In this document: piece by piece, positions 1 through 64,000 of the stretch
Position numbering within the stretch: the stretch's first letter is position 1
How the letters are laid out: each line of letters starts with the position of its first letter
NCBI RefSeq assembly: GCF_009807005.1
Contig: NZ_WUBR01000001.1
Coordinates: forward strand, 1,488,001-1,552,000
Source: Aurantiacibacter rhizosphaerae
Lineage (GTDB): Bacteria > Pseudomonadota > Alphaproteobacteria > Sphingomonadales > Sphingomonadaceae
Direction of reading: 5' to 3'
Length of the DNA stretch: 64,000 bases
The notes under the pieces: model-generated
What the model was told of the DNA's origin: nothing
The model's input: the letters and a program-made list of their open reading frames with translations, nothing else
The model's database searches: none
Made by a program: the position numbers and the translations under genes

Positions 1-693
1 GCCGGTGGCGTCGATGCCTTCGCCGCGCAATTGCGCAATGGCTGGCGCGATGATGTCTATCTCCTCCCGGCCCATTCGCCCGTCCTCACCCGCATGGGGG
101 TTCAGCCCGGCAATGGCGATGCGCGGCTGCGCGATGCCGAAATCTGTGTGCATGGCCCGCGCGACAATGCGCGTGCGCTCAACAATAAGATCGATGCTCA
201 ACCGGGTTGGCACTTCTGCCAGCGCGCAATGCACCGTCATGGGGACGGTGCGCAGCGATGGCCCGGCCAGCATCATCACGGCATCGTCTCGCGGCGCATC
301 GCAGGCATCGGCGCAAAATTCGGTCTGGCCGACGAAGGTATCGTCCACTGCGAAAATCGCCGACTTGGCCACGGGGGCCGTCACCACGCCTGCCGCTTGC
401 CCCTCGCGAACCATGTCGAGCGCCTGCACCAGCGCGGCACGGGCCTGCAGGGCACCTTCTCTGGTCGGTGTGCCGGGCGTGTAGGCGCCAGCGCCCTCGA
501 CGTTGACGACCAGATTATCGGGTATGGCGATGCCCAGCTTGCGCGCCGCCTGCGGCAGAACATCGCCGCCGCTGCACACCACGAACGGGGGAAGATCAAG
601 CTCGTCCCGGCGAGACCATGCTTCCAGAACAAGTTCCGGACCGACCCCCGCCGGGTCGCCGATGGTGACGGCAAGCGGCAGGGGCTGCGTCAT
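1..693 (-). CDS. pdxA: 4-hydroxythreonine-4-phosphate dehydrogenase, 3' end missing
   Basis: PdxA oxidises and decarboxylates 4-phosphohydroxy-threonine in the DXP-dependent pyridoxal phosphate pathway; it is a cytosolic metal- and NAD-dependent dimer. The window holds the first 231 codons and the frame is open to the left edge, so about 100 C-terminal residues lie outside (family about 330). Seen: TIGDPAGVGPE at residues 10-20, which is the family's N-terminal signature, and two candidate metal-ligand histidines, His155 (MTVHCAL) and His200 in GLNPHAGEDGRMGREE. The ATG lies only 5 bases after the surA stop, so it is translated from the lptD-surA transcript. lptD-surA-pdxA, usually followed by rsmA, is a classical proteobacterial order. 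Confidence 0.96.
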   Translation of the reverse strand, partial: MTQPLPLAVTIGDPAGVGPELVLEAWSRRDELDLPPFVVCSGGDVLPQAARKLGIAIPDNLVVNVEGAGAYTPGTPTREGALQARAALVQALDMVREGQAAGVVTAPVAKSAIFAVDDTFVGQTEFCADACDAPRDDAVMMLAGPSLRTVPMTVHCALAEVPTRLSIDLIVERTRIVARAMHTDFGIAQPRIAIAGLNPHAGEDGRMGREEIDIIAPAIAQLRGEGIDATG

Positions 694-698
694 CCGGA

Positions 699-2030
699 TC
701 AGTCGTATTCGATCACCGCATCGCGGCGAAGGTCACGCAAGTAACGCTGTGCACGGCGGTTAACGCGCTCGTCCTCCAGCTGGGCCATGATCTGGTCAGA
801 ACTGGGGCCAGCGGTTTCCTGCGGATCGTCGCGTCCACACAGCATCAGCACGCGGATGCCTTCGCTCATGTCGCCAAAGGGCGGCGTGGTTTCACCGATG
901 TTGAGGTTCAGCAGAATGCTTTGCAGGGCTTCAGGCAACTGTCGCACGCTGATTTCATCATTGTCGACCGTGGATGCACCGATGGCGGCTGCGCGCATGT
1001 TGGCATCGCCGCAACCGTTCATGGTGCTGACCGCCTGGATGAAGGAAGAGCCGCGCTCCTCCGCCTCTGCAGGTGAAATGCCTTCGGGGAAGGCGATGCT
1101 GATCTGTTTCAGGCTGAGGAGGGCATCGCGCGGGTCGGCCATGCCGATCTGGCGCTGATCAATCATCAGCAGGATGGAATAGCCGCCGGGAATCTCCAGC
1201 GGGCCAACCAGCTGGCCGGGCGTCATCTGCTTTGCCGCGGCTTCCAGCGTGGGCTGCTGCAACTGCTCCAGCCGGATCCAGCCCAGATCACCGCCAACGA
1301 TGGCGCTGGATGCCTGCGAATACTGGCGCGCATAGGCCACGAAGCTGCCGCCAGCGCGCAATTGTTCGATGATCTGGCCGGCATTGGCCACCACCTGATC
1401 GCGGTTGGCGCTGTTGGCTGCCAGGAAGATTTCGCCCAGCCTGTATTCCGTGGTGCCGCGCGATGCCTGCAACCGTTCAAAAAGCTCGTTCACTTCGCCT
1501 TCGGAAACATTCACGAAAGGCTGCACGTTGCGGCGCAGCAGCCGATCCCAGGCAAGCTCTCCCTGGATCTGGCGCTTGATGGAGCGCGCGGAGGAGCCGA
1601 TGGATGTAAGGTAGGCGTTCAACTGTTCCGCAGTCATGCCCCGGCCTTCTTGCGCAAACCGTTCGTAGGCGGCTTCCACCTCTTCGTTGGTGACGGCCAT
1701 GTCCTGCGCGGCGGCTTCCTGCACCTGCAGTGTCTCATCGATCAGGTTGCGCAGTACCTGCAGGCGCAGACGCTGAATTTCCTCAGGCGGAAGCTGGCCT
1801 TCCTGCGCGGAAAGGATCAGGCCGACGCGGTGATCCACATCGGTGCCGGTGATGACGGCGCCGTTCACGCGCGCGGTGGCGCGGCGGATGTTGGGATCGG
1901 CAGGCTCCACGATGAAAGAAATGTCATCGGGCAGGTTGAAGGCATCAGAACCTGCGACCTGCACCCCTTGGGCCTGCGCAGTTCCGGCAAGCATGACAGC
2001 ACCTATTGCGGTGGCGGAATATTTCAGCAT
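699..2030 (-). CDS. surA: SurA-type periplasmic chaperone / peptidyl-prolyl isomerase
   Basis: SurA escorts unfolded outer-membrane proteins, LptD included, across the periplasm. From ATG at 2030 the product is 443 residues. A short signal peptide ends at AQA near residue 20. The SurA N-terminal domain covers about 45-190 and a parvulin domain about 195-296 (TEYRLGEIFL to SILLMIDQRQ). A second, degenerate parvulin-like region follows to the C-terminus. The reading frame extends upstream without a stop, but that part looks non-coding. A GTG at 2045 would add five residues and cannot be excluded, since neither start has a clear Shine-Dalgarno. It sits about 175 bases after lptD and 5 bases before pdxA, and is probably co-transcribed with both. 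Confidence 0.93.
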   Translation of the reverse strand: MLKYSATAIGAVMLAGTAQAQGVQVAGSDAFNLPDDISFIVEPADPNIRRATARVNGAVITGTDVDHRVGLILSAQEGQLPPEEIQRLRLQVLRNLIDETLQVQEAAAQDMAVTNEEVEAAYERFAQEGRGMTAEQLNAYLTSIGSSARSIKRQIQGELAWDRLLRRNVQPFVNVSEGEVNELFERLQASRGTTEYRLGEIFLAANSANRDQVVANAGQIIEQLRAGGSFVAYARQYSQASSAIVGGDLGWIRLEQLQQPTLEAAAKQMTPGQLVGPLEIPGGYSILLMIDQRQIGMADPRDALLSLKQISIAFPEGISPAEAEERGSSFIQAVSTMNGCGDANMRAAAIGASTVDNDEISVRQLPEALQSILLNLNIGETTPPFGDMSEGIRVLMLCGRDDPQETAGPSSDQIMAQLEDERVNRRAQRYLRDLRRDAVIEYD

Positions 2031-2205
2031 TTTGGTCGCAAACACGATCACTTGGGTTACCTTGTGTTGTCTGTGGCGCACGGAAATGCACCCTTGAGCA
2101 GGGCCGGGTATTTGCAATGTGTGGCTTAACCCCACCTGAGCCGGCCCCCTCCTAGCCAAATGTCTCCCCGCTGCCAATCCGGCGAAGGAGAGACTGGTTG
2201 AAAGA

Positions 2206-4545
2206 CTAGTTGAAGCCCAGATTGCGCAGGTTGAAATAGATGCGGAAGCTGCTGCCGGACTGCGCATCGGCCAGCTGGATATAGTCGCGCCGCCAGGTGA
2301 AACCGAATTCCAGGCAATCATCGGCATAGGCGATACCAAGGCGGGTACGCAGCGGCTCAAACCCGTCTGCCAGCAGTGTGGGGTCTTCGTTGCGATCGGT
2401 GAGGTTCACCACCGCCGATCCGAAAACGGACCAGTGGCGGGCAAAGGCCACGCGCCCCGCCAGGCGGATTTCCTCACGATCCTGCAAATCCTCCAGCCGG
2501 AAATCGATATCACGGTTCAGCTGCAGATAGCCGACTTCCACATAGGTGCGATCACTGCCCACGGTGGCGTCGATCTCGTTCCGGCGGACGGTGAAATTGT
2601 CCTTGTCGAGACGGTAGCGGTGGGTGAATTTCAGATAATCGCGATAGCGCACTTCGGTGCGGCCCACGAAATCGGAGAATTGCTCCGTCAGGCCGGTGCC
2701 ATCGGGAAACAGATCGAAAGCATCGTTCAGGCGATAGGATTGGCCGATCGTGGTGTGCAACCGCCAGCCGGGGAAATTGGCCTGCCAGTCAATGCCATAG
2801 GTAACGCGCACCCCGTCTTCCACACGGTCATAACCGGGAAAACGGTTGAGCGCGAAAAGGTTGGAATCCTCCAGGTCGATGGCGCGGGCATCTTCGTTGG
2901 GGATATCCAGATTGCGGATGCTGGGCGTTGCCACCAGTTGCACGCGCGGGGTCAGGATCTGCGATCCGCCCAGGAATTCTCCAATAAAGGGCCATTTCAC
3001 ATCGATGGCTGCGGTGGCCACGCCGCGTGCCTGCCAGCCATCCTCACCGCGATAGGATGCGATCCGCGTCAGTGAATTGTCATCGGAGTGATAAACGTCG
3101 CCGCGCACGAGGCCGGTCAGCGTAACTTCCTGGCCCCAGGCGGTGATGCGCCGCATGTCCCAGCGGGCACGGGCGAAGGCGCGCTGCGTATCCTGCCCCT
3201 CCAGCCTTGTGATCGCCAGCGTATTGGCCTGCAGTTCCACATTGCCGCCGAACACCGGCTCTTCCAGCCGATAGCGCGCATCGATCAATGGCAGCGCGAG
3301 CGGCACCTGGCCCTGATCCGTGCTGACCAGCAGCGCTTGCGTTCCCCACCCGGCGATGGAGACGTAGGAATTCTCATCCTGCCGCGCCAGTTCTACGACA
3401 GAGCGCAGGCGATCCTCGCGGCTGATATCGTAACGGCGCAGAAAAGTGCGGTCGCTGGCCAACCGGATGGAGCCTTGCGCGGTCCAGTTTTCGTCCAGCT
3501 GGAAACGGCCATTGGTGAACAGGTAGCCGCGAAAGTCATTCTCGGACGTTCGCATCGTGGAGTTCAATGGAATGCGCGATCCATAGGTGGCGTAGCCGGT
3601 AACCTGAAAAGCGCCCTTTTCCGTCAGCTGGCGATATTGCGCGGACACCATCGGCGCAGCTTCGGTGTAGACATAGCCCGACAGCGTCAGGTCGCGGTTG
3701 TTGGCCAGCCGCCAGTAATAGCTGTCGGAAATCTCTATGCCGTTGGACGCGGTCAGCCCAATATCGGGAATGAAGAAGCCCGAACTCGCCCTGCCATCAG
3801 CGCTTATGGTCAGGCCGGGAAGGGGCAGAATGCGCGCGCCGAACAGTTCCAGATAGGCACCGCGAAAGCGGATTTCGGACGTGTCCTCGTCATAATAGAC
3901 GCGCTCTGCCGTCACCCGCCAGCTGGGGCTCTTGTCGCAGCCATCGGCATCCACCACCGCGCAGGAGGAATAGGCGGCGCGGGTCAGCTCTATATCGCCG
4001 TTGGCGTCTCTCGTCGCCTGCTGCGCCGCCAGCCTGCCGCCCTGGCGGAATGCCAGCAGCAGGTTCTGCATCGCGCCTGCCTCCAGCTCATCTGTCAGCA
4101 CAATGCGATCGGTAAATAGCTGGTTGCCGTTTTCATCCAACAGGCGGATGGTGCCGGTGGCGACGATTTCACCCGTCATGCGGTTCCATGTAACGGCATC
4201 GGCCCGCACCGACTGATCGCCGGAGCGAAGGAGGACATTGCCCGCCGCGGTTACCGTATCGGTAGCCTGATCATAGCGCAGCTCATTCGCCTCAAACGCG
4301 ATCTCCCGCGGACCATCGCTTTGATCGACCGGCAGAATGTCCTCAGCCACGACGGGAAAGCCATCATCCTCGCCATCGCGAGGTTCGGGCGTTTCCACCG
4401 GGTCTATGGCCGTTCTTACGCCCGGCGCTGCGCCTTCCTGGGCGAAGACAGCGGCTGGATTGCCGAGGGCAAGCAGGACGGCTGCGCCTGCAACGGACAC
4501 ACGGAGCGGATTCGCTGGCAGTGCGGGGAGCAGGCCGGGGAGCAT
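2206..4545 (-). CDS. lptD: LPS-assembly protein LptD
   Basis: LptD is the outer-membrane barrel that, with LptE, inserts lipopolysaccharide into the outer leaflet. The product has 779 residues, near the family size. Signal peptide about 1-35 (VFA|QE). The periplasmic OstA/LptA-like beta-jellyroll runs about 80-200 (begins IAFEANELRYDQATD). A long barrel follows, rich in alternating aromatic and polar strands, and the protein ends LGFN. Two cysteines lie close together after the jellyroll (YSSCAVVDADGCDK) and one near the C-terminus (YADDC). This fits the disulfide arrangement of LptD, although the pairing is inferred. A promoter-like sequence ends 6 bases before the ATG, which suggests a leaderless mRNA. 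First gene of lptD-surA-pdxA. Confidence 0.96.
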   Translation of the reverse strand: MLPGLLPALPANPLRVSVAGAAVLLALGNPAAVFAQEGAAPGVRTAIDPVETPEPRDGEDDGFPVVAEDILPVDQSDGPREIAFEANELRYDQATDTVTAAGNVLLRSGDQSVRADAVTWNRMTGEIVATGTIRLLDENGNQLFTDRIVLTDELEAGAMQNLLLAFRQGGRLAAQQATRDANGDIELTRAAYSSCAVVDADGCDKSPSWRVTAERVYYDEDTSEIRFRGAYLELFGARILPLPGLTISADGRASSGFFIPDIGLTASNGIEISDSYYWRLANNRDLTLSGYVYTEAAPMVSAQYRQLTEKGAFQVTGYATYGSRIPLNSTMRTSENDFRGYLFTNGRFQLDENWTAQGSIRLASDRTFLRRYDISREDRLRSVVELARQDENSYVSIAGWGTQALLVSTDQGQVPLALPLIDARYRLEEPVFGGNVELQANTLAITRLEGQDTQRAFARARWDMRRITAWGQEVTLTGLVRGDVYHSDDNSLTRIASYRGEDGWQARGVATAAIDVKWPFIGEFLGGSQILTPRVQLVATPSIRNLDIPNEDARAIDLEDSNLFALNRFPGYDRVEDGVRVTYGIDWQANFPGWRLHTTIGQSYRLNDAFDLFPDGTGLTEQFSDFVGRTEVRYRDYLKFTHRYRLDKDNFTVRRNEIDATVGSDRTYVEVGYLQLNRDIDFRLEDLQDREEIRLAGRVAFARHWSVFGSAVVNLTDRNEDPTLLADGFEPLRTRLGIAYADDCLEFGFTWRRDYIQLADAQSGSSFRIYFNLRNLGFN

Positions 4546-4551
4546 GGCTTG

Positions 4552-4580
4552 CCTATTGCACCACGCGCACGTAATCGCAA
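4552..4580 (-). promoter_or_regulatory. Putative lptD promoter, probably giving a leaderless mRNA
   Basis: On the minus strand, TTGCGA (4575-4580) is followed by a 17-base spacer and AATAGG (4552-4557). The predicted transcription start falls on or within a base or two of the lptD ATG at 4545. The same shape (TTGC, 17 bases, ATAGG-like) precedes purS, purC and ndk in this window. Assigned by pattern only. Confidence 0.4.
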
Positions 4581-4647
4581 CGCCAGCTTTGCTGCATAGC
4601 GAAAAGCTGTGTCGCCATTCCTACATTCTTGCTGGAGCCCCCCACTC

Positions 4648-6111
4648 ATGGAAATCGAATTTCGCAACTCATCGGACGCCGATTCGCCGCGCATTGTTGC
4701 GCGCATCCTCGATCTGGACAGCCTTCCGGGCGATCTGCCCGCCGCCATCAGCCAAGGGGCCGAAGCTTCGCGCTTTACCGGCAAGCCGGGCCAGGTGTTC
4801 GATGGCTTTGCCGAGGTGGATGGTAAGGTGGTGCGACTCGCGCTGGCCGGTGCCGGGAAAAAGGACAAGGAAGGCCGCCACGCCGCGCTGGAACGCGCTG
4901 GCGCTGCGCTGACCGCGAAATATCTGACCAGCGGCGAGACGGAGATGGCCATCGATGCCGGTGCCAGCGACCTTGATGCGACCGAAACGGCCGCAGTGCT
5001 GCTCGGCGCGCGACTGCGGGCATGGCGGTGGGACGAATACCGCACGAAGATGCGCGACGAACAGAAGCGCACCTTGAAAAAGGTCGTCGTGATCGGCGCC
5101 CCCGATGGCGCTCAGGATGAATGGACCGACGCGCAGGCCGTGGCTACCGGCGTTGAATTCACCCGCGAACTGGTGGCTGAACCTGCCAACATCATTTACC
5201 CCGAGAGCTTCGTTGAACGCTGCAACAAGCGGTTTGCCGGCACCGGCGCCGAACTGGTGGTGCTGGACGATGCCGAGATGGAAAAGCTGGGCATGGGCGC
5301 GCTGCTGGGCGTGGGCCTTGGTTCGGAACGCGCCTCTCGCGTGCTGGCGATCAAGTGGATGGGCGGCACCAAGGGTGAAGCGCCCGTGGCATTCGTGGGC
5401 AAGGGCGTCACCTTCGATACAGGTGGCATCTCGCTGAAGCCCGGACCCGGCATGGAAGACATGAAGTTTGACATGGGCGGCGCTGGCGCCGTTGCAGGCG
5501 CGATGCTGGCGCTGACGCTGCGCAAGGCGAAGGCCAATATCGTCGGCGTTTGCGGGCTGGTGGAAAACATGCCCGATGGCCGCGCCATGCGCCCCGGCGA
5601 CGTGGTGACATCCATGTCCGGCCAGACGGTCGAGGTTCTCAACACCGATGCCGAGGGACGGCTGGTGCTGTGCGACGTGCTGACCTGGGTGCAAAAGGAA
5701 TTCAAACCGGCGCGGATCGTGGATCTCGCCACCCTGACCGGCGCGATCCTGGTGTCGCTGGGCAGCGAGCATGCTGGCATCTTCTCCAACGATGACGATC
5801 TGGCGGACGACCTGCTGCACGCGGGCAAGCAGGCGGGTGACAAGCTGTGGCGTTTCCCGCTGGCGCCGGAATATGACAAGCTGCTCGACAGCCCGATTGC
5901 CGATATGAAGAACATCGGCGGCCGCTATGCCGGATCGATCACCGCCGCGCAGTTCCTGCAGCGCTTTATCGAGGATGATACCCCCTGGGCGCATCTGGAT
6001 ATCGCGGGCATGGTGTGGGCAGACAAACCCGGCGCCACCTGGGACAAGGGCGCCACCGGATATGGCGTTCGCCTGCTCGATCGCTTCATCCGTAACACGG
6101 TGAAGGGTTAA
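4648..6111 (+). CDS. pepA: Leucyl aminopeptidase (M17)
   Basis: Cytosolic two-metal hexameric aminopeptidase that removes N-terminal amino acids during peptide turnover. The product is 487 residues from ATG 4648. The frame begins 13 codons earlier, but that extension overlaps the divergent lptD promoter region and is not family-like. Seen: the M17 metal and active-site segments KGVTFDTGGISLKP (from about residue 252) and NTDAEGRLVLCD (from about 332). The N-terminal alpha/beta domain covers about 1-160. It is divergent from lptD and followed after 12 bases by the DUF2256 gene. Confidence 0.96.
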   Translation: MEIEFRNSSDADSPRIVARILDLDSLPGDLPAAISQGAEASRFTGKPGQVFDGFAEVDGKVVRLALAGAGKKDKEGRHAALERAGAALTAKYLTSGETEMAIDAGASDLDATETAAVLLGARLRAWRWDEYRTKMRDEQKRTLKKVVVIGAPDGAQDEWTDAQAVATGVEFTRELVAEPANIIYPESFVERCNKRFAGTGAELVVLDDAEMEKLGMGALLGVGLGSERASRVLAIKWMGGTKGEAPVAFVGKGVTFDTGGISLKPGPGMEDMKFDMGGAGAVAGAMLALTLRKAKANIVGVCGLVENMPDGRAMRPGDVVTSMSGQTVEVLNTDAEGRLVLCDVLTWVQKEFKPARIVDLATLTGAILVSLGSEHAGIFSNDDDLADDLLHAGKQAGDKLWRFPLAPEYDKLLDSPIADMKNIGGRYAGSITAAQFLQRFIEDDTPWAHLDIAGMVWADKPGATWDKGATGYGVRLLDRFIRNTVKG

Positions 6112-6123
6112 GGGCAGCGGCCG

Positions 6124-6285
6124 ATGCCAAAAATGCGGCGCAAATCCGATTTACCGTCAAAGATTTGCGCCGCATGCGGCCTGCCTTTCAACTGGCGCAA
6201 GAAATGGGAGCGGGACTGGGATCATGTCCGCTATTGCTCCGAACGGTGCAAAAGGTCGAAAGGAAAGCCGGATGGCCAGAAATAG
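6124..6285 (+). CDS. DUF2256 zinc-ribbon-like mini-protein
   Basis: A 53-residue protein. The sequence shows the full DUF2256 pattern: two CxxC-type knuckles (C15-x2-C18 and C38-x3-C42) flanking the conserved basic/aromatic core [17 protein letters not shown]. In this family the four cysteines probably bind zinc; the function is unknown. ATG at 6124, with a second in-frame Met at codon 4. It lies 12 bases after pepA and 24 before holC, so it is likely in the same transcript. Confidence 0.88.
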
Positions 6286-6309
6286 CATGGCAACTGGCGG
6301 GAAGGGCTG

Positions 6310-6747
6310 ATGCGCGTCGATTTCTATCTGCTGTCTTCCGATACCGCGCCTGCCGCAATCGCGCTGCTGGCCGGAAAGGTGCGCAAGGCGGGTGAGCGCT
6401 TGCTGGTGGTGGCCGATGATCTCGCGCTGCTGGAAGACACCAGCCAGACCCTGTGGGAAGCCGCGCCGGAGGCTTTCCTCGCAAACGGTATCGCTGGTGA
6501 CGAGCATGATGCTGCGCAACCTATCCTGCTGTCCAACGAGGTGGATCCCACAAACGGCGCCACCTTCCTGCTGATAGCCGATGGCTTATGGAGAGAGCCG
6601 GGCGAGGGGATTGCGCGTGTGCTGTACCTGTTCGATCAAAGCACGATTGCAGGCGCGCGGCAGACCTGGAAGGCGCTGGAAGATCGGGAAGGGCTGGAGC
6701 GCAAGTTCTGGAAACAGCAGGACGGCCGCTGGGTAGAGGGGCCATGA
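6310..6747 (+). CDS. holC: DNA polymerase III chi subunit
   Basis: Chi (HolC) links the replicative clamp-loader complex to single-strand-binding protein. 145 residues, the usual size. It begins with the family-typical MRVDFYLL strand, has the central VVADDLALLEDTSQTLWE region and the conserved FLLIADG, and ends in FWKQQDGRWVEGP. A strong Shine-Dalgarno (GGGAAGGG) precedes the ATG. The order pepA-holC is conserved in alphaproteobacteria and supports the call. Its stop overlaps an ATG (ATGA) that belongs to the upstream extension of the next frame. Confidence 0.93.
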   Translation: MRVDFYLLSSDTAPAAIALLAGKVRKAGERLLVVADDLALLEDTSQTLWEAAPEAFLANGIAGDEHDAAQPILLSNEVDPTNGATFLLIADGLWREPGEGIARVLYLFDQSTIAGARQTWKALEDREGLERKFWKQQDGRWVEGP

Positions 6748-6797
6748 CGCATAGTGCCGAGGGGCGCAAACTTTTAACGATTGAACTGGAAAAACCG

Positions 6798-7298
6798 ATG
6801 CGCAAGATCACCCTGTTATCCGCCTTTGCACTCAGCCTTTCCGCCTGTGGCGGAAGCGATGAAAGCAGCGTTCAAACAGACGATGGCGAAACCATAGATT
6901 ACAAGGTCGATACCGCAGGCGATGACAGCGAAATCCGCATCACCGGTGACGATGGTGAGGAGATGGTCATCAATTCCAGCGTCGGCGCTGATGTCAGCCT
7001 GCCCGATGGCTTCACCGTCTATCCCGGCGCTACAATCGTCAATTCCACCGTCATGAACCAGTCCGACGGGCAGGGCACGCTGGTGATCATGCAGAGCGAT
7101 GATTCGCCCGAAGAGATGGCGGATTTCTACCGATCCCAGGCGGAAAAATCCGGTATCGCTATCGGAATGGAAGCGAGCTCCAACGGCGCGAAAATGGTAG
7201 CGGGGGAAAGCGATGACGGCGCCACCTTCAGCTTCAACGCAACATCATCGGGCGAGGGCACTACGGGACAGCTGGTGGTCGGCAAGGGACTGAACTAG
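6798..7298 (+). CDS. Predicted lipoprotein, unknown function
   Basis: 166 residues with a lipoprotein signal: basic n-region MRKI, a hydrophobic core and lipobox LSAC with Cys17. The mature part is acidic (many DDGE and GDDG stretches) and then holds a compact region (about 70-160) with DGFTVYPGATIVNST and SPEEMADFYRSQAEKSG. The latter resembles small periplasmic domains, but I cannot name a family. ATG 6798 is chosen because it places the lipobox correctly. An ATG at 6744, overlapping the holC stop, would give an overlong n-region. Probably periplasm-facing and membrane-anchored. Confidence 0.8.
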   Translation: MRKITLLSAFALSLSACGGSDESSVQTDDGETIDYKVDTAGDDSEIRITGDDGEEMVINSSVGADVSLPDGFTVYPGATIVNSTVMNQSDGQGTLVIMQSDDSPEEMADFYRSQAEKSGIAIGMEASSNGAKMVAGESDDGATFSFNATSSGEGTTGQLVVGKGLN

Positions 7299-7345
7299 GC
7301 AGCGGCAGGCCCAGTCGGCGCCGGTTGCACGATACGCAAGCCCGC

Positions 7346-7374
7346 TTGCCCTGCGCCTGCGGGGGCGCTAGGGG
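7346..7374 (+). promoter_or_regulatory. Putative ndk promoter
   Basis: TTGCCC (7346-7351), a 17-base spacer, then TAGGGG (7369-7374), about 45 bases before the ndk ATG. It matches the recurring TTGC-N17 shape seen at purC, purS and lptD, but the -10 is more GC-rich. Pattern-based only. Confidence 0.35.
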
Positions 7375-7419
7375 CCGCGCGAACTCACACCATATCGAAT
7401 TCTCGCAAAGGAACTTCTC

Positions 7420-7842
7420 ATGGCGGCTACCCGCACTTTCTCGATCATCAAGCCCGATGCCACCCGCCGCAACCTGACCGGCGCTGTTACCAAGATGCTG
7501 GAAGACGCCGGCCTGCGCATCGTCGCATCCAAGCGCATCCAGATGACCAAGGAACAGGCCGAAGGTTTCTACGCCGTTCACAAGGAACGCCCGTTCTTTG
7601 GCGAACTGGTTGAATTCATGATCAGCGGCCCGGTTGTGGTGCAGGTGCTGGAAGGCGAAGATGCCGTGGCTCGCAACCGCAAGGTAATGGGCGCCACCAA
7701 CCCTGCCGATGCCGATGAAGGCACGATCCGCAAGGCTTATGCCGAAAGCATCGAGGCAAACTCGGTCCACGGTTCGGACAGCGAAGAAAACGCCAAGATC
7801 GAAATCGACTATTTCTTCAAGGAAGACGAAATCGTCGGCTGA
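7420..7842 (+). CDS. ndk: Nucleoside diphosphate kinase
   Basis: Transfers the gamma phosphate from ATP to nucleoside diphosphates through a phosphohistidine. 140 residues, standard length. Seen: the N-terminal [14 protein letters not shown] strand/loop and the active-site segment SVHGSDS with His117. The terminal EIVG replaces the longer eukaryotic tail. Shine-Dalgarno AAGGA sits 8 bases before the ATG. A strong intrinsic terminator follows, so this is a single-gene transcript or the end of one. Confidence 0.98.
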
Positions 7843-7877
7843 TCCCCGACATCCGATTTTCGAAGGTTAAAGCCAAA

Positions 7878-7910
7878 CGGCGGCGGTGATTCGGTCACCG
7901 CCGCCGTTTT
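7878..7910 (+). terminator. Rho-independent terminator of ndk
   Basis: Perfect 12-bp stem (7878-7889 with 7895-7906, CGGCGGCGGTGA), loop TTCGG, then TTTT. It starts 36 bases after the ndk stop. Confidence 0.93.
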
Positions 7911-8142
7911 GTTATGCGAAATCAATTCGCCAAATAGCTCGCGCAGAACTGTATAACCGCGAATTTTTTTTGGATAACTTTTGTTACGCGGATGGCGCAT
8001 GATTTCGCACTTTTGCATTACGTGCCAAATTCCGTATTCTTGAACGGCGCGCCGTCTTCTAGCGTTCAAATCAAACCGTCATATAACTGATAAATGTTAG
8101 TTTTTCGCCGTCCATTGCGGGCCGGGTCTTTGGAGGGGTGCG
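7911..8142. other. AT-richer intergenic region with inverted repeats
   Basis: No gene is seen. The stretch is clearly more AT-rich than its surroundings. It contains an A/T run near 7963-7972, TAAC-TTTT-GTTA at about 7975-7986, and a perfect 7-bp inverted repeat TTGAACG/CGTTCAA (8040-8046, 8063-8069). A short Shine-Dalgarno (GGAGG) precedes the gene at 8143. It probably carries that gene's promoter and possibly an operator. Confidence 0.4.
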
Positions 8143-8535
8143 ATGTTCTGGTCCAAGAAAACTCCCAAAAATACCGTCAAGCGCTTCATCGATGCGCTGA
8201 ACAAGCGGGACTTCGCGCGGGTGGAAGAATTGCTGGCAGATGACTTTCGCCTGATCGATAATACCGGCCGCAGCCTGCAGGGCCGGGATCAGTGTCTTGA
8301 GCTGTTGGTTCGGCTTGCCGAATTGATCCCGGATTACGAGCTAACTGCGACCTCGATCGTTCAACGGGGTGAAGACATCCTGATTTCGGGGAGCTCTCAA
8401 ACCACGGATCGCTTGATGGGAAGTGCCAGCCAGTGGCGCGCGCGTGCCAGCAAGGAAAAGATGCTGGAATGGCAGTCTTACGCCCGCGGCAGTGGGGCTT
8501 CCCTGATCGCGCAAGTCGCAAAATCCCTGCAATAG
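8143..8535 (+). CDS. NTF2-like / SnoaL-like family protein
   Basis: 130 residues with the cone-fold pattern of the SnoaL/NTF2-like superfamily. An N-terminal helix pair (NTVKRFIDALNKRDFARVEELLADDFRLID) is followed by the strand-rich part GRSLQGRDQCLELL and a C-terminal beta region. Members include small enzymes, binding proteins and stress-related dimers; nothing here fixes the role. GGAGG lies 7 bases before the ATG. It stands alone between the ndk terminator and a convergent sulfotransferase gene. Confidence 0.8.
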   Translation: MFWSKKTPKNTVKRFIDALNKRDFARVEELLADDFRLIDNTGRSLQGRDQCLELLVRLAELIPDYELTATSIVQRGEDILISGSSQTTDRLMGSASQWRARASKEKMLEWQSYARGSGASLIAQVAKSLQ

Positions 8536-8545
8536 CTGCGCGGCG

Positions 8546-9742
8546 TCACGCTTGCGCAAATGCCTCATACGTCTTGGCATGCGCCTGATGACTGCCATTG
8601 GCTGCGCGGGCCTGCTCTTCGCGCATGTTCTTCTCCGCCTCTGGAGAAAGCGGCAGGCCAAGATCGTTATACACGCGGGCGATTTCCGCTTCCCAGTCAT
8701 CGTTCAGGGCTTCGAATTCCACCACTGATAGCGGCCCGGTAAAGCTTTCCAGCGCGGCGGCCATCCGATCTTCACGCAAGGCAATCTTGCGCTGCATCTC
8801 GGTCTGGATCCAGTCGAAGTCCACATCATCGGACTGGATCGCCATCTGGTTTGCCACAAGGGACGCTGCGCTGCGGGCAAGATCCTTCTCGCAGCGGCGC
8901 GTCAGTACCACGCGCGCATCGGGAAACTGGGAGAGTAGGGCGGGAAGGTCTTCAGCAAATTGCGGCACTTTCAACACGCGGGGCCGATCCGCATTCTCGT
9001 GCCAGTTGGCATCGGTGCGCAGCATCCGGGCAAATTCACGGTACACCGGAGCGGGATCGCGCGCTTCGCTGAATGCGGTGAAGGTGGGGATGCGCCACTG
9101 CGCCTCGTAAGCGCAATGATCCAGCGCTGCTGCCAGCCATCCCAGTTCCTCATCAGCGCGCGTCACGCCAAATGGGTGGATGGAATCGAGCCATGGATCC
9201 AGCGCGCGGGCAAACATCAGCGTCAATGCAGACCATGCCGGGCGCGTATCGGGGGATCGCGGCACAGGCTGCCAGCTATCGCAGAAACGCGTGGCGGCCA
9301 GCGCCGGGTCCGCCGCCAACAGGCGATGCACGCGTGTCGTCCCGCTACGCATGTGGCCCACCACGATAACGGGCGGGGCCAGCGGGGTTTGCAGTATTTC
9401 GGGTTCCACCTGCCACAATGCGCCAAGCTCCAGCCGTTGCCGGATTGCCCGCACCAGCTGCCCGTGGGCCATGGTCAGACCCAGTGAATTGAGCTTGGCC
9501 GTGTCTTCCAGCGCCGCGCACAGCGCTTCCAGCCGGAGGCGGAAATCTGCGACATCGGCATCGGAGCGCGGGCCCTGTTCACCCGATGCGGGCGCATCGC
9601 GGGTGGCCTTGGCCCATAGGTCTTCGGGATTAAGCGTAGGCTTGTCACACAATCCGCGCCGCCAGGCCGTTTCCAGCCATCCGTTCACCCGGTCCACCCG
9701 TGGTGATCGAACGCAGGGGTGTGGACGCGGGGGCACGCTCAT
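8546..9742 (-). CDS. Sulfotransferase family protein
   Basis: 398 residues. VVGHMRSGTTRVHRLL (about 127-142) is the 5'-phosphosulfate-binding loop of PAPS-dependent sulfotransferases. A later segment VVLTRRCEKDLARSAAS fits the 3'-phosphate-binding strand and Arg/Ser site. Such proteins move sulfate to lipids, sugars or small molecules; the acceptor cannot be told. It has an N-terminal helical region of about 120 residues, as in the large sulfotransferases (PF13469 type) of sphingomonads. It ends 11 bases from the convergent SnoaL-like gene and starts 4 bases after the purN stop, so it may share the purM-purN transcript. Confidence 0.87.
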   Translation of the reverse strand: MSVPPRPHPCVRSPRVDRVNGWLETAWRRGLCDKPTLNPEDLWAKATRDAPASGEQGPRSDADVADFRLRLEALCAALEDTAKLNSLGLTMAHGQLVRAIRQRLELGALWQVEPEILQTPLAPPVIVVGHMRSGTTRVHRLLAADPALAATRFCDSWQPVPRSPDTRPAWSALTLMFARALDPWLDSIHPFGVTRADEELGWLAAALDHCAYEAQWRIPTFTAFSEARDPAPVYREFARMLRTDANWHENADRPRVLKVPQFAEDLPALLSQFPDARVVLTRRCEKDLARSAASLVANQMAIQSDDVDFDWIQTEMQRKIALREDRMAAALESFTGPLSVVEFEALNDDWEAEIARVYNDLGLPLSPEAEKNMREEQARAANGSHQAHAKTYEAFAQA

Positions 9743-9745
9743 GGG

Positions 9746-10768
9746 TTAAAAATCGTCAGCGGCATCGTGCAGCCGGGTAAGCCGTTTGGGCGCGCAGCTG
9801 CGCCAACTTCTTTCAAGCCAATCAGAGACATGGTCCCAATCAACGCTCGCCTGGTTCAATATGATCCCGACCCAGCCACTGGCCCCGTAATATGCGGGTT
9901 TGAAATAGGTGCCGGGCGCCGTTTCCACCAGGCCCGCCAGTTCATCCGCGCCGCCGGTTTTCACTAGCACAGCGATGTGATCGGTCCCGTGAAACTGATC
10001 CTGGAAATAGGCGAAGTACTTGCCGCTTTTGCCGCCGGTGCGCCAGCCGGGGCTGCCGTGGCTGTCGCGCTCCTCCGTCTCCGGCAAGGAAAGGGCGAGG
10101 CTCCGCACTTTTTCCAGCAGCCAGTCTGCACGTTGTGTGCGGCTGACATATTGCGCCACCATGCGGGGATACAGCTGGTATTCGGCCAGGATGACGCGGC
10201 TTGCCAGGCTATCCGCCGTATCATGCGGCAGGATGGCCACGGGCACTTGACCCAGCAATGGCCCGCCATCCAGTTCCGGCGTCACCACGTGAACCGAGCA
10301 GCCGCCGAATTCCTCGCCCGCGTCAATCGCGCGCTGGTGCGTATCCAGCCCCTTGTACTTCGGCAGCAGGGAAGGGTGGGTGTTGACCATCCGTTCCTCC
10401 CAACCGCTGACGAAATCGGCGGTGAGGATGCGCATGTATCCGCACAGGGCCAGGTACTCCGCGCCGCTATCGCGCAGGGCGGCGTCCATGATCTTTTCAT
10501 GCTCGCGCCGATCCATGCCGTGGTGATCGTGGGCGAAGGTGGCAATGCCCTCCGCCGCAGCGATTTTCAGGCCCGGCGCATCGGGATTGTTGCTGGCGAC
10601 CAGCACGATCTCATAGGGGCAATCGGGCAGGCGCGACTGGAACAGCAGGGCAGACATCGTGGTGCCATTGCCGGAAAGCAGGCACGCGATTCGCGCCTTC
10701 GCCGGTTTCTTGGCGGGCACGCCGTCAGGCCCGTTCTCAGGTCCGGTTTCAGGCCCCTCCTTAGGCAT
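9746..10768 (-). CDS. purN: Phosphoribosylglycinamide formyltransferase fused to an MmcQ/YjbR domain
   Basis: PurN formylates GAR with 10-formyl-THF in step 3 of purine synthesis. From ATG 10768 the protein has 340 residues. A Pro/Gly-rich leader covers 1-22. The PurN domain is about 25-205, with [13 protein letters not shown] and the catalytic set Asn129/His131 ([10 protein letters not shown]) and Asp167 (ELDGGP). A complete MmcQ/YjbR-like domain follows (about 212-335, [19 protein letters not shown] to [11 protein letters not shown]), which normal PurN lacks (about 190-215 residues). The chosen start overlaps the purM stop by 8 bases; an ATG at 10792 is also possible. The MmcQ/YjbR part has no established role; the family has a DNA-binding-like (CyaY-like) fold. 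Confidence 0.93.
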
Positions 10769-11858
10769 CGTGCTCGGCAACCCAGTCTTCACGCGCAGAC
10801 CAGGTGCCGGCGGAACCCTTCACCGTGCAGCCGCGCTGGCCATCCACGATCTCGCCGATTCGGATGATTTCCTCACCTGCTTCGGTAAGGGCTTGGGTGA
10901 CGGTTTCCACCTTGTCCGGCGTCACCGCCAGCACCATGCCCACGCCGCAGTTGAAGGTGCGAGCCATTTCGCCCGGCTCGATATTCCCCTGTGCCTGCAG
11001 GAAGGCCATCAGCCGCGACTGTTCCCAGCTATCGGCATCCACCACGGCGCGCGCGCCTTCGGGCAGAACGCGCGGCAGGTTTTCCAGCAAGCCGCCGCCG
11101 GTAATATGCGCAAGCGCGTCAATATGGCCCGCGCGCACGGTGGGCAGCAGGCTTTTGACATAAATGCGAGTCGGCGCGATCAGCGCGTCGATCAAAAGCT
11201 GGTCCGCATCGAAAAGGGCGGGACGCTCCAGCTTCCAGCCCTTGTCTGCAGCAAGGCGGCGCACCAGGGAAAAGCCGTTGGAATGCACGCCCGAACTGGC
11301 GAGACCCAGCAAAACATGGCCCGGCGCAACGCGTTCGCCGGTCAATTGCTCGCCGCGCTCCACCGCGCCGACGCAGAAGCCGGCCAGATCGTAATCACCC
11401 TGGGCATACATGCCGGGCATTTCCGCCGTTTCGCCGCCGATCAGCGCGCAGCCTGCATCCTTGCAGCCTTGCGCAATGCCCGCGATCACCCGCTCCGCAA
11501 TGCCGTTCTCCAGCTTGCCGGTGGCGAAATAGTCCAGGAAGAACAGCGGCTCTGCGCCCTGAACGATCAGGTCATTCACGCACATGGCCACAAGATCGAT
11601 GCCCACCGTATCGTGCCGGTCGGTATCGATGGCCAGTTTCAGCTTTGTGCCAACGCCATCGTTGCCGGCCACCAGCAACGGATCTTTATAACCCGCTGCC
11701 CGTGGATCGAAGAAGCCGCCAAAGCCGCCGATTTCACCGTCCGCGCCGGGGCGCATCGTGGCCTTCACAAGCGGGCCGATTGCCTTCACAAGACGGTTGC
11801 CCGCATCGATGGAGACGCCGGCCTGCTCATAGGTGTAGGATTGTTTGTCCGAATTCAT
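10761..11858 (-). CDS. purM: Phosphoribosylformylglycinamidine cyclo-ligase (AIR synthetase)
   Basis: PurM closes the imidazole ring, turning FGAM into AIR in step 5 of purine synthesis with ATP. 365 residues. It carries the N-terminal signature [15 protein letters not shown] and the metal/phosphate-binding segments [13 protein letters not shown] and [12 protein letters not shown], then [11 protein letters not shown]. The C-terminal domain has [16 protein letters not shown]. Its stop overlaps the purN start, which indicates translational coupling. It is divergent from the DUF2066-like gene across 68 bases. Confidence 0.97.
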
Positions 11859-11926
11859 ACCACCGCCATAGTCATTCAGGCTTGGAATTCCACTCGCCTT
11901 TCGGCAAAAGGCCCTCGAATTCCCCG

Positions 11927-13204
11927 ATGAACATAGTTTTCCCCCTTTTCCGGCACCATCACAGCCGCATGCCCGCCCTGATCGCGGCGGTGTGCCTGAT
12001 TGCGCTTGCCGCTTTCGCAGCCGTGTCGCTCACCGCGCAGGTTTCCGGCAATCGCGGTATCGCGCCCGTCGCCAGCAGCAGCGATATCGACGTTGGCGGT
12101 ATCGAGGTGAATGTGACCGGCGAAAGCGCGGAAGAAGCGCGCGCCAACGGCTGGCGAGAGGCGCAGCGCCTGGCCTGGGCCAAGATAGACGGGCCGGAAA
12201 TTCCCGATTCGCGACTCGATTCGCTGGTGGCTGCCATCGTTGTGGAGGAAGAAAGCATCGGCCCGCGCCGTTATGTGGCGCGGCTTGGCGTGATTTTCGA
12301 TCGGCAGAGAGCCGGCGCCCTGCTGGGCGCAGGTGGGGAGCGTGCGCGATCCGCCCCAATGCTGACGCTGCCGGTGCTGATGACCGGTGGAACGCAGACC
12401 ATGTTCGAGGTGCGCAATCCGTGGCAGCGCGCCTGGGCGGAATATCAGTTCGGCTCCAGCACCATCGATTATGTTCGCCCGTCCGGTTCCGGCGGCGAAT
12501 CGCTGCTGCTGACCTATGGGCAGAGCGGCAGGCGCAGCCGTGCGTGGTGGAACAACATTCTCGACCAATTCGGCGCGGCAGATGTGCTGGTGCCCATCGC
12601 CAGCCTGCGCTGGGAATGGCCCGGCGGCCCGGTGGAAGGGCATTTCACCGCGCGGCACGGTCCGGACAATCGCTATCTCGCTGATTTCACCATGAAGGCA
12701 GACAGTGCCGCGGAACTTCCCGCCATGCTGCGCCGCGCAGTCGCGCGCTTCAACGAGATTTTCGCTGCCGCGCTGGCGGAGGGGACGTTGCAGCCCGATC
12801 CCACGCTGACGCTGGATAATATCGAGATCAGCCCGGAGATTCGCGCTATCCTGGAACAGGCGCGCGATGCCGAATTGGCGGCCGCCAATGCCGCGGCGAA
12901 CGCCCGCGATACAAACGCAGACGCCGCGCCCAGCACGCCAACGCCAACGGCAGAGCCCGCGGTCACCACGGCCAGCTACGGCATTCAGGCGGCAACGCCT
13001 GCAGCATCCGATTTCGACGGTACACTGTCGGCCCTGCGCGCGCTTCCCGGTGTTTCGCGGGTAACGGTGCGGTCCACCGCCATCGGCGGCGCGTCGGTGT
13101 TCGATGTGACCTATGCGGGTGAACTGCCTGCGCTTGCCGCCTTGCTGCGCCAGCGGGGCTGGGCGGTTAACGAAGGGCAGAACGCTCTCGGCATCTCTCG
13201 CTAG
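11927..13204 (+). CDS. Membrane-anchored DUF2066-like protein with Cys-less HMA-like C-terminus
   Basis: 425 residues from ATG 11927; the longer frame upstream is the purM shadow. One N-terminal transmembrane or uncleaved signal segment (about 15-36, [20 protein letters not shown]) puts the rest in the periplasm. Residues 50-290 resemble DUF2066 ([20 protein letters not shown]). A low-complexity Ala/Thr/Pro linker follows (about 320-355). The last 70 residues look like a heavy-metal-associated fold ([16 protein letters not shown] to LLRQRGW) but have no CxxC metal site. Function unknown. It precedes hda by 12 bases and is probably co-transcribed with it. Confidence 0.8.
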
Positions 13205-13216
13205 GGCCCTTGGCTG

Positions 13217-13837
13217 ATGAGCCAGTTTGCCCTGCCACTTGCCGCCAGCGGCCGGGGACCGGCGCGGATCGTGATCGGTAATGCCAACCGCGATGTTGCA
13301 GAGGCGCTGGTGGCGACGGAAAACTGGCCATTTCGCACCGCCGTCCTCACCGGGCCGCCCCGCTCGGGTAAATCGCTGCTGGCGCGCTGGTTCGTCAATA
13401 ATGCGCCTGCGGGCACCCGGCGCGATGCCATCGACGATGCGCAGCACATGCCGGAGGACGAGGTTTTCCATCGCTGGAACCGGGCGCAGGAAAGCGGCAC
13501 CGATCTGCTGATCGTGGGCGTAGAGCCGCCGTGGAATATCACGCTGCCCGATCTGCGGTCCCGCCTTGGCGGATCGCTGCAACTGGATATCGGCCAGCCT
13601 GACGATGACATGGCGCGCGACCTGCTGCTTTCGCTGGCGCAGGAGCGGGGCCTGCCCCTGCGGGATGATGCGGCCGATTACCTGGTTCCGCGCGCGTCCC
13701 GTTCGCAGGTGGAGCTGGAAAAACTGGTGGCCACGATCGACCGCTTGTCTCTTGAACGAAAGGCCCCACCTAACATGGGAATCTGGCGCGCCGCGCTGGA
13801 AGCCGTGCACGGGCCAGAGGAACCCCGCTTGATCTGA
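13217..13837 (+). CDS. hdaA: Hda-type regulatory inactivator of DnaA
   Basis: Hda stimulates ATP hydrolysis by DnaA together with the beta clamp and so limits re-initiation of replication. 206 residues: an AAA+ module with Walker A GPPRSGKS (46-53), a Walker-B-like DAIDDAQ and a short lid domain, without the DnaA DNA-binding domain. The N-terminal MSQFALPL is a plausible clamp-binding motif (QFALPL). It lies 12 bases after the DUF2066-like gene and 29 before cysE. Confidence 0.88.
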   Translation: MSQFALPLAASGRGPARIVIGNANRDVAEALVATENWPFRTAVLTGPPRSGKSLLARWFVNNAPAGTRRDAIDDAQHMPEDEVFHRWNRAQESGTDLLIVGVEPPWNITLPDLRSRLGGSLQLDIGQPDDDMARDLLLSLAQERGLPLRDDAADYLVPRASRSQVELEKLVATIDRLSLERKAPPNMGIWRAALEAVHGPEEPRLI

Positions 13838-13866
13838 TCGGATTTTGGTGGGACATTGGAGCAACG

Positions 13867-14577
13867 ATGTTCGAGAGACTTATCGCCTATCTGGACTCGA
13901 TCCACGCACGCGATCCGGCGCCACGATCGCGCTGGGAAATCCTGCTTTATCCGGGGGTTCTGGCCGTCGGCATGCACAAGATCGCGCATTGGCTGTTCGA
14001 GGCGAATATGTTTTTCGTGGCGCGTCTGGTGAACCATCTCTCCCGCTGGATGACCGCCATCGATATTCATCCCGGCGCCAAGATCGGGAAGAATTTCTTT
14101 ATCGATCATGGTTTTACTGTGATCGGTGAAACCGCCGAAATTGGCGACAACGTGACGATCTACCAATGCGTGACGCTGGGCGGCACGAACCCCACCAATG
14201 GCGAGGGCGGCAAACGCCATCCCACCTTGGCCGACAATGTGATCATCGGGTCCGGCGCGCAGGTGATCGGCCCGATCACCGTGGGAGAGCGCGCCCGCGT
14301 GGGTGCCAATGCCGTGGTAACGGACGATGTGCCAGAAGGGGCAACGATGATCGGCTTGAAGGCGCGGTCCACCCTGGTGCCTGCCGAAACATGGCTGCGC
14401 GAATTTATCCCCTATGGCACGCCCTGTGATGAACCGTGCGAGCCTGCGCCAACCGAAAGAGTGCAGGCGCTGGAAGCGGAAATCGCGCAATTGCGACTGG
14501 AAATGTCGGAAATGCGCAAGCATCTGCCTGCCACGGGCGATGAGAGCCAGAACCGCCAGAGCGGGGCACAGCACTGA
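13867..14577 (+). CDS. cysE: Serine O-acetyltransferase
   Basis: Makes O-acetylserine from serine and acetyl-CoA, the committed step to cysteine. 236 residues. Helical N-terminal part, then left-handed beta-helix hexapeptides (IDIHPGAKIGKNFFIDHG, IGETAEIGDNVTIYQCVTLGG, NVIIGSGAQVIGPITVG). The catalytic His is in FFIDHG and the next His in GGKRHPTL. The C-terminal 45 residues form a charged, probably coiled-coil tail (ERVQALEAEIAQLRLEMSEM). This short EpsC-like form lacks the long N-terminal domain of E. coli CysE. The stop overlaps the DUF2794 ATG by one base (TGATG). Confidence 0.94.
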   Translation: MFERLIAYLDSIHARDPAPRSRWEILLYPGVLAVGMHKIAHWLFEANMFFVARLVNHLSRWMTAIDIHPGAKIGKNFFIDHGFTVIGETAEIGDNVTIYQCVTLGGTNPTNGEGGKRHPTLADNVIIGSGAQVIGPITVGERARVGANAVVTDDVPEGATMIGLKARSTLVPAETWLREFIPYGTPCDEPCEPAPTERVQALEAEIAQLRLEMSEMRKHLPATGDESQNRQSGAQH

Positions 14578-14933
14578 TGGCGGCCCATGGCGGTGCCAAC
14601 AATATCGTTGCCTTTCCGGGTCAGCGCCCGCCCGAACAGGTTGGGTTTGACCGGCGCGAGCTGAACCATATCCTCAACCTCTACGGTCGCATGGTCGCCG
14701 CCGGCGAGTGGCGCGATTACGCGATGGAATTCACGAAGGATTGCGCCACTTTCGCAGCCTTCCGCCGCACAGCCGAAGTGCCGCAGATGCGGCTGGAGAA
14801 GCGCCCGGCCTTGCACACGAAGCAGGGCATGTGGGCGCTGTTCGGTGAACACGGCCAGATCCTGAAGCGCGGGCATGAACTAGCTAACGTGCTCGCCCCG
14901 ATAGAGCGCCGCCTGCTGAAACTGGTGGACTAG
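14577..14933 (+). CDS. DUF2794 family protein
   Basis: 118 residues matching the alphaproteobacterial DUF2794 family: VGFDRRELNHILNLYGRMVAAGEWRDYAM and RRTAEVPQMRLEKRPALH. Function unknown; members are small cytosolic proteins. It is translationally coupled to cysE by a TGATG junction. A GC-rich imperfect hairpin (about 14932-14957) lies between it and the convergent gph gene, but it has no T-tract. Confidence 0.86.
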   Translation: MAAHGGANNIVAFPGQRPPEQVGFDRRELNHILNLYGRMVAAGEWRDYAMEFTKDCATFAAFRRTAEVPQMRLEKRPALHTKQGMWALFGEHGQILKRGHELANVLAPIERRLLKLVD

Positions 14934-14966
14934 GACGCGCTCCGTAGAGAGCGTCCGTCCGGAACG

Positions 14967-15647
14967 TCAGGCGGGGCTCAGGCCTTCCAGCGTGCCCACC
15001 AGTTCATCGAAATGGTCGATCATGGCATCGCCGCCAAGTTCGCCAACCGGCACATCATTATAGCCATATCGATAGGTGACCACCGGACAGCCGGCATTGC
15101 GGGCCGCACGCACGTCAAAGGTGGAATCGCCTACCATCGCCGCTGCTCCACCGCCGCAATCCTTTATGGCGGCCAGCAGCATATCCGGCGCGGGCTTGGC
15201 CTTCTCTCGCCCGAAGGTATCGCCGCCGTGGATGGCGCAGAACCTGTCTGTCATGCCCAGCGCCTCGATCAACTGGCGGGCGGGTTTTTCTGCCTTGTTG
15301 GTGCACACGGCCAGCTTGCAGCCCCTGTCTGCCAGCACGTCCAGCGCATTCAGCACGCCGGGGAAGGGCACGGTATTGTCAGCAATATGGGCCCAGTAAT
15401 GTTCCAGCAGGGCATTGCTCAGTTCTTCAAAGCGTTCTTTGGAAACGGCCCCACCGGTCTGCTCTAGCCCGCGTTCCAGCATGGGCACGGCGCCGCCGCC
15501 GATCAGCTGGCGCACTTGGGACAGGGGCAATTGCTCTCTACCCTCCAGCGCCAGTGCGTGATTGATCGCGGGGCCAAGGTCGAGATTGGAATCGACCAGC
15601 GTGCCGTCGAGGTCGAAAAGGACGATATCGAAAGGAAATTTTGCCAT
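14967..15647 (-). CDS. gph: Phosphoglycolate phosphatase-type HAD hydrolase
   Basis: HAD-superfamily phosphatase that hydrolyses 2-phosphoglycolate. 226 residues. Motif I FDLDGTLVDS with Asp12 (nucleophile) and Asp14, motif II VCTNK, motif III Lys (GREKAKPAPD) and motif IV MVGDSTFDVRAARNAG. The helical cap fits the Gph/PGP group, but substrate assignment within HAD enzymes is uncertain. It converges with DUF2794 and diverges from glmU across 61 bases. Confidence 0.88.
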   Translation of the reverse strand: MAKFPFDIVLFDLDGTLVDSNLDLGPAINHALALEGREQLPLSQVRQLIGGGAVPMLERGLEQTGGAVSKERFEELSNALLEHYWAHIADNTVPFPGVLNALDVLADRGCKLAVCTNKAEKPARQLIEALGMTDRFCAIHGGDTFGREKAKPAPDMLLAAIKDCGGGAAAMVGDSTFDVRAARNAGCPVVTYRYGYNDVPVGELGGDAMIDHFDELVGTLEGLSPA

Positions 15648-15708
15648 CGTGCCGCCATGTGGTGCTCACATATGGAAACTGCAATGAAATGGTGGCATGG
15701 GCCGCGAT

Positions 15709-17073
15709 ATGAGTGAAAGACCGATAGCCGCCATCATCCTTGCCGCCGGCAAGGGAACCCGCATGAACAGCAGCCGCCACAAGGTGCTGCACGAAGTTGC
15801 GGGCCGCCCCATGATCGAACACCTGCTTGCCAGTGTAGACCGGCTGGAGCCTCATACGCTGGTCACCATCGTGGGCGAATATCGGGAGCAGCTGGAAGAA
15901 CGCCTTGCGCAGCGATGCGTTTTTGGCGTGCAGGATCCGCAACTGGGCACCGGCCACGCCGTGCAGCAGGCAGAGGATGCGCTGGCCGATTTTGATGGCG
16001 ATGTGCTGGTGCTGTATGGCGATGTGCCCTTCGTGAAAACGCAGACGATGCGCGCCATGATCGATCGCCTGCGCGCCGATGATGCGCCCGCTGCCGTGGT
16101 GCTGGGCTTTGAACCCGATGATCCGCTGCGCTATGGCCGCGTGGTTTCCCAGCAGGGCCAGATCATCAAGATGGTGGAATATAAGGACGCGTCCGAGGAC
16201 GAGCGAGCCTGCACCATGTGCAATTCCGGCCTGCTGGCGGCGCGTTCAGAAGACCTTTTCGCCCTGCTGTCACGCGTGAAGAATGAAAATGCGCAGGCCG
16301 AATATTACCTGCCCGATATCGTGAACATTGCCATTGCCGATGGCCGCAATTGCGCCGTTGTCTCTTGTGACAGCGCGGAAGAGGTGGCCGGCATCAACAG
16401 CCGCGCCGAACTCGCCGCGGCAGAGGCGCAGTGGCAGGAAACCGCTCGGGAGGACGCCATGGCCAACGGCGTTACCCTGCGCGCGCCCGAAACCGTGTTC
16501 TTCAGCTATGATACGCAGCTTGCGCCCGATGTGGTGGTGGAACCCAATGTGGTGTTCGGCCCCGGTGTCACGGTGGCCAGCGGCGCATTGATTCGCGCGT
16601 TCAGCCATCTTGAGGGCGCGCGTGTTGATGAAGGGGTGGAAGTCGGGCCCTACGCACGGTTGCGGCCCGGTGCCGTGCTGGAAGCCAACAGCAAGGTCGG
16701 CAATTTTGTCGAGATCAAGAAAACCACGCTTGGCGAAGGGGCGAAGGCCAATCACCTCTCCTATCTGGGCGATGCCACGGTGGGCGCGGGCGCCAATATC
16801 GGCGCAGGCACCATCACCTGCAATTACGATGGCTATTTCAAGCATCAGACCAAGATCGGGCCGCGCGCCTTTATCGGCTCCAACTCTGCCCTGATCGCGC
16901 CGGTGAACATCGGTGCCGATGCCATCGTTGCGGCAGGCAGCGCAGTCAGCCGCGATGTGAATGATGGCGATCTGCGCATGGTGCGGGCGGATCAGCTGGT
17001 GAAGCCGGGCTGGGCGGATCGCTTCCACGACGCGATGAAGAAGAAAAAGGCCGCGGCAAAGAAGAATGGCTGA
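15709..17073 (+). CDS. glmU: Bifunctional GlcN-1-P acetyltransferase / UDP-GlcNAc pyrophosphorylase
   Basis: Performs the last two steps to UDP-GlcNAc, needed for peptidoglycan and lipid A. 454 residues from ATG 15709, against 456 in E. coli. An in-frame ATG four codons earlier (15697) is possible. Seen: nucleotidyltransferase signature IIILAAGKGTRMNS, LYGDVPF, then a left-handed beta-helix with ARLRPGAVLEANSKVGNFVEIKK and the acetyltransferase site ANHLSYLGDATVG and GTITCNYDG. It overlaps the next gene by 8 bases and lies upstream of glmS, so both enzymes of the pathway sit together. Confidence 0.97.
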   Translation: MSERPIAAIILAAGKGTRMNSSRHKVLHEVAGRPMIEHLLASVDRLEPHTLVTIVGEYREQLEERLAQRCVFGVQDPQLGTGHAVQQAEDALADFDGDVLVLYGDVPFVKTQTMRAMIDRLRADDAPAAVVLGFEPDDPLRYGRVVSQQGQIIKMVEYKDASEDERACTMCNSGLLAARSEDLFALLSRVKNENAQAEYYLPDIVNIAIADGRNCAVVSCDSAEEVAGINSRAELAAAEAQWQETAREDAMANGVTLRAPETVFFSYDTQLAPDVVVEPNVVFGPGVTVASGALIRAFSHLEGARVDEGVEVGPYARLRPGAVLEANSKVGNFVEIKKTTLGEGAKANHLSYLGDATVGAGANIGAGTITCNYDGYFKHQTKIGPRAFIGSNSALIAPVNIGADAIVAAGSAVSRDVNDGDLRMVRADQLVKPGWADRFHDAMKKKKAAAKKNG

Positions 17074-17509
17074 GCGCACATTCACCGATGAACAGCTTGC
17101 GCTGGTGTTGCAGGCCTCTCGTGATTTCGCCTTTGAGCAGATCGCGCAAGGCATGCCGGTATTGCCCTTCGCCTGCGTGGTGAAGCCGGATGGCGAAATG
17201 GGCTTTACCCGCTTTGCCGAACCCGGAACGGACAAGACCCCGGACGAGGTGCTGGCACTGACGCACAGCGAAGTGGCGAAGGAGGCTGCCAGCGGCGGAC
17301 TGATCGCCGCGGCCATCATCTCTGCGGTAAAGCTGGATCAGCCGGATGACGGGATGGACGATGCCATCCGTATCCAGGTGGAAGCACCGGGTTTCGCCCG
17401 GCATTTCCTCGCCTATTATTCCGTGGGCGATGCAGAGGGCGGCTCTATCCCGCTGCAAGCGGGCAGACTGGTGCCTTTCGATGCCGATCCTGCCATTTTC
17501 GATGGCTGA
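17066..17509 (+). CDS. Uncharacterised protein between glmU and glmS
   Basis: 147 residues, no family recognised. Cytosolic by composition: no signal, no membrane segment. It starts with a helical region (FTDEQLALVLQASRDFAFEQIAQGM). A beta segment LPFACVVKPDGEMGFTRFAEPG follows, then a helical centre (EVAKEAASGGLIAAAIISAVKLD) and a C-terminal sheet. One might imagine an enzyme-like or effector-binding alpha/beta fold, but nothing supports a function. The start overlaps glmU by 8 bases, so translation is probably coupled, and glmS follows after 118 bases. Codon and base use look like its neighbours. Confidence 0.82.
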   Translation: MAERTFTDEQLALVLQASRDFAFEQIAQGMPVLPFACVVKPDGEMGFTRFAEPGTDKTPDEVLALTHSEVAKEAASGGLIAAAIISAVKLDQPDDGMDDAIRIQVEAPGFARHFLAYYSVGDAEGGSIPLQAGRLVPFDADPAIFDG

Positions 17510-17627
17510 CGCGGCCATTTTCCATTCAGCATCGCGCAGGCAGGGCGCCTATCGCAATATTTTCACGTTTTATATGAACCTCGTCGTCTAAAAGGCGACA
17601 AAGGCAAATTTAGGGGACCATCGCCAG

Positions 17628-19451
17628 ATGTGCGGAATTATCGGAATTGTGGGCCAGCGCGATGTTGCTGCGCGATTGGTGGATGGCCTGCGCCGGATGG
17701 AATATCGCGGTTATGACAGTGCGGGCATCTGCACCGCGCATGATGGCCAGCTGCTGCGCCGCCGTGCGGAGGGCAAGCTGGTAGGCCTGGTGAACGAACT
17801 GGCGCAAAATCCCGCTTCTGGCAGCACCGGCATCGCCCACACGCGCTGGGCCACCCACGGCGCCCCGGTTGAAAAAAACGCGCATCCCCATGCGACCGAG
17901 CACGTGGCGCTGGTGCACAATGGCATTATCGAGAACTTCAAGGAATTGCGGGACGAATTGCGCGCCGATGGCCGCACTTTCGAAAGCGAGACCGATACCG
18001 AAGTCGTCGTCCACTTGATCTCCCGCCGGATCGAGCAGGGCCTGGCCCCTGAAGATGCCGTTGCCGAAGTGCTGCCGCGCCTGCGCGGTGCCTTTGCGCT
18101 GGCCATCGTCTTTCGCGATCATCCCGATATGCTGATAGGTGCGCGGCTCGGCTCTCCGCTGGTGGTGGGTTATGGCGAGGGAGAGATGTATCTCGGCTCC
18201 GACGCGCTGGCTCTTGCCCCGCTGACGCAGCAGATCGCCTATCTGGAAGAAGGTGACTGGGTCACCATCACCAGGGACAGCGCCACGATCCGCGATCTGG
18301 ACGGCAACACCGTTGAACGCGCCGTGCAGGAATCCGGCGCAACCGCCGCGATGATCGAGAAGGGCAATTACAACCACTTCATGCAGAAGGAAATTTTTGA
18401 GCAGCCTACCGTGGTTGCCCAGACGCTGCGTTCCTATCTGCGCCCCGGCGAACAGCGCGTCGCCCTGCCGCAGATCGATTTCGACATTTCCAGCATTGAT
18501 CGCGTGACGATCGTGGCTTGCGGCACATCCTATTACGCCGCGATGGTGGCGAAATACTGGTTCGAGCAATTTGCCCGCGTGCCGGTGGATATCGATTTCG
18601 CCAGCGAGTTTCGATATCGCGAACCCGTGCTGACCAAGGGCGGTCTGGCGCTGTTCATTTCCCAAAGCGGTGAGACGGCGGATACGCTGGCAGCCCTGCG
18701 CCATTGCCGGGAGCAGGGCCAGGTCATCGCTGCCGTGGTGAACGTGCCCACCAGTTCCATGGCGCGGGAGGCGGATCTGCTGCTGCCAACCCATGCAGGC
18801 CCAGAAATCGGCGTGGCGTCCACCAAGGCATTCACCTGTCAGCTGGCCGTGCTTGCCGCCCTTTCCGCGCATTTCGCGGTGAAGAAGGGCCTGATGGATC
18901 GCGAGGAAGAGGCAGAGGTGGTGAAGCACCTGCTGGAAGCACCGGCTTGCCTCAACGCCGCGCTGGACCATGATGAAGATATCGCCGCGATGGCGCACCT
19001 GATCGCCCCGGCACGCGATGTGCTGTATCTGGGGCGCGGGGCGGATTTCCCGCTGGCGCTGGAAGGTGCGCTGAAGCTGAAGGAAATCAGCTACATCCAT
19101 GCAGAGGGCTATGCCAGCGGAGAGATGAAGCACGGCCCCATCGCGCTGATCGACGATTCGGTTCCGGTCATCGTGCTGGCACCGTCCGGCCCGCTGTTCG
19201 ACAAGACCGTTTCCAACATGCAGGAGGTGCAGGCGCGCGGCGGCAAGGTCGTGTTGATTTCCGATGCCAAGGGCATTGCCCAGGCAGGCGAGGATTGCAT
19301 GGCCGTGATCGAGATGCCGAAGGTGCATCCGCTGATCGCACCGCTGGTTTATGCCGTTCCCGTGCAGTTGCTGGCCTATCACGTGGCCGTGGCCAAGGGC
19401 ACCGATGTAGATCAGCCGCGCAATCTGGCGAAATCCGTAACCGTGGAATAA
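17628..19451 (+). CDS. glmS: Glutamine-fructose-6-phosphate aminotransferase (isomerising)
   Basis: Makes glucosamine-6-phosphate from fructose-6-phosphate and glutamine, the entry to amino-sugar synthesis. 607 residues, standard. The N-terminal nucleophile Cys follows Met (CGIIGIVG). The glutaminase domain has HTRWATHG and HNGIIENF. Two SIS domains follow (VACGTSYYAAM, SQSGETADT, PTHAGPEIGVASTKAFT), and the C-terminus is DQPRNLAKSVTVE. The 118-base leader shows neither a recognisable glmS ribozyme nor another riboswitch. Confidence 0.98.
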   Translation: MCGIIGIVGQRDVAARLVDGLRRMEYRGYDSAGICTAHDGQLLRRRAEGKLVGLVNELAQNPASGSTGIAHTRWATHGAPVEKNAHPHATEHVALVHNGIIENFKELRDELRADGRTFESETDTEVVVHLISRRIEQGLAPEDAVAEVLPRLRGAFALAIVFRDHPDMLIGARLGSPLVVGYGEGEMYLGSDALALAPLTQQIAYLEEGDWVTITRDSATIRDLDGNTVERAVQESGATAAMIEKGNYNHFMQKEIFEQPTVVAQTLRSYLRPGEQRVALPQIDFDISSIDRVTIVACGTSYYAAMVAKYWFEQFARVPVDIDFASEFRYREPVLTKGGLALFISQSGETADTLAALRHCREQGQVIAAVVNVPTSSMAREADLLLPTHAGPEIGVASTKAFTCQLAVLAALSAHFAVKKGLMDREEEAEVVKHLLEAPACLNAALDHDEDIAAMAHLIAPARDVLYLGRGADFPLALEGALKLKEISYIHAEGYASGEMKHGPIALIDDSVPVIVLAPSGPLFDKTVSNMQEVQARGGKVVLISDAKGIAQAGEDCMAVIEMPKVHPLIAPLVYAVPVQLLAYHVAVAKGTDVDQPRNLAKSVTVE

Positions 19452-19522
19452 TATTCGCTTTTTCAGAGATTCAGACCCGGCGCTTTACCACCCACTAACC
19501 TTTGAGCAGGTAGTGCGAGTGG

Positions 19523-21880
19523 GTGAGCGATAAACACTCTGGATTACCGACACTTCCGCTGCAGATGAGTTTTCTGCAGGTGATCGGCTTGCGTGACCCG
19601 GGTGAGGGCGATTGGACCCGGCTGCGCACGCTCCAGTATTCAGAGCTGCACAAGGTTTCCATGATCCGCTTTACCGCCCATGGGCTGGCGGCGATGCTGA
19701 CCGTGGCGCTGTACATGAACAGTATCGCGCACTGGGTGCTGGGCATCTGGCTGCTGAGTGTGGTTGCCGCCGTGTGGAACGTGGGCCGCATCGATCGCAA
19801 GTTCATCGATATCGAGGCGCGCGGCGTCCAGTGGAACGAGTTCACCCGGCAGGCGCTGGGCGTGGCGGGGTGTACCGTGCCATGGGCCGCAGCGCTGATG
19901 TTCTTCGTGCCGGAGGGGACTTCGGCAGACCATTTCGCGCTGTGGGCGGTGGTGGCCATGCTGGTTGCGGGAAGCGCGGCGACGATGGCCAGCGCGCCTG
20001 TCGCCATCGTGGTTTTCGATCTGGTCGTGGGCGCGACCGGCGTTGCTTCCTTTATCCTGGCGGGCGACATCATGTTCGCAATCGCCGCTGCTGTTTACAC
20101 CGTGACCATCGTGGCGGGCGCCTTGCGATCCGCCCGTACATATCTCAGCGCCAAGATTGCCGAGGCCGGCGTTGCGGAAAAGGACGAGGTGGTTTCCCTG
20201 CTGTTGCGCGAGTTCGAGGAAAAGGAATCGGACTGGCTGTGGCAGGTCGATACCAATCGCCGCATCCGCTCTGCATCGCCTCGCTTCGCCTTTGCCTTTG
20301 GCGCAGCGCCAGAGAACCTGGAGGGCGAGAGCTTTATCAAGCTGATTGCCGGATCGTCGTGGGAAAGCGGTGAATTTCCGCGCAGTCTGCACGAACTGGC
20401 CGAGAAGCTGAAGCGGCGCGAACATTTCTCCAACCTCCTGGTGCAGGTCTATCTTGAGACCGGCCGCCGCTGGTGGGAGCTTTCCGGCACGCCGATGTAT
20501 GACGATAACGGCAGCTATGTCGGCTTTCGAGGTGTTGGCTCCGACGTGACGGAGCAGCGGGACCGGGATGAGAAGATTGCCTATCTCGCCCGCTACGACA
20601 CGCTCACCGGCCTGCCAAACCGCCTGATGCTGACAGAGGCGCTGGGCGATGCCATGCGCTATGCCGATCAGTGGAAATCGCGCTGCGCCTTCCTCATGAT
20701 CGATCTCGACCGCTTCAAGGCAGTGAACGATTCGCTGGGGCACCAGTTGGGTGACAGGCTGCTGGCCAGCGTGTCCAAACGCCTCGCCGGTGTGATCACC
20801 GATAACGAGCAGTGCGGCAGACTGGGCGGAGACGAATTTGCCGTGGTCATCCGCGATGCCAGTGACAAGGGCCGCGTGGACAAGCTGGCCAATGCCATCA
20901 TCAGCGCCCTTTCGCAGCCCTATACGATCGACAATCACACCCTGTTTATCGGGGCCAGCGTTGGCTCTGCCATCGGGCCGCGCGATGGATCCTCTGTGGA
21001 AACCCTGATGCGCAACGCCGATCTTGCCCTCTATCGGGCGAAGGATGAAGGCGGGAACACGCATTATCAATACGTGCCGTCGCTGCACGCCAATGCGGAA
21101 GAGCGCCGCAAGCTGGAGCTTTCGCTGCGCCGGGCAATCAGCCACAACGAGCTGGAGCTAAATTTCCAGCCGGTGGTCAACGCCCGCAGCGAAACCGTGG
21201 TGAGTTTCGAGGCGCTGCTGCGCTGGAACAGCGCGGAGCACGGTTTCGTAAGCCCTGTTAAATTCATCCCGCTGGCAGAAGATACCCGCCTGATTGTGCC
21301 CATCGGCGAATGGGTGCTGCACGAGGCATGCCGCGAAGCCGCACGCTGGCCGGACGATATCAAGGTGGCGGTGAACGTATCGGGAGAGCAATTGCTCGAA
21401 CCCAATTTCGCCGGCACCGTGGTGCGCGCGCTGGCCGAGACTGGCCTACCTGCTCACCGGCTGGAGGTAGAGGTTACCGAGAGCGTTTTCCTGCGTGACG
21501 GACGCATCGCGCGCCAGGCGCTGGAAGAGATCATGGCGCTGGGCTGTTCCATCGCACTGGATGATTTCGGCACCGGTTATTCCTCGCTCGGCTATTTGCG
21601 GACCCTGCGGTTCTCCACCATCAAGGTGGACAAGAGCTTCGTTCAGGGCGCAACGCATGACAGCCAGGAAAGCCTGGCAATCATCCGCGCCGTTGTGGCC
21701 ATGGCCCGCAGCCTTGAAATGACCACCACCGCAGAAGGTGTGGAGGATGCAGAGCAGGCTGCGCTGATCCGCGAACTGGGCTGCACCAAGATCCAGGGTT
21801 ATTATTTTGGCCGCCCGATGAAGGCGGTGGAAGCCCGATCTCTGGTGGTAAAAAGCAACAACACAATTCGCGCGGCGTAG
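19523..21880 (+). CDS. Membrane GGDEF-EAL protein (c-di-GMP cyclase/phosphodiesterase)
   Basis: 785 residues from a GTG start at 19523; an ATG 14 codons later is possible. Hydrophobic N-terminal segments (about 45-195, five or six helices) form a membrane sensor. A PAS domain follows (about 225-345, FEEKESDWLWQVDTNRRIRS to GVGSDVTEQRDRDEK). The GGDEF domain has an intact motif at 435-439 (RLGGDEF), and the EAL domain has EALLR at 563 plus VNVSG, VTESV, DDFGTGYSS, KVDKSF and AEGVE, i.e. the usual catalytic residues. The RxxD inhibitory site before GGDEF is absent. Both activities are thus possible; the net direction is unknown. A partial relative with the same layout lies at the right end of the window. 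Confidence 0.93.
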   Translation: MSDKHSGLPTLPLQMSFLQVIGLRDPGEGDWTRLRTLQYSELHKVSMIRFTAHGLAAMLTVALYMNSIAHWVLGIWLLSVVAAVWNVGRIDRKFIDIEARGVQWNEFTRQALGVAGCTVPWAAALMFFVPEGTSADHFALWAVVAMLVAGSAATMASAPVAIVVFDLVVGATGVASFILAGDIMFAIAAAVYTVTIVAGALRSARTYLSAKIAEAGVAEKDEVVSLLLREFEEKESDWLWQVDTNRRIRSASPRFAFAFGAAPENLEGESFIKLIAGSSWESGEFPRSLHELAEKLKRREHFSNLLVQVYLETGRRWWELSGTPMYDDNGSYVGFRGVGSDVTEQRDRDEKIAYLARYDTLTGLPNRLMLTEALGDAMRYADQWKSRCAFLMIDLDRFKAVNDSLGHQLGDRLLASVSKRLAGVITDNEQCGRLGGDEFAVVIRDASDKGRVDKLANAIISALSQPYTIDNHTLFIGASVGSAIGPRDGSSVETLMRNADLALYRAKDEGGNTHYQYVPSLHANAEERRKLELSLRRAISHNELELNFQPVVNARSETVVSFEALLRWNSAEHGFVSPVKFIPLAEDTRLIVPIGEWVLHEACREAARWPDDIKVAVNVSGEQLLEPNFAGTVVRALAETGLPAHRLEVEVTESVFLRDGRIARQALEEIMALGCSIALDDFGTGYSSLGYLRTLRFSTIKVDKSFVQGATHDSQESLAIIRAVVAMARSLEMTTTAEGVEDAEQAALIRELGCTKIQGYYFGRPMKAVEARSLVVKSNNTIRAA

Positions 21881-21897
21881 ATTGTTTTCCGCTAGAT

Positions 21898-21966
21898 GCG
21901 CAACAAGCTGCGCCCGCTGCGGGAGGCCGGTCGGCCTTTGCGGTCCGCTAGGTGCGGACCGTTCTT
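21898..21966 (+). repeat. Cluster of hairpins: terminator and REP-like element, copy 1
   Basis: Directly after the GGDEF-EAL gene four hairpins stand in a row: GCGCA/TGCGC (21898-21913), CCCG/CGGG (21913-21923), AGGCC/GGCCT (21924-21937) and CGGTCCGC/GCGGACCG (21941-21961). The last is followed by TTCTTG and can serve as a terminator. The core GGCCGGTCGGCCTT plus a following hairpin recurs, inverted, at 33000, which suggests a dispersed repeat rather than only a terminator. Confidence 0.6.
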
Positions 21967-22007
21967 GTAGGCAAGTTTAGGAACGCGCGCGGCGAACAGT
22001 CGCGAGA

Positions 22008-22679
22008 TCAGGCCCCTACCAGGCTCCCGATCACGCTTTCGAACAGGCGCCTGCCATCGCTGCCGCCATGGTCGGCCTCGATAGCGCGTTCGGGGTGCGG
22101 CATCATGCCCAGCACGTTGCCACGCTCGTTCAGGATACCGGCGATATCGCGGCGCGATCCGTTGCAGTTCTCGGCATAGCGGAAGGCCACGCGGCCTTCG
22201 CCTTCAATGCGGTCCAGCACGTCATCCGCAGCGAAGTAGTTGCCATCGTGGTGGGCAACCGGGATCTGGATCGTCTCACCCTTGGCATATGCGCTGGTGA
22301 AGATGCTGCCCGCGTTTTCCACCACCAGCGGCACGGTGCGGCAGATGAAGTGCTGCGCTGCGTTGCGCATCAGCGCGCCGGGCAGCAATCGCGCCTCCGT
22401 CAGCACCTGGAAGCCGTTGCACACGCCCAGCACGGGCACGCCGCGCTCTGCCGCCGCCACGACGGAGCGCATGATCGGGCTGTTGGCCGCCATCGCGCCG
22501 CTGCGCAGGTAATCGCCATAGGAAAAACCGCCGGGCAGGGCGATGAAATCAAGGCCGTCGGGCAGTTCGGCATCACCATGCCAAACCTTTACCGGCTCCC
22601 TGCCCGATACGTCTCGCAGCGCGACCCACATGTCGCGGTCGCAATTCGATCCGGGGAATGTGACGACTGCGGTCTTCAT
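22008..22679 (-). CDS. purQ: FGAM synthase glutaminase subunit
   Basis: Supplies ammonia from glutamine to the PurL subunit of FGAM synthase (step 4 of purine synthesis) in the three-part PurLQS complex. 223 residues from ATG 22679; the frame extension upstream is the purS shadow. Class I amidotransferase: nucleophile Cys87 in [11 protein letters not shown] and the His/Glu pair in [10 protein letters not shown]. The start overlaps the purS stop (ATGA), so the subunits are translationally coupled. purL is not in the window. Confidence 0.97.
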
Positions 22680-22912
22680 GCAGCAACCTTCTCGATGCGG
22701 TAATTCTCGATCACCATGTTGGCGAGCAGCTTCTGGCACATCTCGTCCAGCGCCTCGTCGCTGGTGTCATCGGCCACTTCCATCTCCACCAGGCGACCGA
22801 TGCGAACATCGTCGACGCCCTTGAACCCCAGCCCATCCAGCGCGTGGTGGACGGCACGGCCCTGCGGATCGAGCACGCCGGGCTTCAGGCTTACATGGAT
22901 GCGGACTTTCAT
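22676..22912 (-). CDS. purS: FGAM synthase subunit PurS
   Basis: 78-residue structural subunit that joins PurL and PurQ. Typical family sequence: [36 protein letters not shown] and the C-terminal [19 protein letters not shown] 22912 is preceded by an AAAGG element and, about 50 bases upstream, a promoter-like sequence. First gene of purS-purQ. Confidence 0.96.
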
Positions 22913-22963
22913 GGGGCGGGCCTTTCGCGGCGGGTTGGATAAAGGAGCGTGAATTTGCCGCTG

Positions 22964-22992
22964 CCTATGGCGATTGGGGGCGATTCCCGCAA
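22964..22992 (-). promoter_or_regulatory. Putative purS-purQ promoter
   Basis: Minus strand TTGCGG (22987-22992), 17-base spacer, CATAGG (22964-22969), giving a leader of about 45 nucleotides. Same shape as the elements at purC and lptD. Pattern only. Confidence 0.4.
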
Positions 22993-23201
22993 GAGGCGCG
23001 CCATGATTGCGCCGGGGAAGCATGCCCGTTTTCCAGCTAATGTGGAACACATGGAACACTGTCCTGATGACAAAAATGTCGATGGCCCCGCGAGGCTGAT
23101 CGAAGGCGGGCTGGCAGGAAGAAGGAAACGGTTGCATCGCATGGCGCGTTAGTGTGCGACTGGCGCGTAGGACAGGCGCGCGGCAAAGGGGCCAGACGAA
23201 C

Positions 23202-24425
23202 ATGATTTCGACCGAGAAGTTCACCTTCACCGGCAAGCAGGGCCAATCGCTGGACGGGCGGCTGGAACTGCCGCTGTATATCAAGCCGCGTGCCGCCGCG
23301 CTGTTCGCCCATTGCTTCACCTGTACCAAGCAGAGCCATGCCGCCACGCGCGTTGCCTCCGCCCTGGCGGCGAGGGGTATTGCCGTGCTGCGCTTTGATT
23401 TCACCGGTCTGGGCGGCAGCGACGGCGATTTTGCCAATGCGGGCTTTGCCACCAATGTGGAGGACCTGGCCTGCGCGGCGCGGGCTCTGGCAGATCGGGG
23501 CCTGCCGCCTGTCCTCCTGATCGGGCATTCGCTGGGCGGCGCGGCTGCGCTGGCGGCAGCGGCGCATATCCCGCAATTGCGCGCCGTGGCCACGCTGAAC
23601 GCGCCCTATGATGCGGCCCATGTGTTCGAACATTTCGGCGATGCCATCGACGATATCGAGCAAAGCGGCGAAGGCGAAGTGACCTTGGCAGGCCGCAAGT
23701 TCCGCATCGCGCGCGAATTCCTGGAGCAGGGGCGGGACCAGCCGCAGGCCCAGCGGATCGCCGATCTTGGCCTGCCCCTGATGGTGCTGCATTGCCCGCA
23801 GGACGAGGTGGTGAGCATCGACAATGCACGCCTGATCTTCGAGGCGGCGATGCACCCCAAGAGCTTCGTCGCGCTGGATGATGCCGATCACCTGCTGACG
23901 AAACCGGGCGCTGCGGAATATGCGGCCAACATGATTGCCTCTTGGGCCACTCCCTATCTGGCAGACCTGCCGATGGAGCCGCGCGAGGATTTTGCCGGCA
24001 CGGTGGAAGTTTCAACCGCTGGCGGCAAATTCGCCCAGTGGGTGCGCACGCCCCGCCACGAATTCATCGCGGACGAGCCGGAAAGCTATGGCGGCAGCGA
24101 CCATGGGCCCACGCCTTACGACCTGCTGCTGGCAGCCCTTGGCACATGCACCAGCATGACGATCAAGATGTATGCCGATCGCACGAAGATTCCGCTGGAA
24201 AAGGTGCGGATCGAGATGGAGCACAGCCGCGATCACGTGGCTGATTGCACCGATTGCGAGGACAAGGGCCTGCCAATCCAGGTGATCGACCGGGCGATAG
24301 AGCTTTCAGGCGATCTTACCGAGGAACAGCGCAAGCGGCTGATGGAAATTGCCGACAAATGCCCGGTTCACAAGACGCTGGAGGGTGAACTCCATATCCA
24401 CTCGACCCTGATCGACGACGGATAG
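23202..24425 (+). CDS. Alpha/beta hydrolase fused to an OsmC-like domain
   Basis: 407 residues from ATG 23202; the frame before it is not coding. The N-terminal alpha/beta hydrolase (about 10-250) has a Ser110 nucleophile in IGHSLGGAAAL, Asp201 in CPQDEVV and His230 in DDADHLL as the likely triad. The C-terminal OsmC-like domain (about 265-405) has both peroxidatic-type cysteines, Cys316 (LGTCTSMT) and Cys387 (DKCPVHKTL). OsmC/Ohr proteins reduce organic hydroperoxides by these thiols. This two-domain architecture is known in proteobacteria, but its substrate is not. It is divergent from purS. Confidence 0.92.
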   Translation: MISTEKFTFTGKQGQSLDGRLELPLYIKPRAAALFAHCFTCTKQSHAATRVASALAARGIAVLRFDFTGLGGSDGDFANAGFATNVEDLACAARALADRGLPPVLLIGHSLGGAAALAAAAHIPQLRAVATLNAPYDAAHVFEHFGDAIDDIEQSGEGEVTLAGRKFRIAREFLEQGRDQPQAQRIADLGLPLMVLHCPQDEVVSIDNARLIFEAAMHPKSFVALDDADHLLTKPGAAEYAANMIASWATPYLADLPMEPREDFAGTVEVSTAGGKFAQWVRTPRHEFIADEPESYGGSDHGPTPYDLLLAALGTCTSMTIKMYADRTKIPLEKVRIEMEHSRDHVADCTDCEDKGLPIQVIDRAIELSGDLTEEQRKRLMEIADKCPVHKTLEGELHIHSTLIDDG

Positions 24426-24444
24426 GGTTAGGCGTGAATAGCAC

Positions 24445-24477
24445 CGGGGGAGGGGGCACGCGGCCCATCCTCCCCCG
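24445..24477. terminator. Hairpin between convergent genes, possibly bidirectional terminator
   Basis: Perfect 9-bp inverted repeat CGGGGGAGG/CCTCCCCCG (24445-24453, 24469-24477) with a 15-base loop. It is located in the 61 bases between the convergent ends of the hydrolase-OsmC gene and the M16 peptidase gene. There is no long T-tract. Confidence 0.5.
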
Positions 24478-24486
24478 CCTATTGGC

Positions 24487-27336
24487 TTACTTGCTATCTG
24501 CCGCTTCAGGAGCGACGAGGATACGCGTGTCGGCGCGGCGATCTGGCGTGATGTATTTGCGTGCCAGTTCCTGCAGCTGGGCTGGCGTGAAGCTTTCGAT
24601 CACCTCTGCCTGCTGGCGGACCCTGTCCAGCCGCTTCGCCTCGCTCTGCGCGTCCGATGCTATGCTGATCCAGAAGCCGTTGTTCTCGCGCGCCTGGCGG
24701 ATGCGTTCCAGAATGGGCTGACGCGCGCGGAGCAGGAAATCGTCCGTTACCGCTTCATCCCGTAGCTCGCTGGCCAGGCGCACGATGATATCGCGCACCT
24801 CGTCCGCCTGCGCGGGATCGACCACGGCTGCCACGCTGAACGTGCCGTAATCGGTAAAATCCTCACTGGTGGAATTGGAAACGGATGGGCTGTAGGTCGC
24901 CGCCAGCTCTTCCCGCAGGGTTTCAAGGGCTTTCAGGTTCATCAGGCCGGAAAGCAGGGCCAGGCCCATATCCTCTTGAAAGTCCGTATCGTCGCGCGTG
25001 CGCCAGATGCTGCCGACCAGCGCCTGATCCGCCTGGCCCGTGTGGGTGTAATCGGTGATCTCATCGCCCGACAGGTCCAGGAAATCCAGCTGGCGCTTGT
25101 CTGCATAATCGGCAAATTCGGCGTTGCGTTCCGGCAGCGCGCCAAAGCTGTTGGCAACGGCATCGATTGCAGCGGCAGGATCGATATCGCCGACGATGGC
25201 GATCTCGATCGCGCCGTTCGCGGCAGCGGAAAGCACCGCGTCGCGCAGGGCTTCTCTGTCGACGGAGCCTAGCTCTTCTCGCGTGGGGAAGGCGGTGTAG
25301 GGGCTGTCGGCAATCTGCTCTCCCGTGCGCAGGTTGAACACCTGCGACGGCTGCGATTGCAGCTGACCCCATATGGCATCGATAACCGCGGCAAAGCGGG
25401 CATCCGCCTCTGGCCGGAGTCCCAGATCGGTGAGGTAGGCGGCGCTGACCTTCATCTGCATGGCCAGATCTTCCGGCGTGGTTACGCCGCCGGAATTGAA
25501 GACATCGGTATCTGCACCGATACCGGCGGAAACCTGCTGTCCGGCAAGGATCTCCGTAATCTCGTCAAAGCTGTGCTTGCCAAGGCCGCCCACTTGCGAG
25601 GCGATTTGCAGGTAGATGCCGGCAGAGGTGGAGTTCATCCCGTCCAGCGCGAAATTGCCGCCATCCATGTTCACGTTGAAGCGAACGCGGCCCGGCTCAA
25701 AATCGGTCTGCTTGATATTCAGGCGCACATTATTGGCAAAGGTGACGGTGCGAATGCCCAGATCATCGATCATGCTATCGGAAATCACCGTGCCGGGCTC
25801 ACCCCAATCGGCATAGGCGAAATCGGTGGCGACGACGTCCTCCGGCTCTGCCACGGCGACCTGCGCGCTTTCATTGTAAATCGCGGCAACCGTTTCTTCG
25901 CCGCCGGTCATTTCCTTTGCCGCCACGCGCACCAGCGGTTCGCCCTCGCTCCACAGATCGCGGAACAGCTCGTTCACCGCCTCCAGCGTCAGCTGCGGGC
26001 GCATCTGGTTGAACAGGTCATAACGCCACTGCGGATCGGTGACGAAGTCGTTCTCCGCCGCCGCATTCACCAATGCGCTGGCCAGCTGGGAATTGGTGCG
26101 CGCGCCTGCCTGTGCGGCGCTGCGGCGAAGGCCGCTTTCGGTGTTGGTCAGCGCATAGTCCAGCTCTGCCTGGGTGAAGCCATATTCCAGCGCACGGCGC
26201 AGTTCCTGCTCTGCAATGCGCAGGCCTTCGTCCCATGCGCCATCGCGGGTGCTGATGCTGACGACGGAATAATCGGCCACGTCCTCATCATCGCTGACGC
26301 CGAAGCCGCCGCCCAGGATCGGGCTGTCTTCCCGATTGGCGATGCGGGTGATGCGGCGATCGAACATGGCCTCCGCCAGTCCGCGAAGCTGAGAACGGGT
26401 GCGTTCTTCCACGGTATCGACAGGATCGGTGTAAGGCCGATGCTGATAGATGGCCACGCTTTCGCTGATGGTGGGATCGACGAAGGTATCGAAGGCGATT
26501 TCACGGTTGAAATCCACCGTGCCCGCTGCCGGGATTGCGCCGGGTTCGCCAACGCCCTGCCAATCGGCAAAGCGTTCACGTATGGCGGCTTCCATCTCTG
26601 CCACATCGAAATCGCCCACGGCCACGAAGGTGGCATTTTCCGGGCGGTAGAAGCGATTGTACAGCGCCTTCAAACGCTCTGCCGGGGCTTCACGCAGCAC
26701 CGAATCGAGCCCGATGGGAAAGCGCGTGGTGTAGCGCGTGCCGGGGATGCGGAAATCGAACAGATCGCGGAAATTGCGTAATGGTGCCGTGTCGCGCAGG
26801 CGGCGCTCGCTCACCAGGATTTCCCGCTCCCGATCGACAGCCTCCGGATCGAAGGTCAGCTCGCTGGCGGTTTCGCGCATCAGGAACAGGGCTGTGTCCA
26901 GACCTTCCTCATTCGCATTGGGCACATCCAGCATATACACCGTTTCATCGAAGCTGGTGTAGGCGTTGGTGTCGGGGCCGAAGGCCAGGCCCAGCCGCTC
27001 CAGCAGAGGGATCATCTCGCCTTCGGGCACATTGGTGGAGCCGTTGAAGGCCATGTGCTCGATAAAATGGGCAAGGCCGCGTTCGTCGTCCGCTTCACCC
27101 AGCGATCCGAAATCGAAATGCATGCGAAACGATGCCGCGCCATCGGGCGTGTCGTTCTGGCGGATGGCATAGCGCATGCCATTCTCCAGCACGCCATAGG
27201 TGACAGCAGGATCCTGCACCACGTCGGTTGCCTGCGTTCCCCATTCTTGCTGCGCGGCGGCGGGAGCCGATAGTGCCAGGGTGATGGCCAGGGCGGCGCA
27301 GGAAATACCGGTGTTGAACGCGCGGCGGATCGTCAT
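24487..27336 (-). CDS. M16 family zinc metallopeptidase (insulinase/pitrilysin type)
   Basis: 949 residues with a signal peptide (about 1-28, ending APAAAQQ), so periplasmic or membrane-associated. The inverted zinc motif HFIEH (His90, Glu93, His94 in GLAHFIEHMAFNGSTN) is present, with the distal Glu region EREILVSE further on. A second M16 half (about 480-940) lacks the motif, as is normal for clam-shell M16 enzymes. Pitrilysin-like enzymes of this size degrade peptides. The gene is preceded by about 200 bases without a gene, on the purC side, holding presumably its promoter. Confidence 0.94.
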   Translation of the reverse strand: MTIRRAFNTGISCAALAITLALSAPAAAQQEWGTQATDVVQDPAVTYGVLENGMRYAIRQNDTPDGAASFRMHFDFGSLGEADDERGLAHFIEHMAFNGSTNVPEGEMIPLLERLGLAFGPDTNAYTSFDETVYMLDVPNANEEGLDTALFLMRETASELTFDPEAVDREREILVSERRLRDTAPLRNFRDLFDFRIPGTRYTTRFPIGLDSVLREAPAERLKALYNRFYRPENATFVAVGDFDVAEMEAAIRERFADWQGVGEPGAIPAAGTVDFNREIAFDTFVDPTISESVAIYQHRPYTDPVDTVEERTRSQLRGLAEAMFDRRITRIANREDSPILGGGFGVSDDEDVADYSVVSISTRDGAWDEGLRIAEQELRRALEYGFTQAELDYALTNTESGLRRSAAQAGARTNSQLASALVNAAAENDFVTDPQWRYDLFNQMRPQLTLEAVNELFRDLWSEGEPLVRVAAKEMTGGEETVAAIYNESAQVAVAEPEDVVATDFAYADWGEPGTVISDSMIDDLGIRTVTFANNVRLNIKQTDFEPGRVRFNVNMDGGNFALDGMNSTSAGIYLQIASQVGGLGKHSFDEITEILAGQQVSAGIGADTDVFNSGGVTTPEDLAMQMKVSAAYLTDLGLRPEADARFAAVIDAIWGQLQSQPSQVFNLRTGEQIADSPYTAFPTREELGSVDREALRDAVLSAAANGAIEIAIVGDIDPAAAIDAVANSFGALPERNAEFADYADKRQLDFLDLSGDEITDYTHTGQADQALVGSIWRTRDDTDFQEDMGLALLSGLMNLKALETLREELAATYSPSVSNSTSEDFTDYGTFSVAAVVDPAQADEVRDIIVRLASELRDEAVTDDFLLRARQPILERIRQARENNGFWISIASDAQSEAKRLDRVRQQAEVIESFTPAQLQELARKYITPDRRADTRILVAPEAADSK

Positions 27337-27533
27337 GAAGATTGTCCCCTAAGCAAATGAATATCTTGATGTTGCGGGGCAGAAACGCCCGTTACAAGTG
27401 AAACATCATATGCACACGGGATTAACAGGGCGCAACAGGCCCAGAGGGCACAAAGCCCTAAGCTGCACAGCTTCGTTGGAACGCTTTCAAAAAATCGTGG
27501 GGAGGGGGGGGATGCCAGCGCCCCCATGCCCAT

Positions 27534-28343
27534 TTATTTCTTCGGCTTGGAAGGTGGCGGCGTGCGCAGGCGAGAGCGATGCGCATCCATATCCAGCACT
27601 TCGCCGGGACCGTTGTCTTCGCCGGAAAGCACGCCAAGCCGGCGCGCGACTTCCTGATAAGCCTCTTCTTCCCCGCCAAGATCGCGGCGGAAGCGGTCCT
27701 TGTCCAGCTTCTCTCCGCTGGTCATGTCCCACAGGCGGCAATTGTCCGGGCTGAATTCATCGGCCAGGATCACGCGGCTGAAATCGCCATCGAAGATGCG
27801 ACCGAATTCCAGCTTGAAATCCACCAGGCGGATGTCGACGGCGGCGAACATGCCGCTCAGGAAATCATTCACGCGGATAGCCATCGCGGCGATATCCTGC
27901 ATCTCTTCATGGCTGGCCCAGTTGAAGCAGGCAATGTGCTCTTCCGCCACCAGCGGATCGCCCAGCGCATCGTCCTTCAGATAATATTCCAGCAGCGTGT
28001 GGGGCAGCATTTCGCCCTCTTCGATGCCGAGACGCTTTGAAATGGAGCCTGCGGCCACATTGCGCACCACCACTTCCAGCGGGATGATTTCCACCTGCCG
28101 CACCAATTGTTCGCGCATGTTCAGGCGGCGGATGAAGTGGGTGGGGATGCCGATGTGCGCCAGCCGGGTGAACACATATTCGCTGATGCGATTGTTGATC
28201 ACGCCCTTGCCGTTGATCGTACCCTTTTTCTCGGCGTTGAAGGCGGTGGCATCATCCTTGAAATACTGGATGATCGTGCCCGGCTCAGGACCTTCGTAAA
28301 GGATCTTGGCCTTGCCTTCGTAGATCTGGCGGCGGCGGGACAT
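27534..28343 (-). CDS. purC: SAICAR synthase
   Basis: Condenses CAIR with aspartate using ATP (step 7 of purine synthesis). 269 residues from ATG 28343, which has AAAGG 8 bases upstream. Seen: [16 protein letters not shown], the substrate loop [25 protein letters not shown] and [17 protein letters not shown]-terminal extension of about 25 residues (ending PPPSKPKK) exceeds the E. coli length of 237. The 5' region is unusual: a promoter-like element and an intrinsic terminator lie within 115 bases upstream. Confidence 0.96.
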
Positions 28344-28364
28344 TGGCGGCACCTTTCAGCAGCG

Positions 28365-28416
28365 AAAAAACGAGCGCCCCGGCGTCGCGAACTGGGTTCG
28401 CGGAGTACCGGGGCGC
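28365..28416 (-). terminator. Intrinsic terminator in the purC leader
   Basis: On the minus strand a two-part stem, GCGCCCCGG/CCGGGGCGC (28374-28382, 28408-28416) with inner CGCGAAC/GTTCGCG (28386-28392, 28396-28402), is followed by six T (28365-28370). It ends 22 bases before the purC ATG. No minus-strand gene lies upstream that it could end. Confidence 0.8.
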
Positions 28417-28428
28417 GTAGAAAGCAGG

Positions 28429-28457
28429 CCTATACACCGAAGTTGGCAGCGGGGCAA
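28429..28457 (-). promoter_or_regulatory. Putative promoter upstream of the purC terminator
   Basis: Minus strand TTGCCC (28452-28457), 17-base spacer, TATAGG (28429-28434). It predicts a start near 28422, so the transcript would enter the terminator hairpin almost at once. Pattern only. Confidence 0.45.
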
Positions 28458-28614
28458 TCGGGCGCAGGCAACAGGTGATTCGCATTGTAGCGCTGGCCCG
28501 GCAGTACAGATTTGCCCGGCATTATCCGGCGAAACCAATCATCTGCGAATTGTTGCAATCCATCCCCGAATTTCATGATAGCTTTTGTAAACCATTAATG
28601 GGGGGACTACCGAA

Positions 28615-29019
28615 ATGAAGAAGTTTGCATTCCTTGCCGTGTTTGCCTTGGCCGCCTGCGGTGAAGCCGAAACCGAGGAGCCGATGATGGAAGAAGAAGT
28701 GGTTGTCGCAGAGCCTGCGGCAGAAGTCGCCATGGCTGCCGATGGCATGCCGATGGCCGGCACTTTCGAAGTGACCAATGCCGAAGGCGAAACCTATACG
28801 CAGGTCGTATCCGACGACGGCACCTACACCAGCACGCGGGCCGACGGTACGGTAACGAATGGCACATGGACTTCCGAACGTCCGGACCAGTGGTGCGGCG
28901 CCGATGAAGGCGAGGAAGTTGAATGCGCGACCGAGACAATCGATGCCGATGGTGTCTGGACGTCTGTTTCCGACAATGATCCGGAAGATGTTTCGACAGT
29001 CGTCCGCGTCGATTCCTGA
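28615..29019 (+). CDS. Small acidic lipoprotein, unknown function
   Basis: 134 residues. Signal MKKFAFLAVFALAACG with lipobox LAAC (Cys15), then a very acidic linker (EAETEEPMMEEE). A beta-rich part with repeated hairpins follows: GTFEVTNAEGETYTQVVSDDGTYTSTRADGTVTNGTW, then two cysteines (WCGADEGEEVECAT) that could pair in the periplasm. No family is recognised; the DGTYT...GTW pattern resembles small periplasmic beta-sandwich proteins of sphingomonads. It is monocistronic, closed by a clear terminator. Confidence 0.8.
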   Translation: MKKFAFLAVFALAACGEAETEEPMMEEEVVVAEPAAEVAMAADGMPMAGTFEVTNAEGETYTQVVSDDGTYTSTRADGTVTNGTWTSERPDQWCGADEGEEVECATETIDADGVWTSVSDNDPEDVSTVVRVDS

Positions 29020-29035
29020 CATTTATCAAGACGAG

Positions 29036-29070
29036 AAAGGGCGCGTCACGAAGGTGGCGCGCCCTTTTCT
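29036..29070 (+). terminator. Rho-independent terminator of the small lipoprotein gene
   Basis: 14-bp stem with one G-T wobble (29036-29049 with 29054-29067, AAAGGGCGCGTCAC), loop GAAG, T-rich 3' side (CCCTTTTCT). It also faces the convergent antiporter gene. Confidence 0.9.
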
Positions 29071-29097
29071 GTACCGGCGAACGGGAATGCGTAGTGG

Positions 29098-30408
29098 CTA
29101 ACCCAGCCCCTTTGGCACGCCGCCTTCTGTTTCGGGCTTATCTTCGCATGGCACTTTCGTGCGTTCGATCACGCGGCCCAGCGTGGCACGCTGCACCAGC
29201 ACGCTGAACAATACCGCGCCGAAGGTTGCAGCCAGCAACAGATCGCGCACCGGGCCTGCGGGCAGGGATAGCGCCAGCGCGATGGAAATGCCGCCGCGAA
29301 GGCCGCCCCACCACAAGACGCCCCACGCGCCTTCCGCCTTTGGCTTGGCCGCGGGCACCACCCTGGTGGACACTGTAACCGCCACGGCGCGGGCAAGCAG
29401 GGTGATGGGAATCGCGGTCAGCATCAGCAGGCTTTCATTCAGCCCGGGAACCAGCACGATCATCTCCAGCCCGATCAGCAGGAAGAGGACGGAATTCAGC
29501 AATTCGTCCACCACTTCCCAGAAGCGGATCACGTAATCGCGGGTAATATCGCTCATGGCGTAGGTGACGCCGTGATTGCCGATTAACAGGCCTGCCACGG
29601 CCATCGCCAGCGGGCCGGAAATGTGCAGCGCGGTGCACAGGGCATAGCCGCCCATCACCACCGCCAGCGTGATCGTCACCTCCAGCGCATATTCATCCAT
29701 CGAACGCATGGCGCGAAAGCCGAGATAGCCGAAGATCGCGCCCACCAGCAGGCCGCCGCCAGCTTCTATCAGGAACAGCCGTGCACCTTCGGCGATGCTG
29801 AATTCGGTGCCCGTTACCGCCGCGCCCAGCAGGATGGCGAACACCACGATGCCCACGCCATCGTTGAACAGGCTTTCGCCCGCAACGCTGGCCTGCAGGC
29901 TTTCGTCCACCTTCTCCTCCTTCAGCACGCCCAGCACGGCCACGGGATCGGTGGGCGCAATCAGCGCGCCGAATACGAAATACCAGATGGGCGCCAGTTC
30001 CAAGCCCAGCAGCAGGCCCAGCCCCCAAGTGAGCAGGCCCACAATCACCGTGGAAAGGATAACGCCCACGGTAGAAAGCAGCAGCACCGGCAGCCAGTCC
30101 GCCTTCAGCCTGTCCAGATCCACATGCAGCGCGCCTGCAAACAGCAGGAAGCTCAGCATTCCCTGCAGCAGCGTGTCTGTAAAGTTCATCTGCTGCAGCA
30201 GCTGCGCTACGGTGTTATCCAGCGTGATGCCGGGAAAAACCGCATTGGCCACCAGCAGGCCAATGGCGGCAAGCGCGCCCATCGCCGTTAACCCGACGAC
30301 ATGCGGCAGTTTTATGAAGTGGTGGTTGAACCAGCCCAGAAAGGCACTGGCCACCACCAGCATGGCAGCAAGATCGAAGGGTGAGAGGCCGGCGCTAGCA
30401 TGTTCCAT
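29098..30408 (-). CDS. CPA1-family Na+/H+ antiporter
   Basis: Inner-membrane cation/proton antiporter of the NhaP/NHE type for pH and Na+ control. 436 residues with about 12 hydrophobic segments and a short cytosolic tail. Characteristic: ALIAPTDPVAVLGVLKEE (about 149-165) and the CPA1 ion-site motif GESLFNDGVGIV with Asn182-Asp183. RGGISIALALSLP near the C-terminus is also typical. Specific ions cannot be deduced. Its start is 32 bases from the 3' end of wrbA, so it may be read from wrbA's transcript. Confidence 0.92.
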   Translation of the reverse strand: MEHASAGLSPFDLAAMLVVASAFLGWFNHHFIKLPHVVGLTAMGALAAIGLLVANAVFPGITLDNTVAQLLQQMNFTDTLLQGMLSFLLFAGALHVDLDRLKADWLPVLLLSTVGVILSTVIVGLLTWGLGLLLGLELAPIWYFVFGALIAPTDPVAVLGVLKEEKVDESLQASVAGESLFNDGVGIVVFAILLGAAVTGTEFSIAEGARLFLIEAGGGLLVGAIFGYLGFRAMRSMDEYALEVTITLAVVMGGYALCTALHISGPLAMAVAGLLIGNHGVTYAMSDITRDYVIRFWEVVDELLNSVLFLLIGLEMIVLVPGLNESLLMLTAIPITLLARAVAVTVSTRVVPAAKPKAEGAWGVLWWGGLRGGISIALALSLPAGPVRDLLLAATFGAVLFSVLVQRATLGRVIERTKVPCEDKPETEGGVPKGLG

Positions 30409-30440
30409 CGCGGGGGTTTAGCCGCGCCCGCCGGTAAATC

Positions 30441-31043
30441 CTACCCCGCCATCTTCGCCGCGGTGTTGGCCACGCGCCGGCCAAGATATTTCGCGCCGTC
30501 GATCTCCACCTGGCTTGGCTGGCGGCTGCCATCCGGCCCGGCGATGGTGGTGGCGCCATAGGGTGCGCCGCCCTTCACCTCGTCAATACCGTTCTGGCCT
30601 TCAAAGCCGTAGTCGAGGCCAATGATGCTCATGCCGAAATGCATGAGGTTGGTGATCATGGAAAACAGCGTTGTTTCCTGCCCGCCATGCTGTGAATTGC
30701 TGCTGGTGAAGACAGCGCCCGGCTTTCCGATCAGCGCGCCCGATGCCCACACACCGCCGCAGGTATCGAGGAAGGCGGCCATCTGGCTGGGCAGGCGGCC
30801 AAAGCGCGTGGGCGCGCCCAGCACCAGGCCATCATATTCACCCAGCACATCCGGTCCTTCGATCAGATCGTGGCTTTCATCATGCTGGAAGCCGAAATTC
30901 TTCACCACATCTTCCGGCGCGGTTTCGGCAACGCGGCGAATATCCGCCTCATGCCCGGCATCGCGAATGCCCGCGGCCACGGCCTCTGCCATGGTGGAGA
31001 CGTGTCCGTAGGAAGAGTAATAAAGCACGAGAATGCGAGCCAT
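30441..31043 (-). CDS. wrbA: NAD(P)H:quinone oxidoreductase, WrbA type
   Basis: FMN flavodoxin-like enzyme that reduces quinones by two electrons and so avoids semiquinones. 200 residues from ATG 31043, preceded by GAAAGGATC. FMN phosphate loop [19 protein letters not shown], then [18 protein letters not shown] and the [14 protein letters not shown] region of the WrbA group. The longer frame upstream of 31043 has no family similarity. Confidence 0.95.
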
Positions 31044-31332
31044 GGTGATCCTTTCGCTTGCCGGGGAGGCTGTTGCCGCAAAAATCGCGGCGAGAGGGGA
31101 GGGCAGATTGATCCTGTCCGTATTGCAATGTTGGATGCGCATGCCGGTTCCGCAACCATGCAGAAGCGATGATGCGATGCTTTCCGCTTCAATCTGGCTG
31201 ACAATGGTGCCATTCGCCGCAAGGAGGGCCAAATGTCGTGGCGCGCTGCATGGCACGGGTGCGTAAGGCGGTTTGCAACCTCATCGGGTTTGATTCGTTA
31301 TCCAGCCTTCGGGCCATCGGGAAGAAAAGTGC

Positions 31333-32964
31333 ATGGAAGCGATTGGCGATGATCTGGACACGATGAAGCGGGTGCCGCTGGCAGACGATCACGTGGAGAT
31401 GATCTGCGAGATCGGGACGGAACGCTGCTACTCCGCCGGGGACAGCGTGGCCGAAGTCGGCGATGCGATGACAGAATTTCTCTATGTGCTGGAGGGGGAG
31501 ATCGAGATCGTCGATCCCTATACCGGCGGCCGCCTGATGAAGAGCGCGATCGGCCCCACGCAGTTCATGGGCGAGATCGGTTTCCTGAATGCCGGAAGCT
31601 GGACCCTGCCGATGCGCGCGGCGAAGGACACCCGCGTAATTGCCGCACCGCGGGACGAAATGATGGACCTGATGCGGCGCGTGCCCGAACTTTCAGATCA
31701 CATCATCACCGTGTTCGCCGCCCGGCGAAGGCGCACGTTCGAGGAGAACCGCAGTTCCATCAAGCTGATCGGGGCGGACCGTGATCCGGCCGTGCAAAAG
31801 GTGGAAAGCTTCCTGCGGCGCAACCGGGTGCCGTACCACACCTATGATCTGGACGCCTCTGACGAGGAGAGCGTGACGCTATGCCGGCTGGCCGATCATA
31901 CGCCTGCCGTCATCTTCAACCGGGACGAGGTGATAGAAGACCCGACCCCGCGCAAGATCGCGCATCGCCTGGGGCTGGATCTGAATATCTGCGAAGAGAA
32001 CAGCTATGACGTGATCATCGTGGGCGGCGGGCCGGGCGGTGTGGCAGCGGCGGTGTATGCAGGGGCAGAGGGGCTGTGCGCCATGCTGATAGAGGACACG
32101 GCCATCGGCGGGCAGGCCGGCATGTCCAGCCGTATCGAGAACTACATGGGTTTCCCCACCGGCATCTCCGGCTCCGACCTTGTCTATCGCGGAGAGATAC
32201 AGGCGCTGAAATTCGGCACGCGTTTCGTGATGCCGCGCCGCGTGGTGGATTTGTCAAAGCGGGAGGACGGCCAGTTCTGCGTGACGCTCGACGATGATGT
32301 ACAGGTCTGCGCACGCGCCGTGGTGGTGGCCACGGGCGTGCAATACCGCCGCCTGCCGCTTCCACGGCTGGCCGAGTTCGAAGGCGCGGGCGTCTATTAT
32401 GCTGCCACCGACATGGAGGCCCGCTTCTGCCGCAATTGCGATGCCGTGGTGGTGGGCGGCGGCAATTCATCGGGGCAGGCCGCCATGTTCCTCAGCCGCC
32501 ATGCGTCACACGTTCACCTGATCGTGCGCGGGGACAGCCTAGCATCGACGATGAGCGAGTATCTGAGTCACCGGCTGGAGAACGATTCGGCGGTGACGAT
32601 CCATTACGAGACCGAGGTGAGCGCGCTGCATGGGGAAAGCCGTCTATCCGGCGTCACCCTTTCCGGCCCCGATGGCGAGACAGAGGTGCGCACCAACGGA
32701 TTGTTCATCATGATCGGCGCGGAGCCGAACAGCGGCTGGCTGAACGATATGGCAGAGTTGGATGATCGCGGCTTCGTGAAGACGGGCGACGAAGTGGGCG
32801 CGGCCAGCCAGTACGAAACCTCCACGCCCGGCATTTATGCCATCGGCGATGTACGCTCCGGCTCAGTCAAACGCGTGGCCAGCGCCGTGGGGGAAGGGTC
32901 CGTGGTGATATCCGCCGCGTGGAATCACATCGCCGCGCAATTGGATGCCGAAGAAAAGGGCTGA
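31333..32964 (+). CDS. Cyclic-nucleotide-binding, thioredoxin-reductase-like flavoprotein
   Basis: 543 residues with three parts. A cNMP-binding/CRP-like domain covers about 20-140 (FLYVLEGEIEIVDP, GEIGFLNAG). A thioredoxin/glutaredoxin-like segment covers about 145-220 (VESFLRRNRVPYHTYDLD). A thioredoxin-reductase-like FAD/NAD(P) module follows from about 228 (VIIVGGGPGGVAAA, VVVGGGNSSGQAA, IYAIGDV). The CxxC of true thioredoxin reductases is replaced by AATD at 357-360, and a different CRNC (366-369) lies just after it. The architecture is known in many bacteria, but electron acceptor and ligand are not. Shine-Dalgarno GGAAGA precedes ATG 31333. Divergent from wrbA, another quinone/redox flavoprotein. 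Confidence 0.93.
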   Translation: MEAIGDDLDTMKRVPLADDHVEMICEIGTERCYSAGDSVAEVGDAMTEFLYVLEGEIEIVDPYTGGRLMKSAIGPTQFMGEIGFLNAGSWTLPMRAAKDTRVIAAPRDEMMDLMRRVPELSDHIITVFAARRRRTFEENRSSIKLIGADRDPAVQKVESFLRRNRVPYHTYDLDASDEESVTLCRLADHTPAVIFNRDEVIEDPTPRKIAHRLGLDLNICEENSYDVIIVGGGPGGVAAAVYAGAEGLCAMLIEDTAIGGQAGMSSRIENYMGFPTGISGSDLVYRGEIQALKFGTRFVMPRRVVDLSKREDGQFCVTLDDDVQVCARAVVVATGVQYRRLPLPRLAEFEGAGVYYAATDMEARFCRNCDAVVVGGGNSSGQAAMFLSRHASHVHLIVRGDSLASTMSEYLSHRLENDSAVTIHYETEVSALHGESRLSGVTLSGPDGETEVRTNGLFIMIGAEPNSGWLNDMAELDDRGFVKTGDEVGAASQYETSTPGIYAIGDVRSGSVKRVASAVGEGSVVISAAWNHIAAQLDAEEKG

Positions 32965-32971
32965 CGCGTGA

Positions 32972-33091
32972 GGGTCTAACTCCGAACCCGCGAGGGTTCG
33001 CAAGGCCGACCGGCCGCCCGAGCCAATGCGAGGCCAATGCGAGGGGGAGCCAAGCGGGCGGATTCCCGCGCCCGGCGCTTGTGGGTCTAAC
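32972..33091. repeat. REP-like element, copy 2, flanked by 9-base direct repeats
   Basis: Between the flavoprotein gene and tRNA-Phe. GGGTCTAAC occurs at 32972-32980 and again at 33083-33091. Inside are a hairpin CGAACCC/GGGTTCG (32983-33000) and AAGGCCGACCGGCC (33002-33015), which is the reverse complement of the core in copy 1 near 21930. An exact tandem pair of GCCAATGCGAG (33022-33032, 33033-33043) follows. It is possibly also a terminator for the gene ending at 32964. Confidence 0.6.
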
Positions 33092-33100
33092 CAAAGGGAG

Positions 33101-33175
33101 TGGTGCCCGGGGGCGGATTCGAACCACCGACACGACGATTTTCAGTCGTCTGCTCTACCCCTGAGCTACCCAGGC
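33101..33175 (-). tRNA. tRNA-Phe (GAA)
   Basis: Minus strand. Acceptor stem GCCTGGG pairs with CCCGGGC with one wobble, then discriminator A and encoded CCA. D arm is GCTCAGGGGTAGAGC. Anticodon stem GACGA/TCGTC has loop CTGAAAA, i.e. anticodon GAA. T arm is GGTGGTTCGAATCCGCC. It lies downstream of infA-maf-RNase-yacG on the same strand, a common alphaproteobacterial arrangement, and could be processed from that transcript. Confidence 0.98.
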
Positions 33176-33264
33176 ATTCTTCAGGCTGCGAGCGGCAGAT
33201 GCATGCTCGCGGTCAAGGGAAGCGCGCCTATGGCGAACCCTCGTGCGCTTGGCAAGACCCCAAT

Positions 33265-33429
33265 TCAGTCTTCTGTCGCAATATCTTCAGGCGCGGCTGG
33301 TGGACCGGGCACGGCATAGCCATCGTTGAACCACTGTGCGAGGTCGCGATCGCGGCAACGGCTGGAGCAAAAGGGCGTGAATTCCTCTGTGCGAGGTTTC
33401 TTGCAAATGGGGCAGGGGCGCTTCGTCAT
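33265..33429 (-). CDS. yacG: DNA gyrase inhibitor YacG
   Basis: 54-residue zinc protein of the YacG family. Zinc ligands Cys6, Cys9, Cys21 and Cys25 in RPCPICKKPRTEEFTPFCSSRCRDRDLAQWF, which includes the conserved DL..W segment. In E. coli YacG binds the GyrB C-terminal region and blocks DNA binding. Its ATG overlaps the stop of the RNase-like gene (ATGA), so translation is coupled. Confidence 0.95.
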   Translation of the reverse strand: MTKRPCPICKKPRTEEFTPFCSSRCRDRDLAQWFNDGYAVPGPPAAPEDIATED

Positions 33430-34400
33430 CGCGCCACAATCTGGGCATGGGGTGCATCCATCGCAAGGGCCGGATCGGGCCTTGTCGACACGTCCGTTCC
33501 CGTCCGGCGGCGCAATTCATCCAGCCAGCTGGCCGACAATTGATCGATCACGGCAGGATGGGCCGAAAGCTCCACCACGCCGGCGCCCTGCAATCGCTCT
33601 GCCCGGCGCAGCAATTGCCGCGCGGCAAAGGCGGCCCGGTGATAGGTCGCGCGTTGCAGAAGAGATGGCCGTTCCAGCCGCGCGATGATTTGCACAAAGC
33701 CAAAGCCGTTCATCGCGGTGCGTTCATGCGGCCAGCGTGACAGTGCATCGGCCAATGCTGAATCGATAGCGCGGCGATCTTCCTTCGCAGGCAGGGTGGG
33801 GAAATCGATCCCCAGATTGCCGCGCAGGTCCAGCCGCTTCACCGCGTCTCCCATCGCATCGGCAGCGGCGAGTGCCAGTTCGCGTGGCGGCAAATTGCCG
33901 TCCACATCGCACACGGTCATCGCCGGCGTGCAGGCGAAATGCAGCGAACCGCCGGAAAAATCGGCGCGGCCATCCATGGCTTCGCCCACCAGTTCATCCC
34001 AATCGCATTCGGGAAAGCTGCGCACATTGCGCACGGCATGCCCGGCGGAGGACAATCCCTCGGCAAGAGATGGCGCAGGGCGGGGCGGGGCATTCGTGGG
34101 GCGGGCCTGCGCATGTTTGGCGCGGCCTGCCTCTGCCAGAGCGGGGCGCACGACCTGCAAGCGGATGCGCGCGCCTTCTGCGGCGTCTTTCGGCAGGCGG
34201 TCCACCAGCGCAATCTGCCCATTGTCGAATGTGGCGGTGCCGCGGCTTGCACCCTTGCGCCGCGATGTAAGGGTGGCTTCTTCCACCAGGCCGGTGGACA
34301 ATCCGCCGGGCCAGACAACCATCGCTTTGGCAATGCGGCTTCCTTCCAGCCGGATCGCGCGATCTTCGCCGATCCCTTCCTCCAGAAACCACTCAGCCAA
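33426..34400 (-). CDS. RNase E/G-like protein, short form
   Basis: 324 residues, against 489 for E. coli RNase G and over 500 for the RNase E core. The C-terminal half aligns by eye with the RNase E/G catalytic region: LDLRGNLGIDFPTLP corresponds to the IDF catalytic-Asp strand, and FGFVQIIARLERPSL to the FGL..MSRQRL..SL segment. That second part is shortened and has lost the usual SRFG. No S1 domain and no Zn-link CPxC are seen, so activity is uncertain. Similar short proteins accompany yacG in sphingomonads. Overlaps maf by 8 bases and yacG by 4. Confidence 0.82.
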   Translation of the reverse strand: MAEWFLEEGIGEDRAIRLEGSRIAKAMVVWPGGLSTGLVEEATLTSRRKGASRGTATFDNGQIALVDRLPKDAAEGARIRLQVVRPALAEAGRAKHAQARPTNAPPRPAPSLAEGLSSAGHAVRNVRSFPECDWDELVGEAMDGRADFSGGSLHFACTPAMTVCDVDGNLPPRELALAAADAMGDAVKRLDLRGNLGIDFPTLPAKEDRRAIDSALADALSRWPHERTAMNGFGFVQIIARLERPSLLQRATYHRAAFAARQLLRRAERLQGAGVVELSAHPAVIDQLSASWLDELRRRTGTDVSTRPDPALAMDAPHAQIVAR

Positions 34401-34974
34401 TGGCGAACCCGGCGGATTTCAGCAGGATGCGCGTTTCATACAGCGGCAGGCCGACGACGCCGGAATGGCTGCCCTGTATCCACGAGATCAGCGCCTCTGC
34501 CATGCCCTGTATCGCATAGCCGCCTGCCTTGCCCTCCCATTCGCCGCTGGCAATGTAGGCGTCGATCTCTTCGGGGGAGAGGCGTTTGAACTTAAGCTGC
34601 GTCTCGCTCAATTTCTCGCGGATAGAGCCATCGGGCGCGGCCAGAGTTACGGCGGAAAACACGCGGTGGCGACGACCGGAGAGCAGTACAAGGCATTCGC
34701 GTGCCGTTGCTTCATCCTCGGCCTTGGGCAGAATGCGCCGACCGGCCGCGACAACTGTATCGCCAGAAAGCACGTGCGCGCCCGCGCCGTCCACGGCCTG
34801 CGCCTTTTCACGCGCCATGCGCACGGCATAGTCACGCGGCAATTCGCGCGCATGGGGTGTTTCGTCGATATCTGCGGGGGTTACCGCGTCAGGTTCTATA
34901 CCCAGCCGCGACAGCCATTCGCGGCGACGCGGGCTGGCGGAAGCGAGGACGAGTTTCAGCGGATCGGAAGCCAC
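34393..34974 (-). CDS. maf: Maf-like nucleoside triphosphate pyrophosphatase
   Basis: House-cleaning pyrophosphatase that hydrolyses dTTP/UTP or modified nucleotides; some Maf proteins also affect septation. 193 residues: LVLASASPRRREWL (N-terminal signature), LSGDTVVAAGRRILPKA and the C-terminal GKAGGYAIQGMAE and GSHSGVVGLPLYET. The SHSGVVGLP form is typical. Second gene of the infA operon, 29 bases after infA and overlapping the RNase-like gene. Confidence 0.94.
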   Translation of the reverse strand: MASDPLKLVLASASPRRREWLSRLGIEPDAVTPADIDETPHARELPRDYAVRMAREKAQAVDGAGAHVLSGDTVVAAGRRILPKAEDEATARECLVLLSGRRHRVFSAVTLAAPDGSIREKLSETQLKFKRLSPEEIDAYIASGEWEGKAGGYAIQGMAEALISWIQGSHSGVVGLPLYETRILLKSAGFAIG

Positions 34975-35003
34975 TCGATAGTCTTAGGGCGCTGGCTTGC
35001 GCC

Positions 35004-35255
35004 TTAGCCGGTGTATCCCGGCGGTCCGCCGCGACCCGGCATGAAGCGGTAGGTGATGCGTGCCTTGGTCAGATCGTACGGCGTCAGTTCGCACAGCACC
35101 TCGTCACCCACCAGCACGCGGATGCGGTTCTTGCGCATGCGGCCTGCGGTGTGACCCAAAACCTCGTGGCCGTTCTCGAGCTCGACGCGGAACATTGCGT
35201 TGGGCAGCAGTTCAACCACCTTGCCGCGCATTTCGAGAAGTTCTTCCTTAGCCAT
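35004..35255 (-). CDS. infA: Translation initiation factor IF-1
   Basis: Single OB-fold factor that binds the ribosomal A site during initiation. 83 residues instead of the usual 72. The core [50 protein letters not shown] and the basic end KARITYRF are standard; a Gly/Pro-rich tail [12 protein letters not shown] is added, as in other Sphingomonadales. First gene of infA-maf-RNase-yacG. Confidence 0.98.
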
Positions 35256-35479
35256 TCAGTCTATTGGTCCTTGTGCTTGGTCATATGCTTTTCCGGTAAG
35301 ATTTACCCAGTGCAGGCCGCGCCCTTAGACGCCTCTTGCACAAAATGGAAGATAGGCCGTGTATCGCGCCTTTAAAGGGCCGACAGCTGCGATACATCTG
35401 CGACAAAATACGACAAGGGTCTGTATTGCCTGCGCAAGCGATGCGGAACATAGGCCTCCTGGGTGGGGATTCAAACCTT

Positions 35480-38365
35480 GTGCGGAGAGTTCCGATTCTG
35501 AAAATTTCGATGTCCTGCAGTGCCTTGGCGATCACCGCCGCGCTGTGCACGGCCCCGTTCCACACCGCATTGGCGCAGGATCAGGGCAGCGCGCCTGCCT
35601 CTGCGCAGGAAGGGCCTGATGCACCGGAAGATCAGCCGGTGGATGACGAAGTTAACACCATTATCGTGCTGGGCGCACGGCTGATTGACCGGATCGACGC
35701 GCCCGAACCGCCGCTGCTGACGCTGAATGCAGAGGATATTGCCGCCTACGGGGCTGGCTCGATCGAGGAATTGTTGCAGGCGCTTGGTCCGCAGGTCAGC
35801 TCCTCTCGCGGGCGCGGCGGCAGCGGAGGGCCCGTGATCCTCGTCAACGGCGTGCGCATCTCCTCCTTCCGTGAATTGCGCAGCTATCCGCCCGAAGCGA
35901 TCGAGCGGACCGAGGTGTTCAGCGAGGAAGTGGCGCAGAGATATGGTTATTCGCCGGACCAGCGGGTGGTGAACTTCATCCTGAAGGACAATTTCTCCAG
36001 CCGTGAGATAGAGCTGGAATATGGCCAGCCCTTCGCAGGCGGTTTCTCCACGCAGGAAGTGGAAGGCACATATCTGCGGATCGACGGGCCAAGCCGGTTG
36101 AACCTCAATGTCGAATGGGAAAACTCCAGCCCGCTGACGGAAGCGGATCGCGATATCGTGCAGACCGCAGGCAGCATTCCCGATCTTGCGACGGACCCCG
36201 ATCCTGCCCAATTCCGCAGCCTTGTGGCGGATACCGCCGGGGTGGAAGCCACCGCGAACTGGACAAGCCAGCTAAGCGAAGGCGGCCCGAACCTGTCTCT
36301 CAACGCCACGTATGAACGGGCCGACACGCTGCGCTTCCAGGGGCTGGATACTGTGCTGCTGAACGATCCTGCCGGCAACTCCGCCTTGCGATCATTTAAC
36401 GAGGCGAACCCGCTGACGGTGGACAGCCGCTCCGAAAGTTACTCGCTCGGCAGCACGCTGAACCTGCGGGCGGGCGATTGGGAGGTGACGGGCACGCTGG
36501 ATGGCACCTATTCCGACAATGTCAGCCGCACCCAGCAGAGCATCGATACCAGCGGACTGGTTTTGGATGCAGCGGCAGGATTGCTGCCGATCACCGCCGA
36601 TCTTGGCGCGTTTGCGGATGCGGCTTTCGACGAGAGCCTGAGCGACACCTACACCTTCAACGCGCTGGCCACGGCGCGCGGCAATCCGATCTACCTGCCA
36701 TCGGGCGATGTATCCGTTACCCTGCGCAGCGGATACAAATGGAACCGCATCGAAAGCAGCGACACTCGCGCGCTAGCCAGCAATACGCAGCTTACCCGTG
36801 GCCGCGTGTTCGGCGGGGCGAATATCTCCATTCCGCTCACCAGCCGGGAGGAGGATTTCCTCGATGCAATTGGCGATCTTTCGCTGAACCTGAATGCCGG
36901 GGTGGATTACCTTTCGGACTTTGGCACGCTGCAGGATTGGACGGTGGGACTAACCTGGGGCGTGACCGAAAACCTCACCCTGACAGCCACGCATATCAAT
37001 CGCGAAGTCGCGCCGAGTTTGAGCCAGCTGGGCAATCCGGCGATTGCCACGCCCAATGTGCCGGTTTTCGATATCGCGAATAACCAGACGGTGCTGGCCA
37101 CGGTTATCTCCGGCGGCAATCCGAACCTGCCTGCGCAATCGCAGAGCGACTGGAAATTGGGGCTGATCTGGGAACTGCCGTTTATCGACAACGCCACCTT
37201 CTCTTTTGATTACTACGACAACCATTCCGACGATGTCACCAACGGCCTGCCCACGCTGACCCCTGCGATAGAGGCCGCATTTCCGCGCCGCGTTACGCGC
37301 GATGCAACGGGGCGGCTGGTGCAGCTGGACGATCGCTTCGTCACCTTTGCAGAACGGGACGAGAAGCGCCTGCAATTCGGCCTGAACCTTTCGGGCCGTA
37401 TCGGCGGCGGCGATGCTGCGCGCGGCGAACAGCGCGGACGCGGCGGTGAGCGCGGCGGTCAACGTGAAGGCGAACGCAGCGGTCAACGTGGCGGCGAAAG
37501 GCGCGGGCCGCCAAATCCGGAACGCATGCAGGCGATGCGCGCCATGTTCTGTGAGCAGGAGCCAGATGCCTTGCTTGACCGGTTCAACCGCGCACTGGCA
37601 GCGCAGGCTGCGGGGGAAGCACCGCCGACGGATGCTGACGGGCAGCCCATTTCCATCCCGCCGCGCATGTTGCAGCGGCTGGCCGGGGAAAACGGCCAGG
37701 TCGATCCGGAACGCTTTGCCGCCATCCGCGCCCGCATATGTGATGCCGAGGGTGCGCAGGCAAATGGCAGTGCCCCGCAGGCTGGTGGTGGTGAACGCGC
37801 CGGCAATCGCGGGCAATCGGGCCGTGGACGGGGGATGGGGCGGATGGGCCGCTTCATGAACAGAGGCAATGACGGCCCGCCAACTGGGCGCTGGTTCTTC
37901 AACCTGGATTACACGCTGGAGCTGGACAACACCGTGCTGATCGCGGACGGCATCCCCAGGCTGGACCTTCTGGATGGCGATGCCCTGTCCGGCGGAGGAG
38001 AACCACGCCACGCGGTGAGCGCACGCGGCGGGGCGTTCTACGATGGCTACGGCATGATCGTGTCGGCCCGATACACCGGGTCATCCCGCCTCGGTGGATC
38101 GGCCCTGCCGGGCAGTACGGACCTGTTTTTCGGCGACTTCATGACTGTCAGCCTGCGCAGTTTCATCGATCTGGGGCGGCGCGATTCGCTGGTGGAGGCG
38201 GTGCCTTTCCTCAAGGGATCGCGCATCGGTTTTGATATCGACAATCTGTTCGACGCCCGGCAGCGGGTGGTGGACAGCAACGGCATTACCCCGCAGCGAT
38301 ATCAGCCCTTCCTGGTGGACCCGGTGGGCCGCAGTTTCGAGATTGAATTTCGCAAGATGTTCTGA
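35480..38365 (+). CDS. TonB-dependent receptor-like outer-membrane protein with Arg/Gly-rich insert
   Basis: 961 residues from GTG 35480, which gives a proper signal peptide (VRRVPILKIS to TALAQ); ATG 35441 and ATG 35510 are alternatives. A plug domain covers about 55-170 (IIVLGARLIDRI, GGPVILVNGVRI, VNFILKDNFSS), and beta-barrel strands continue to the terminal Phe. Between about 640 and 800 there is a non-barrel insert. It has two Arg/Gly tracts and, between them, two copies of a PER-x2-A-x2-A-x2-C-type motif with Cys near 689 and 754. TonB receptors import siderophores, vitamins or glycans; the substrate here is unknown. No classical TonB box was identified with confidence. Confidence 0.85.
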   Translation: MRRVPILKISMSCSALAITAALCTAPFHTALAQDQGSAPASAQEGPDAPEDQPVDDEVNTIIVLGARLIDRIDAPEPPLLTLNAEDIAAYGAGSIEELLQALGPQVSSSRGRGGSGGPVILVNGVRISSFRELRSYPPEAIERTEVFSEEVAQRYGYSPDQRVVNFILKDNFSSREIELEYGQPFAGGFSTQEVEGTYLRIDGPSRLNLNVEWENSSPLTEADRDIVQTAGSIPDLATDPDPAQFRSLVADTAGVEATANWTSQLSEGGPNLSLNATYERADTLRFQGLDTVLLNDPAGNSALRSFNEANPLTVDSRSESYSLGSTLNLRAGDWEVTGTLDGTYSDNVSRTQQSIDTSGLVLDAAAGLLPITADLGAFADAAFDESLSDTYTFNALATARGNPIYLPSGDVSVTLRSGYKWNRIESSDTRALASNTQLTRGRVFGGANISIPLTSREEDFLDAIGDLSLNLNAGVDYLSDFGTLQDWTVGLTWGVTENLTLTATHINREVAPSLSQLGNPAIATPNVPVFDIANNQTVLATVISGGNPNLPAQSQSDWKLGLIWELPFIDNATFSFDYYDNHSDDVTNGLPTLTPAIEAAFPRRVTRDATGRLVQLDDRFVTFAERDEKRLQFGLNLSGRIGGGDAARGEQRGRGGERGGQREGERSGQRGGERRGPPNPERMQAMRAMFCEQEPDALLDRFNRALAAQAAGEAPPTDADGQPISIPPRMLQRLAGENGQVDPERFAAIRARICDAEGAQANGSAPQAGGGERAGNRGQSGRGRGMGRMGRFMNRGNDGPPTGRWFFNLDYTLELDNTVLIADGIPRLDLLDGDALSGGGEPRHAVSARGGAFYDGYGMIVSARYTGSSRLGGSALPGSTDLFFGDFMTVSLRSFIDLGRRDSLVEAVPFLKGSRIGFDIDNLFDARQRVVDSNGITPQRYQPFLVDPVGRSFEIEFRKMF
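37457..37504 (+). repeat. 24-base tandem repeat inside the TonB-receptor-like gene
   Basis: Two degenerate 24-base units (37457-37480, 37481-37504) encode GQREGERS and GQRGGERR. They lie within a longer Gly/Arg/Glu-rich stretch. Confidence 0.7.
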
Positions 38366-38389
38366 CGGGCAGCATCCGGCGCAGGCCAT

Positions 38390-39571
38390 CTACAGGTTCT
38401 GCGCCGCTGCATGGGCCGATGCCCAGGCCCACTGGAAATTGTACCCGCCCAGCCAGCCGGTAACGTCCACGGCTTCCCCGATGGCATGGAGGCCAGGCAT
38501 CTTGCGCGCCTCCATGGTCTTTGACGAAAGCTCGCCTGTGTCGATGCCGCCGACGGTGACTTCGGCCTTGGCAAATCCCTCGGTGCCGTTGGGGCGGAAA
38601 GTCCAGGCCGAGAGTTGCTGCTGCGCGTGGCGCAGGGCCTTGTTCGGCACATTGCCAAGATCGCCCTCTATGGCGAGGCGTTCCGCCAGCGTGTCGGCCA
38701 GTCTGGCGGGCAGCAAATCGCGCAGGACGGCACGCAAAGTGGCAGAGGGGCGGGTGCGTTTCTCGTCCAGCAGCCAGTCTGCCGCGGCATCGGGTAGAAA
38801 GTTCATCGTTACAGGATCGCCGGGCCGCCAATAACTGCTGACTTGCAATATGGCAGGGCCAGATAGCCCGCGGTGCGTCATCAGCGCAGCTTCGCGGAAG
38901 GTGGTCTTGTTGGCGGTCGCCTCCACCTCCGTCGCAACGCCGGAAAGCTCGCGGAACAGCACGTCCTCTCCGCCCAGCGTCAGCGGGACGAGGGCAGGGC
39001 GCGGCTCCACCACTTTCAGCCCGAATTGCCGCGCCAGCCCGTAGGCGAAATCGCTCGCGCCCATTTTCGGAATGGATGGCCCGCCCGTGGCTATCACCAG
39101 TGCGGGCGCGCTGTGGCTGCCATCCTGCGTGGTGACGGTGAAACGCGCGCCGTCATGGGCTACGTCGTCCACGTTCTGATTACAGCGAATATCCACCGTT
39201 CCGGGGCCAGCGGCGCATTCATCCAGCAACATCTGCACGATCTGCTTTGCGCTGCCATCGCAGAACAGCTGGCCCAGCGTCTTTTCATGCCAGGCGATGC
39301 CGTGCTTTTCCACCAGATCGAGGAAATCGCGCGCGGTGTAGCGGCTGAGCGCCGATTTGGCGAAGTGGCGGTTGGACGAGATGTAGTGCGCAGGGCCAGC
39401 GCCAATATTGGTGAAATTGCAGCGACCGCCGCCGGAAATCAGTATCTTTTTGCCGACAGTTCCGGCCTTTTCCAGCACCAGCACATTGCGCCCGCGCTGC
39501 GCAGCGATCGCCGCGCAGAACAGGCCCGCCGCGCCGCCGCCCAGCACGATTGCATCGAATGTGGTATCCAT
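38390..39571 (-). CDS. YhiN/HI0933-family FAD-dependent oxidoreductase
   Basis: 393 residues. Rossmann FAD motif IVLGGGAAGLFCAA at the N-terminus, the family signature KKILISGGGRCNFTN (about 40-55), SIPKMGASDFAYGLA in the middle and GLHAIGEAVDVTGWLGGYNFQWAWASAH at the C-terminus. Also called aminoacetone-oxidase-like; the physiological substrate is unknown. It is convergent with the receptor gene (24 bases apart) and lies 39 bases downstream of the permease gene on the same strand. Confidence 0.93.
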   Translation of the reverse strand: MDTTFDAIVLGGGAAGLFCAAIAAQRGRNVLVLEKAGTVGKKILISGGGRCNFTNIGAGPAHYISSNRHFAKSALSRYTARDFLDLVEKHGIAWHEKTLGQLFCDGSAKQIVQMLLDECAAGPGTVDIRCNQNVDDVAHDGARFTVTTQDGSHSAPALVIATGGPSIPKMGASDFAYGLARQFGLKVVEPRPALVPLTLGGEDVLFRELSGVATEVEATANKTTFREAALMTHRGLSGPAILQVSSYWRPGDPVTMNFLPDAAADWLLDEKRTRPSATLRAVLRDLLPARLADTLAERLAIEGDLGNVPNKALRHAQQQLSAWTFRPNGTEGFAKAEVTVGGIDTGELSSKTMEARKMPGLHAIGEAVDVTGWLGGYNFQWAWASAHAAAQNL

Positions 39572-39610
39572 GTGGCCCGCGTTAGGCAGGAAATACCTGC
39601 GCGTCCAAGA

Positions 39611-40882
39611 TTACTCGCCTGCCTTCTGCCGCGCCGCGATGAAGTACAGGCCCGTGCCCACGGCGAATATCAGGCCCAACATCTGGAACGCCTCTGCGCT
39701 GGCATGGCTGGCCACCCACAGCGTGGAGATCGCGGCGATAATGGCCAGCGGCAGGTGCCACCAGGACGCCTTTGCCTCATCACGGTTCTGGAGCACGGGC
39801 AGGGCGAGGGAGCAGAGCAGGTACATCACCAGCCGGGACAGCGTGCTGGCCACCGCCAGCGCGGCGAACCCCGCCCACAGGCTGAACACGATGGCCGCGC
39901 CGCCATAGAACAACACGGAGACATCGGGCGTCTGAAACCGGGACGAGACATGGGCGAAGATGCGCGGCAGGGTGCCTTGCTCTGCCATGCCAAAGGTCAT
40001 GCGAGGCACCACAATGCCGCCGTTCAGGATATTGGCACCGATGGAAAAAGCCGCCGCGATCGAGATCACGATGACGCCTGCCTGGCCTGCCACCACATTG
40101 GCCGCAGCCGCCAGCGCGCTCTCGCCTTCGCCAGCTTGCGGGGCAATGGCGAGATAAGCCCAGATCACCAGCATGTAGAACAGGGCAACGGCCGCAATCG
40201 TGGTGAGCAAAGCCAAAGGGATGGTGCGGCGGGGATTGCGGAGTTCTCCCGCGGGGAAATTCGCATTCTCGAACGCCATATAGGCATAGAAGGTCAGCAG
40301 CACGACGCTTTCAAACTGGCCGAATTGCGGCAGGCTGAATCCGACCGAGGGATCACGCGTGAACAGCCCGAAAATCACCAGCGCCACCAGCGGCAGCAGC
40401 TTCACCGCCGTCATCGCGCCCAGTACGTTGACGGAGGCGCGCATGCCCACAAGGTTGATCAGCGTCATGAAAGCGATGAAACCAATCACCGCCAGGGAAC
40501 GCAGGGTCGGGTCCTCCAGCACCGGAAACAGCACGGCCAGATAGGCAATGGCGACATGCGTATTGGCCGCCACCGCCACCACCGCGCTGGCATAGCGCAT
40601 CCAGCCCGACTGAAATCCGAAGAATGACCCGAAGGCCGCATGGGCATACAGCACCGGCCCGCCATGTGTATCAAACCGCGTGGCCAGCATCGCAAAAACG
40701 AATGCCAGCGGCGCAATCAGGATCGCGCCCAGCAGCATCATCCATGGGGCAAAATTGCCAACTGCGGCCACCAGAATGGCGGGCATGGCGAAAATGCCTG
40801 CGCCGATCATCCCGTTCACCGGGAACAGCGCCGTGCCCCAAAAGCCCACCGTGCGCGGCAGGGCGGCGGGTGTTTTGTCCAT
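39611..40882 (-). CDS. APC-superfamily amino acid permease
   Basis: 423 residues from ATG 40882, with about 12 hydrophobic segments. The first contains the APC substrate-backbone loop GMIGAGIFAMPA. NLVGMRASVNVLG and FYAYMAFENANFPAGELRNPRRTIPLAL (TM6-loop region) are further family features. Proton-coupled amino acid or amine uptake is likely; specificity is unknown. The 20-codon frame extension upstream is not used, since it overlaps the region shared with the divergent uvrC. Confidence 0.9.
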   Translation of the reverse strand: MDKTPAALPRTVGFWGTALFPVNGMIGAGIFAMPAILVAAVGNFAPWMMLLGAILIAPLAFVFAMLATRFDTHGGPVLYAHAAFGSFFGFQSGWMRYASAVVAVAANTHVAIAYLAVLFPVLEDPTLRSLAVIGFIAFMTLINLVGMRASVNVLGAMTAVKLLPLVALVIFGLFTRDPSVGFSLPQFGQFESVVLLTFYAYMAFENANFPAGELRNPRRTIPLALLTTIAAVALFYMLVIWAYLAIAPQAGEGESALAAAANVVAGQAGVIVISIAAAFSIGANILNGGIVVPRMTFGMAEQGTLPRIFAHVSSRFQTPDVSVLFYGGAAIVFSLWAGFAALAVASTLSRLVMYLLCSLALPVLQNRDEAKASWWHLPLAIIAAISTLWVASHASAEAFQMLGLIFAVGTGLYFIAARQKAGE

Positions 40883-40981
40883 GCGTCGTCCCCGTTCAAG
40901 TCCCCAAAGCCACACGCTGCCCTGTGGGGAGGTTGCGCGCAAGCTTTGCCAAGTGCGCGGTCACCACCTATCTGATCTGGC

Positions 40982-42925
40982 ATGTCACGAACCGAAGCCG
41001 GATCCCCTTCAGACCCCCGCGGGGCGGAGCGTTTCAACGAGGAGCGCGCCGCATATACGGTGAAGGGCAATTCCCAACCCGATCTGGAAGCCGGCGTCAC
41101 CGCCATTCGCGAGGTGGTGAAGACGCTCAAGCCCAAGCCCGGCGTCTATCGCATGCTGGATGCGCGGGGCGACGTTCTCTACGTGGGCAAGGCGCGCAGC
41201 CTGAAGGCGCGCGTGGCGAATTACACACAGGTGAAGAACCTCACCAACCGCCTGCAGCGCATGGTGAGCCAGTGCCGCGCGATGGAAATCGTCACCACCA
41301 ATTCAGAGGCGGAGGCGCTGCTGCTGGAAGCGCAATTCATCAAGCGTTTCCGCCCGCCATACAACGTGCTGCTGCGCGACGACAAAAGCTTCCCCTTCAT
41401 CCTGCTTCGCGAGGGGCATAATTTCCCGCGCATCCAGAAACACCGTGGCGCGCGCCGGGCGAAGGGCAATTACTATGGCCCCTTCGCCAGCGCCGGATCG
41501 GTGAACACGACGATTAACGCGCTTCAGAAGCTGTTCCTGCTAAGGTCTTGCACGGACAGCTTTTTCTCCCGCCGTGACCGACCTTGCCTGCTTTACCAGA
41601 TCAAGCGATGCAGTGCGCCCTGCGTCGGCCGTATCGACAAGGAGGGCTATGACCGGCTGTTGCAGGAGGCGAAAGATTTTCTCGGCGGTAAATCCGGCGC
41701 GGTGCAGGCGCGGATAGAGGAGCAGATGAAAAAGGCGGCGGAGGATCTCGATTTCGAGACTGCCGCACTGCTGCGCGATCGGCTGCGCGCGGCGACGTTC
41801 ATTCAGGGCAGTCAGGCGATCAACGCGGACGGCGTGGGCGATGCCGATGTCTTCGCGCTGGCGGCCAAGGGCGGGCAGATCGGCGTGCAGGGCTTCTTCG
41901 TGCGAGGCGGGCAAAACTGGGGGCACAAGGCTTTCTTCCCCACCCACACGCAGGACCTTGAAAAGGACGAGGTGCTGGCCCGCGTGCTGGCGCAATTCTA
42001 CGAAGAGGTGCCGCCGCCGCGCACCATTCTGGTGGACCGTGATTTGCCGGAGCAGGAATTGCTGGAGGAAGCATTCGGAGAGCTGGCGGGACGCAAGGTG
42101 CAGATCAGCACGCCCCAGCGCGGGGAACGACGCAGGCTGATGGAACAGGCCAGCCGCAACGCGACGGAGGCGCTGGACAGGCGGCTGGCGGAAACCGGCA
42201 CGCAGGCCAAGATCATGCGCGAAATGGCGGAATTCCTTGAATTGCCGGACATTCCTGCGCGCATCGAGATCTACGACAACAGCCATATCCAGGGCAGCAA
42301 GGCCGTGGGCGCGATGGTGGTGGCGGGGCCGGAAGGCTTCATGAAAAACCAGTATCGCAAGTTCAACATCAAGAGCGCGCAGAGCAACGATGATTTCGCC
42401 ATGATGCGCGAGGTGATGGACCGCCGTTTCAGCCGCGCGATGAAGGAAGACCCGGATCGCGAGGGCGGGCTATGGCCCGATCTGGTGCTGCTGGATGGCG
42501 GCAAGGGGCAGATGTCATCCGTGAAGGATACGCTGGAGGAGTTGGGGATCGAAGACGTGCCGCTGATCGGCATCGCCAAGGGTCCGCATCATGGGCGAGA
42601 GGGGCGGGAGGTGTTTCATTTCCCCGATGGGCGCGAGAAGATGCTGCCCACCAATTCGCCGGTGCTGTTCTATCTGCAACGCCTGCGGGACGAAGTGCAC
42701 CGCTTCGCCATCGGCGCGCACCGGGCAAAGCGCAGCCGTGCCATCAGCGCATCACCGCTGGATGAGATTCCCGGTATCGGCCCGGCAAGGAAGCGCGCGC
42801 TGCTGCTGCATTTCGGAACGGCCAGCAAGGTGCGCGCGGCATCGCTGGAGGATTTGCAGCGCATACCCGGCGTCAGCGAAAGCGTGGCGCGGACGATATA
42901 CGATTTCTACCACGCGGGCGGTTAG
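40982..42925 (+). CDS. uvrC: Excinuclease ABC subunit C
   Basis: Makes both incisions of nucleotide-excision repair with UvrB. 647 residues. An N-terminal extension of about 50 residues precedes the GIY-YIG nuclease (PGVYRMLDARGDVLYVGKA). The Cys-rich region LRSCTDSFFSRRDRPCLLYQIKRCSAPC follows, then the UvrB-binding UVR motif (KKAAEDLDFETAALLRDRL), the RNase-H-like second nuclease (EIYDNSHIQGSKAVGAMVV, LVLLDGGKGQ) and the tandem helix-hairpin-helix IPGIGPARKRALL/IPGVSESVARTIY. Divergent from the permease gene. Confidence 0.98.
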   Translation: MSRTEAGSPSDPRGAERFNEERAAYTVKGNSQPDLEAGVTAIREVVKTLKPKPGVYRMLDARGDVLYVGKARSLKARVANYTQVKNLTNRLQRMVSQCRAMEIVTTNSEAEALLLEAQFIKRFRPPYNVLLRDDKSFPFILLREGHNFPRIQKHRGARRAKGNYYGPFASAGSVNTTINALQKLFLLRSCTDSFFSRRDRPCLLYQIKRCSAPCVGRIDKEGYDRLLQEAKDFLGGKSGAVQARIEEQMKKAAEDLDFETAALLRDRLRAATFIQGSQAINADGVGDADVFALAAKGGQIGVQGFFVRGGQNWGHKAFFPTHTQDLEKDEVLARVLAQFYEEVPPPRTILVDRDLPEQELLEEAFGELAGRKVQISTPQRGERRRLMEQASRNATEALDRRLAETGTQAKIMREMAEFLELPDIPARIEIYDNSHIQGSKAVGAMVVAGPEGFMKNQYRKFNIKSAQSNDDFAMMREVMDRRFSRAMKEDPDREGGLWPDLVLLDGGKGQMSSVKDTLEELGIEDVPLIGIAKGPHHGREGREVFHFPDGREKMLPTNSPVLFYLQRLRDEVHRFAIGAHRAKRSRAISASPLDEIPGIGPARKRALLLHFGTASKVRAASLEDLQRIPGVSESVARTIYDFYHAGG

Positions 42926-42934
42926 GCCAGCAGG

Positions 42935-43669
42935 TCAGGCGGGAGAGTTGGCGTCCGCTTTCAATCGTCGTTCCTGAAAGGCAAAGCGCGCGGCCTTGCC
43001 AACGTCGCTTTGGAACGATGAATTCACGATGCCGCCCACGGCAGAGCCGACGATGGGCACGATCATGCCCGCGCGGCTGCGGAAGGATGTGAGGGCGATG
43101 GCGCGGGATACGCGCTCTACCGCCTGATCGATGACGGGGGTAATTTCCTTGTGATCGGCATCGACTAGCTCTCCGTCCGGGCCGATTGCAGCCTCCAGCG
43201 CGGCGATGCGCTTTCCGCGTTCGTCAGGATCGTCCAGCGCGGAAAGCTCCAGCACCTGCAGGCGAAACAGCTTTTCCTGCGGGCCGTCGCCGGCATAGCC
43301 ATAGGCCTTGCCGGTATCGCGGATCACTCGCAGGGCGATGGCGATTGTGGCGGGAATATCCAAACCCGCCGTCACCACGCCGCCAAATCCAGCCGCGGCA
43401 CCGCTGGCTCCGCTGATGCCACTGGCAGCGCGGGACACGCTTTTGGCCGCTGTGCGCGCGGCCTGAATATCTGCCGGATCATGGGTGAAGTTAACCAGCC
43501 GGGGCGCGGCGACTGCCGTATCCAGCCCTTTCAGCACCGCCTCTACCAGCGATTTCGGCACCAGCTGGGCGATCGCCTGGCCGAATGGATTGGTGAGGCG
43601 TTCTATCCCGCGGCCCAGCCATGATGGCTTGCTGCGACGATAGCGGGCCTGTTCTTTCGAGATGTCCAT
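42935..43669 (-). CDS. EcsC-family protein
   Basis: 244 residues similar to the EcsC family (named after B. subtilis EcsC). Glycine/alanine-rich amphipathic central part (SGISGASGAAAGFGGVVTAGLDIPATIAIALRVI) and a C-terminal IVPIVGSAVGGIVNSSFQSDVGKAARFAFQERRL. The two Gly-rich stretches could touch or span the membrane. Function unknown. Converges with uvrC (9 bases). Confidence 0.88.
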   Translation of the reverse strand: MDISKEQARYRRSKPSWLGRGIERLTNPFGQAIAQLVPKSLVEAVLKGLDTAVAAPRLVNFTHDPADIQAARTAAKSVSRAASGISGASGAAAGFGGVVTAGLDIPATIAIALRVIRDTGKAYGYAGDGPQEKLFRLQVLELSALDDPDERGKRIAALEAAIGPDGELVDADHKEITPVIDQAVERVSRAIALTSFRSRAGMIVPIVGSAVGGIVNSSFQSDVGKAARFAFQERRLKADANSPA

Positions 43670-43728
43670 GGCCTGATAACGCCGGGCGGCACGGCGCGTT
43701 CCGTGTGCGCCGTTTCGCTGGCGGGCGA

Positions 43729-44628
43729 TCAGACGTGGCGCAGCATGCCTTCCTGGCTTACGCTTGCCACCAGCCTGCCATCACGCGTGAAGATCTGCCC
43801 GCGCCCAAATCCGCGCGCATGGCCGGACCACGGGCTTTCCGTGCGGTACAAAAGCCAATCGTCGGTGCGAAAGCTTTCGTGAAACCACAGCGCGTGATCG
43901 AGGCTGGCGCCTTTCAGCGATTTATCCAGCATACCCATGCCATGCGGCTGCAAGGCCGTGCCCAACAGCTGATAATCGGAAATATAGGCCAGCACCGCGC
44001 GGTGCACGGAGGATTCCGATGGCAGGGAAGACACGGTGCGGAACCACAGATGGCTGATGGGTTCGCGCCGCTGCGGGTTCAGCCAGTCGCGCGGTTCGAC
44101 AGATCGGAAATCGATGGGGTTGGGGCGCAGCGCCAGCCGCTTCAGCGGGCCATCGGGCAGCTTGTCCGCCACCTCCCTTTGCAATTGCGCATCGGGCACC
44201 AGATCATCGGGACCGGGCACATCGGGCATTTGCGGGGCCTGATGATCGGGGCCATCCACGGGGATCTGGAACGATGCCGTCAGATTCAGGATCGGCTTGC
44301 CATCCTGGCTGGCCACCACCCGGCGATTGGAGAAGTTGCGACCGTCCAGATCGCGCTTCACCCGGTATTCGATCGGCAGATCATCGCTGCCGGGGCGCAG
44401 GAAATAGGCGTGCAGGGAATGCGCCTCTCTCGCGTCATCCACCGTGCGGCGCGCCGCGCCCAGCGCCTGCGCAATGGCCTGTCCGCCAAACACGCGGCCG
44501 GTGCCATCGGGCCGTCGCCTGCCGATGAAGCGGTCTCCGCCCTTGGGTTCAAGATCCAGCAGCAAGACAAGATCTGCGACCAGTTGTTCAGGCGTATGTG
44601 ACGATTGCGGAGCCATTCCCTGCGCCAT
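43729..44628 (-). CDS. tesB: Acyl-CoA thioesterase II
   Basis: Hydrolyses medium- and long-chain acyl-CoA. 299 residues, a double hot-dog fold: first half GRVFGGQAIAQALGAARRTV and HAYFLRPGSDDLPIEYRV, second half with MLDKSLKGASLDHALWFHESFRTDDWLLY and RGQIFTRDGRLVASVSQEGMLR. These match TesB segments. Stands 59 bases upstream of the EcsC gene on the same strand and 34 bases downstream of the cupin gene, so a loose operon is possible. Confidence 0.95.
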   Translation of the reverse strand: MAQGMAPQSSHTPEQLVADLVLLLDLEPKGGDRFIGRRRPDGTGRVFGGQAIAQALGAARRTVDDAREAHSLHAYFLRPGSDDLPIEYRVKRDLDGRNFSNRRVVASQDGKPILNLTASFQIPVDGPDHQAPQMPDVPGPDDLVPDAQLQREVADKLPDGPLKRLALRPNPIDFRSVEPRDWLNPQRREPISHLWFRTVSSLPSESSVHRAVLAYISDYQLLGTALQPHGMGMLDKSLKGASLDHALWFHESFRTDDWLLYRTESPWSGHARGFGRGQIFTRDGRLVASVSQEGMLRHV

Positions 44629-44662
44629 TACGCGTCAGCCACATTTCGTCAAGCAAGACGCC

Positions 44663-45547
44663 CTAGAGAAGCCCCGGAATACGGCGCGCCACGCGGCAGG
44701 CCAGCGCCTTTAAACGGTTGTGGCGGGGCCAGCGATGCGGGGCAGATGGGTTGGCGCCAAACCGGCGCAGCAGGTGATTGAAAGCGCGTGCGTCCGCCTC
44801 GTCATAACTCCATTGCGATCGCCAGGTGATCGACAGCGAAATCGCAGGTTCTGGCCCGTTGCGCACGTAATGCGGCGCCATGACGGGGACATACAGCGCA
44901 TCGCCCGGCTGCAGTTTGAAGGCCATGCCGAAATCGTAAAGGCTATCGTGCCATCGCAGTTCACGCGCGCCGCCGGTGTGATAAGCCTCGTGCACGGTAT
45001 CTGGAACACACCGCGTGTCGCCTGCGGGCAGAACCGTCATCACCTTTGACCCGCGCAGTTGCAGCAGGATGTTGTGCTCCGGATCGAAGTGATAGGGCGT
45101 CACCGCATTGGGGCTGGATACGAAGATGAAGCCTTGAGGGGTCAGCATCTCTCCGGTGCACGGTTCGATCACGTCCCTGATTTCATCCAGCAATTCATGC
45201 AACATGCCCGCATAGGACGGGTTCTGTTCGATATTCTTCAGCACGGCCCAGCTGTTGGTGCTGTCGATATTCCTGATGGTTTCACCGATGGAAAGACCGG
45301 TGCCCTCAGGTTTGCCCGTCACGCCCACCGGCAGATCGCCGCGATTGTATTCAACGCTTTTGCCCGGAAGGCTTTCGCCCAGAATGGCCAGCGCCTCCAG
45401 CTCCAGCAGCGGATGCTGCACGAGGTCATGTGCCAGCCTGATTGCGCCTTCGGGATAGGATGCGCCCAGGAAGGCGCGGCTGCGGGCGGGGAACACCTGC
45501 TTTGCGCCGACAGATCGACCGCGCAGGTTTCCAACATAATGGCTCAT
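44663..45547 (-). CDS. Cupin-like (JmjC/cupin_8) protein, probable Fe(II)/2-oxoglutarate oxygenase
   Basis: 294 residues. The cupin part has a His153-x-Asp155 pair (TPYHFDPEHNILLQLRG) and a distal His226 (GDALYVPVMAPHYVRNG). This is the 2-His-1-Asp iron site of JmjC-like hydroxylases and supports oxygenase activity; substrate unknown. The ATG overlaps the stop of the upstream acetyltransferase-like gene (ATGA), which implies the two act in one pathway. Confidence 0.87.
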   Translation of the reverse strand: MSHYVGNLRGRSVGAKQVFPARSRAFLGASYPEGAIRLAHDLVQHPLLELEALAILGESLPGKSVEYNRGDLPVGVTGKPEGTGLSIGETIRNIDSTNSWAVLKNIEQNPSYAGMLHELLDEIRDVIEPCTGEMLTPQGFIFVSSPNAVTPYHFDPEHNILLQLRGSKVMTVLPAGDTRCVPDTVHEAYHTGGARELRWHDSLYDFGMAFKLQPGDALYVPVMAPHYVRNGPEPAISLSITWRSQWSYDEADARAFNHLLRRFGANPSAPHRWPRHNRLKALACRVARRIPGLL

Positions 45548-46740
45548 GAAATGCCCCCTGCGGCACGTCCGGTTTCCAGCCGGATCAGTGTTGAAAATGC
45601 CGCGCGGCGCAATGCGCCACCAATGCCGATGGAGAGGCGTTCGATCACCCGGCGTTCCCGCCAGATATGGTCTATCATCGGGTGATCTGGCGAGGCGCAG
45701 CTATCCGCCCATTCGAACCCGTCCTGTTCCAGCATGGCAAGGTTTTCCCTTTGCAGCAAAACGCCGGGAGAGAAGCGGGCGTAGTCCTCGTCATAAGCGG
45801 TCTTGAAGGAGAAGGCGTGGCGGCCCGTGGTGAAGGTGGCCAGCATGGCGATGGGCCTGCCGTCCAGCCTGATGGCAAGGCGTTCCAGCCTGCCGCGCGC
45901 AGCAGCCCCGGCAATGGCGTGCTGAAATATGGCCCTCGTATCGTGATCAGAATTGAGGGCCGATCCGGCATCGCCTTTCCAGCCGCGCGATTCCAGCTCA
46001 AGAAAATCTCTCGTCCATTCGGCAACCTGCGAATAATCGGTCAGCCGCTCCACGCTCAGATCACCTTCTTCGGCCAGGCGGCGATGCTGGCGGCGCAATT
46101 CCTTGCGCTTCTTGGCAGAGACGGACTGGGCGAAATAATCCTCTGCCGGTTGCGCGGTATGCAGCATGGCCCGTTCTTCGCGCATCACCTCTGCCGCCGG
46201 GCGCGCTTCGCCCGCCAGCACCGATTTCAGCGCGCTGCGCAGCGGGCCGTGGGCGGGCGCGTGGGAAAGGTGCAGGAACAGGGACAATCCGGCGTGACCG
46301 TCACACCATGCCAGCAGCGCCTGCCAGAACTCCTGCTCCAGCCCCTTTGCCACCAATGGCTGTCCGCAAAAGCAGTTGGGATGCAGCCAGTTGCGCAGGT
46401 GGGGGATGGGGTGGCCGTAATAATCGCGGGTGCGCAATACGGGCATCAAGCCGGCCAGCTGGCCATTGGCCTGCAGGGTCAGCAGGGTGACATCGCCGCG
46501 CCTATCCAGCGCGCGCAGCGATGGCAGCAGATACCAGCTTTCGTAGAAAGGGTTCGGCTCCGCCGCGCATTGGGCCAGCGCATCCCACGCGGCAATCCGA
46601 TCCCGCCCCTCGAACTCGCTCCAGTCATGCTCCTCCACCACGATGCGCGGCGCGGCGGCGCTGCCTGCCGATCTGGCAGAGCCTTCGCCTGTCGCGACAA
46701 GCCCTTGAAGGGGCAGGGAAAAGGGCAGGTCATGCGCCAA
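45544..46740 (-). CDS. CelD/BcsL-type GNAT N-acyltransferase
   Basis: 398 residues of the FemAB/CelD-like GNAT family. The first half has the receiver segment AEPNPFYESWYLLPSLRALD. The second half has the acyl-CoA fold: AKKRKELRRQHRRLAEEGDL, LESRGWKGDAGSALNSD, GRPIAMLATFTTGRHAFSFKTAYDEDYARFSPGVLLQ and SCASPDHPMIDHIWRERR. Such proteins are linked to exopolysaccharide or other envelope acylation; the acceptor cannot be inferred. It overlaps the cupin gene by 4 bases. An N-terminal low-complexity stretch (Ala/Ser/Gly, about 15-30) suggests the start may lie slightly inside. Confidence 0.86.
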   Translation of the reverse strand: MAHDLPFSLPLQGLVATGEGSARSAGSAAAPRIVVEEHDWSEFEGRDRIAAWDALAQCAAEPNPFYESWYLLPSLRALDRRGDVTLLTLQANGQLAGLMPVLRTRDYYGHPIPHLRNWLHPNCFCGQPLVAKGLEQEFWQALLAWCDGHAGLSLFLHLSHAPAHGPLRSALKSVLAGEARPAAEVMREERAMLHTAQPAEDYFAQSVSAKKRKELRRQHRRLAEEGDLSVERLTDYSQVAEWTRDFLELESRGWKGDAGSALNSDHDTRAIFQHAIAGAAARGRLERLAIRLDGRPIAMLATFTTGRHAFSFKTAYDEDYARFSPGVLLQRENLAMLEQDGFEWADSCASPDHPMIDHIWRERRVIERLSIGIGGALRRAAFSTLIRLETGRAAGGIS

Positions 46741-46831
46741 GGAAAAAGGTTAACCTCCGGGCCGGTGATACCATGGGGAACATGGCACTCTCCTAAGGCA
46801 CGGGGCGAGAAGGAAGGCTTAAACACAAGGG

Positions 46832-46867
46832 TAAAGAAAACCCTGCCCGGCACATGCCGAGCAGGGT
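46832..46867 (-). terminator. Rho-independent terminator of hppA
   Basis: Minus strand stem ACCCTGC-x-CGGC pairs with GCCG-x-GCAGGGT (46840-46851, 46856-46867) with one mismatch and a 4-base loop, followed by TTTTCTTT (46832-46839). It starts 30 bases after the hppA stop. Confidence 0.88.
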
Positions 46868-46896
46868 AATTCTTCATTATCAAATGTTATCTGTTG

Positions 46897-49062
46897 CTAG
46901 ACCGCCAGGGCAGCCAGCAACAGCAAGGCCACAATATTCGTGATCTTGATCATGGGGTTAACGGCGGGACCTGCGGTATCCTTGTAAGGATCACCCACGG
47001 TATCGCCGGTAACCGCGGCGTGGTGGGCATCGCTGCCCTTGCCGCCATGATTGCCGTCCTCGATATATTTCTTGGCATTATCCCATGCGCCGCCACCGGC
47101 CGTCATGGAAAGCGCCACGAACAGGCCGCCCACGATCACGCCCAGCAGCAATGCGCCCAGCGCCGCGAAGGCATTTTCCTGTCCCGCCACCAGGAAGATG
47201 ACGAAATACACCACGATGGGGGCCAGCACCGGCAACAGCGAGGGAATGATCATTTCCTTGATCGCTGCCTTGGTAACAAGGTCCACCGTGCGGGCGTAAT
47301 CGGGCTTTTCGGAGTAATCCATGATGCCCGGCTTTTCCTTGAACTGGGCACGCACGTCTTTCACCACATCGCCCGCAGCGCGGCCAACGGCAGTCATGCC
47401 CATGGCGGCGAACAGGTATGGCAGCAAGGCGCCCAGCAACAGGCCGACGATGACGTAGGGGTTCTCAAGCGAGAAATCGACGTCAGCCGCCGGGAACAGC
47501 TCCGCCAGATCGGTGGTGTAGGCAGCGAACAGCACGAGTGCCGCCAGCGCCGCCGAACCGATGGCATAGCCCTTCGTCACGGCCTTGGTGGTGTTGCCCA
47601 CGGCATCCAGCGCATCGGTTTTCTCCCGAACGCTTTCATCCAGGCCCGCCATTTCGGCAATGCCGCCGGCATTGTCCGTTACCGGGCCATAGGCATCCAG
47701 CGCCACGACCATGCCCGCCAGCGCCAGCATCGCGGTGGCCGCATAGGCAATGCCCATCAGGCCCGCCAGCTGATAGCTGCCGATGATGCCCGCGATGATC
47801 GCAAGCGTTGGCAGGGCGGTGGATTCAAGGCTGATGGCCAGACCCTGGATCACGTTGGTGCCGTGGCCCGTTTCAGAAGCCTTGGCGATGGAGCGGACCG
47901 GGCGGAAATTGGTGCCCGTGTAATACTCCGTGATCCAGATGATGACGCCGGTCAGCACCAGGCCGATGACGGAGCACCAGAAAAGGTCCATCCCCGTAAA
48001 CGGTGCCAGCGCCGAAGTGCCTTCCTCCGCCAGCGGAGCGCCCGGATCGACATTGCCCAGGTTCTCTCCACCGATCATGGCGTTCATATCGCCCAGCGCA
48101 TATTGCGTGACGAGGTAGATCAGCGGCACGGCCAGCACGGCGGTGACGATGAAGCCCTTGTACATGGCACCCATCACATTCGTGCCGCTGCCCAGCCGCA
48201 CGAAATAGGTGCCGATGATGCTGGTGACGATGCAGGCACCGCCGATCAGCAGGGGCAAGGCAACAAGGCCGGAGAACACAACCGCCGTCGTGCTGCCCGA
48301 AAGCAGCAGCAGCGTCAGCACCATGGTGGCGCCCACTGTCACGACGTAAGTCTCGAACAGATCGGCGGCCATGCCGGCGCAGTCGCCCACATTGTCACCC
48401 ACATTGTCCGCGATCACGGCGGGGTTGCGGGGGTCATCCTCTGGAATGCCCGCTTCCACCTTGCCGACAAGGTCTGCACCCACGTCTGCTGCCTTGGTGA
48501 AGATACCGCCGCCCAGACGCGCAAAGATGGAGATGAGCGAGGCACCGAAGGCCAGCGCCACCAGTGCATCCACGATCTCGCGCCGCTCTGCAGCTTCTGC
48601 CAGCGACAGGCCGACCACATTGGTCAGCACCCAATAGAACACCGCGATGGCCAGCAGGGCGAGGCCCGCCACCAGCATGCCGGTGATGGCACCGGCGCGG
48701 AAGGCCAGCGTCAGGCCTTCCTGCAGGCCCTTCATCGCAGCAGCAGCAGTGCGCAAGTTGGATTTCACCGAGATATTCATGCCGATGAAGCCCGCGACGC
48801 CTGAAAGGATCGCACCGATGGCAAATCCGACCGCGCTGAGCGGCCCGAGGAACAGGAGAACAAGGGCAGCCACCACGACGCCGACAATGGCGATGGTGGT
48901 GTATTGCCGCTTCAGATAGGCTTGCGCGCCCTCCTGAATGGCTCCTGCGATTTCCTGCATTTTTTCGTTGCCGGGATCGGCGCCGAGAACCTGGCGACTG
49001 GTGATAAAGCCATAAACGATGGCCAGCAGTCCCAGGACAATAGCGATAAGTATAAGGTCCAT
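46897..49062 (-). CDS. hppA: Membrane proton-pumping pyrophosphatase, K+-independent type
   Basis: Couples pyrophosphate hydrolysis to proton export across the inner membrane. 721 residues with about 16 hydrophobic segments. Substrate-site motifs: [20 protein letters not shown], then [20 protein letters not shown] (around residues 205-225) and [16 protein letters not shown]. The determinant segment reads GNTTKA with Lys at about 493; by the known rule, Lys here marks K+-independent enzymes and Ala the K+-dependent ones. Followed by a terminator, so probably monocistronic. Confidence 0.97.
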
Positions 49063-49212
49063 GACCAGCTATTCCCCTCTTCCCAATTTGAACGGCCCGG
49101 TCATCCGGGTCCGCATAGGGCATAGGGCTAACACAAAGAGGGCCATTCACAAGCGTGAAAGCAGTTTTACCCCCGCACATGGCTGGAGCCCACTAATGGC
49201 GCGGATCAGCGG

Positions 49213-50094
49213 CTATTGATGGGTGTAGCCAAGGCCCTGAGCATTGGTGACGGCCTCTCCATCAACAAAGAGCGGAGCAAAGCCTCGCGGCTCCACCGTG
49301 CCGATTGGCACCGCCTTCACCGGGCATGCCGCCCCTGCGGGGAGGGTGAACAGCAGTTCGTAATCATCGCCCCAGCCAAGGCATTCCATGCGCCGCGCCG
49401 GATCGGCCACCGGGCAGGTGGCGGTATCGATGGCGATGCTCACTTCGCTTGTCTCTGCCATGCGGTAGGCATCCAACAACAAACCGTCCGACACATCCAT
49501 CATCGCGGTAACATGCGGGGCCAGCGCCTCTCCCTCTGCCACGCGGGCCAGTGGGCGGGCGTAGGCGGCATGGTCTGCCCCGGTGCCATCGCGCAATGCC
49601 TCAAAACCCAGCATGGCCGCGCCAATCGTGCCGGTGACGAACAGCGCATCACCGATTTGCGCGCCGGATCGTGACGGCACGGGCGTGTGCGAAGCGCGGC
49701 CAATCGCGGTTAGGCCAAGCGTGCGCCTTGCTCCATCGCCCTTACCGCTGCCGACAGTATCACCGCCCAGCAGGCCGGTGCCGTAATGGCGCAAAACCTC
49801 GTGCAGCCCGTGAAGGAAGCTTTCATCGCCATCGCCCAGCGTGTGGCCCAGCAGCACGCCGATTGGCGCTGCGCCCTTCGCGGCCAGGTCTGATAGATTG
49901 GTGGCGACCAGCTTCCACGCCACGTCGGCCATGTCCTGATCGGGCAGGTAGTGCACGCCTTCGATCATCGCATCATGCGTGATGACCAGCGTCTCACCGC
50001 CGATTTCCAGCACGGCTGCATCATCGTTCAGTCCGCGCGCGCCGGGGTGGAGGGGGAGGGCGCGCAGTGCGGCGATGAAATCGGCTTCGTTCAT
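49213..50094 (-). CDS. thiL: Thiamine-monophosphate kinase
   Basis: Phosphorylates thiamine monophosphate to the active cofactor TPP. 293 residues from ATG 50094; the frame before it is the nusB shadow. PurM-like fold with the ATP/metal region GLNDDAAVLEIGGETLVITHDAMIEGVHY, NLSDLAAKGAAPIGVLLG and LLGGDTV. C-terminal half: MMDVSDGLLLDAYRMAE and GWGDDYELLFTLP. Located 25 bases after nusB, the conserved nusB-thiL order. Confidence 0.96.
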   Translation of the reverse strand: MNEADFIAALRALPLHPGARGLNDDAAVLEIGGETLVITHDAMIEGVHYLPDQDMADVAWKLVATNLSDLAAKGAAPIGVLLGHTLGDGDESFLHGLHEVLRHYGTGLLGGDTVGSGKGDGARRTLGLTAIGRASHTPVPSRSGAQIGDALFVTGTIGAAMLGFEALRDGTGADHAAYARPLARVAEGEALAPHVTAMMDVSDGLLLDAYRMAETSEVSIAIDTATCPVADPARRMECLGWGDDYELLFTLPAGAACPVKAVPIGTVEPRGFAPLFVDGEAVTNAQGLGYTHQ

Positions 50095-50119
50095 GTGCCC
50101 CCCGTCCCGAATGACTGCC

Positions 50120-50584
50120 CTAGGGGCGCACCTGCCGGGCCACCGCATCCAGAATGCCGTTGACGAATTTCGCTTCCCTCGCATCGAAAAAGGCGTGGGC
50201 AACGTCCACATATTCGGAAATGGCGCTGGCCTTTGGCACGTCCACACGCGCCATCAACTCATAGGTGCCGCAGCGCAGGATTTGCAGCATGGTCTTGTCC
50301 AGCCGGGCCAGCGTCCAGCCATCGGCCAGCTTTTCCGTCAGCACGGCGTCCACTTCATCAAGCCGCGCAATCACGCCCGCCACGATATCGTCGAAGAAAG
50401 GCACTTCGGCCTCTTCATACTGATCGTCCTCGATCTCTGCGCCAAGGCGGTGCTGGTGAAATTCATTCAGCAGCTTTGCCGTCGGCGTTTTTTCCATGTG
50501 ACGCTGGTACAGCGCCTGCACGGCGGCCAGCCGCGCGGCGGAACGGGCGCGGGACCGCGCCGAGGGTTGGTTGGGGGTGTTCAT
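50120..50584 (-). CDS. nusB: Transcription antitermination factor NusB
   Basis: RNA-binding factor that with NusE binds boxA of rRNA leaders. 154 residues: RSAARLAAVQALYQRHMEKT at the N-terminus, DDIVAGVIARLDEVDAVL in the middle and the C-terminal INSEY-like segment, here DVPKASAISEYVDVAHAFFDAREAKFVNGILDAVAR. Its ATG overlaps the hisD stop by one base (ATG/TAA junction), an operon hisG-hisD-nusB-thiL. Confidence 0.97.
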   Translation of the reverse strand: MNTPNQPSARSRARSAARLAAVQALYQRHMEKTPTAKLLNEFHQHRLGAEIEDDQYEEAEVPFFDDIVAGVIARLDEVDAVLTEKLADGWTLARLDKTMLQILRCGTYELMARVDVPKASAISEYVDVAHAFFDAREAKFVNGILDAVARQVRP

Positions 50585-51876
50585 TACAGTCGTACCTTTA
50601 CGCTGCGCGCGTGGGCGGGCAGTCCTTCGATCTCGGCCAGCGCCACGGCAGCGGGGCCGATTTCGCCCAGTGCCTTCTCATCCAGCGAAATGAAGCTGGT
50701 GCGTTTCATGAAATCCAGCACGGACAGGCCGCTGGAAAAGCGTGCGCGGCGCCCGGTGGGCAGCACGTGGTTGGGCCCGGCAACATAGTCGCCAATGGCT
50801 TCTGGGGTATGGCGGCCCAGGAACACGCTGCCTGCGTGGCGGATCTTGGCGAACATGGCCTCCGGCTCGTCAATGGCCAGCAGCACGTGCTCTGCGGCAA
50901 GGCGATCGGCAAGGGCAGGAGCTTCTGCCATCAGATCCTCCACCACGATCACCACGCCGTTGTTCTCCCAGCTTTCGCGGGCAACCATCTTGGTGCTGAG
51001 CTGTGCCAGCAGCACGTCCACGGCATCTTCTACCGCGGCGGCATAATTGGCATCGTCTGTGATGAGGATGGACTGGCTGGAGGGATCGTGCTCCGACTGG
51101 CTCAGCAGGTCTGCCGCGATCCAGTCCGGATCGTTCTTCTCATCCGCGATCACCAGAATTTCGCTGGGTCCGGCCACCATGTCTATGCCCACCACGCCGT
51201 AAAGCTGGCGCTTGGCCTCTGCCACCCAGGCATTGCCGGGGCCGGTGATTACGTCCACCGGTTGAATGCGCCGCGTGCCATAGGCCAGCGCGGCGATCGC
51301 CTGCGCGCCGCCGATGCGCCACATCTCGTCCACCCCGCAAACATGCGCGGCGGCCAGCACCAGATCATTCATCTGGCCGTGGGGTGTGGGCGTCGTCACC
51401 ACCAGGCGATCCACGCCTGCAACCTTGGCAGGGATGGCGTTCATCAGCAGGCTGGATGGGTATGCCGCACGGCCACCGGGCACATAGAGGCCTGCCGCCT
51501 CAACCGCATTCCACCGCGCACCAAGGCGCACGTTCGTCTCGTCGCGGTAATCGCGATCCTGCGGCAGCTGCCCTTCGTGATAGGTGCGGATACGCTGGGC
51601 CGCCATGTCCAGCGCCTCCCGCACGTCGGGCATCAGCATGTCATAGGCGATCTTGCACTGATCCCTGCCGATCCGCCAGCTGGAGACATCGGCCGTCAGC
51701 GCGTGCTTGTCATACCGCATGGAGAAATCGATCAGGGCATCGTCGCCCTTCTGCCGGACCTGCGCGATGATGCCGCGCACATCGCTGGCCACATCGGCAT
51801 CGCTTTCGCGCCGATCGTTCACGATGCGGGTGAACTGCGTTTCGAACGTGTCGCTATTGGCTGTAAGGCGGCGCAT
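50584..51876 (-). CDS. hisD: Histidinol dehydrogenase
   Basis: Oxidises histidinol to histidine in two NAD-dependent steps; zinc enzyme. 430 residues from ATG 51876, which overlaps the hisG stop (ATGA). Seen: YVPGGRAAYPSSLLMNAIPAKVAG, IGGAQAIAALAYGT and the signature IDMVAGPSEILVIADE with LLSQSEHDPSSQSILIT. GPNHVLPTGRRARFSSGLSV near the C-terminus is also typical. Confidence 0.98.
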   Translation of the reverse strand: MRRLTANSDTFETQFTRIVNDRRESDADVASDVRGIIAQVRQKGDDALIDFSMRYDKHALTADVSSWRIGRDQCKIAYDMLMPDVREALDMAAQRIRTYHEGQLPQDRDYRDETNVRLGARWNAVEAAGLYVPGGRAAYPSSLLMNAIPAKVAGVDRLVVTTPTPHGQMNDLVLAAAHVCGVDEMWRIGGAQAIAALAYGTRRIQPVDVITGPGNAWVAEAKRQLYGVVGIDMVAGPSEILVIADEKNDPDWIAADLLSQSEHDPSSQSILITDDANYAAAVEDAVDVLLAQLSTKMVARESWENNGVVIVVEDLMAEAPALADRLAAEHVLLAIDEPEAMFAKIRHAGSVFLGRHTPEAIGDYVAGPNHVLPTGRRARFSSGLSVLDFMKRTSFISLDEKALGEIGPAAVALAEIEGLPAHARSVKVRL

Positions 51877-52556
51877 CAGGCGGCCTTGCTTTCGGTGCAC
51901 TTGCGGAACCGTTCAACCAGGGCAGACACGCGCGGATCGGTTTTCCACGCGGCGCGGTTCACGATCAGGCGCGCGCTGACCTGCATAATCACGTCTTTCT
52001 CCACCAGTCCATTGGATTTCAACGTGCCACCGGTGGACACCAGATCCACGATCCGGCCCGCCAGCCCGCTGGAAGGGGCAAGTTCCATCGCGCCGTTCAG
52101 CTTGATGCATTCCGCCTGGATGCCCTGCGCCTCGAAATAACGGCTGGTGATGTTGGGGTACTTGGTCGCCACGCGCAGGTGGCTGGCGTTGCCGTATTTA
52201 TATTCCACCGGTTCCTTCGGCTCTGCGGTGGAAAGGCGGCAGGCACCGATGCCAAGATCGACGGGCGCGTAAAGCTGCGAATAATCGAATTCCTCGATCA
52301 CGTCGGACCCCACGATGCCCACCTGCGCCGCGCCAAATGCCACGAAGGTGGCCACATCGAAGGCGCGCACGCGCAGGATGCGCATGGTGCCCGTCTCGTC
52401 CGCGAAGCTGAGAGAGCGATCGAGCTTGTCGTGAAAGGCGCTTTCCGGCACCACGCCAGCCTCCGCCATTACGGGCAGCGCCTCATCCAGGATGCGCCCC
52501 TTGGGCAGGGCGAAAATCAGCGGTCCAAACCGCGTATCGTCGGAACTGGTGGTCAT
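51876..52556 (-). CDS. hisG: ATP phosphoribosyltransferase, short form
   Basis: First step of histidine synthesis (ATP + PRPP). 226 residues from ATG 52556. Short-form HisG without the C-terminal regulatory domain: [30 protein letters not shown], and the PRPP site [21 protein letters not shown]. Short forms need a HisZ partner for activity and feedback inhibition; hisZ is not in the window. First gene of hisG-hisD-nusB-thiL. Confidence 0.96.
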
Positions 52557-52597
52557 GGCGCGCGATGTAGGGGCACAAGGCAAAAAGGGCAATGCGA

Positions 52598-53680
52598 ATG
52601 GCAGGCGAAAACGAAACCGGCAATGTGATGGAAATCGCCAGTGTTGCAGAAGCCATCGAATGGCAGGCGCAGCACATGGAACGGGCAGGCTCTCCCAACA
52701 ACGCCCGCATCCTGCGCGCCCTGCTGGCGGTGATGGAAACGCAGACCGCCACCGGGCGCCGCATCGCCAATTGGCAGGGGCTGACGCTGGAAGACGCGAT
52801 GCCGTTGCGTGTGGCGGGCGGGTTTCACTACCTGCTGCTGACGGGCGAGGAAGAACGGCTGGGCGATATCTACCGCGGTTTCATCACCGATCAGGCGCAG
52901 ATCGATGCGCTGGTGGTGGAGATTGCGGAGCGACACGATCACACGCTGCTGCCGTGGCTGGACGGTCCGCCGCAAACGAATGAGGCCGGGCGCAGCGCCA
53001 GCGTGATGGCCGCGCTCCTCTGGCTGTCGGGCAAACTCGGCCCGCAATTCGAACTGACCGAAATCGGCGCAAGCGCCGGCGTGAACACGATGATGGGGCG
53101 GTTCTTCTATGATCTTGGCGGCACGAAGGCGGGGCCGAGCCTGTCCTCCATCACGATCAAGCCCGATTGGCGCGGCGATGCGCCGCCGCAGAACGCGGTG
53201 GAGATCGTGGGCATCAAGGGCTGCGATATTTCACCCATAGACCTGGCGGACGAAGCCCAGGCGATCCGTCTGAAAAGCTACATCTGGCCCGACGCCACGG
53301 ATCGGCTGGCGCGCATGGACGCGGCCATCGCCATGGTAGAGCGCGCTGCGCCGGACCTTGTGAAGATGGATGCGGGCGATTTCGTGGAAGAACGGCTTGC
53401 CGCCCCGCAGGATGATGGCGTGACCCGCGCCCTGTTCCACACCGTAATGTGGCAATACATGCCGCAAATCACGCGGGACCGGATTACAGAAGCGATGGAA
53501 GCGGCGGCCGCGAAAGCCACGGCGGACAAGCCGCTGGCGTGGATTCGCCTGGAAACCAACCGCAAGACTTTCAAGCACGAGCTGAGCGTGAAATACTGGC
53601 CCGGCGGCGGCGAGGAATGGCAATTGCTGGCAGAGGCGCACCCGCACGGAGCGTGGGTGGAATGGCTGGGTGAGGGTTAG
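52598..53680 (+). CDS. DUF2332 family protein
   Basis: 360 residues from ATG 52598, chosen because AAAAAGGG lies 8 bases upstream; ATG 52628 is the next candidate. The DUF2332 pattern is clear: [43 protein letters not shown]-like [10 protein letters not shown] and the C-terminal [29 protein letters not shown]. The family has no established role; the central fold (EIGASAG) is reminiscent of nucleotide- or SAM-binding Rossmann proteins, an inference only. It overlaps the convergent hydrolase gene by 4 bases. Confidence 0.88.
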
Positions 53681-54576
53681 GCCGTCCGTTCCAGGAATCG
53701 GTCCAGCGCTTCATTCACCGCCGCCGGTGCTTCCCACGGCACGAAATGGCCGCTGTCCGCAATCCGCTCGATCGTCAGGTCGCTCACGACGTCGTCCAGC
53801 CCCTCGACATTGCCGGGCCGCAGCGCCTCGTCATTCATGCCCCACACCACCAGCGTGGGGATCTCGATCTTGGGCACGGGAGGCGGGCTGTATTCCGGCG
53901 GCAGGCCGTAGGGATCGTCCACGGACGGCACGGAGACGGCGCTGGCGCGATACCAGTTCAGCATGGCAAAGGAGTTTTCCGGATTGCGCCACTGCTGCAT
54001 CAGCAGGCCAAGCTCCGCCGGATCGTAGGGCGGGCGGTTTTCCCAGGTTAGCGCGGTCTGCATCAGGCCTGCCAGCCCGTGTTCGCGCACGGTATCGTCA
54101 TGCGCGGGATCGCGGAACACGCGCATATACTGGCTGGCGGCGCGCTGATCCGGGTCCGTCAGCAGCAGGCGCTGATAGATCACGGGATGCGGCGCATTGG
54201 CGATCACCGCGCGGGTGACGTGGCCGCTGGCCTGACCGAAGGCCGCTACCAGCCACGCGATCGCGCCGCCCCAGTCGTGGCCCAGGATCGTGTAGCTGGA
54301 CACACCCAACGCCTCCGCCAATCCGGCGATGTCCTGCACCAGCGCAATCGTCTCGTAGTGCTCCGCGCCTTGGGGCCGCGAGGAATTGCCATAGCCGCGC
54401 TGATCGGGCGCGATGCAGCGGTATCGATCCGACAGGTGCTCTATCTGGTGCCGCCACGTGCGGTGGTTTTCGGGGAAGCCGTGGAGGAATATCAGCGCCG
54501 GTGCATCGCGCGGGCCGGTGTCCCACACGTCCAGCTCTATACCATTGGCCAGCTTCACACGGGTCAGATCGCTCAT
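53677..54576 (-). CDS. Epoxide-hydrolase-like alpha/beta hydrolase
   Basis: 299 residues from ATG 54576. Oxyanion motif HGFPE (32-36), nucleophile elbow GHDWGG with Asp101 and terminal His in DSGHFVPWE. An Asp nucleophile points to epoxide hydrolase or haloalkane dehalogenase chemistry rather than an esterase. Cap tyrosines needed by epoxide hydrolases may be in NWYRAS, but this is not certain. Starts 2 bases after the FKBP stop, last gene of the bolA run. Confidence 0.9.
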   Translation of the reverse strand: MSDLTRVKLANGIELDVWDTGPRDAPALIFLHGFPENHRTWRHQIEHLSDRYRCIAPDQRGYGNSSRPQGAEHYETIALVQDIAGLAEALGVSSYTILGHDWGGAIAWLVAAFGQASGHVTRAVIANAPHPVIYQRLLLTDPDQRAASQYMRVFRDPAHDDTVREHGLAGLMQTALTWENRPPYDPAELGLLMQQWRNPENSFAMLNWYRASAVSVPSVDDPYGLPPEYSPPPVPKIEIPTLVVWGMNDEALRPGNVEGLDDVVSDLTIERIADSGHFVPWEAPAAVNEALDRFLERTA

Positions 54577-54577
54577 A

Positions 54578-55075
54578 TCAAACGCCCTTGCTGGGGATGC
54601 CGACCAGTTCGATGGTGAAGAACAGGGTCGCGCCACCGGGGATGGGGCCACGGCCTTGCAGACCGTAGGCCAGCTCTGCCGGGATGGCGATTTCGGCGGT
54701 GTCGCCCACGCCCATATATGGGATGGCGATCTGCCAGCCGCGCACCAGATTGCCGAGCGGGAATTCTATCGGTGCAGCATCCTCATTGCTGTCGAACACG
54801 TCGCCATCGGTGAAGCTGCCGATGTAGTTCACCTGCACCACGTCGCGCACAGTGGGCGCGGGGCCGGTGCCATCGCCCGCCGTGCGGCGAAACTTCACGC
54901 CGCCATCCAGCGTCGCCCAGCCATCGGCAGGGGTGAGCGAGTGCAGCGCGGATTGCTGCATATTGTGCCAGGCGAGGCTGCCGGGAGCACCGGGTGCAGG
55001 CTCAGCAGGAATATCCTGCGCGGCCGCGGGCACGGCGAGGGAAAGGGCGAGGGCGGGGAGAAGAATCTTGATCAT
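54578..55075 (-). CDS. Periplasmic FKBP-type peptidyl-prolyl isomerase
   Basis: 165 residues. Signal peptide about 1-20 (LAVPAAAQ). C-terminal FKBP domain: DVVQVNYIGSFTDGDVFDSNED, PLGNLVRGWQIAIPYMGVGDTAEIAIPAELAYG and PGGATLFFTIELVGI. Accelerates proline isomerisation in exported proteins. It lies 46 bases after the pirin gene. Confidence 0.93.
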   Translation of the reverse strand: MIKILLPALALSLAVPAAAQDIPAEPAPGAPGSLAWHNMQQSALHSLTPADGWATLDGGVKFRRTAGDGTGPAPTVRDVVQVNYIGSFTDGDVFDSNEDAAPIEFPLGNLVRGWQIAIPYMGVGDTAEIAIPAELAYGLQGRGPIPGGATLFFTIELVGIPSKGV

Positions 55076-55121
55076 GGCAATGCGATAGCGTGGGCAATGC
55101 CATTCGTCATCATCCTAAGCG

Positions 55122-56009
55122 CTAGGGATAGCTGACCGTCTTGGGTGCACCATCTGGCAGGGGGATAAATTCCGCGTCATCGCCCGGCACGGTGCCGAAG
55201 CGCCCCTCGCGCCAGTCTTCCTTGGCCTGTTCGATCCGCTCCCTGTCGGAGCTTACGAAATTCCACCAGACGTGCCGCTTGGTTGAGAAGGCTTCCCCGC
55301 CCAGCAGCATGACGCGCGCGCCATAGCGACTGGCCAGCGTCATGGCGTCACCCGGTTTCAGCACCACGAGATCATAAAGCTGGAGCGGCGTGCCATCGAT
55401 TGTCGCATCGCCGCCCACCAGCATCACCGCGCGCTCGTCCGCCTCTGCATCGATGGGGATGGAGCCGCCTTCCTGCAGCAGGATTTCGGCATAGATCGTT
55501 TCGGCGTGGCAGGTGGTGGCGGCGCGCTCGCCCCACAGCTCACCCATGATGACCTGCGCGCGTGCGCCGTCTCCGTCGATCCACGGCAGATCGGCTACCG
55601 CCTCGAACGCAGGGTCAATCTCTTCCTGGCCGTCGGGCAGCGCCAGCCATGTCTGCATACCATAAAGGGACGGGCCTTTCGCCCGCTCGCCCTGCGGGCT
55701 GCGCTCGGAATGGGCGATGCCGCTGCCGGCGGTCATCAGATTGACCGTGCCGGGATGGATGGTGGAAAAGGTGCCGAGCGTGTCGCGGTGCTCTATCGCG
55801 CCGTCGAACAGCCAGGTGACGGTGGAGAGGTTGATATGCGGATGCGGGCGCACATCCATGCCGCCGCCCAGATCAAGCTGCGCGGGGCCGAACTGGTCCA
55901 CGAACACGAAGGGGCCGACCATGCGGCACTCCTTCGATGGCACCGCGCGGCGCACGGTAAAATCGCCGAGATCGTGGCTGACGGGCGTGACGGTCTTGAG
56001 AATGCTCAT
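55122..56009 (-). CDS. Pirin family protein
   Basis: 295 residues, a bicupin of the pirin family (iron-binding; some members are quercetinases or redox-sensing co-regulators). Metal ligands visible: His56 and His58 in VRPHPHINLSTVTW, His100 and Glu102 in GSGIAHSERSP. The C-terminal cupin has the region VLKPGDAMTLASRYGARVMLLGGEAF. It lies 15 bases after the GST gene. Confidence 0.94.
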   Translation of the reverse strand: MSILKTVTPVSHDLGDFTVRRAVPSKECRMVGPFVFVDQFGPAQLDLGGGMDVRPHPHINLSTVTWLFDGAIEHRDTLGTFSTIHPGTVNLMTAGSGIAHSERSPQGERAKGPSLYGMQTWLALPDGQEEIDPAFEAVADLPWIDGDGARAQVIMGELWGERAATTCHAETIYAEILLQEGGSIPIDAEADERAVMLVGGDATIDGTPLQLYDLVVLKPGDAMTLASRYGARVMLLGGEAFSTKRHVWWNFVSSDRERIEQAKEDWREGRFGTVPGDDAEFIPLPDGAPKTVSYP

Positions 56010-56024
56010 ACCGTCAAAATGCGC

Positions 56025-56732
56025 CTATTGCTCGTCCAGTTCCTCGTAATGACGGAAGATGCCGTCTTCGTTGAATTCCATGCGGTTTTCGCTGGCGAGG
56101 TAATCGGCAAGACTCTCTATATCGGGCACGGCGCCCTGCAGGCCTTCCAGGTTCACCCAGGTGCCCTGCATCTGCTTCATGTAATTGGGGAAGGCGTAAT
56201 CCAGCCCTTCCATGATGTGAAACAGGCTGGTGTCGACATGGGTTGGCTGCTGCCCCAGCATGAACGGCCCGCCACGCGCGGCCAGTGCATTGTCGAAGTG
56301 GATGAGGTATTTGGGAATGCGATCGGCGCGGAAATGCTGCGCCTTGTCGAAGGCGGCATCCATCTGGTCTGCATAATAGAGCCCGCTCGACACGGGATGG
56401 TGGACTGAGTGCACCTCCTCCACGAAATCGGCAATGTCGAGTTGCAGCTGGAACAATTGCAGGTCCACTTCCATCTCGCCCGATCCAAGGCCTTCCTTGT
56501 CGGAAAGATATTGCAGGATCAGCGCGGTCTGGCCAATCACCACCTCGTCATCCACGATGTATGGGGGAGCGAAGGGACGGATGCCTTCCAGCCCATGCAT
56601 GTGCTCCACCAGCGCATCGGCATTCTGCTCTCGCGCCATGTCGGTGTATTCGACGCCGAAGGCCTCGCAGAACAGGCGGACGAATTCACCGCGACCGGGG
56701 ATTTGCGGCCAGTACCAAAGTTCGATGCTCAT
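56025..56732 (-). CDS. Glutathione S-transferase family protein
   Basis: 235 residues from ATG 56732, overlapping the bolA stop (ATGA). Thioredoxin-like N-domain MSIELWYWPQIPGRGEFVRLFCEAFG resembles the sigma/alpha-type start (WY..GRGE) with Tyr as the likely GSH-activating residue, and has IGQTALILQYLSDKEG. Helical C-domain follows with VDTSLFHIMEGL. Substrate unknown; a role linked to BolA/glutaredoxin chemistry can only be guessed from position. Confidence 0.9.
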   Translation of the reverse strand: MSIELWYWPQIPGRGEFVRLFCEAFGVEYTDMAREQNADALVEHMHGLEGIRPFAPPYIVDDEVVIGQTALILQYLSDKEGLGSGEMEVDLQLFQLQLDIADFVEEVHSVHHPVSSGLYYADQMDAAFDKAQHFRADRIPKYLIHFDNALAARGGPFMLGQQPTHVDTSLFHIMEGLDYAFPNYMKQMQGTWVNLEGLQGAVPDIESLADYLASENRMEFNEDGIFRHYEELDEQ

Positions 56733-57007
56733 GCCTCTTCCCCGGGGGCGATGCACTTCATGGCAAAGGCATGCACCCGGTCACCGGGGATATCGCCCAG
56801 CGCGCCCAGTACCATGCGCTGGCGCTGCAGGCGGTTCTTCCCTTCGAAATGCGGACTTTCCACGATCACGGTGAAGTGCGATTCGCCGCTACCGTCGTCT
56901 CCCGCATGGCCAGAGTGCTGCGCGCTGTCATTGATGACGTCCAGCCGCGTTGGCGCAAGGGCGCCGCGCAGCAGGGTTTCGATCTCTTGTGCAAGTGGTC
57001 CGCTCAT
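56729..57007 (-). CDS. bolA: BolA family protein
   Basis: 92 residues from ATG 57007; a much longer frame upstream is a shadow of the J-domain gene. Class II KH-like fold with SHFTVIVESPHFEGKNRLQRQRMV and the conserved DRVHAFAMKC near the end, where the His is a cluster ligand when BolA pairs with monothiol glutaredoxin. Iron-sulfur trafficking or regulation is the known role. It is divergent from the J-domain gene by 54 bases, a conserved alphaproteobacterial pair. Confidence 0.93.
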   Translation of the reverse strand: MSGPLAQEIETLLRGALAPTRLDVINDSAQHSGHAGDDGSGESHFTVIVESPHFEGKNRLQRQRMVLGALGDIPGDRVHAFAMKCIAPGEEA

Positions 57008-57061
57008 TCGTCCCAATTGGGGGTTCACTTCGCGCGGTGCAATCCCCATCAAGGGGTGTTC

Positions 57062-57652
57062 ATGCGAGGTGCGCGATTTCATGGACGCTATGAGAGCGAT
57101 GGACGGGTGTGCGAACACCCCACCTGCCGAGAGGCCGGAGAGTTCCGCGCACCCGGCACGCGCGGCAATTCCTTCGACGGGCCGGGCGAATGGCGCTGGT
57201 TCTGCCTCGATCACGTGCGTGAATTCAACGCAGGCTACGACTGGTTCGAAGGCATGAATGCCGACGAGATCTATGCAGCACAGGCCCCCGGCTCCGGCTG
57301 GCAGACCGAAACGCCTGCGTTCAAGCCCACTGCCGGGATAGACGGCATGCCGCGCTGGGCCGACTTTCACGATCCGCTGGACGCCATCGGCGCGCGTGCG
57401 GGCGAGATAAAGCGCGCCGCCAGAGGGCGCAGCCACGCCGTGCACAGCCGCTTTACGCCAAGGGAGCGGGAGGCGCTGACGGTGATGGGGCTGGGGCCGA
57501 AGGCGGACAGGCCGCAATTGCGCCGCCGCTATTCGGAACTGGTGCGGCGCTATCATCCCGATCGCAACGGCGGGGATCGCAGCCACGAGGCGCGGTTGCA
57601 GCGCGTGGTGGAAGCCTACCAGCTCCTGCGGCGTGCGGAGCCCTTCGGCTAG
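57062..57652 (+). CDS. J-domain protein with N-terminal Cys/His cluster
   Basis: 196 residues from ATG 57062. The C-terminal J domain (about 135-192) has HPD at 165-167 in YSELVRRYHPDRNGGD. Unlike DnaJ, it stands at the end and no zinc-finger CxxCxGxG repeats follow. The N-terminal part has Cys17-x-His19-x2-Cys22 (RVCEHPTC) and Cys48-x2-His51 (WFCLDHVREFNAGYDWF), possibly a metal site. J domains recruit DnaK. The order next to bolA suggests a role in iron-sulfur or stress proteostasis, inferred only. Confidence 0.9.
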   Translation: MRGARFHGRYESDGRVCEHPTCREAGEFRAPGTRGNSFDGPGEWRWFCLDHVREFNAGYDWFEGMNADEIYAAQAPGSGWQTETPAFKPTAGIDGMPRWADFHDPLDAIGARAGEIKRAARGRSHAVHSRFTPREREALTVMGLGPKADRPQLRRRYSELVRRYHPDRNGGDRSHEARLQRVVEAYQLLRRAEPFG

Positions 57653-58497
57653 GGCTTCTGCCGGAACGCCCAGCGCAATGTTCCGCCCATGGCGTTGGTC
57701 ACCAGCTTTGCAGGCGTGGCTTTCCAGCCGGGGCGATCCAGCGAAAGCATGGTACGCGCAAAGGGCGGGATAAGGTCCACCGCCGCGCTGGCCAGAAATG
57801 GCTGCACCGCGCCCGGTGCGCCCTCGGCACGCTTGTTGATGATGAGGTCTGCAACTTCGCGCGCTTCCGGCCCGGACTGTAACTCGCTGCGCATGGTGCG
57901 GAAGATCGCCTGCGCTTCTGCCTTGGTTTCTGGCACCGGATCGGCACCAAGGCGGCGCGCAATCAGGGCGAACTGGCGGAAATATTCGTCCTGCTCTGCC
58001 AGCGGCATAGTTGGGCAGACATGGGCCAGCCACGCCTCCAGAAACATCAGCGCCTCTGTCACATGCACCCATGCCAGCGTGCGCGGGTTGGTGGCGGAAT
58101 AGGGCGTGCCGTCGGGCAGGGTGCCGTGCACCTTGGCGTGGGTGGCGTTCACCCGCGCTATCGCCGCATCGGCATCGTCACGATGGCCATATGTGGTGAC
58201 GGCAATGAAGCGCGCCGTGCGGCGCAGGCGGCCATGCATGTCTGCACGAAAATTGGAGAAATCAAGAATGCCGCGCAGGGCATGGGGATGCAGCATTTGC
58301 AGCAGCAGTGCCGCCATGCCGCCCACCATCATGCTCACCACATCGGCATGGACCATGCGGATGGGCGTATCCCTGGCAAACAGCGCCTCGTCCGAAGGCG
58401 GCACCGGGGTCTCACCCCTTGCCTTATCGTTGAATGCTGCGCGCACACTCTCGACCAGCTTTTGCCGGGCAAACTCTATGGGATCGGGCCGCGCCAT
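57649..58497 (-). CDS. MpaB/DUF2236 oxygenase-like protein
   Basis: 282 residues from ATG 58497 (a TTG one codon earlier is possible). Matches the DUF2236 family (MpaB_C, relatives of latex-clearing protein): MVGGMAALLLQMLHPHALRGILDFSNF, RTARFIAVTTYGHRDDADAAIARVNATHAKVHG and WVHVTEALMFLEAW. Family members bind heme b through conserved His/Arg and act as oxygenases; substrate unknown. Stop overlaps that of the convergent J-domain gene (CTAG). Starts 39 bases after the GST gene. Confidence 0.9.
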   Translation of the reverse strand: MARPDPIEFARQKLVESVRAAFNDKARGETPVPPSDEALFARDTPIRMVHADVVSMMVGGMAALLLQMLHPHALRGILDFSNFRADMHGRLRRTARFIAVTTYGHRDDADAAIARVNATHAKVHGTLPDGTPYSATNPRTLAWVHVTEALMFLEAWLAHVCPTMPLAEQDEYFRQFALIARRLGADPVPETKAEAQAIFRTMRSELQSGPEAREVADLIINKRAEGAPGAVQPFLASAAVDLIPPFARTMLSLDRPGWKATPAKLVTNAMGGTLRWAFRQKP

Positions 58498-58536
58498 CAA
58501 GGATATGTGGGGCGCGGCGCGCTGAAATGCGAGGGG

Positions 58537-59142
58537 TCAGTCGCCAAGCTGGCCAAGCGTGGCCGCATAGGCTTCACGCGCCTGTATTTGCGACTGGTAG
58601 GAGCGGAACGTTGGCCTGTCTGTCAGCGTGCCGAAACCAAGGCCCCAGTCCACCTGGCTGCCGAGATAGACATCGGCCATGGTGAACCTGTCGCCGCAGG
58701 CAAAATCATTGCCTTGCAGCCAGATATCCAGCGTATCGACCACGCGGTCAAAACTGCCGAAGCCGGATGTCATCTCCTGCTTGGCGTCCTTCGGCTCCCA
58801 CCCCATCGCCCGGTTGGTGATGGCGCTTTCCATCGGCCCGGCGGCGAAGAACAGCCAGCGGAAATAGGCCGCCTTCTCCTCATCGCGCGGCAGAAGGTCC
58901 GGGGCCTCCATTTCGGCGAGGTAGTGGCAGATGGCGGCCGCCTCGCTCACCACCCTGTCACCGAAATAGGCATGGTGGATGATGGTGGGGATCTTGCCCA
59001 TGGGATTGGCCTCCAGCAGCGCGGCGGGCTTGTCCTCCCACTCCACCATGGCGAGCTTCGGCTCCACGCCAGCCTCGGCAAAGGCCCATTGCACGATCAG
59101 AGCGCGGCTCATCGGGTTGAAGAACAGGGTGTAATCGCTCAA
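58537..59142 (-). CDS. Glutathione S-transferase family protein
   Basis: 201 residues. Thioredoxin-like N-domain with YTLFFNPMSRALIVQWAFAEAG (Ser in FNPMSRA at the activating position) and AAICHYLAEME. C-domain has GDRFTMADVYLGSQVDWGLGFG. Unlike the GST at 56025 it belongs to the bacterial beta/theta-like group. It lies between SRPBCC (42 bases) and MpaB (39 bases) in one direction. Confidence 0.92.
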   Translation of the reverse strand: MSDYTLFFNPMSRALIVQWAFAEAGVEPKLAMVEWEDKPAALLEANPMGKIPTIIHHAYFGDRVVSEAAAICHYLAEMEAPDLLPRDEEKAAYFRWLFFAAGPMESAITNRAMGWEPKDAKQEMTSGFGSFDRVVDTLDIWLQGNDFACGDRFTMADVYLGSQVDWGLGFGTLTDRPTFRSYQSQIQAREAYAATLGQLGD

Positions 59143-59184
59143 TGTTGCTCTCCTGCTGAATTGAAGATGGGGGCGGCCAACGCG

Positions 59185-59625
59185 TCACTCACTCTCGCAA
59201 AGTGATTTAAGCAAGGTCGCGCAAGCCTGCCATCCTTCAATGAAGCCCATTTCCTCGTGCTGCTTGCGGTCTTCATCACGCCAGTGGCGGGCGAGGGCGG
59301 TGTAGCGCGTTCCGTTTCCTTCAGGCTCGATTTCCCAGATGCCGATCATGAACGGTCCTGCCGGCTGAAGGTCATCGACAACGGCATCGGTGGAAGCGAG
59401 CCTGCGGCCTTCATCCCATGCCAGATAGATGCCTTCCTGCGGCATCTCCTCCCCGTCAGGGCCCAGGAAAACCATGCGGTTTACCCCGCCGGCGCGCCGA
59501 TCCTGCTCGATCACCTTGCAGCGCCAGGGGGCAGGGCAAAACCATTCTTCCTGGCGGTTGACCATGGTGTCCCAAACCGTTTCGGGCGCTGCCTCGATGA
59601 AAGCGGTTACGCTCAGTTCTTTCAT
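59185..59625 (-). CDS. SRPBCC (AHSA1-like) domain protein
   Basis: 146 residues from ATG 59625, overlapping the DUF1428 stop (ATGA). START/Bet-v-1 fold of the AHSA1 group: TAFIEAAPETVWDTMVNRQEEWFCPAPWRCKV, GIYLAWDEGRRLASTDAVV, GTRYTALARHWRDEDRKQHEEMGFIEGWQACATLLK. Binds a hydrophobic ligand or acts in detoxification; no specific role can be seen. Confidence 0.9.
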   Translation of the reverse strand: MKELSVTAFIEAAPETVWDTMVNRQEEWFCPAPWRCKVIEQDRRAGGVNRMVFLGPDGEEMPQEGIYLAWDEGRRLASTDAVVDDLQPAGPFMIGIWEIEPEGNGTRYTALARHWRDEDRKQHEEMGFIEGWQACATLLKSLCESE

Positions 59626-60011
59626 ATCATGTTCCTGCAATCGAAGGCCAGATCGCCTAACTTGCCCATCGTGAAAATGGGCGAGAACCCGCCCCAGATC
59701 ATGCGCTTGCCATCGAAAGGCATATCGATTTCGCTGGTCCAGAAATCGTCTTCCTCCATCTTCCCATGGGCGGCATCGCAGGTTTCCTTGTCGGGCCAGA
59801 TCATCCATGAAAACACGATCTTTTCGCCCGCTTCGGCCTTTGTCGCTTTGCGGAAATCGGTGGCCTTCCCATCCGGCACGTCTTCCTCCCATGCCTCCAT
59901 GATCTCGGTGACGCCGTATTCGGCGAACTTCGCGGCGGCCTTTTCGGCCACGGCGCGATATGCCTCCTTGTTGCCTTCCGGCACGGCAATGAGAAATCCC
60001 TGCACATACAT
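59622..60011 (-). CDS. DUF1428 family protein
   Basis: 129 residues from ATG 60011, the family's usual start (MYVQGFLIAVPEGNKEAYRAVAEKAA). Dimeric alpha/beta-barrel-like fold: EIMEAWEEDVPDGKATDFRKATKA, VFSWMIWPDKETCDAAHGKM, MPFDGKRMIWGGFSPIF. Related E. coli YbaA; function unknown. First gene of a minus-strand run divergent from hxlR (92 bases between starts). Confidence 0.9.
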   Translation of the reverse strand: MYVQGFLIAVPEGNKEAYRAVAEKAAAKFAEYGVTEIMEAWEEDVPDGKATDFRKATKAEAGEKIVFSWMIWPDKETCDAAHGKMEEDDFWTSEIDMPFDGKRMIWGGFSPIFTMGKLGDLAFDCRNMI

Positions 60012-60066
60012 AGCGCGTCTCCTTCGCCAGGACCCCGCCTTCCCAGCGCGGTCCGAATCGCCCCAC

Positions 60067-60095
60067 TTGCATGTGATGCGCCTGTGAGTTACTAA
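60067..60095 (+). promoter_or_regulatory. Putative hxlR promoter, leaderless
   Basis: TTGCAT (60067-60072), 17-base spacer, TACTAA (60090-60095). The predicted start lies on or 1-2 bases before the ATG at 60104, and no Shine-Dalgarno is present. Pattern only. Confidence 0.45.
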
Positions 60096-60113
60096 AAGCA
60101 ACTATGAAGTTAC
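60087..60113. promoter_or_regulatory. Putative HxlR operator: three AGTTAC half-sites
   Basis: AGTTAC at 60087-60092, its imperfect inverse GCAACT at 60098-60103 (together a 17-base near-palindrome), and AGTTAC again at 60108-60113. Half-sites begin 11 and 10 bases apart, one helical turn. They overlap the -10 and the first codons of hxlR. Confidence 0.5.
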
Positions 60114-60802
60114 AAAAAGAAACCAAAGACGCGGTCGCGCATGGCAAATGGTACTCCGACGCATGTGGAACGGCCTTCGCGCTGGAGGTGCTGGGAGAGC
60201 GGTGGTCGATGCTGATAGTGCGCGAGCTTATGCTGGGGCCGCGCCGCTTCTCTGCCATCCGCGCAAGCCTGCCGGGTATCAGCGCCAAGGTGCTGACCGA
60301 ACGGCTGGAAACACTGGCACAGTGGGGCGTGGTGGAAAAATCGCAATTGCCGCCCCCCGCATCCGCGCAGGTCTATGGTTTGACCGAGTGGGGATATGCG
60401 GCGGATCACGCTCTGAATGAACTGGGCCGCTGGGCGGCGCGGTCCTGTCGCCATAATCCCGATCTGCCCTTGTCGGCTGCATCGCTGATGGCATCGATGC
60501 GCACGATGCAATTGCCCGCGCTGTCACAGGCGCGTGATATGACCATCGGGTTCGAGCTTGGCGGGGAGGCATTTGGCGCGACGATTCGCAGCGGGGTGCT
60601 TGCCATCGAACGCAGCGACCGGGCCGAGGGCGATGCCGTGCTACGCGCCCCAAATGCGCGGCCTGTGGCGGGCGCGCTGTATTCGGGAATGCCGCTGGCC
60701 ATGCTGGAGGAAGAGGCGGGCCTTGTTATCGAGGGTGACCGGGCGCTGGCTCAGCAATATCTTGCCCTGTTTGCCCTGCCTGCAAAGATCGACGCAGTTT
60801 GA
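60104..60802 (+). CDS. HxlR-family winged-helix transcriptional regulator
   Basis: 232 residues. The N-terminal HxlR domain (about 15-110) has CGTAFALEVLGERWSMLIVRELMLGPRRFSAIRASLPGISAKVLTERLETLAQWGVVEK. The Cys near the start of this domain may be redox- or electrophile-sensitive, as in other HxlR proteins. The C-terminal 110 residues form an extra domain (MTIGFELGGEAFGATIRSGVLAIERSDRAEGDAVLRAP), which resembles the SCP2-like tail of some HxlR regulators and could bind a ligand. Divergent from DUF1428-SRPBCC-GST-MpaB, which it likely controls along with itself. Confidence 0.93.
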   Translation: MKLQKETKDAVAHGKWYSDACGTAFALEVLGERWSMLIVRELMLGPRRFSAIRASLPGISAKVLTERLETLAQWGVVEKSQLPPPASAQVYGLTEWGYAADHALNELGRWAARSCRHNPDLPLSAASLMASMRTMQLPALSQARDMTIGFELGGEAFGATIRSGVLAIERSDRAEGDAVLRAPNARPVAGALYSGMPLAMLEEEAGLVIEGDRALAQQYLALFALPAKIDAV

Positions 60803-60928
60803 CCAAGCGCGCGCTATCGGGGAACCGGCAGATCGTACGCATGTTATCTATCCTCCCGCTCCTTTGGTCCGTATAGCGCGAACATCTGTGTTGCAGCAGG
60901 GGGGCCACCCGTCTAGGCAGCCGCAGAG

Positions 60929-61906
60929 ATGAATGACATGACCAACGCAGAAGCTGGCGGCACCGCCATGACCGCCCCCGACATTGAGCTGGACGTCCGC
61001 GAGACATTCGGCATTGACGTGGACATGAAAGTCCCGGCCTTTTCCAAGGCGGACGAACGTGTGCCAGATACCGACGAAACCTATGTTTTCGATCCGGACA
61101 CCACGCTGGCGATCCTGGCGGGCTTTGCCCACAATCGCCGCGTGATGATCCAGGGCTATCACGGCACTGGCAAATCCACCCATATCGAACAGGTGGCAGC
61201 GCGGCTGAACTGGCCCACGATCCGAATCAACCTGGATGCGCATATCAGCCGTATCGACCTGGTGGGCCGCGATGCCATCGTGCTGCGCGACGGATTGCAG
61301 GTGACGGAATTTCGCGAAGGGCTGCTGCCGTGGGCATTGCAGCATCCTGTCGCGCTGGTGTTCGACGAATATGACGCTGGCCGCCCCGATGTGATGTTCG
61401 TGATCCAGCGCGTGCTGGAACAGGCGGGCAAGCTGACGCTGCTGGACCAGAACCGCGTTATCCGCCCCGATCCGCATTTCCGCCTGTTCGCCACCGCCAA
61501 CACGGTGGGCCTTGGCGATACCAGCGGCATGTATCACGGCACGCAGGCGATCAACCAGGGCCAGATGGACCGCTGGAACATCGTGGTGGGTCTGAACTAT
61601 CTGCCGGCGGAGACAGAGCGCAAGATCATCGGCGCGAAGACGACGCTGGACGACAAGATGGTGGCCGACATGATCCGCGTGGCGGACCTTACGCGGCAAG
61701 GCTTCATGAACGGGGATATCTCCACCGTGATGAGCCCGCGCACCGTCATCACCTGGGCGCAGAACACAGAGATTTTCGGCAATCCCGGATATGCCTTCCG
61801 CCTCAGCTTCCTGAACAAGTGTGACGAGGCGGAACGGATGCTGGTGGCCGAATATTATCAGCGCGTGATGGGTGAAGACCTGCCCGAAAGTGTCGTGAGG
61901 GCCTGA
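60929..61906 (+). CDS. cobS: Cobaltochelatase CobS-like AAA+ ATPase
   Basis: 325 residues; starts at 60929 (ATG) with further Met at codons 4 and 14. AAA+ core: Walker [10 protein letters not shown] (76-84), Walker [11 protein letters not shown], sensor [11 protein letters not shown], and [20 protein letters not shown], which is highly typical of CobS. CobS with CobT and CobN inserts cobalt in aerobic cobalamin synthesis. No cobT is adjacent: the next gene is convergent and unrelated. Confidence 0.92.
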
Positions 61907-61909
61907 TCG

Positions 61910-64000
61910 TCACGCGGCTTTCCCGCTGCGCTTTCGATCAGGCTGTTTCATTTCCGGCTGAGCCTGCGTCAGCGCGCTTTCGCCAACACAGGCGATGGGC
62001 GTGGGCGGGCCGCCGTCCATATCGGCGCGCGGATGGCCCAGTTCGCTGGCGGGAACTGCCCGGCTGAACAGGAAGCCCTGCACCTGCGTGCAGCCCGTCT
62101 GGCGCAGCCGTTCCAGCTGTTCGGCATTTTCGACGCCTTCCGCCGTGGTGCGCATGTTCAGCTTGCCCGCAAGGCCCACCACCGCATCGACGATGGCATC
62201 GCTGTCATCGCGATTGGCGATATCGTTCACGAAACAGCGGTCGATCTTGATCTTGTCGAACGGGAAACTGCGCAGATAGTTGAGTGAGGAATAGCCCGTT
62301 CCGAAATCATCCAGCGCGATCTGCACGCCCAGCTCGCGCAGCTTGTGCAGCAGGGCGATGTTTTCCTTGCTGTCCATCATCAGCAGGTTTTCCGTGATCT
62401 CCAGTTCCAGCCGGTGCGGGGCAACGCCGCTGGCGGCCAGCGCGTTGACGATGGTGCCGGTCAGCTCTCCACTGCGCATCTGTGCGGGCGAGAGATTGAC
62501 CGAGACGGAGAGATGTTCTGGCCAGTTGGCGCATTCCTGCAAGGCCTGGCGGATGACCCAGGCGCCGATCTCCACGATCTGGCCGGTCGCCTCTGCGATG
62601 GCGATGAAATCCGTCGGGCTGACCTGTCCGCGCGTGGGGTGATACCAGCGCAGCAAGGCCTCGTACCCGGCGACTTCGCCCGATTGCAGATCTAACAGCG
62701 GCTGATAGTGGAGCTCCAACTCGCGGCGGGACAGGGCAACCCTGAGGTCCAGCTCCATGGCGCGGCGTTCCTGCACCTCTGTCTGCATGGCAGGATCGAA
62801 GACGCTGGCCCCGCGGCGGCCACGCGCCTTGGCATCGTACAGCGCCAGGTCGGCGGCGCGCAGCACGTCCTCTCCATCCGTTCCATTATCGGGCGCGAAG
62901 GCGATGCCAACGCTGGCGCCGATGGGCATTTCCTGCCCGTCGATCACGATTGGCTTATCCATCGCGGTGACGATGGCTTCGGCGGTTTTCAGCGCCGCGC
63001 CGCGATCCGCGATCTGATCCAGCAGCACAGCGAATTCGTCCCCGCCCAGGCGCGCCACGATCGCGCGCGGATCTACTGCCGATTCGATCCTGCGGCTTGC
63101 CTCCGCCAGAACCCTGTCGCCGGTTTCGTGGCCATAATTGTCGTTCACCGCCTTGAAGTGATCCAGATCGATATACAGTACAGCCGAGATCTCCTCCCCC
63201 TCGCGCCGGGCAAAGCTGCGCTTCAGCGTGGTTGCAAACAGGTTGCGGTTGGGCAGGTTGGTCAGCACATCGTAATGCGCCATGTAGGTGACCTTCTCCT
63301 CCGCCTGCCGTGTGCGGGTGACATCGGCGATGAAGCCGCGCCAGCACTCCATCTCTCCATCGCTGTGATAGATCGGGCGGGCAGAGATTGACCACCAAAG
63401 CTGCTCTCCCTCGATCTCCAGTGGCAGAACGTGGTTGCGAAAGGCTGCCTTGCGCTTGCTGATCTCTCGCAGTTCATCACGCTGCGTGCTGTCGCTAAAC
63501 AGCTGCGAAAGCTTCATGCCCTCAAGCTCTTCCGGCAAGCAGCGGGCCGCTGCGCAAAAGCGATGATTGGGGCGAAGGATGCGGCCGTCATTGTCGCATT
63601 CAAACAGCCAGTCGCTGCCATCCTCGTCATAGTGGTTCAGCAGCAATTGGATCGTGTCATTCGCCTGCCGCAGAGTTCGCGTGCGCAGGCGGCGCGTGGC
63701 AAACATGTAGTGCAGGTTGAACAGCGCCCAGTGCAGGAAAAACAACCCCGCAACGATAGGGATTGCTGCCAGAATATGCGGCCAGCCGCCGCGCGAGATC
63801 AGCGCCAACGCCATCGCGGCAGCCTGAATGGTGGCCGCGATCAGGGCGCGCTTGGGCATGGCGATCATGCACAGGGCATCGATGAAGGTGATGACGATGC
63901 CCGCCGAAACCAGCAGCAGCACCAGTTCCTCCGGCGCGTAGGTGAGGGCAAGGCCGATGGGCACGGACCAGGTGATTGCCCGCACGAGTACCAGGGTCTG
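61910..64000 (-). CDS. GGDEF-EAL protein with PAS and membrane region, 5' end missing
   Basis: At least 695 codons; the frame stays open to the right edge, so some of the N-terminal membrane domain is outside. Visible: two to four hydrophobic segments, then PAS (LNHYDEDGSDWLFECDNDGRILRP to GFIADVTRTRQAEEK), GGDEF (intact ARLGGDEF) and EAL with EALLR, VNLSP, ITENL, DDFGTGYSS, KIDRCF and AEGVE, all likely catalytic residues. No RxxD inhibitory site precedes GGDEF. A hydrophilic tail of about 50 residues ends RKRSGKAA. Same layout as the protein at 19523-21880. Converges with cobS, 3 bases apart. Confidence 0.92.
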   Translation of the reverse strand, partial: QTLVLVRAITWSVPIGLALTYAPEELVLLLVSAGIVITFIDALCMIAMPKRALIAATIQAAAMALALISRGGWPHILAAIPIVAGLFFLHWALFNLHYMFATRRLRTRTLRQANDTIQLLLNHYDEDGSDWLFECDNDGRILRPNHRFCAAARCLPEELEGMKLSQLFSDSTQRDELREISKRKAAFRNHVLPLEIEGEQLWWSISARPIYHSDGEMECWRGFIADVTRTRQAEEKVTYMAHYDVLTNLPNRNLFATTLKRSFARREGEEISAVLYIDLDHFKAVNDNYGHETGDRVLAEASRRIESAVDPRAIVARLGGDEFAVLLDQIADRGAALKTAEAIVTAMDKPIVIDGQEMPIGASVGIAFAPDNGTDGEDVLRAADLALYDAKARGRRGASVFDPAMQTEVQERRAMELDLRVALSRRELELHYQPLLDLQSGEVAGYEALLRWYHPTRGQVSPTDFIAIAEATGQIVEIGAWVIRQALQECANWPEHLSVSVNLSPAQMRSGELTGTIVNALAASGVAPHRLELEITENLLMMDSKENIALLHKLRELGVQIALDDFGTGYSSLNYLRSFPFDKIKIDRCFVNDIANRDDSDAIVDAVVGLAGKLNMRTTAEGVENAEQLERLRQTGCTQVQGFLFSRAVPASELGHPRADMDGGPPTPIACVGESALTQAQPEMKQPDRKRSGKAA

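Follow-up and report, generated by a model that had tools for sequence, protein, structure and literature searches.

Why should a promoter be followed at once by what looks like an intrinsic terminator, directly in front of purC? This is the question raised by the purC leader in the window, that is, the whole 64,000-nucleotide stretch of Aurantiacibacter rhizosphaerae DNA analysed here. The parts of the locus are as follows, with the basis of each in brackets.

28452..28457, minus strand: -35 element TTGCCC of the purC promoter (sequence, and register shared among purC leaders)
28429..28434, minus strand: -10 element TATAGG, without T at position 6 (sequence, and register shared among leaders)
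28418..28424, minus strand: predicted transcription start, near 28422 with a 6-nt discriminator (inferred from the Zymomonas discriminator)
28407..28416, minus strand: 5′ arm of the outer stem, GCGCCCCGGT (sequence, RNA fold, stems of relatives)
28386..28402, minus strand: inner hairpin CGCGAAC, loop CCA, GTTCGCG, with arms at 28402-28396 and 28392-28386 (RNA fold, relatives)
28374..28383, minus strand: 3′ arm of the outer stem, GCCGGGGCGC (sequence, RNA fold, stems of relatives)
28371..28373, minus strand: spacer TCG from stem to U-run (sequence)
28365..28370, minus strand: U-run of six T (sequence, and T positions in relatives)
28352..28357, minus strand: likely ribosome-binding site GAAAGG (by eye)
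27534..28343, minus strand: purC (SAICAR synthetase), ATG at 28343-28341 (ORF list, purC searches)
28615..29019, plus strand: small acidic lipoprotein-like gene, divergent from purC (ORF list)
29098-30408, minus strand: antiporter-like gene upstream of purC (ORF list)

The promoter (28457-28429, minus strand) has a spacer of 17 nt, and the outer stem starts 12 nt past TATAGG. This stem has 10 pairs, one of which is U-G, and the whole hairpin covers 28416-28374. Thus, the long GC stem and six T that the original prediction placed between promoter and purC were found again, both by reading the sequence and by folding. The 96-nt leader RNA folds with -39.3 kcal/mol (z -2.26), and 2 of 200 shuffles were equally good. 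The U-run and the purC ATG are 21 nt apart, an in-frame GTG lies upstream of the ATG at 28352, and no leader reading frame was seen by eye in this leader. BLAST found a single copy of the leader in the own genome, and the nearest purC genes (93-95 percent) came from Aurantiacibacter, or from uncultured Sphingomonadaceae and Erythrobacter. In addition, an automated promoter and terminator scan of the window flagged neither promoter nor stem, because its promoter rule needs T at position 6 of the -10 element and its stem rule accepts loops of 3-8 with T within 2 nt.

Conservation of the leader among purC loci

We collected 138 purC loci. The first 58 came from a sample of 59 genomes of the family, with one genome per genus and the own genus twice; one of the 59 gave no purC match. 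The other 80 came from named near relatives, which are closely related and not independent. The arms were searched as the regular expression GCYYYGG...YCGGGGY at most 140 nt from purC. We found the arm pattern in 86 of the 138 loci, including 36 of the 58 family loci and 50 of the 80 named ones. Conservation of the stem had been named beforehand as a point on which the original prediction could fail, and the prediction survived it. The pattern was also present in L209, from a family genome outside the 138 loci. Among the 36 family members, the only changes in the outer stem were G-U wobbles at three of seven pairs, a table that is partly forced by selection of the members and overstates invariance, since the regular expression fixes most arm bases.

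A covariance model (R1) was built from 20 purC leaders. At E <= 0.05, it had a sense match in the leader of 37 of the 58 family loci, of which 20 are the training set and 17 are new among the 38 unused loci. The remaining 13 of the 50 matches listed in this search were antisense or elsewhere.

Some loci depart from this arrangement. For the named relatives, there were 50 loci with arms, one with a variant stem (L068), 28 with only a tRNA-Phe before purC, and one with neither (L082). The regular expression missed 22 family loci, 4 of which have a tRNA-Phe directly upstream and 18 of which have neither arms nor tRNA-Phe; several of these 18 bear other stems beyond the regular expression (L164 and L176, and by eye L170 and L172). 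The putative leader is dispensable, being absent from 28 of 80 named loci (those with tRNA-Phe) and, by the regular expression, from 22 of 58 family loci.

Promoter and transcription start

The original prediction described the promoter as TTGCCC-17-TATAGG, and relatives bear it out: TTG-17-TA stands 6-16 nt ahead of the arm, in the same register, in 84 of the 86 hairpin-bearing purC leaders (34 of 36 in the family set). As a control, the search was shifted, and TTG-17-TA was found in 0 of 86 leaders at each of seven shifts. Furthermore, a strict arrangement (TTG-17-TA, a strong hairpin at most 16 nt on, then TTT at most 12 nt after the hairpin) occurs once in the 864,000 bases of the own genome, at purC, and 0 times in the reversed sequence. 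The predicted arrangement of the purC leader is not a product of chance.

According to passages of the published start map of Zymomonas (PMC7566282), mapped starts there follow TTGNNN and TANNNN with a commonest spacer of 17, a commonest discriminator of 6 bp, and a last T that is not conserved. A passage on Novosphingobium aromaticivorans likewise states that more than 80 percent of sigma-70 promoters have no final T in the -10 element (PMC8407463). Among mapped alphaproteobacterial starts, most -10 elements end without this T (PMC7566282, PMC8407463), and we consider the putative purC promoter of the window credible. Table 3 of the Zymomonas report puts the purC start 81 nt ahead of the ATG and catalogues it as a constant-expression promoter (PMC7566282). 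One of our loci, L174, is probably Zymomonas (39 percent GC at the purC locus). Its leader reads TTGCGC-16-TATAAA, and by eye the base 81 nt before the ATG is the seventh after TATAAA. The GCCCCGG hairpin is absent from this purC leader, so the constant expression in Zymomonas is no test of the hairpin element.

Structure of the hairpin and its distance to the U-run

The inner stem varies in sequence, yet 79 of 79 distinct hairpins were at least as stable as the median of their shuffles (mean z -2.0), and 43 of the 79 reached p <= 0.05; these shuffles preserve base composition only. Because the inner parts differ in sequence and all still fold at or above the shuffle median, selection is acting on the predicted RNA structure of the inner stem. 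Why the arm sequence is nearly invariant, more so than pairing needs, is explained only in part, and the regular expression enforces some of it. A DNA operator was considered as well and rejected; the arm-to-arm span of 23 to 63 nt among leaders and the kept inner stem favour RNA.

The position of the U-run relative to the hairpin is nearly fixed. For the 84 of 86 leaders having a TTT, the first TTT comes 5.9 nt after GGGGC (sd 1.4), in 65 of the 86 it comes 6-7 nt after it, and T occupies +8, +9, and +10 in 93, 99, and 84 percent of the 83 distinct leaders. In contrast, the distance from the U-run to the ATG is loose (sd 9.7). As the one distance is tight and the other loose, the U-run goes with the hairpin rather than with the ribosome site. 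Three other roles were tried and dropped. A U-run paired with the Shine-Dalgarno region does not fit the varying distance from U-run to ATG. Pairing of the 3′ arm with the purC start (UCCCG) does not fit either, since codons 2-3 are not the same across species with the stem, for example GCACGT in Qipengyuania. For an RNase E site, purines were not enriched at two bases ahead of the cut in the register examined.

Possible mechanism

We tentatively favour a co-transcriptional hairpin-U module that serves as a promoter-proximal pause or a leaky attenuator on purC, a reading that we regard as possible. The purC transcript would start near 28422, and a strong hairpin would form after about six bases. 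The C-rich left and G-rich right arms of this hairpin resemble terminator-like stems elsewhere in these genomes, and the U-run is kept at a register that would place the RNA 3′ end about 7-9 nt past the hairpin, although most species have bases other than U in between. Such a module should pause RNA polymerase and release part of the polymerases, and this would set the flow into purC. The candidate promoter, the hairpin, the nearly fixed distance to the U-run, the conservation in the family, and the lack of a counterpart at purC in the other families read come directly from the sequences; from them we infer action of the module on RNA polymerase, with some RNA ending near 28365, and a partial effect. 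Action on RNA polymerase is favoured because the hairpin-to-U distance is tight and the U-to-ATG distance loose, the arms are terminator-like, and the register fits. A further step would be a purC-specific minimal control device of Sphingomonadaceae. It would consist of a 5′-terminal hairpin and a U-run whose sub-terminating distance from it is nearly fixed; its read-through would be set by the purine or nucleotide state, via RNA polymerase itself or an RNA-binding factor, with no aptamer, leader peptide, or anti-terminator involved. We consider this extended version decidedly doubtful.

The his and trp leader pauses are stabilised by a hairpin, and their U-rich RNA 3′ end lies about 8-11 nt past it. 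The purC leader resembles them in its hairpin and U-rich 3′ end, with the register read from sequence alone, and differs in that it has no leader peptide to couple with. Promoter-proximal attenuators, which are controlled by a leader peptide, a riboswitch, or a protein, consist of a promoter, a short leader, a hairpin with U-run, and a gene. The purC locus has the same order of parts, including a promoter upstream and a gene downstream of the stem (the loci having been collected via purC). However, it has no visible leader peptide, no Rfam aptamer, and no room for a competing anti-terminator.

The room can be judged from the predicted starts. They leave 0-9 unpaired bases 5′ of the stem, most commonly 3, with 1-6 in 82 of 84 leaders and 6 in the window. 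With so few bases, an alternative anti-terminator fold has no place, as the original prediction had already remarked, and the geometry thus gives neither a mutually exclusive anti-terminator nor a leader peptide.

The same numbers suit a 5′-terminal stabiliser, which would shield the mRNA 5′ end and lengthen the life of the purC mRNA, with the U-run being incidental. The stem begins within a few bases of the predicted start in all 84 promoter-bearing leaders, as in stabilising stem-loops of the ompA type, and structure is kept while the loop sequence is free. Nevertheless, 3-6 unpaired bases are probably more than tight end protection would choose. A fixed U-run and a fixed arm sequence are foreign to the ompA type, and a stabiliser leaves the tight hairpin-to-U distance and the arm sequence unexplained. 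We consider a stabiliser rather unlikely, with some weight left to it.

A regulatory element, in which a protein or a purine-related ligand binds the stem and U-run and controls read-through or translation of purC, is less probable, and we regard it as unlikely. In its favour, 36 of 58 family loci keep the arm sequence and differ in the inner stem, and the 19 best R1 matches in the 59 family genomes all directly precede purC (all 19 belong to the training set); a match away from purC comes up first at rank twenty. However, there are no conserved unpaired bases other than U among the purC leaders, and identical arms are found in intergenic stems away from purC. In addition, Rfam 15 at the gathering threshold found only a tRNA elsewhere in the whole window and nothing at the purC leader; a relaxed scan of 28300-28620 gave three matches with E 0.15 to 2.8, each scoring far under its own threshold.

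Returning to the pause or leaky attenuator, its new aspect would be a leader hairpin with a displaced U-run at purC that has no Rfam match. In the literature searched, which includes parts of PMC7566282, PMC8407463, PMC5770649, and PMC7471390, a purC leader element of sphingomonads is nowhere described. The leader is kept at purC in most sampled family loci (36 of 58), and its defined promoter and geometry make it directly testable. Should the reading prove true, it would reveal the effect that a displaced U-run after a hairpin has on transcription, and it would offer a handle on purC control in sphingomonads.

Comparison with intrinsic terminators

The original prediction called the element an intrinsic terminator. 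For the window alone this stands: the tail TCGTTTTTT has a 3-nt spacer and d = +16, and it passes the classical terminator score (d is our own rendering of a published formula). Across the leaders, the layout is not the canonical one. The stable GC-rich hairpin is there, but the U-tract does not follow the stem immediately. Only 27 of 86 leaders score above zero, the window's among them, and 59 do not. Beyond the last stem pair, the first TTT comes at 4-6 nt in 69 of 86 leaders; the wider classes are 3-7 nt in 79, 0-2 nt in 5, and none in 2, all approximate because stem extension through A-T pairs can absorb T of a terminator. The conserved feature is a predicted hairpin with a U-run at a release or pausing register, not a canonical terminator layout.

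For comparison, the 864 kb of the own genome gave 56 best-scoring hairpins behind genes with TTT within 12 nt, and 32 of the 56 had it at 0-2 nt; the genes came from a crude longest-ORF caller, and the choice of the best-scoring hairpin per gene end biases this set to short offsets. The offset was 0-2 nt in 14 of the 18 hairpins scoring above zero, where score and choice favour short offsets, and in 8 of the 16 below -18 kcal/mol with TTTT. The purC leader shares with intrinsic terminators of the same genomes the GC-rich stem, the C-rich left and G-rich right arms, the U-run, and sometimes identical arms. It differs in that its U-run lies 4-6 nt past the stem in most species, its stem holds an inner hairpin, and it stands between a promoter and a gene. 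A canonical intrinsic terminator that makes a stand-alone RNA, with purC served by another start, is very unlikely. The predicted start and the U-run would indeed yield an RNA of about 55 nt, and the tail of the window suits a terminator. However, besides the offsets and scores, the conserved sequence lies in the stem and not in a loop or seed, and a separate purC start would have just 21 nt between U-run and ATG.

The arm pattern at purC was seen within the family. It occurred in 0 of 15 purC leaders from other families of the order (16 fetched, the start of one of which could not be located), and in 0 of 28 from other families of the class (28 fetched of the 61 purC-bearing genomes outside the family). 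R1 gave a match at E <= 0.001 in 21 of 289 class genomes, three of them in the family, and 0 of the 19 newly fetched loci hold purC. At E <= 0.01, it matched in 80 of 196 order genomes; 17 of these are outside the family and 16 of the 17 have purC, and among the R1 matches listed for these 17 none sits at purC.

We read 20 R1 matches away from purC, two of which are weak ones of the own genome. The first TTT lay 3-7 nt past the extended stem in 10 and at 0-2 nt in 2, while 6 had no TTT within 12 nt and 2 had no stem; these matches were chosen by R1, which favours the displaced-U layout. Displaced U-runs are therefore not peculiar to purC, and this weakens the contrast between purC and terminators. 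For instance, four stems right behind a gene have T at or at most 3 nt from the stem (L189, L190, L193, and L208), five have a displaced T-run like that of purC (L197, L198, L199, L203, and L205), and three matches without T lie inside reading frames (L196, L201, and L202). Two stems with a displaced T-run stand before genes that by eye look like rbfA (L197) and ctaB (L199). The arms CGCCCCGG...CCGGGGCG recur in intergenic stems of sphingomonads (L189, L190, L191, L193, L195, L197, L199, and L208) and are possibly a preferred terminator stem of this group. The own genome has a terminator with such arms behind a gene, GCCCCGGC...GTCGGGGC followed by seven T.

Upstream neighbours of purC

The original prediction also held that no minus-strand gene upstream needs an end. 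Such a gene does exist, namely the antiporter-like gene at 29098-30408. The purC stem is nevertheless not needed for it, because the plus-strand gene 28615-29019 intervenes and a terminator-like stem lies at 29036-29067. This stem (AAAGGGCGCG...CGCGCCCTTT), seen by eye between the convergent lipoprotein-like and antiporter-like genes, appears to be two-way. Among the 70 hairpin-bearing loci with upstream sequence, a relative of the lipoprotein-like gene is upstream of purC in 6, the window's own included. It is highly improbable that the hairpin is the terminator of the gene upstream, with the purC promoter before it by accident. A same-strand antiporter relative does precede purC in 21 of 70 loci, and a tRNA-Phe does in L087, L093, and L133. 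However, the neighbours change from locus to locus and the element remains at purC, 49 of 70 loci show no antiporter within 1.5 kb, and in the window a divergent gene stands between and the antiporter gene has its own terminator-like stem (by eye).

In the 28 named and 4 family loci with tRNA-Phe directly before purC (L072, L080, and L126 among them), the tRNA ends 23-62 nt before the purC ATG, and there is no such hairpin. L087, L093, and L133 hold both, with the tRNA-Phe ahead of the purC promoter and hairpin and its end 128-148 nt from the ATG. ARAGORN gave tRNA-Phe(GAA) in 9 of the 9 loci submitted, and the other calls rest on a sequence pattern. Apparently, a tRNA-purC transcript replaces the purC promoter and hairpin in the tRNA-Phe loci. 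We read this as a tRNA promoter that may have taken over purC, with the leader being lost. These loci are a natural experiment of leader loss.

Farther upstream, the plus strand of the window encodes a thioredoxin-reductase-like protein at 31333-32964, and its translation, judged by eye, has an apparent cyclic-nucleotide-binding-like part at the N-terminus.
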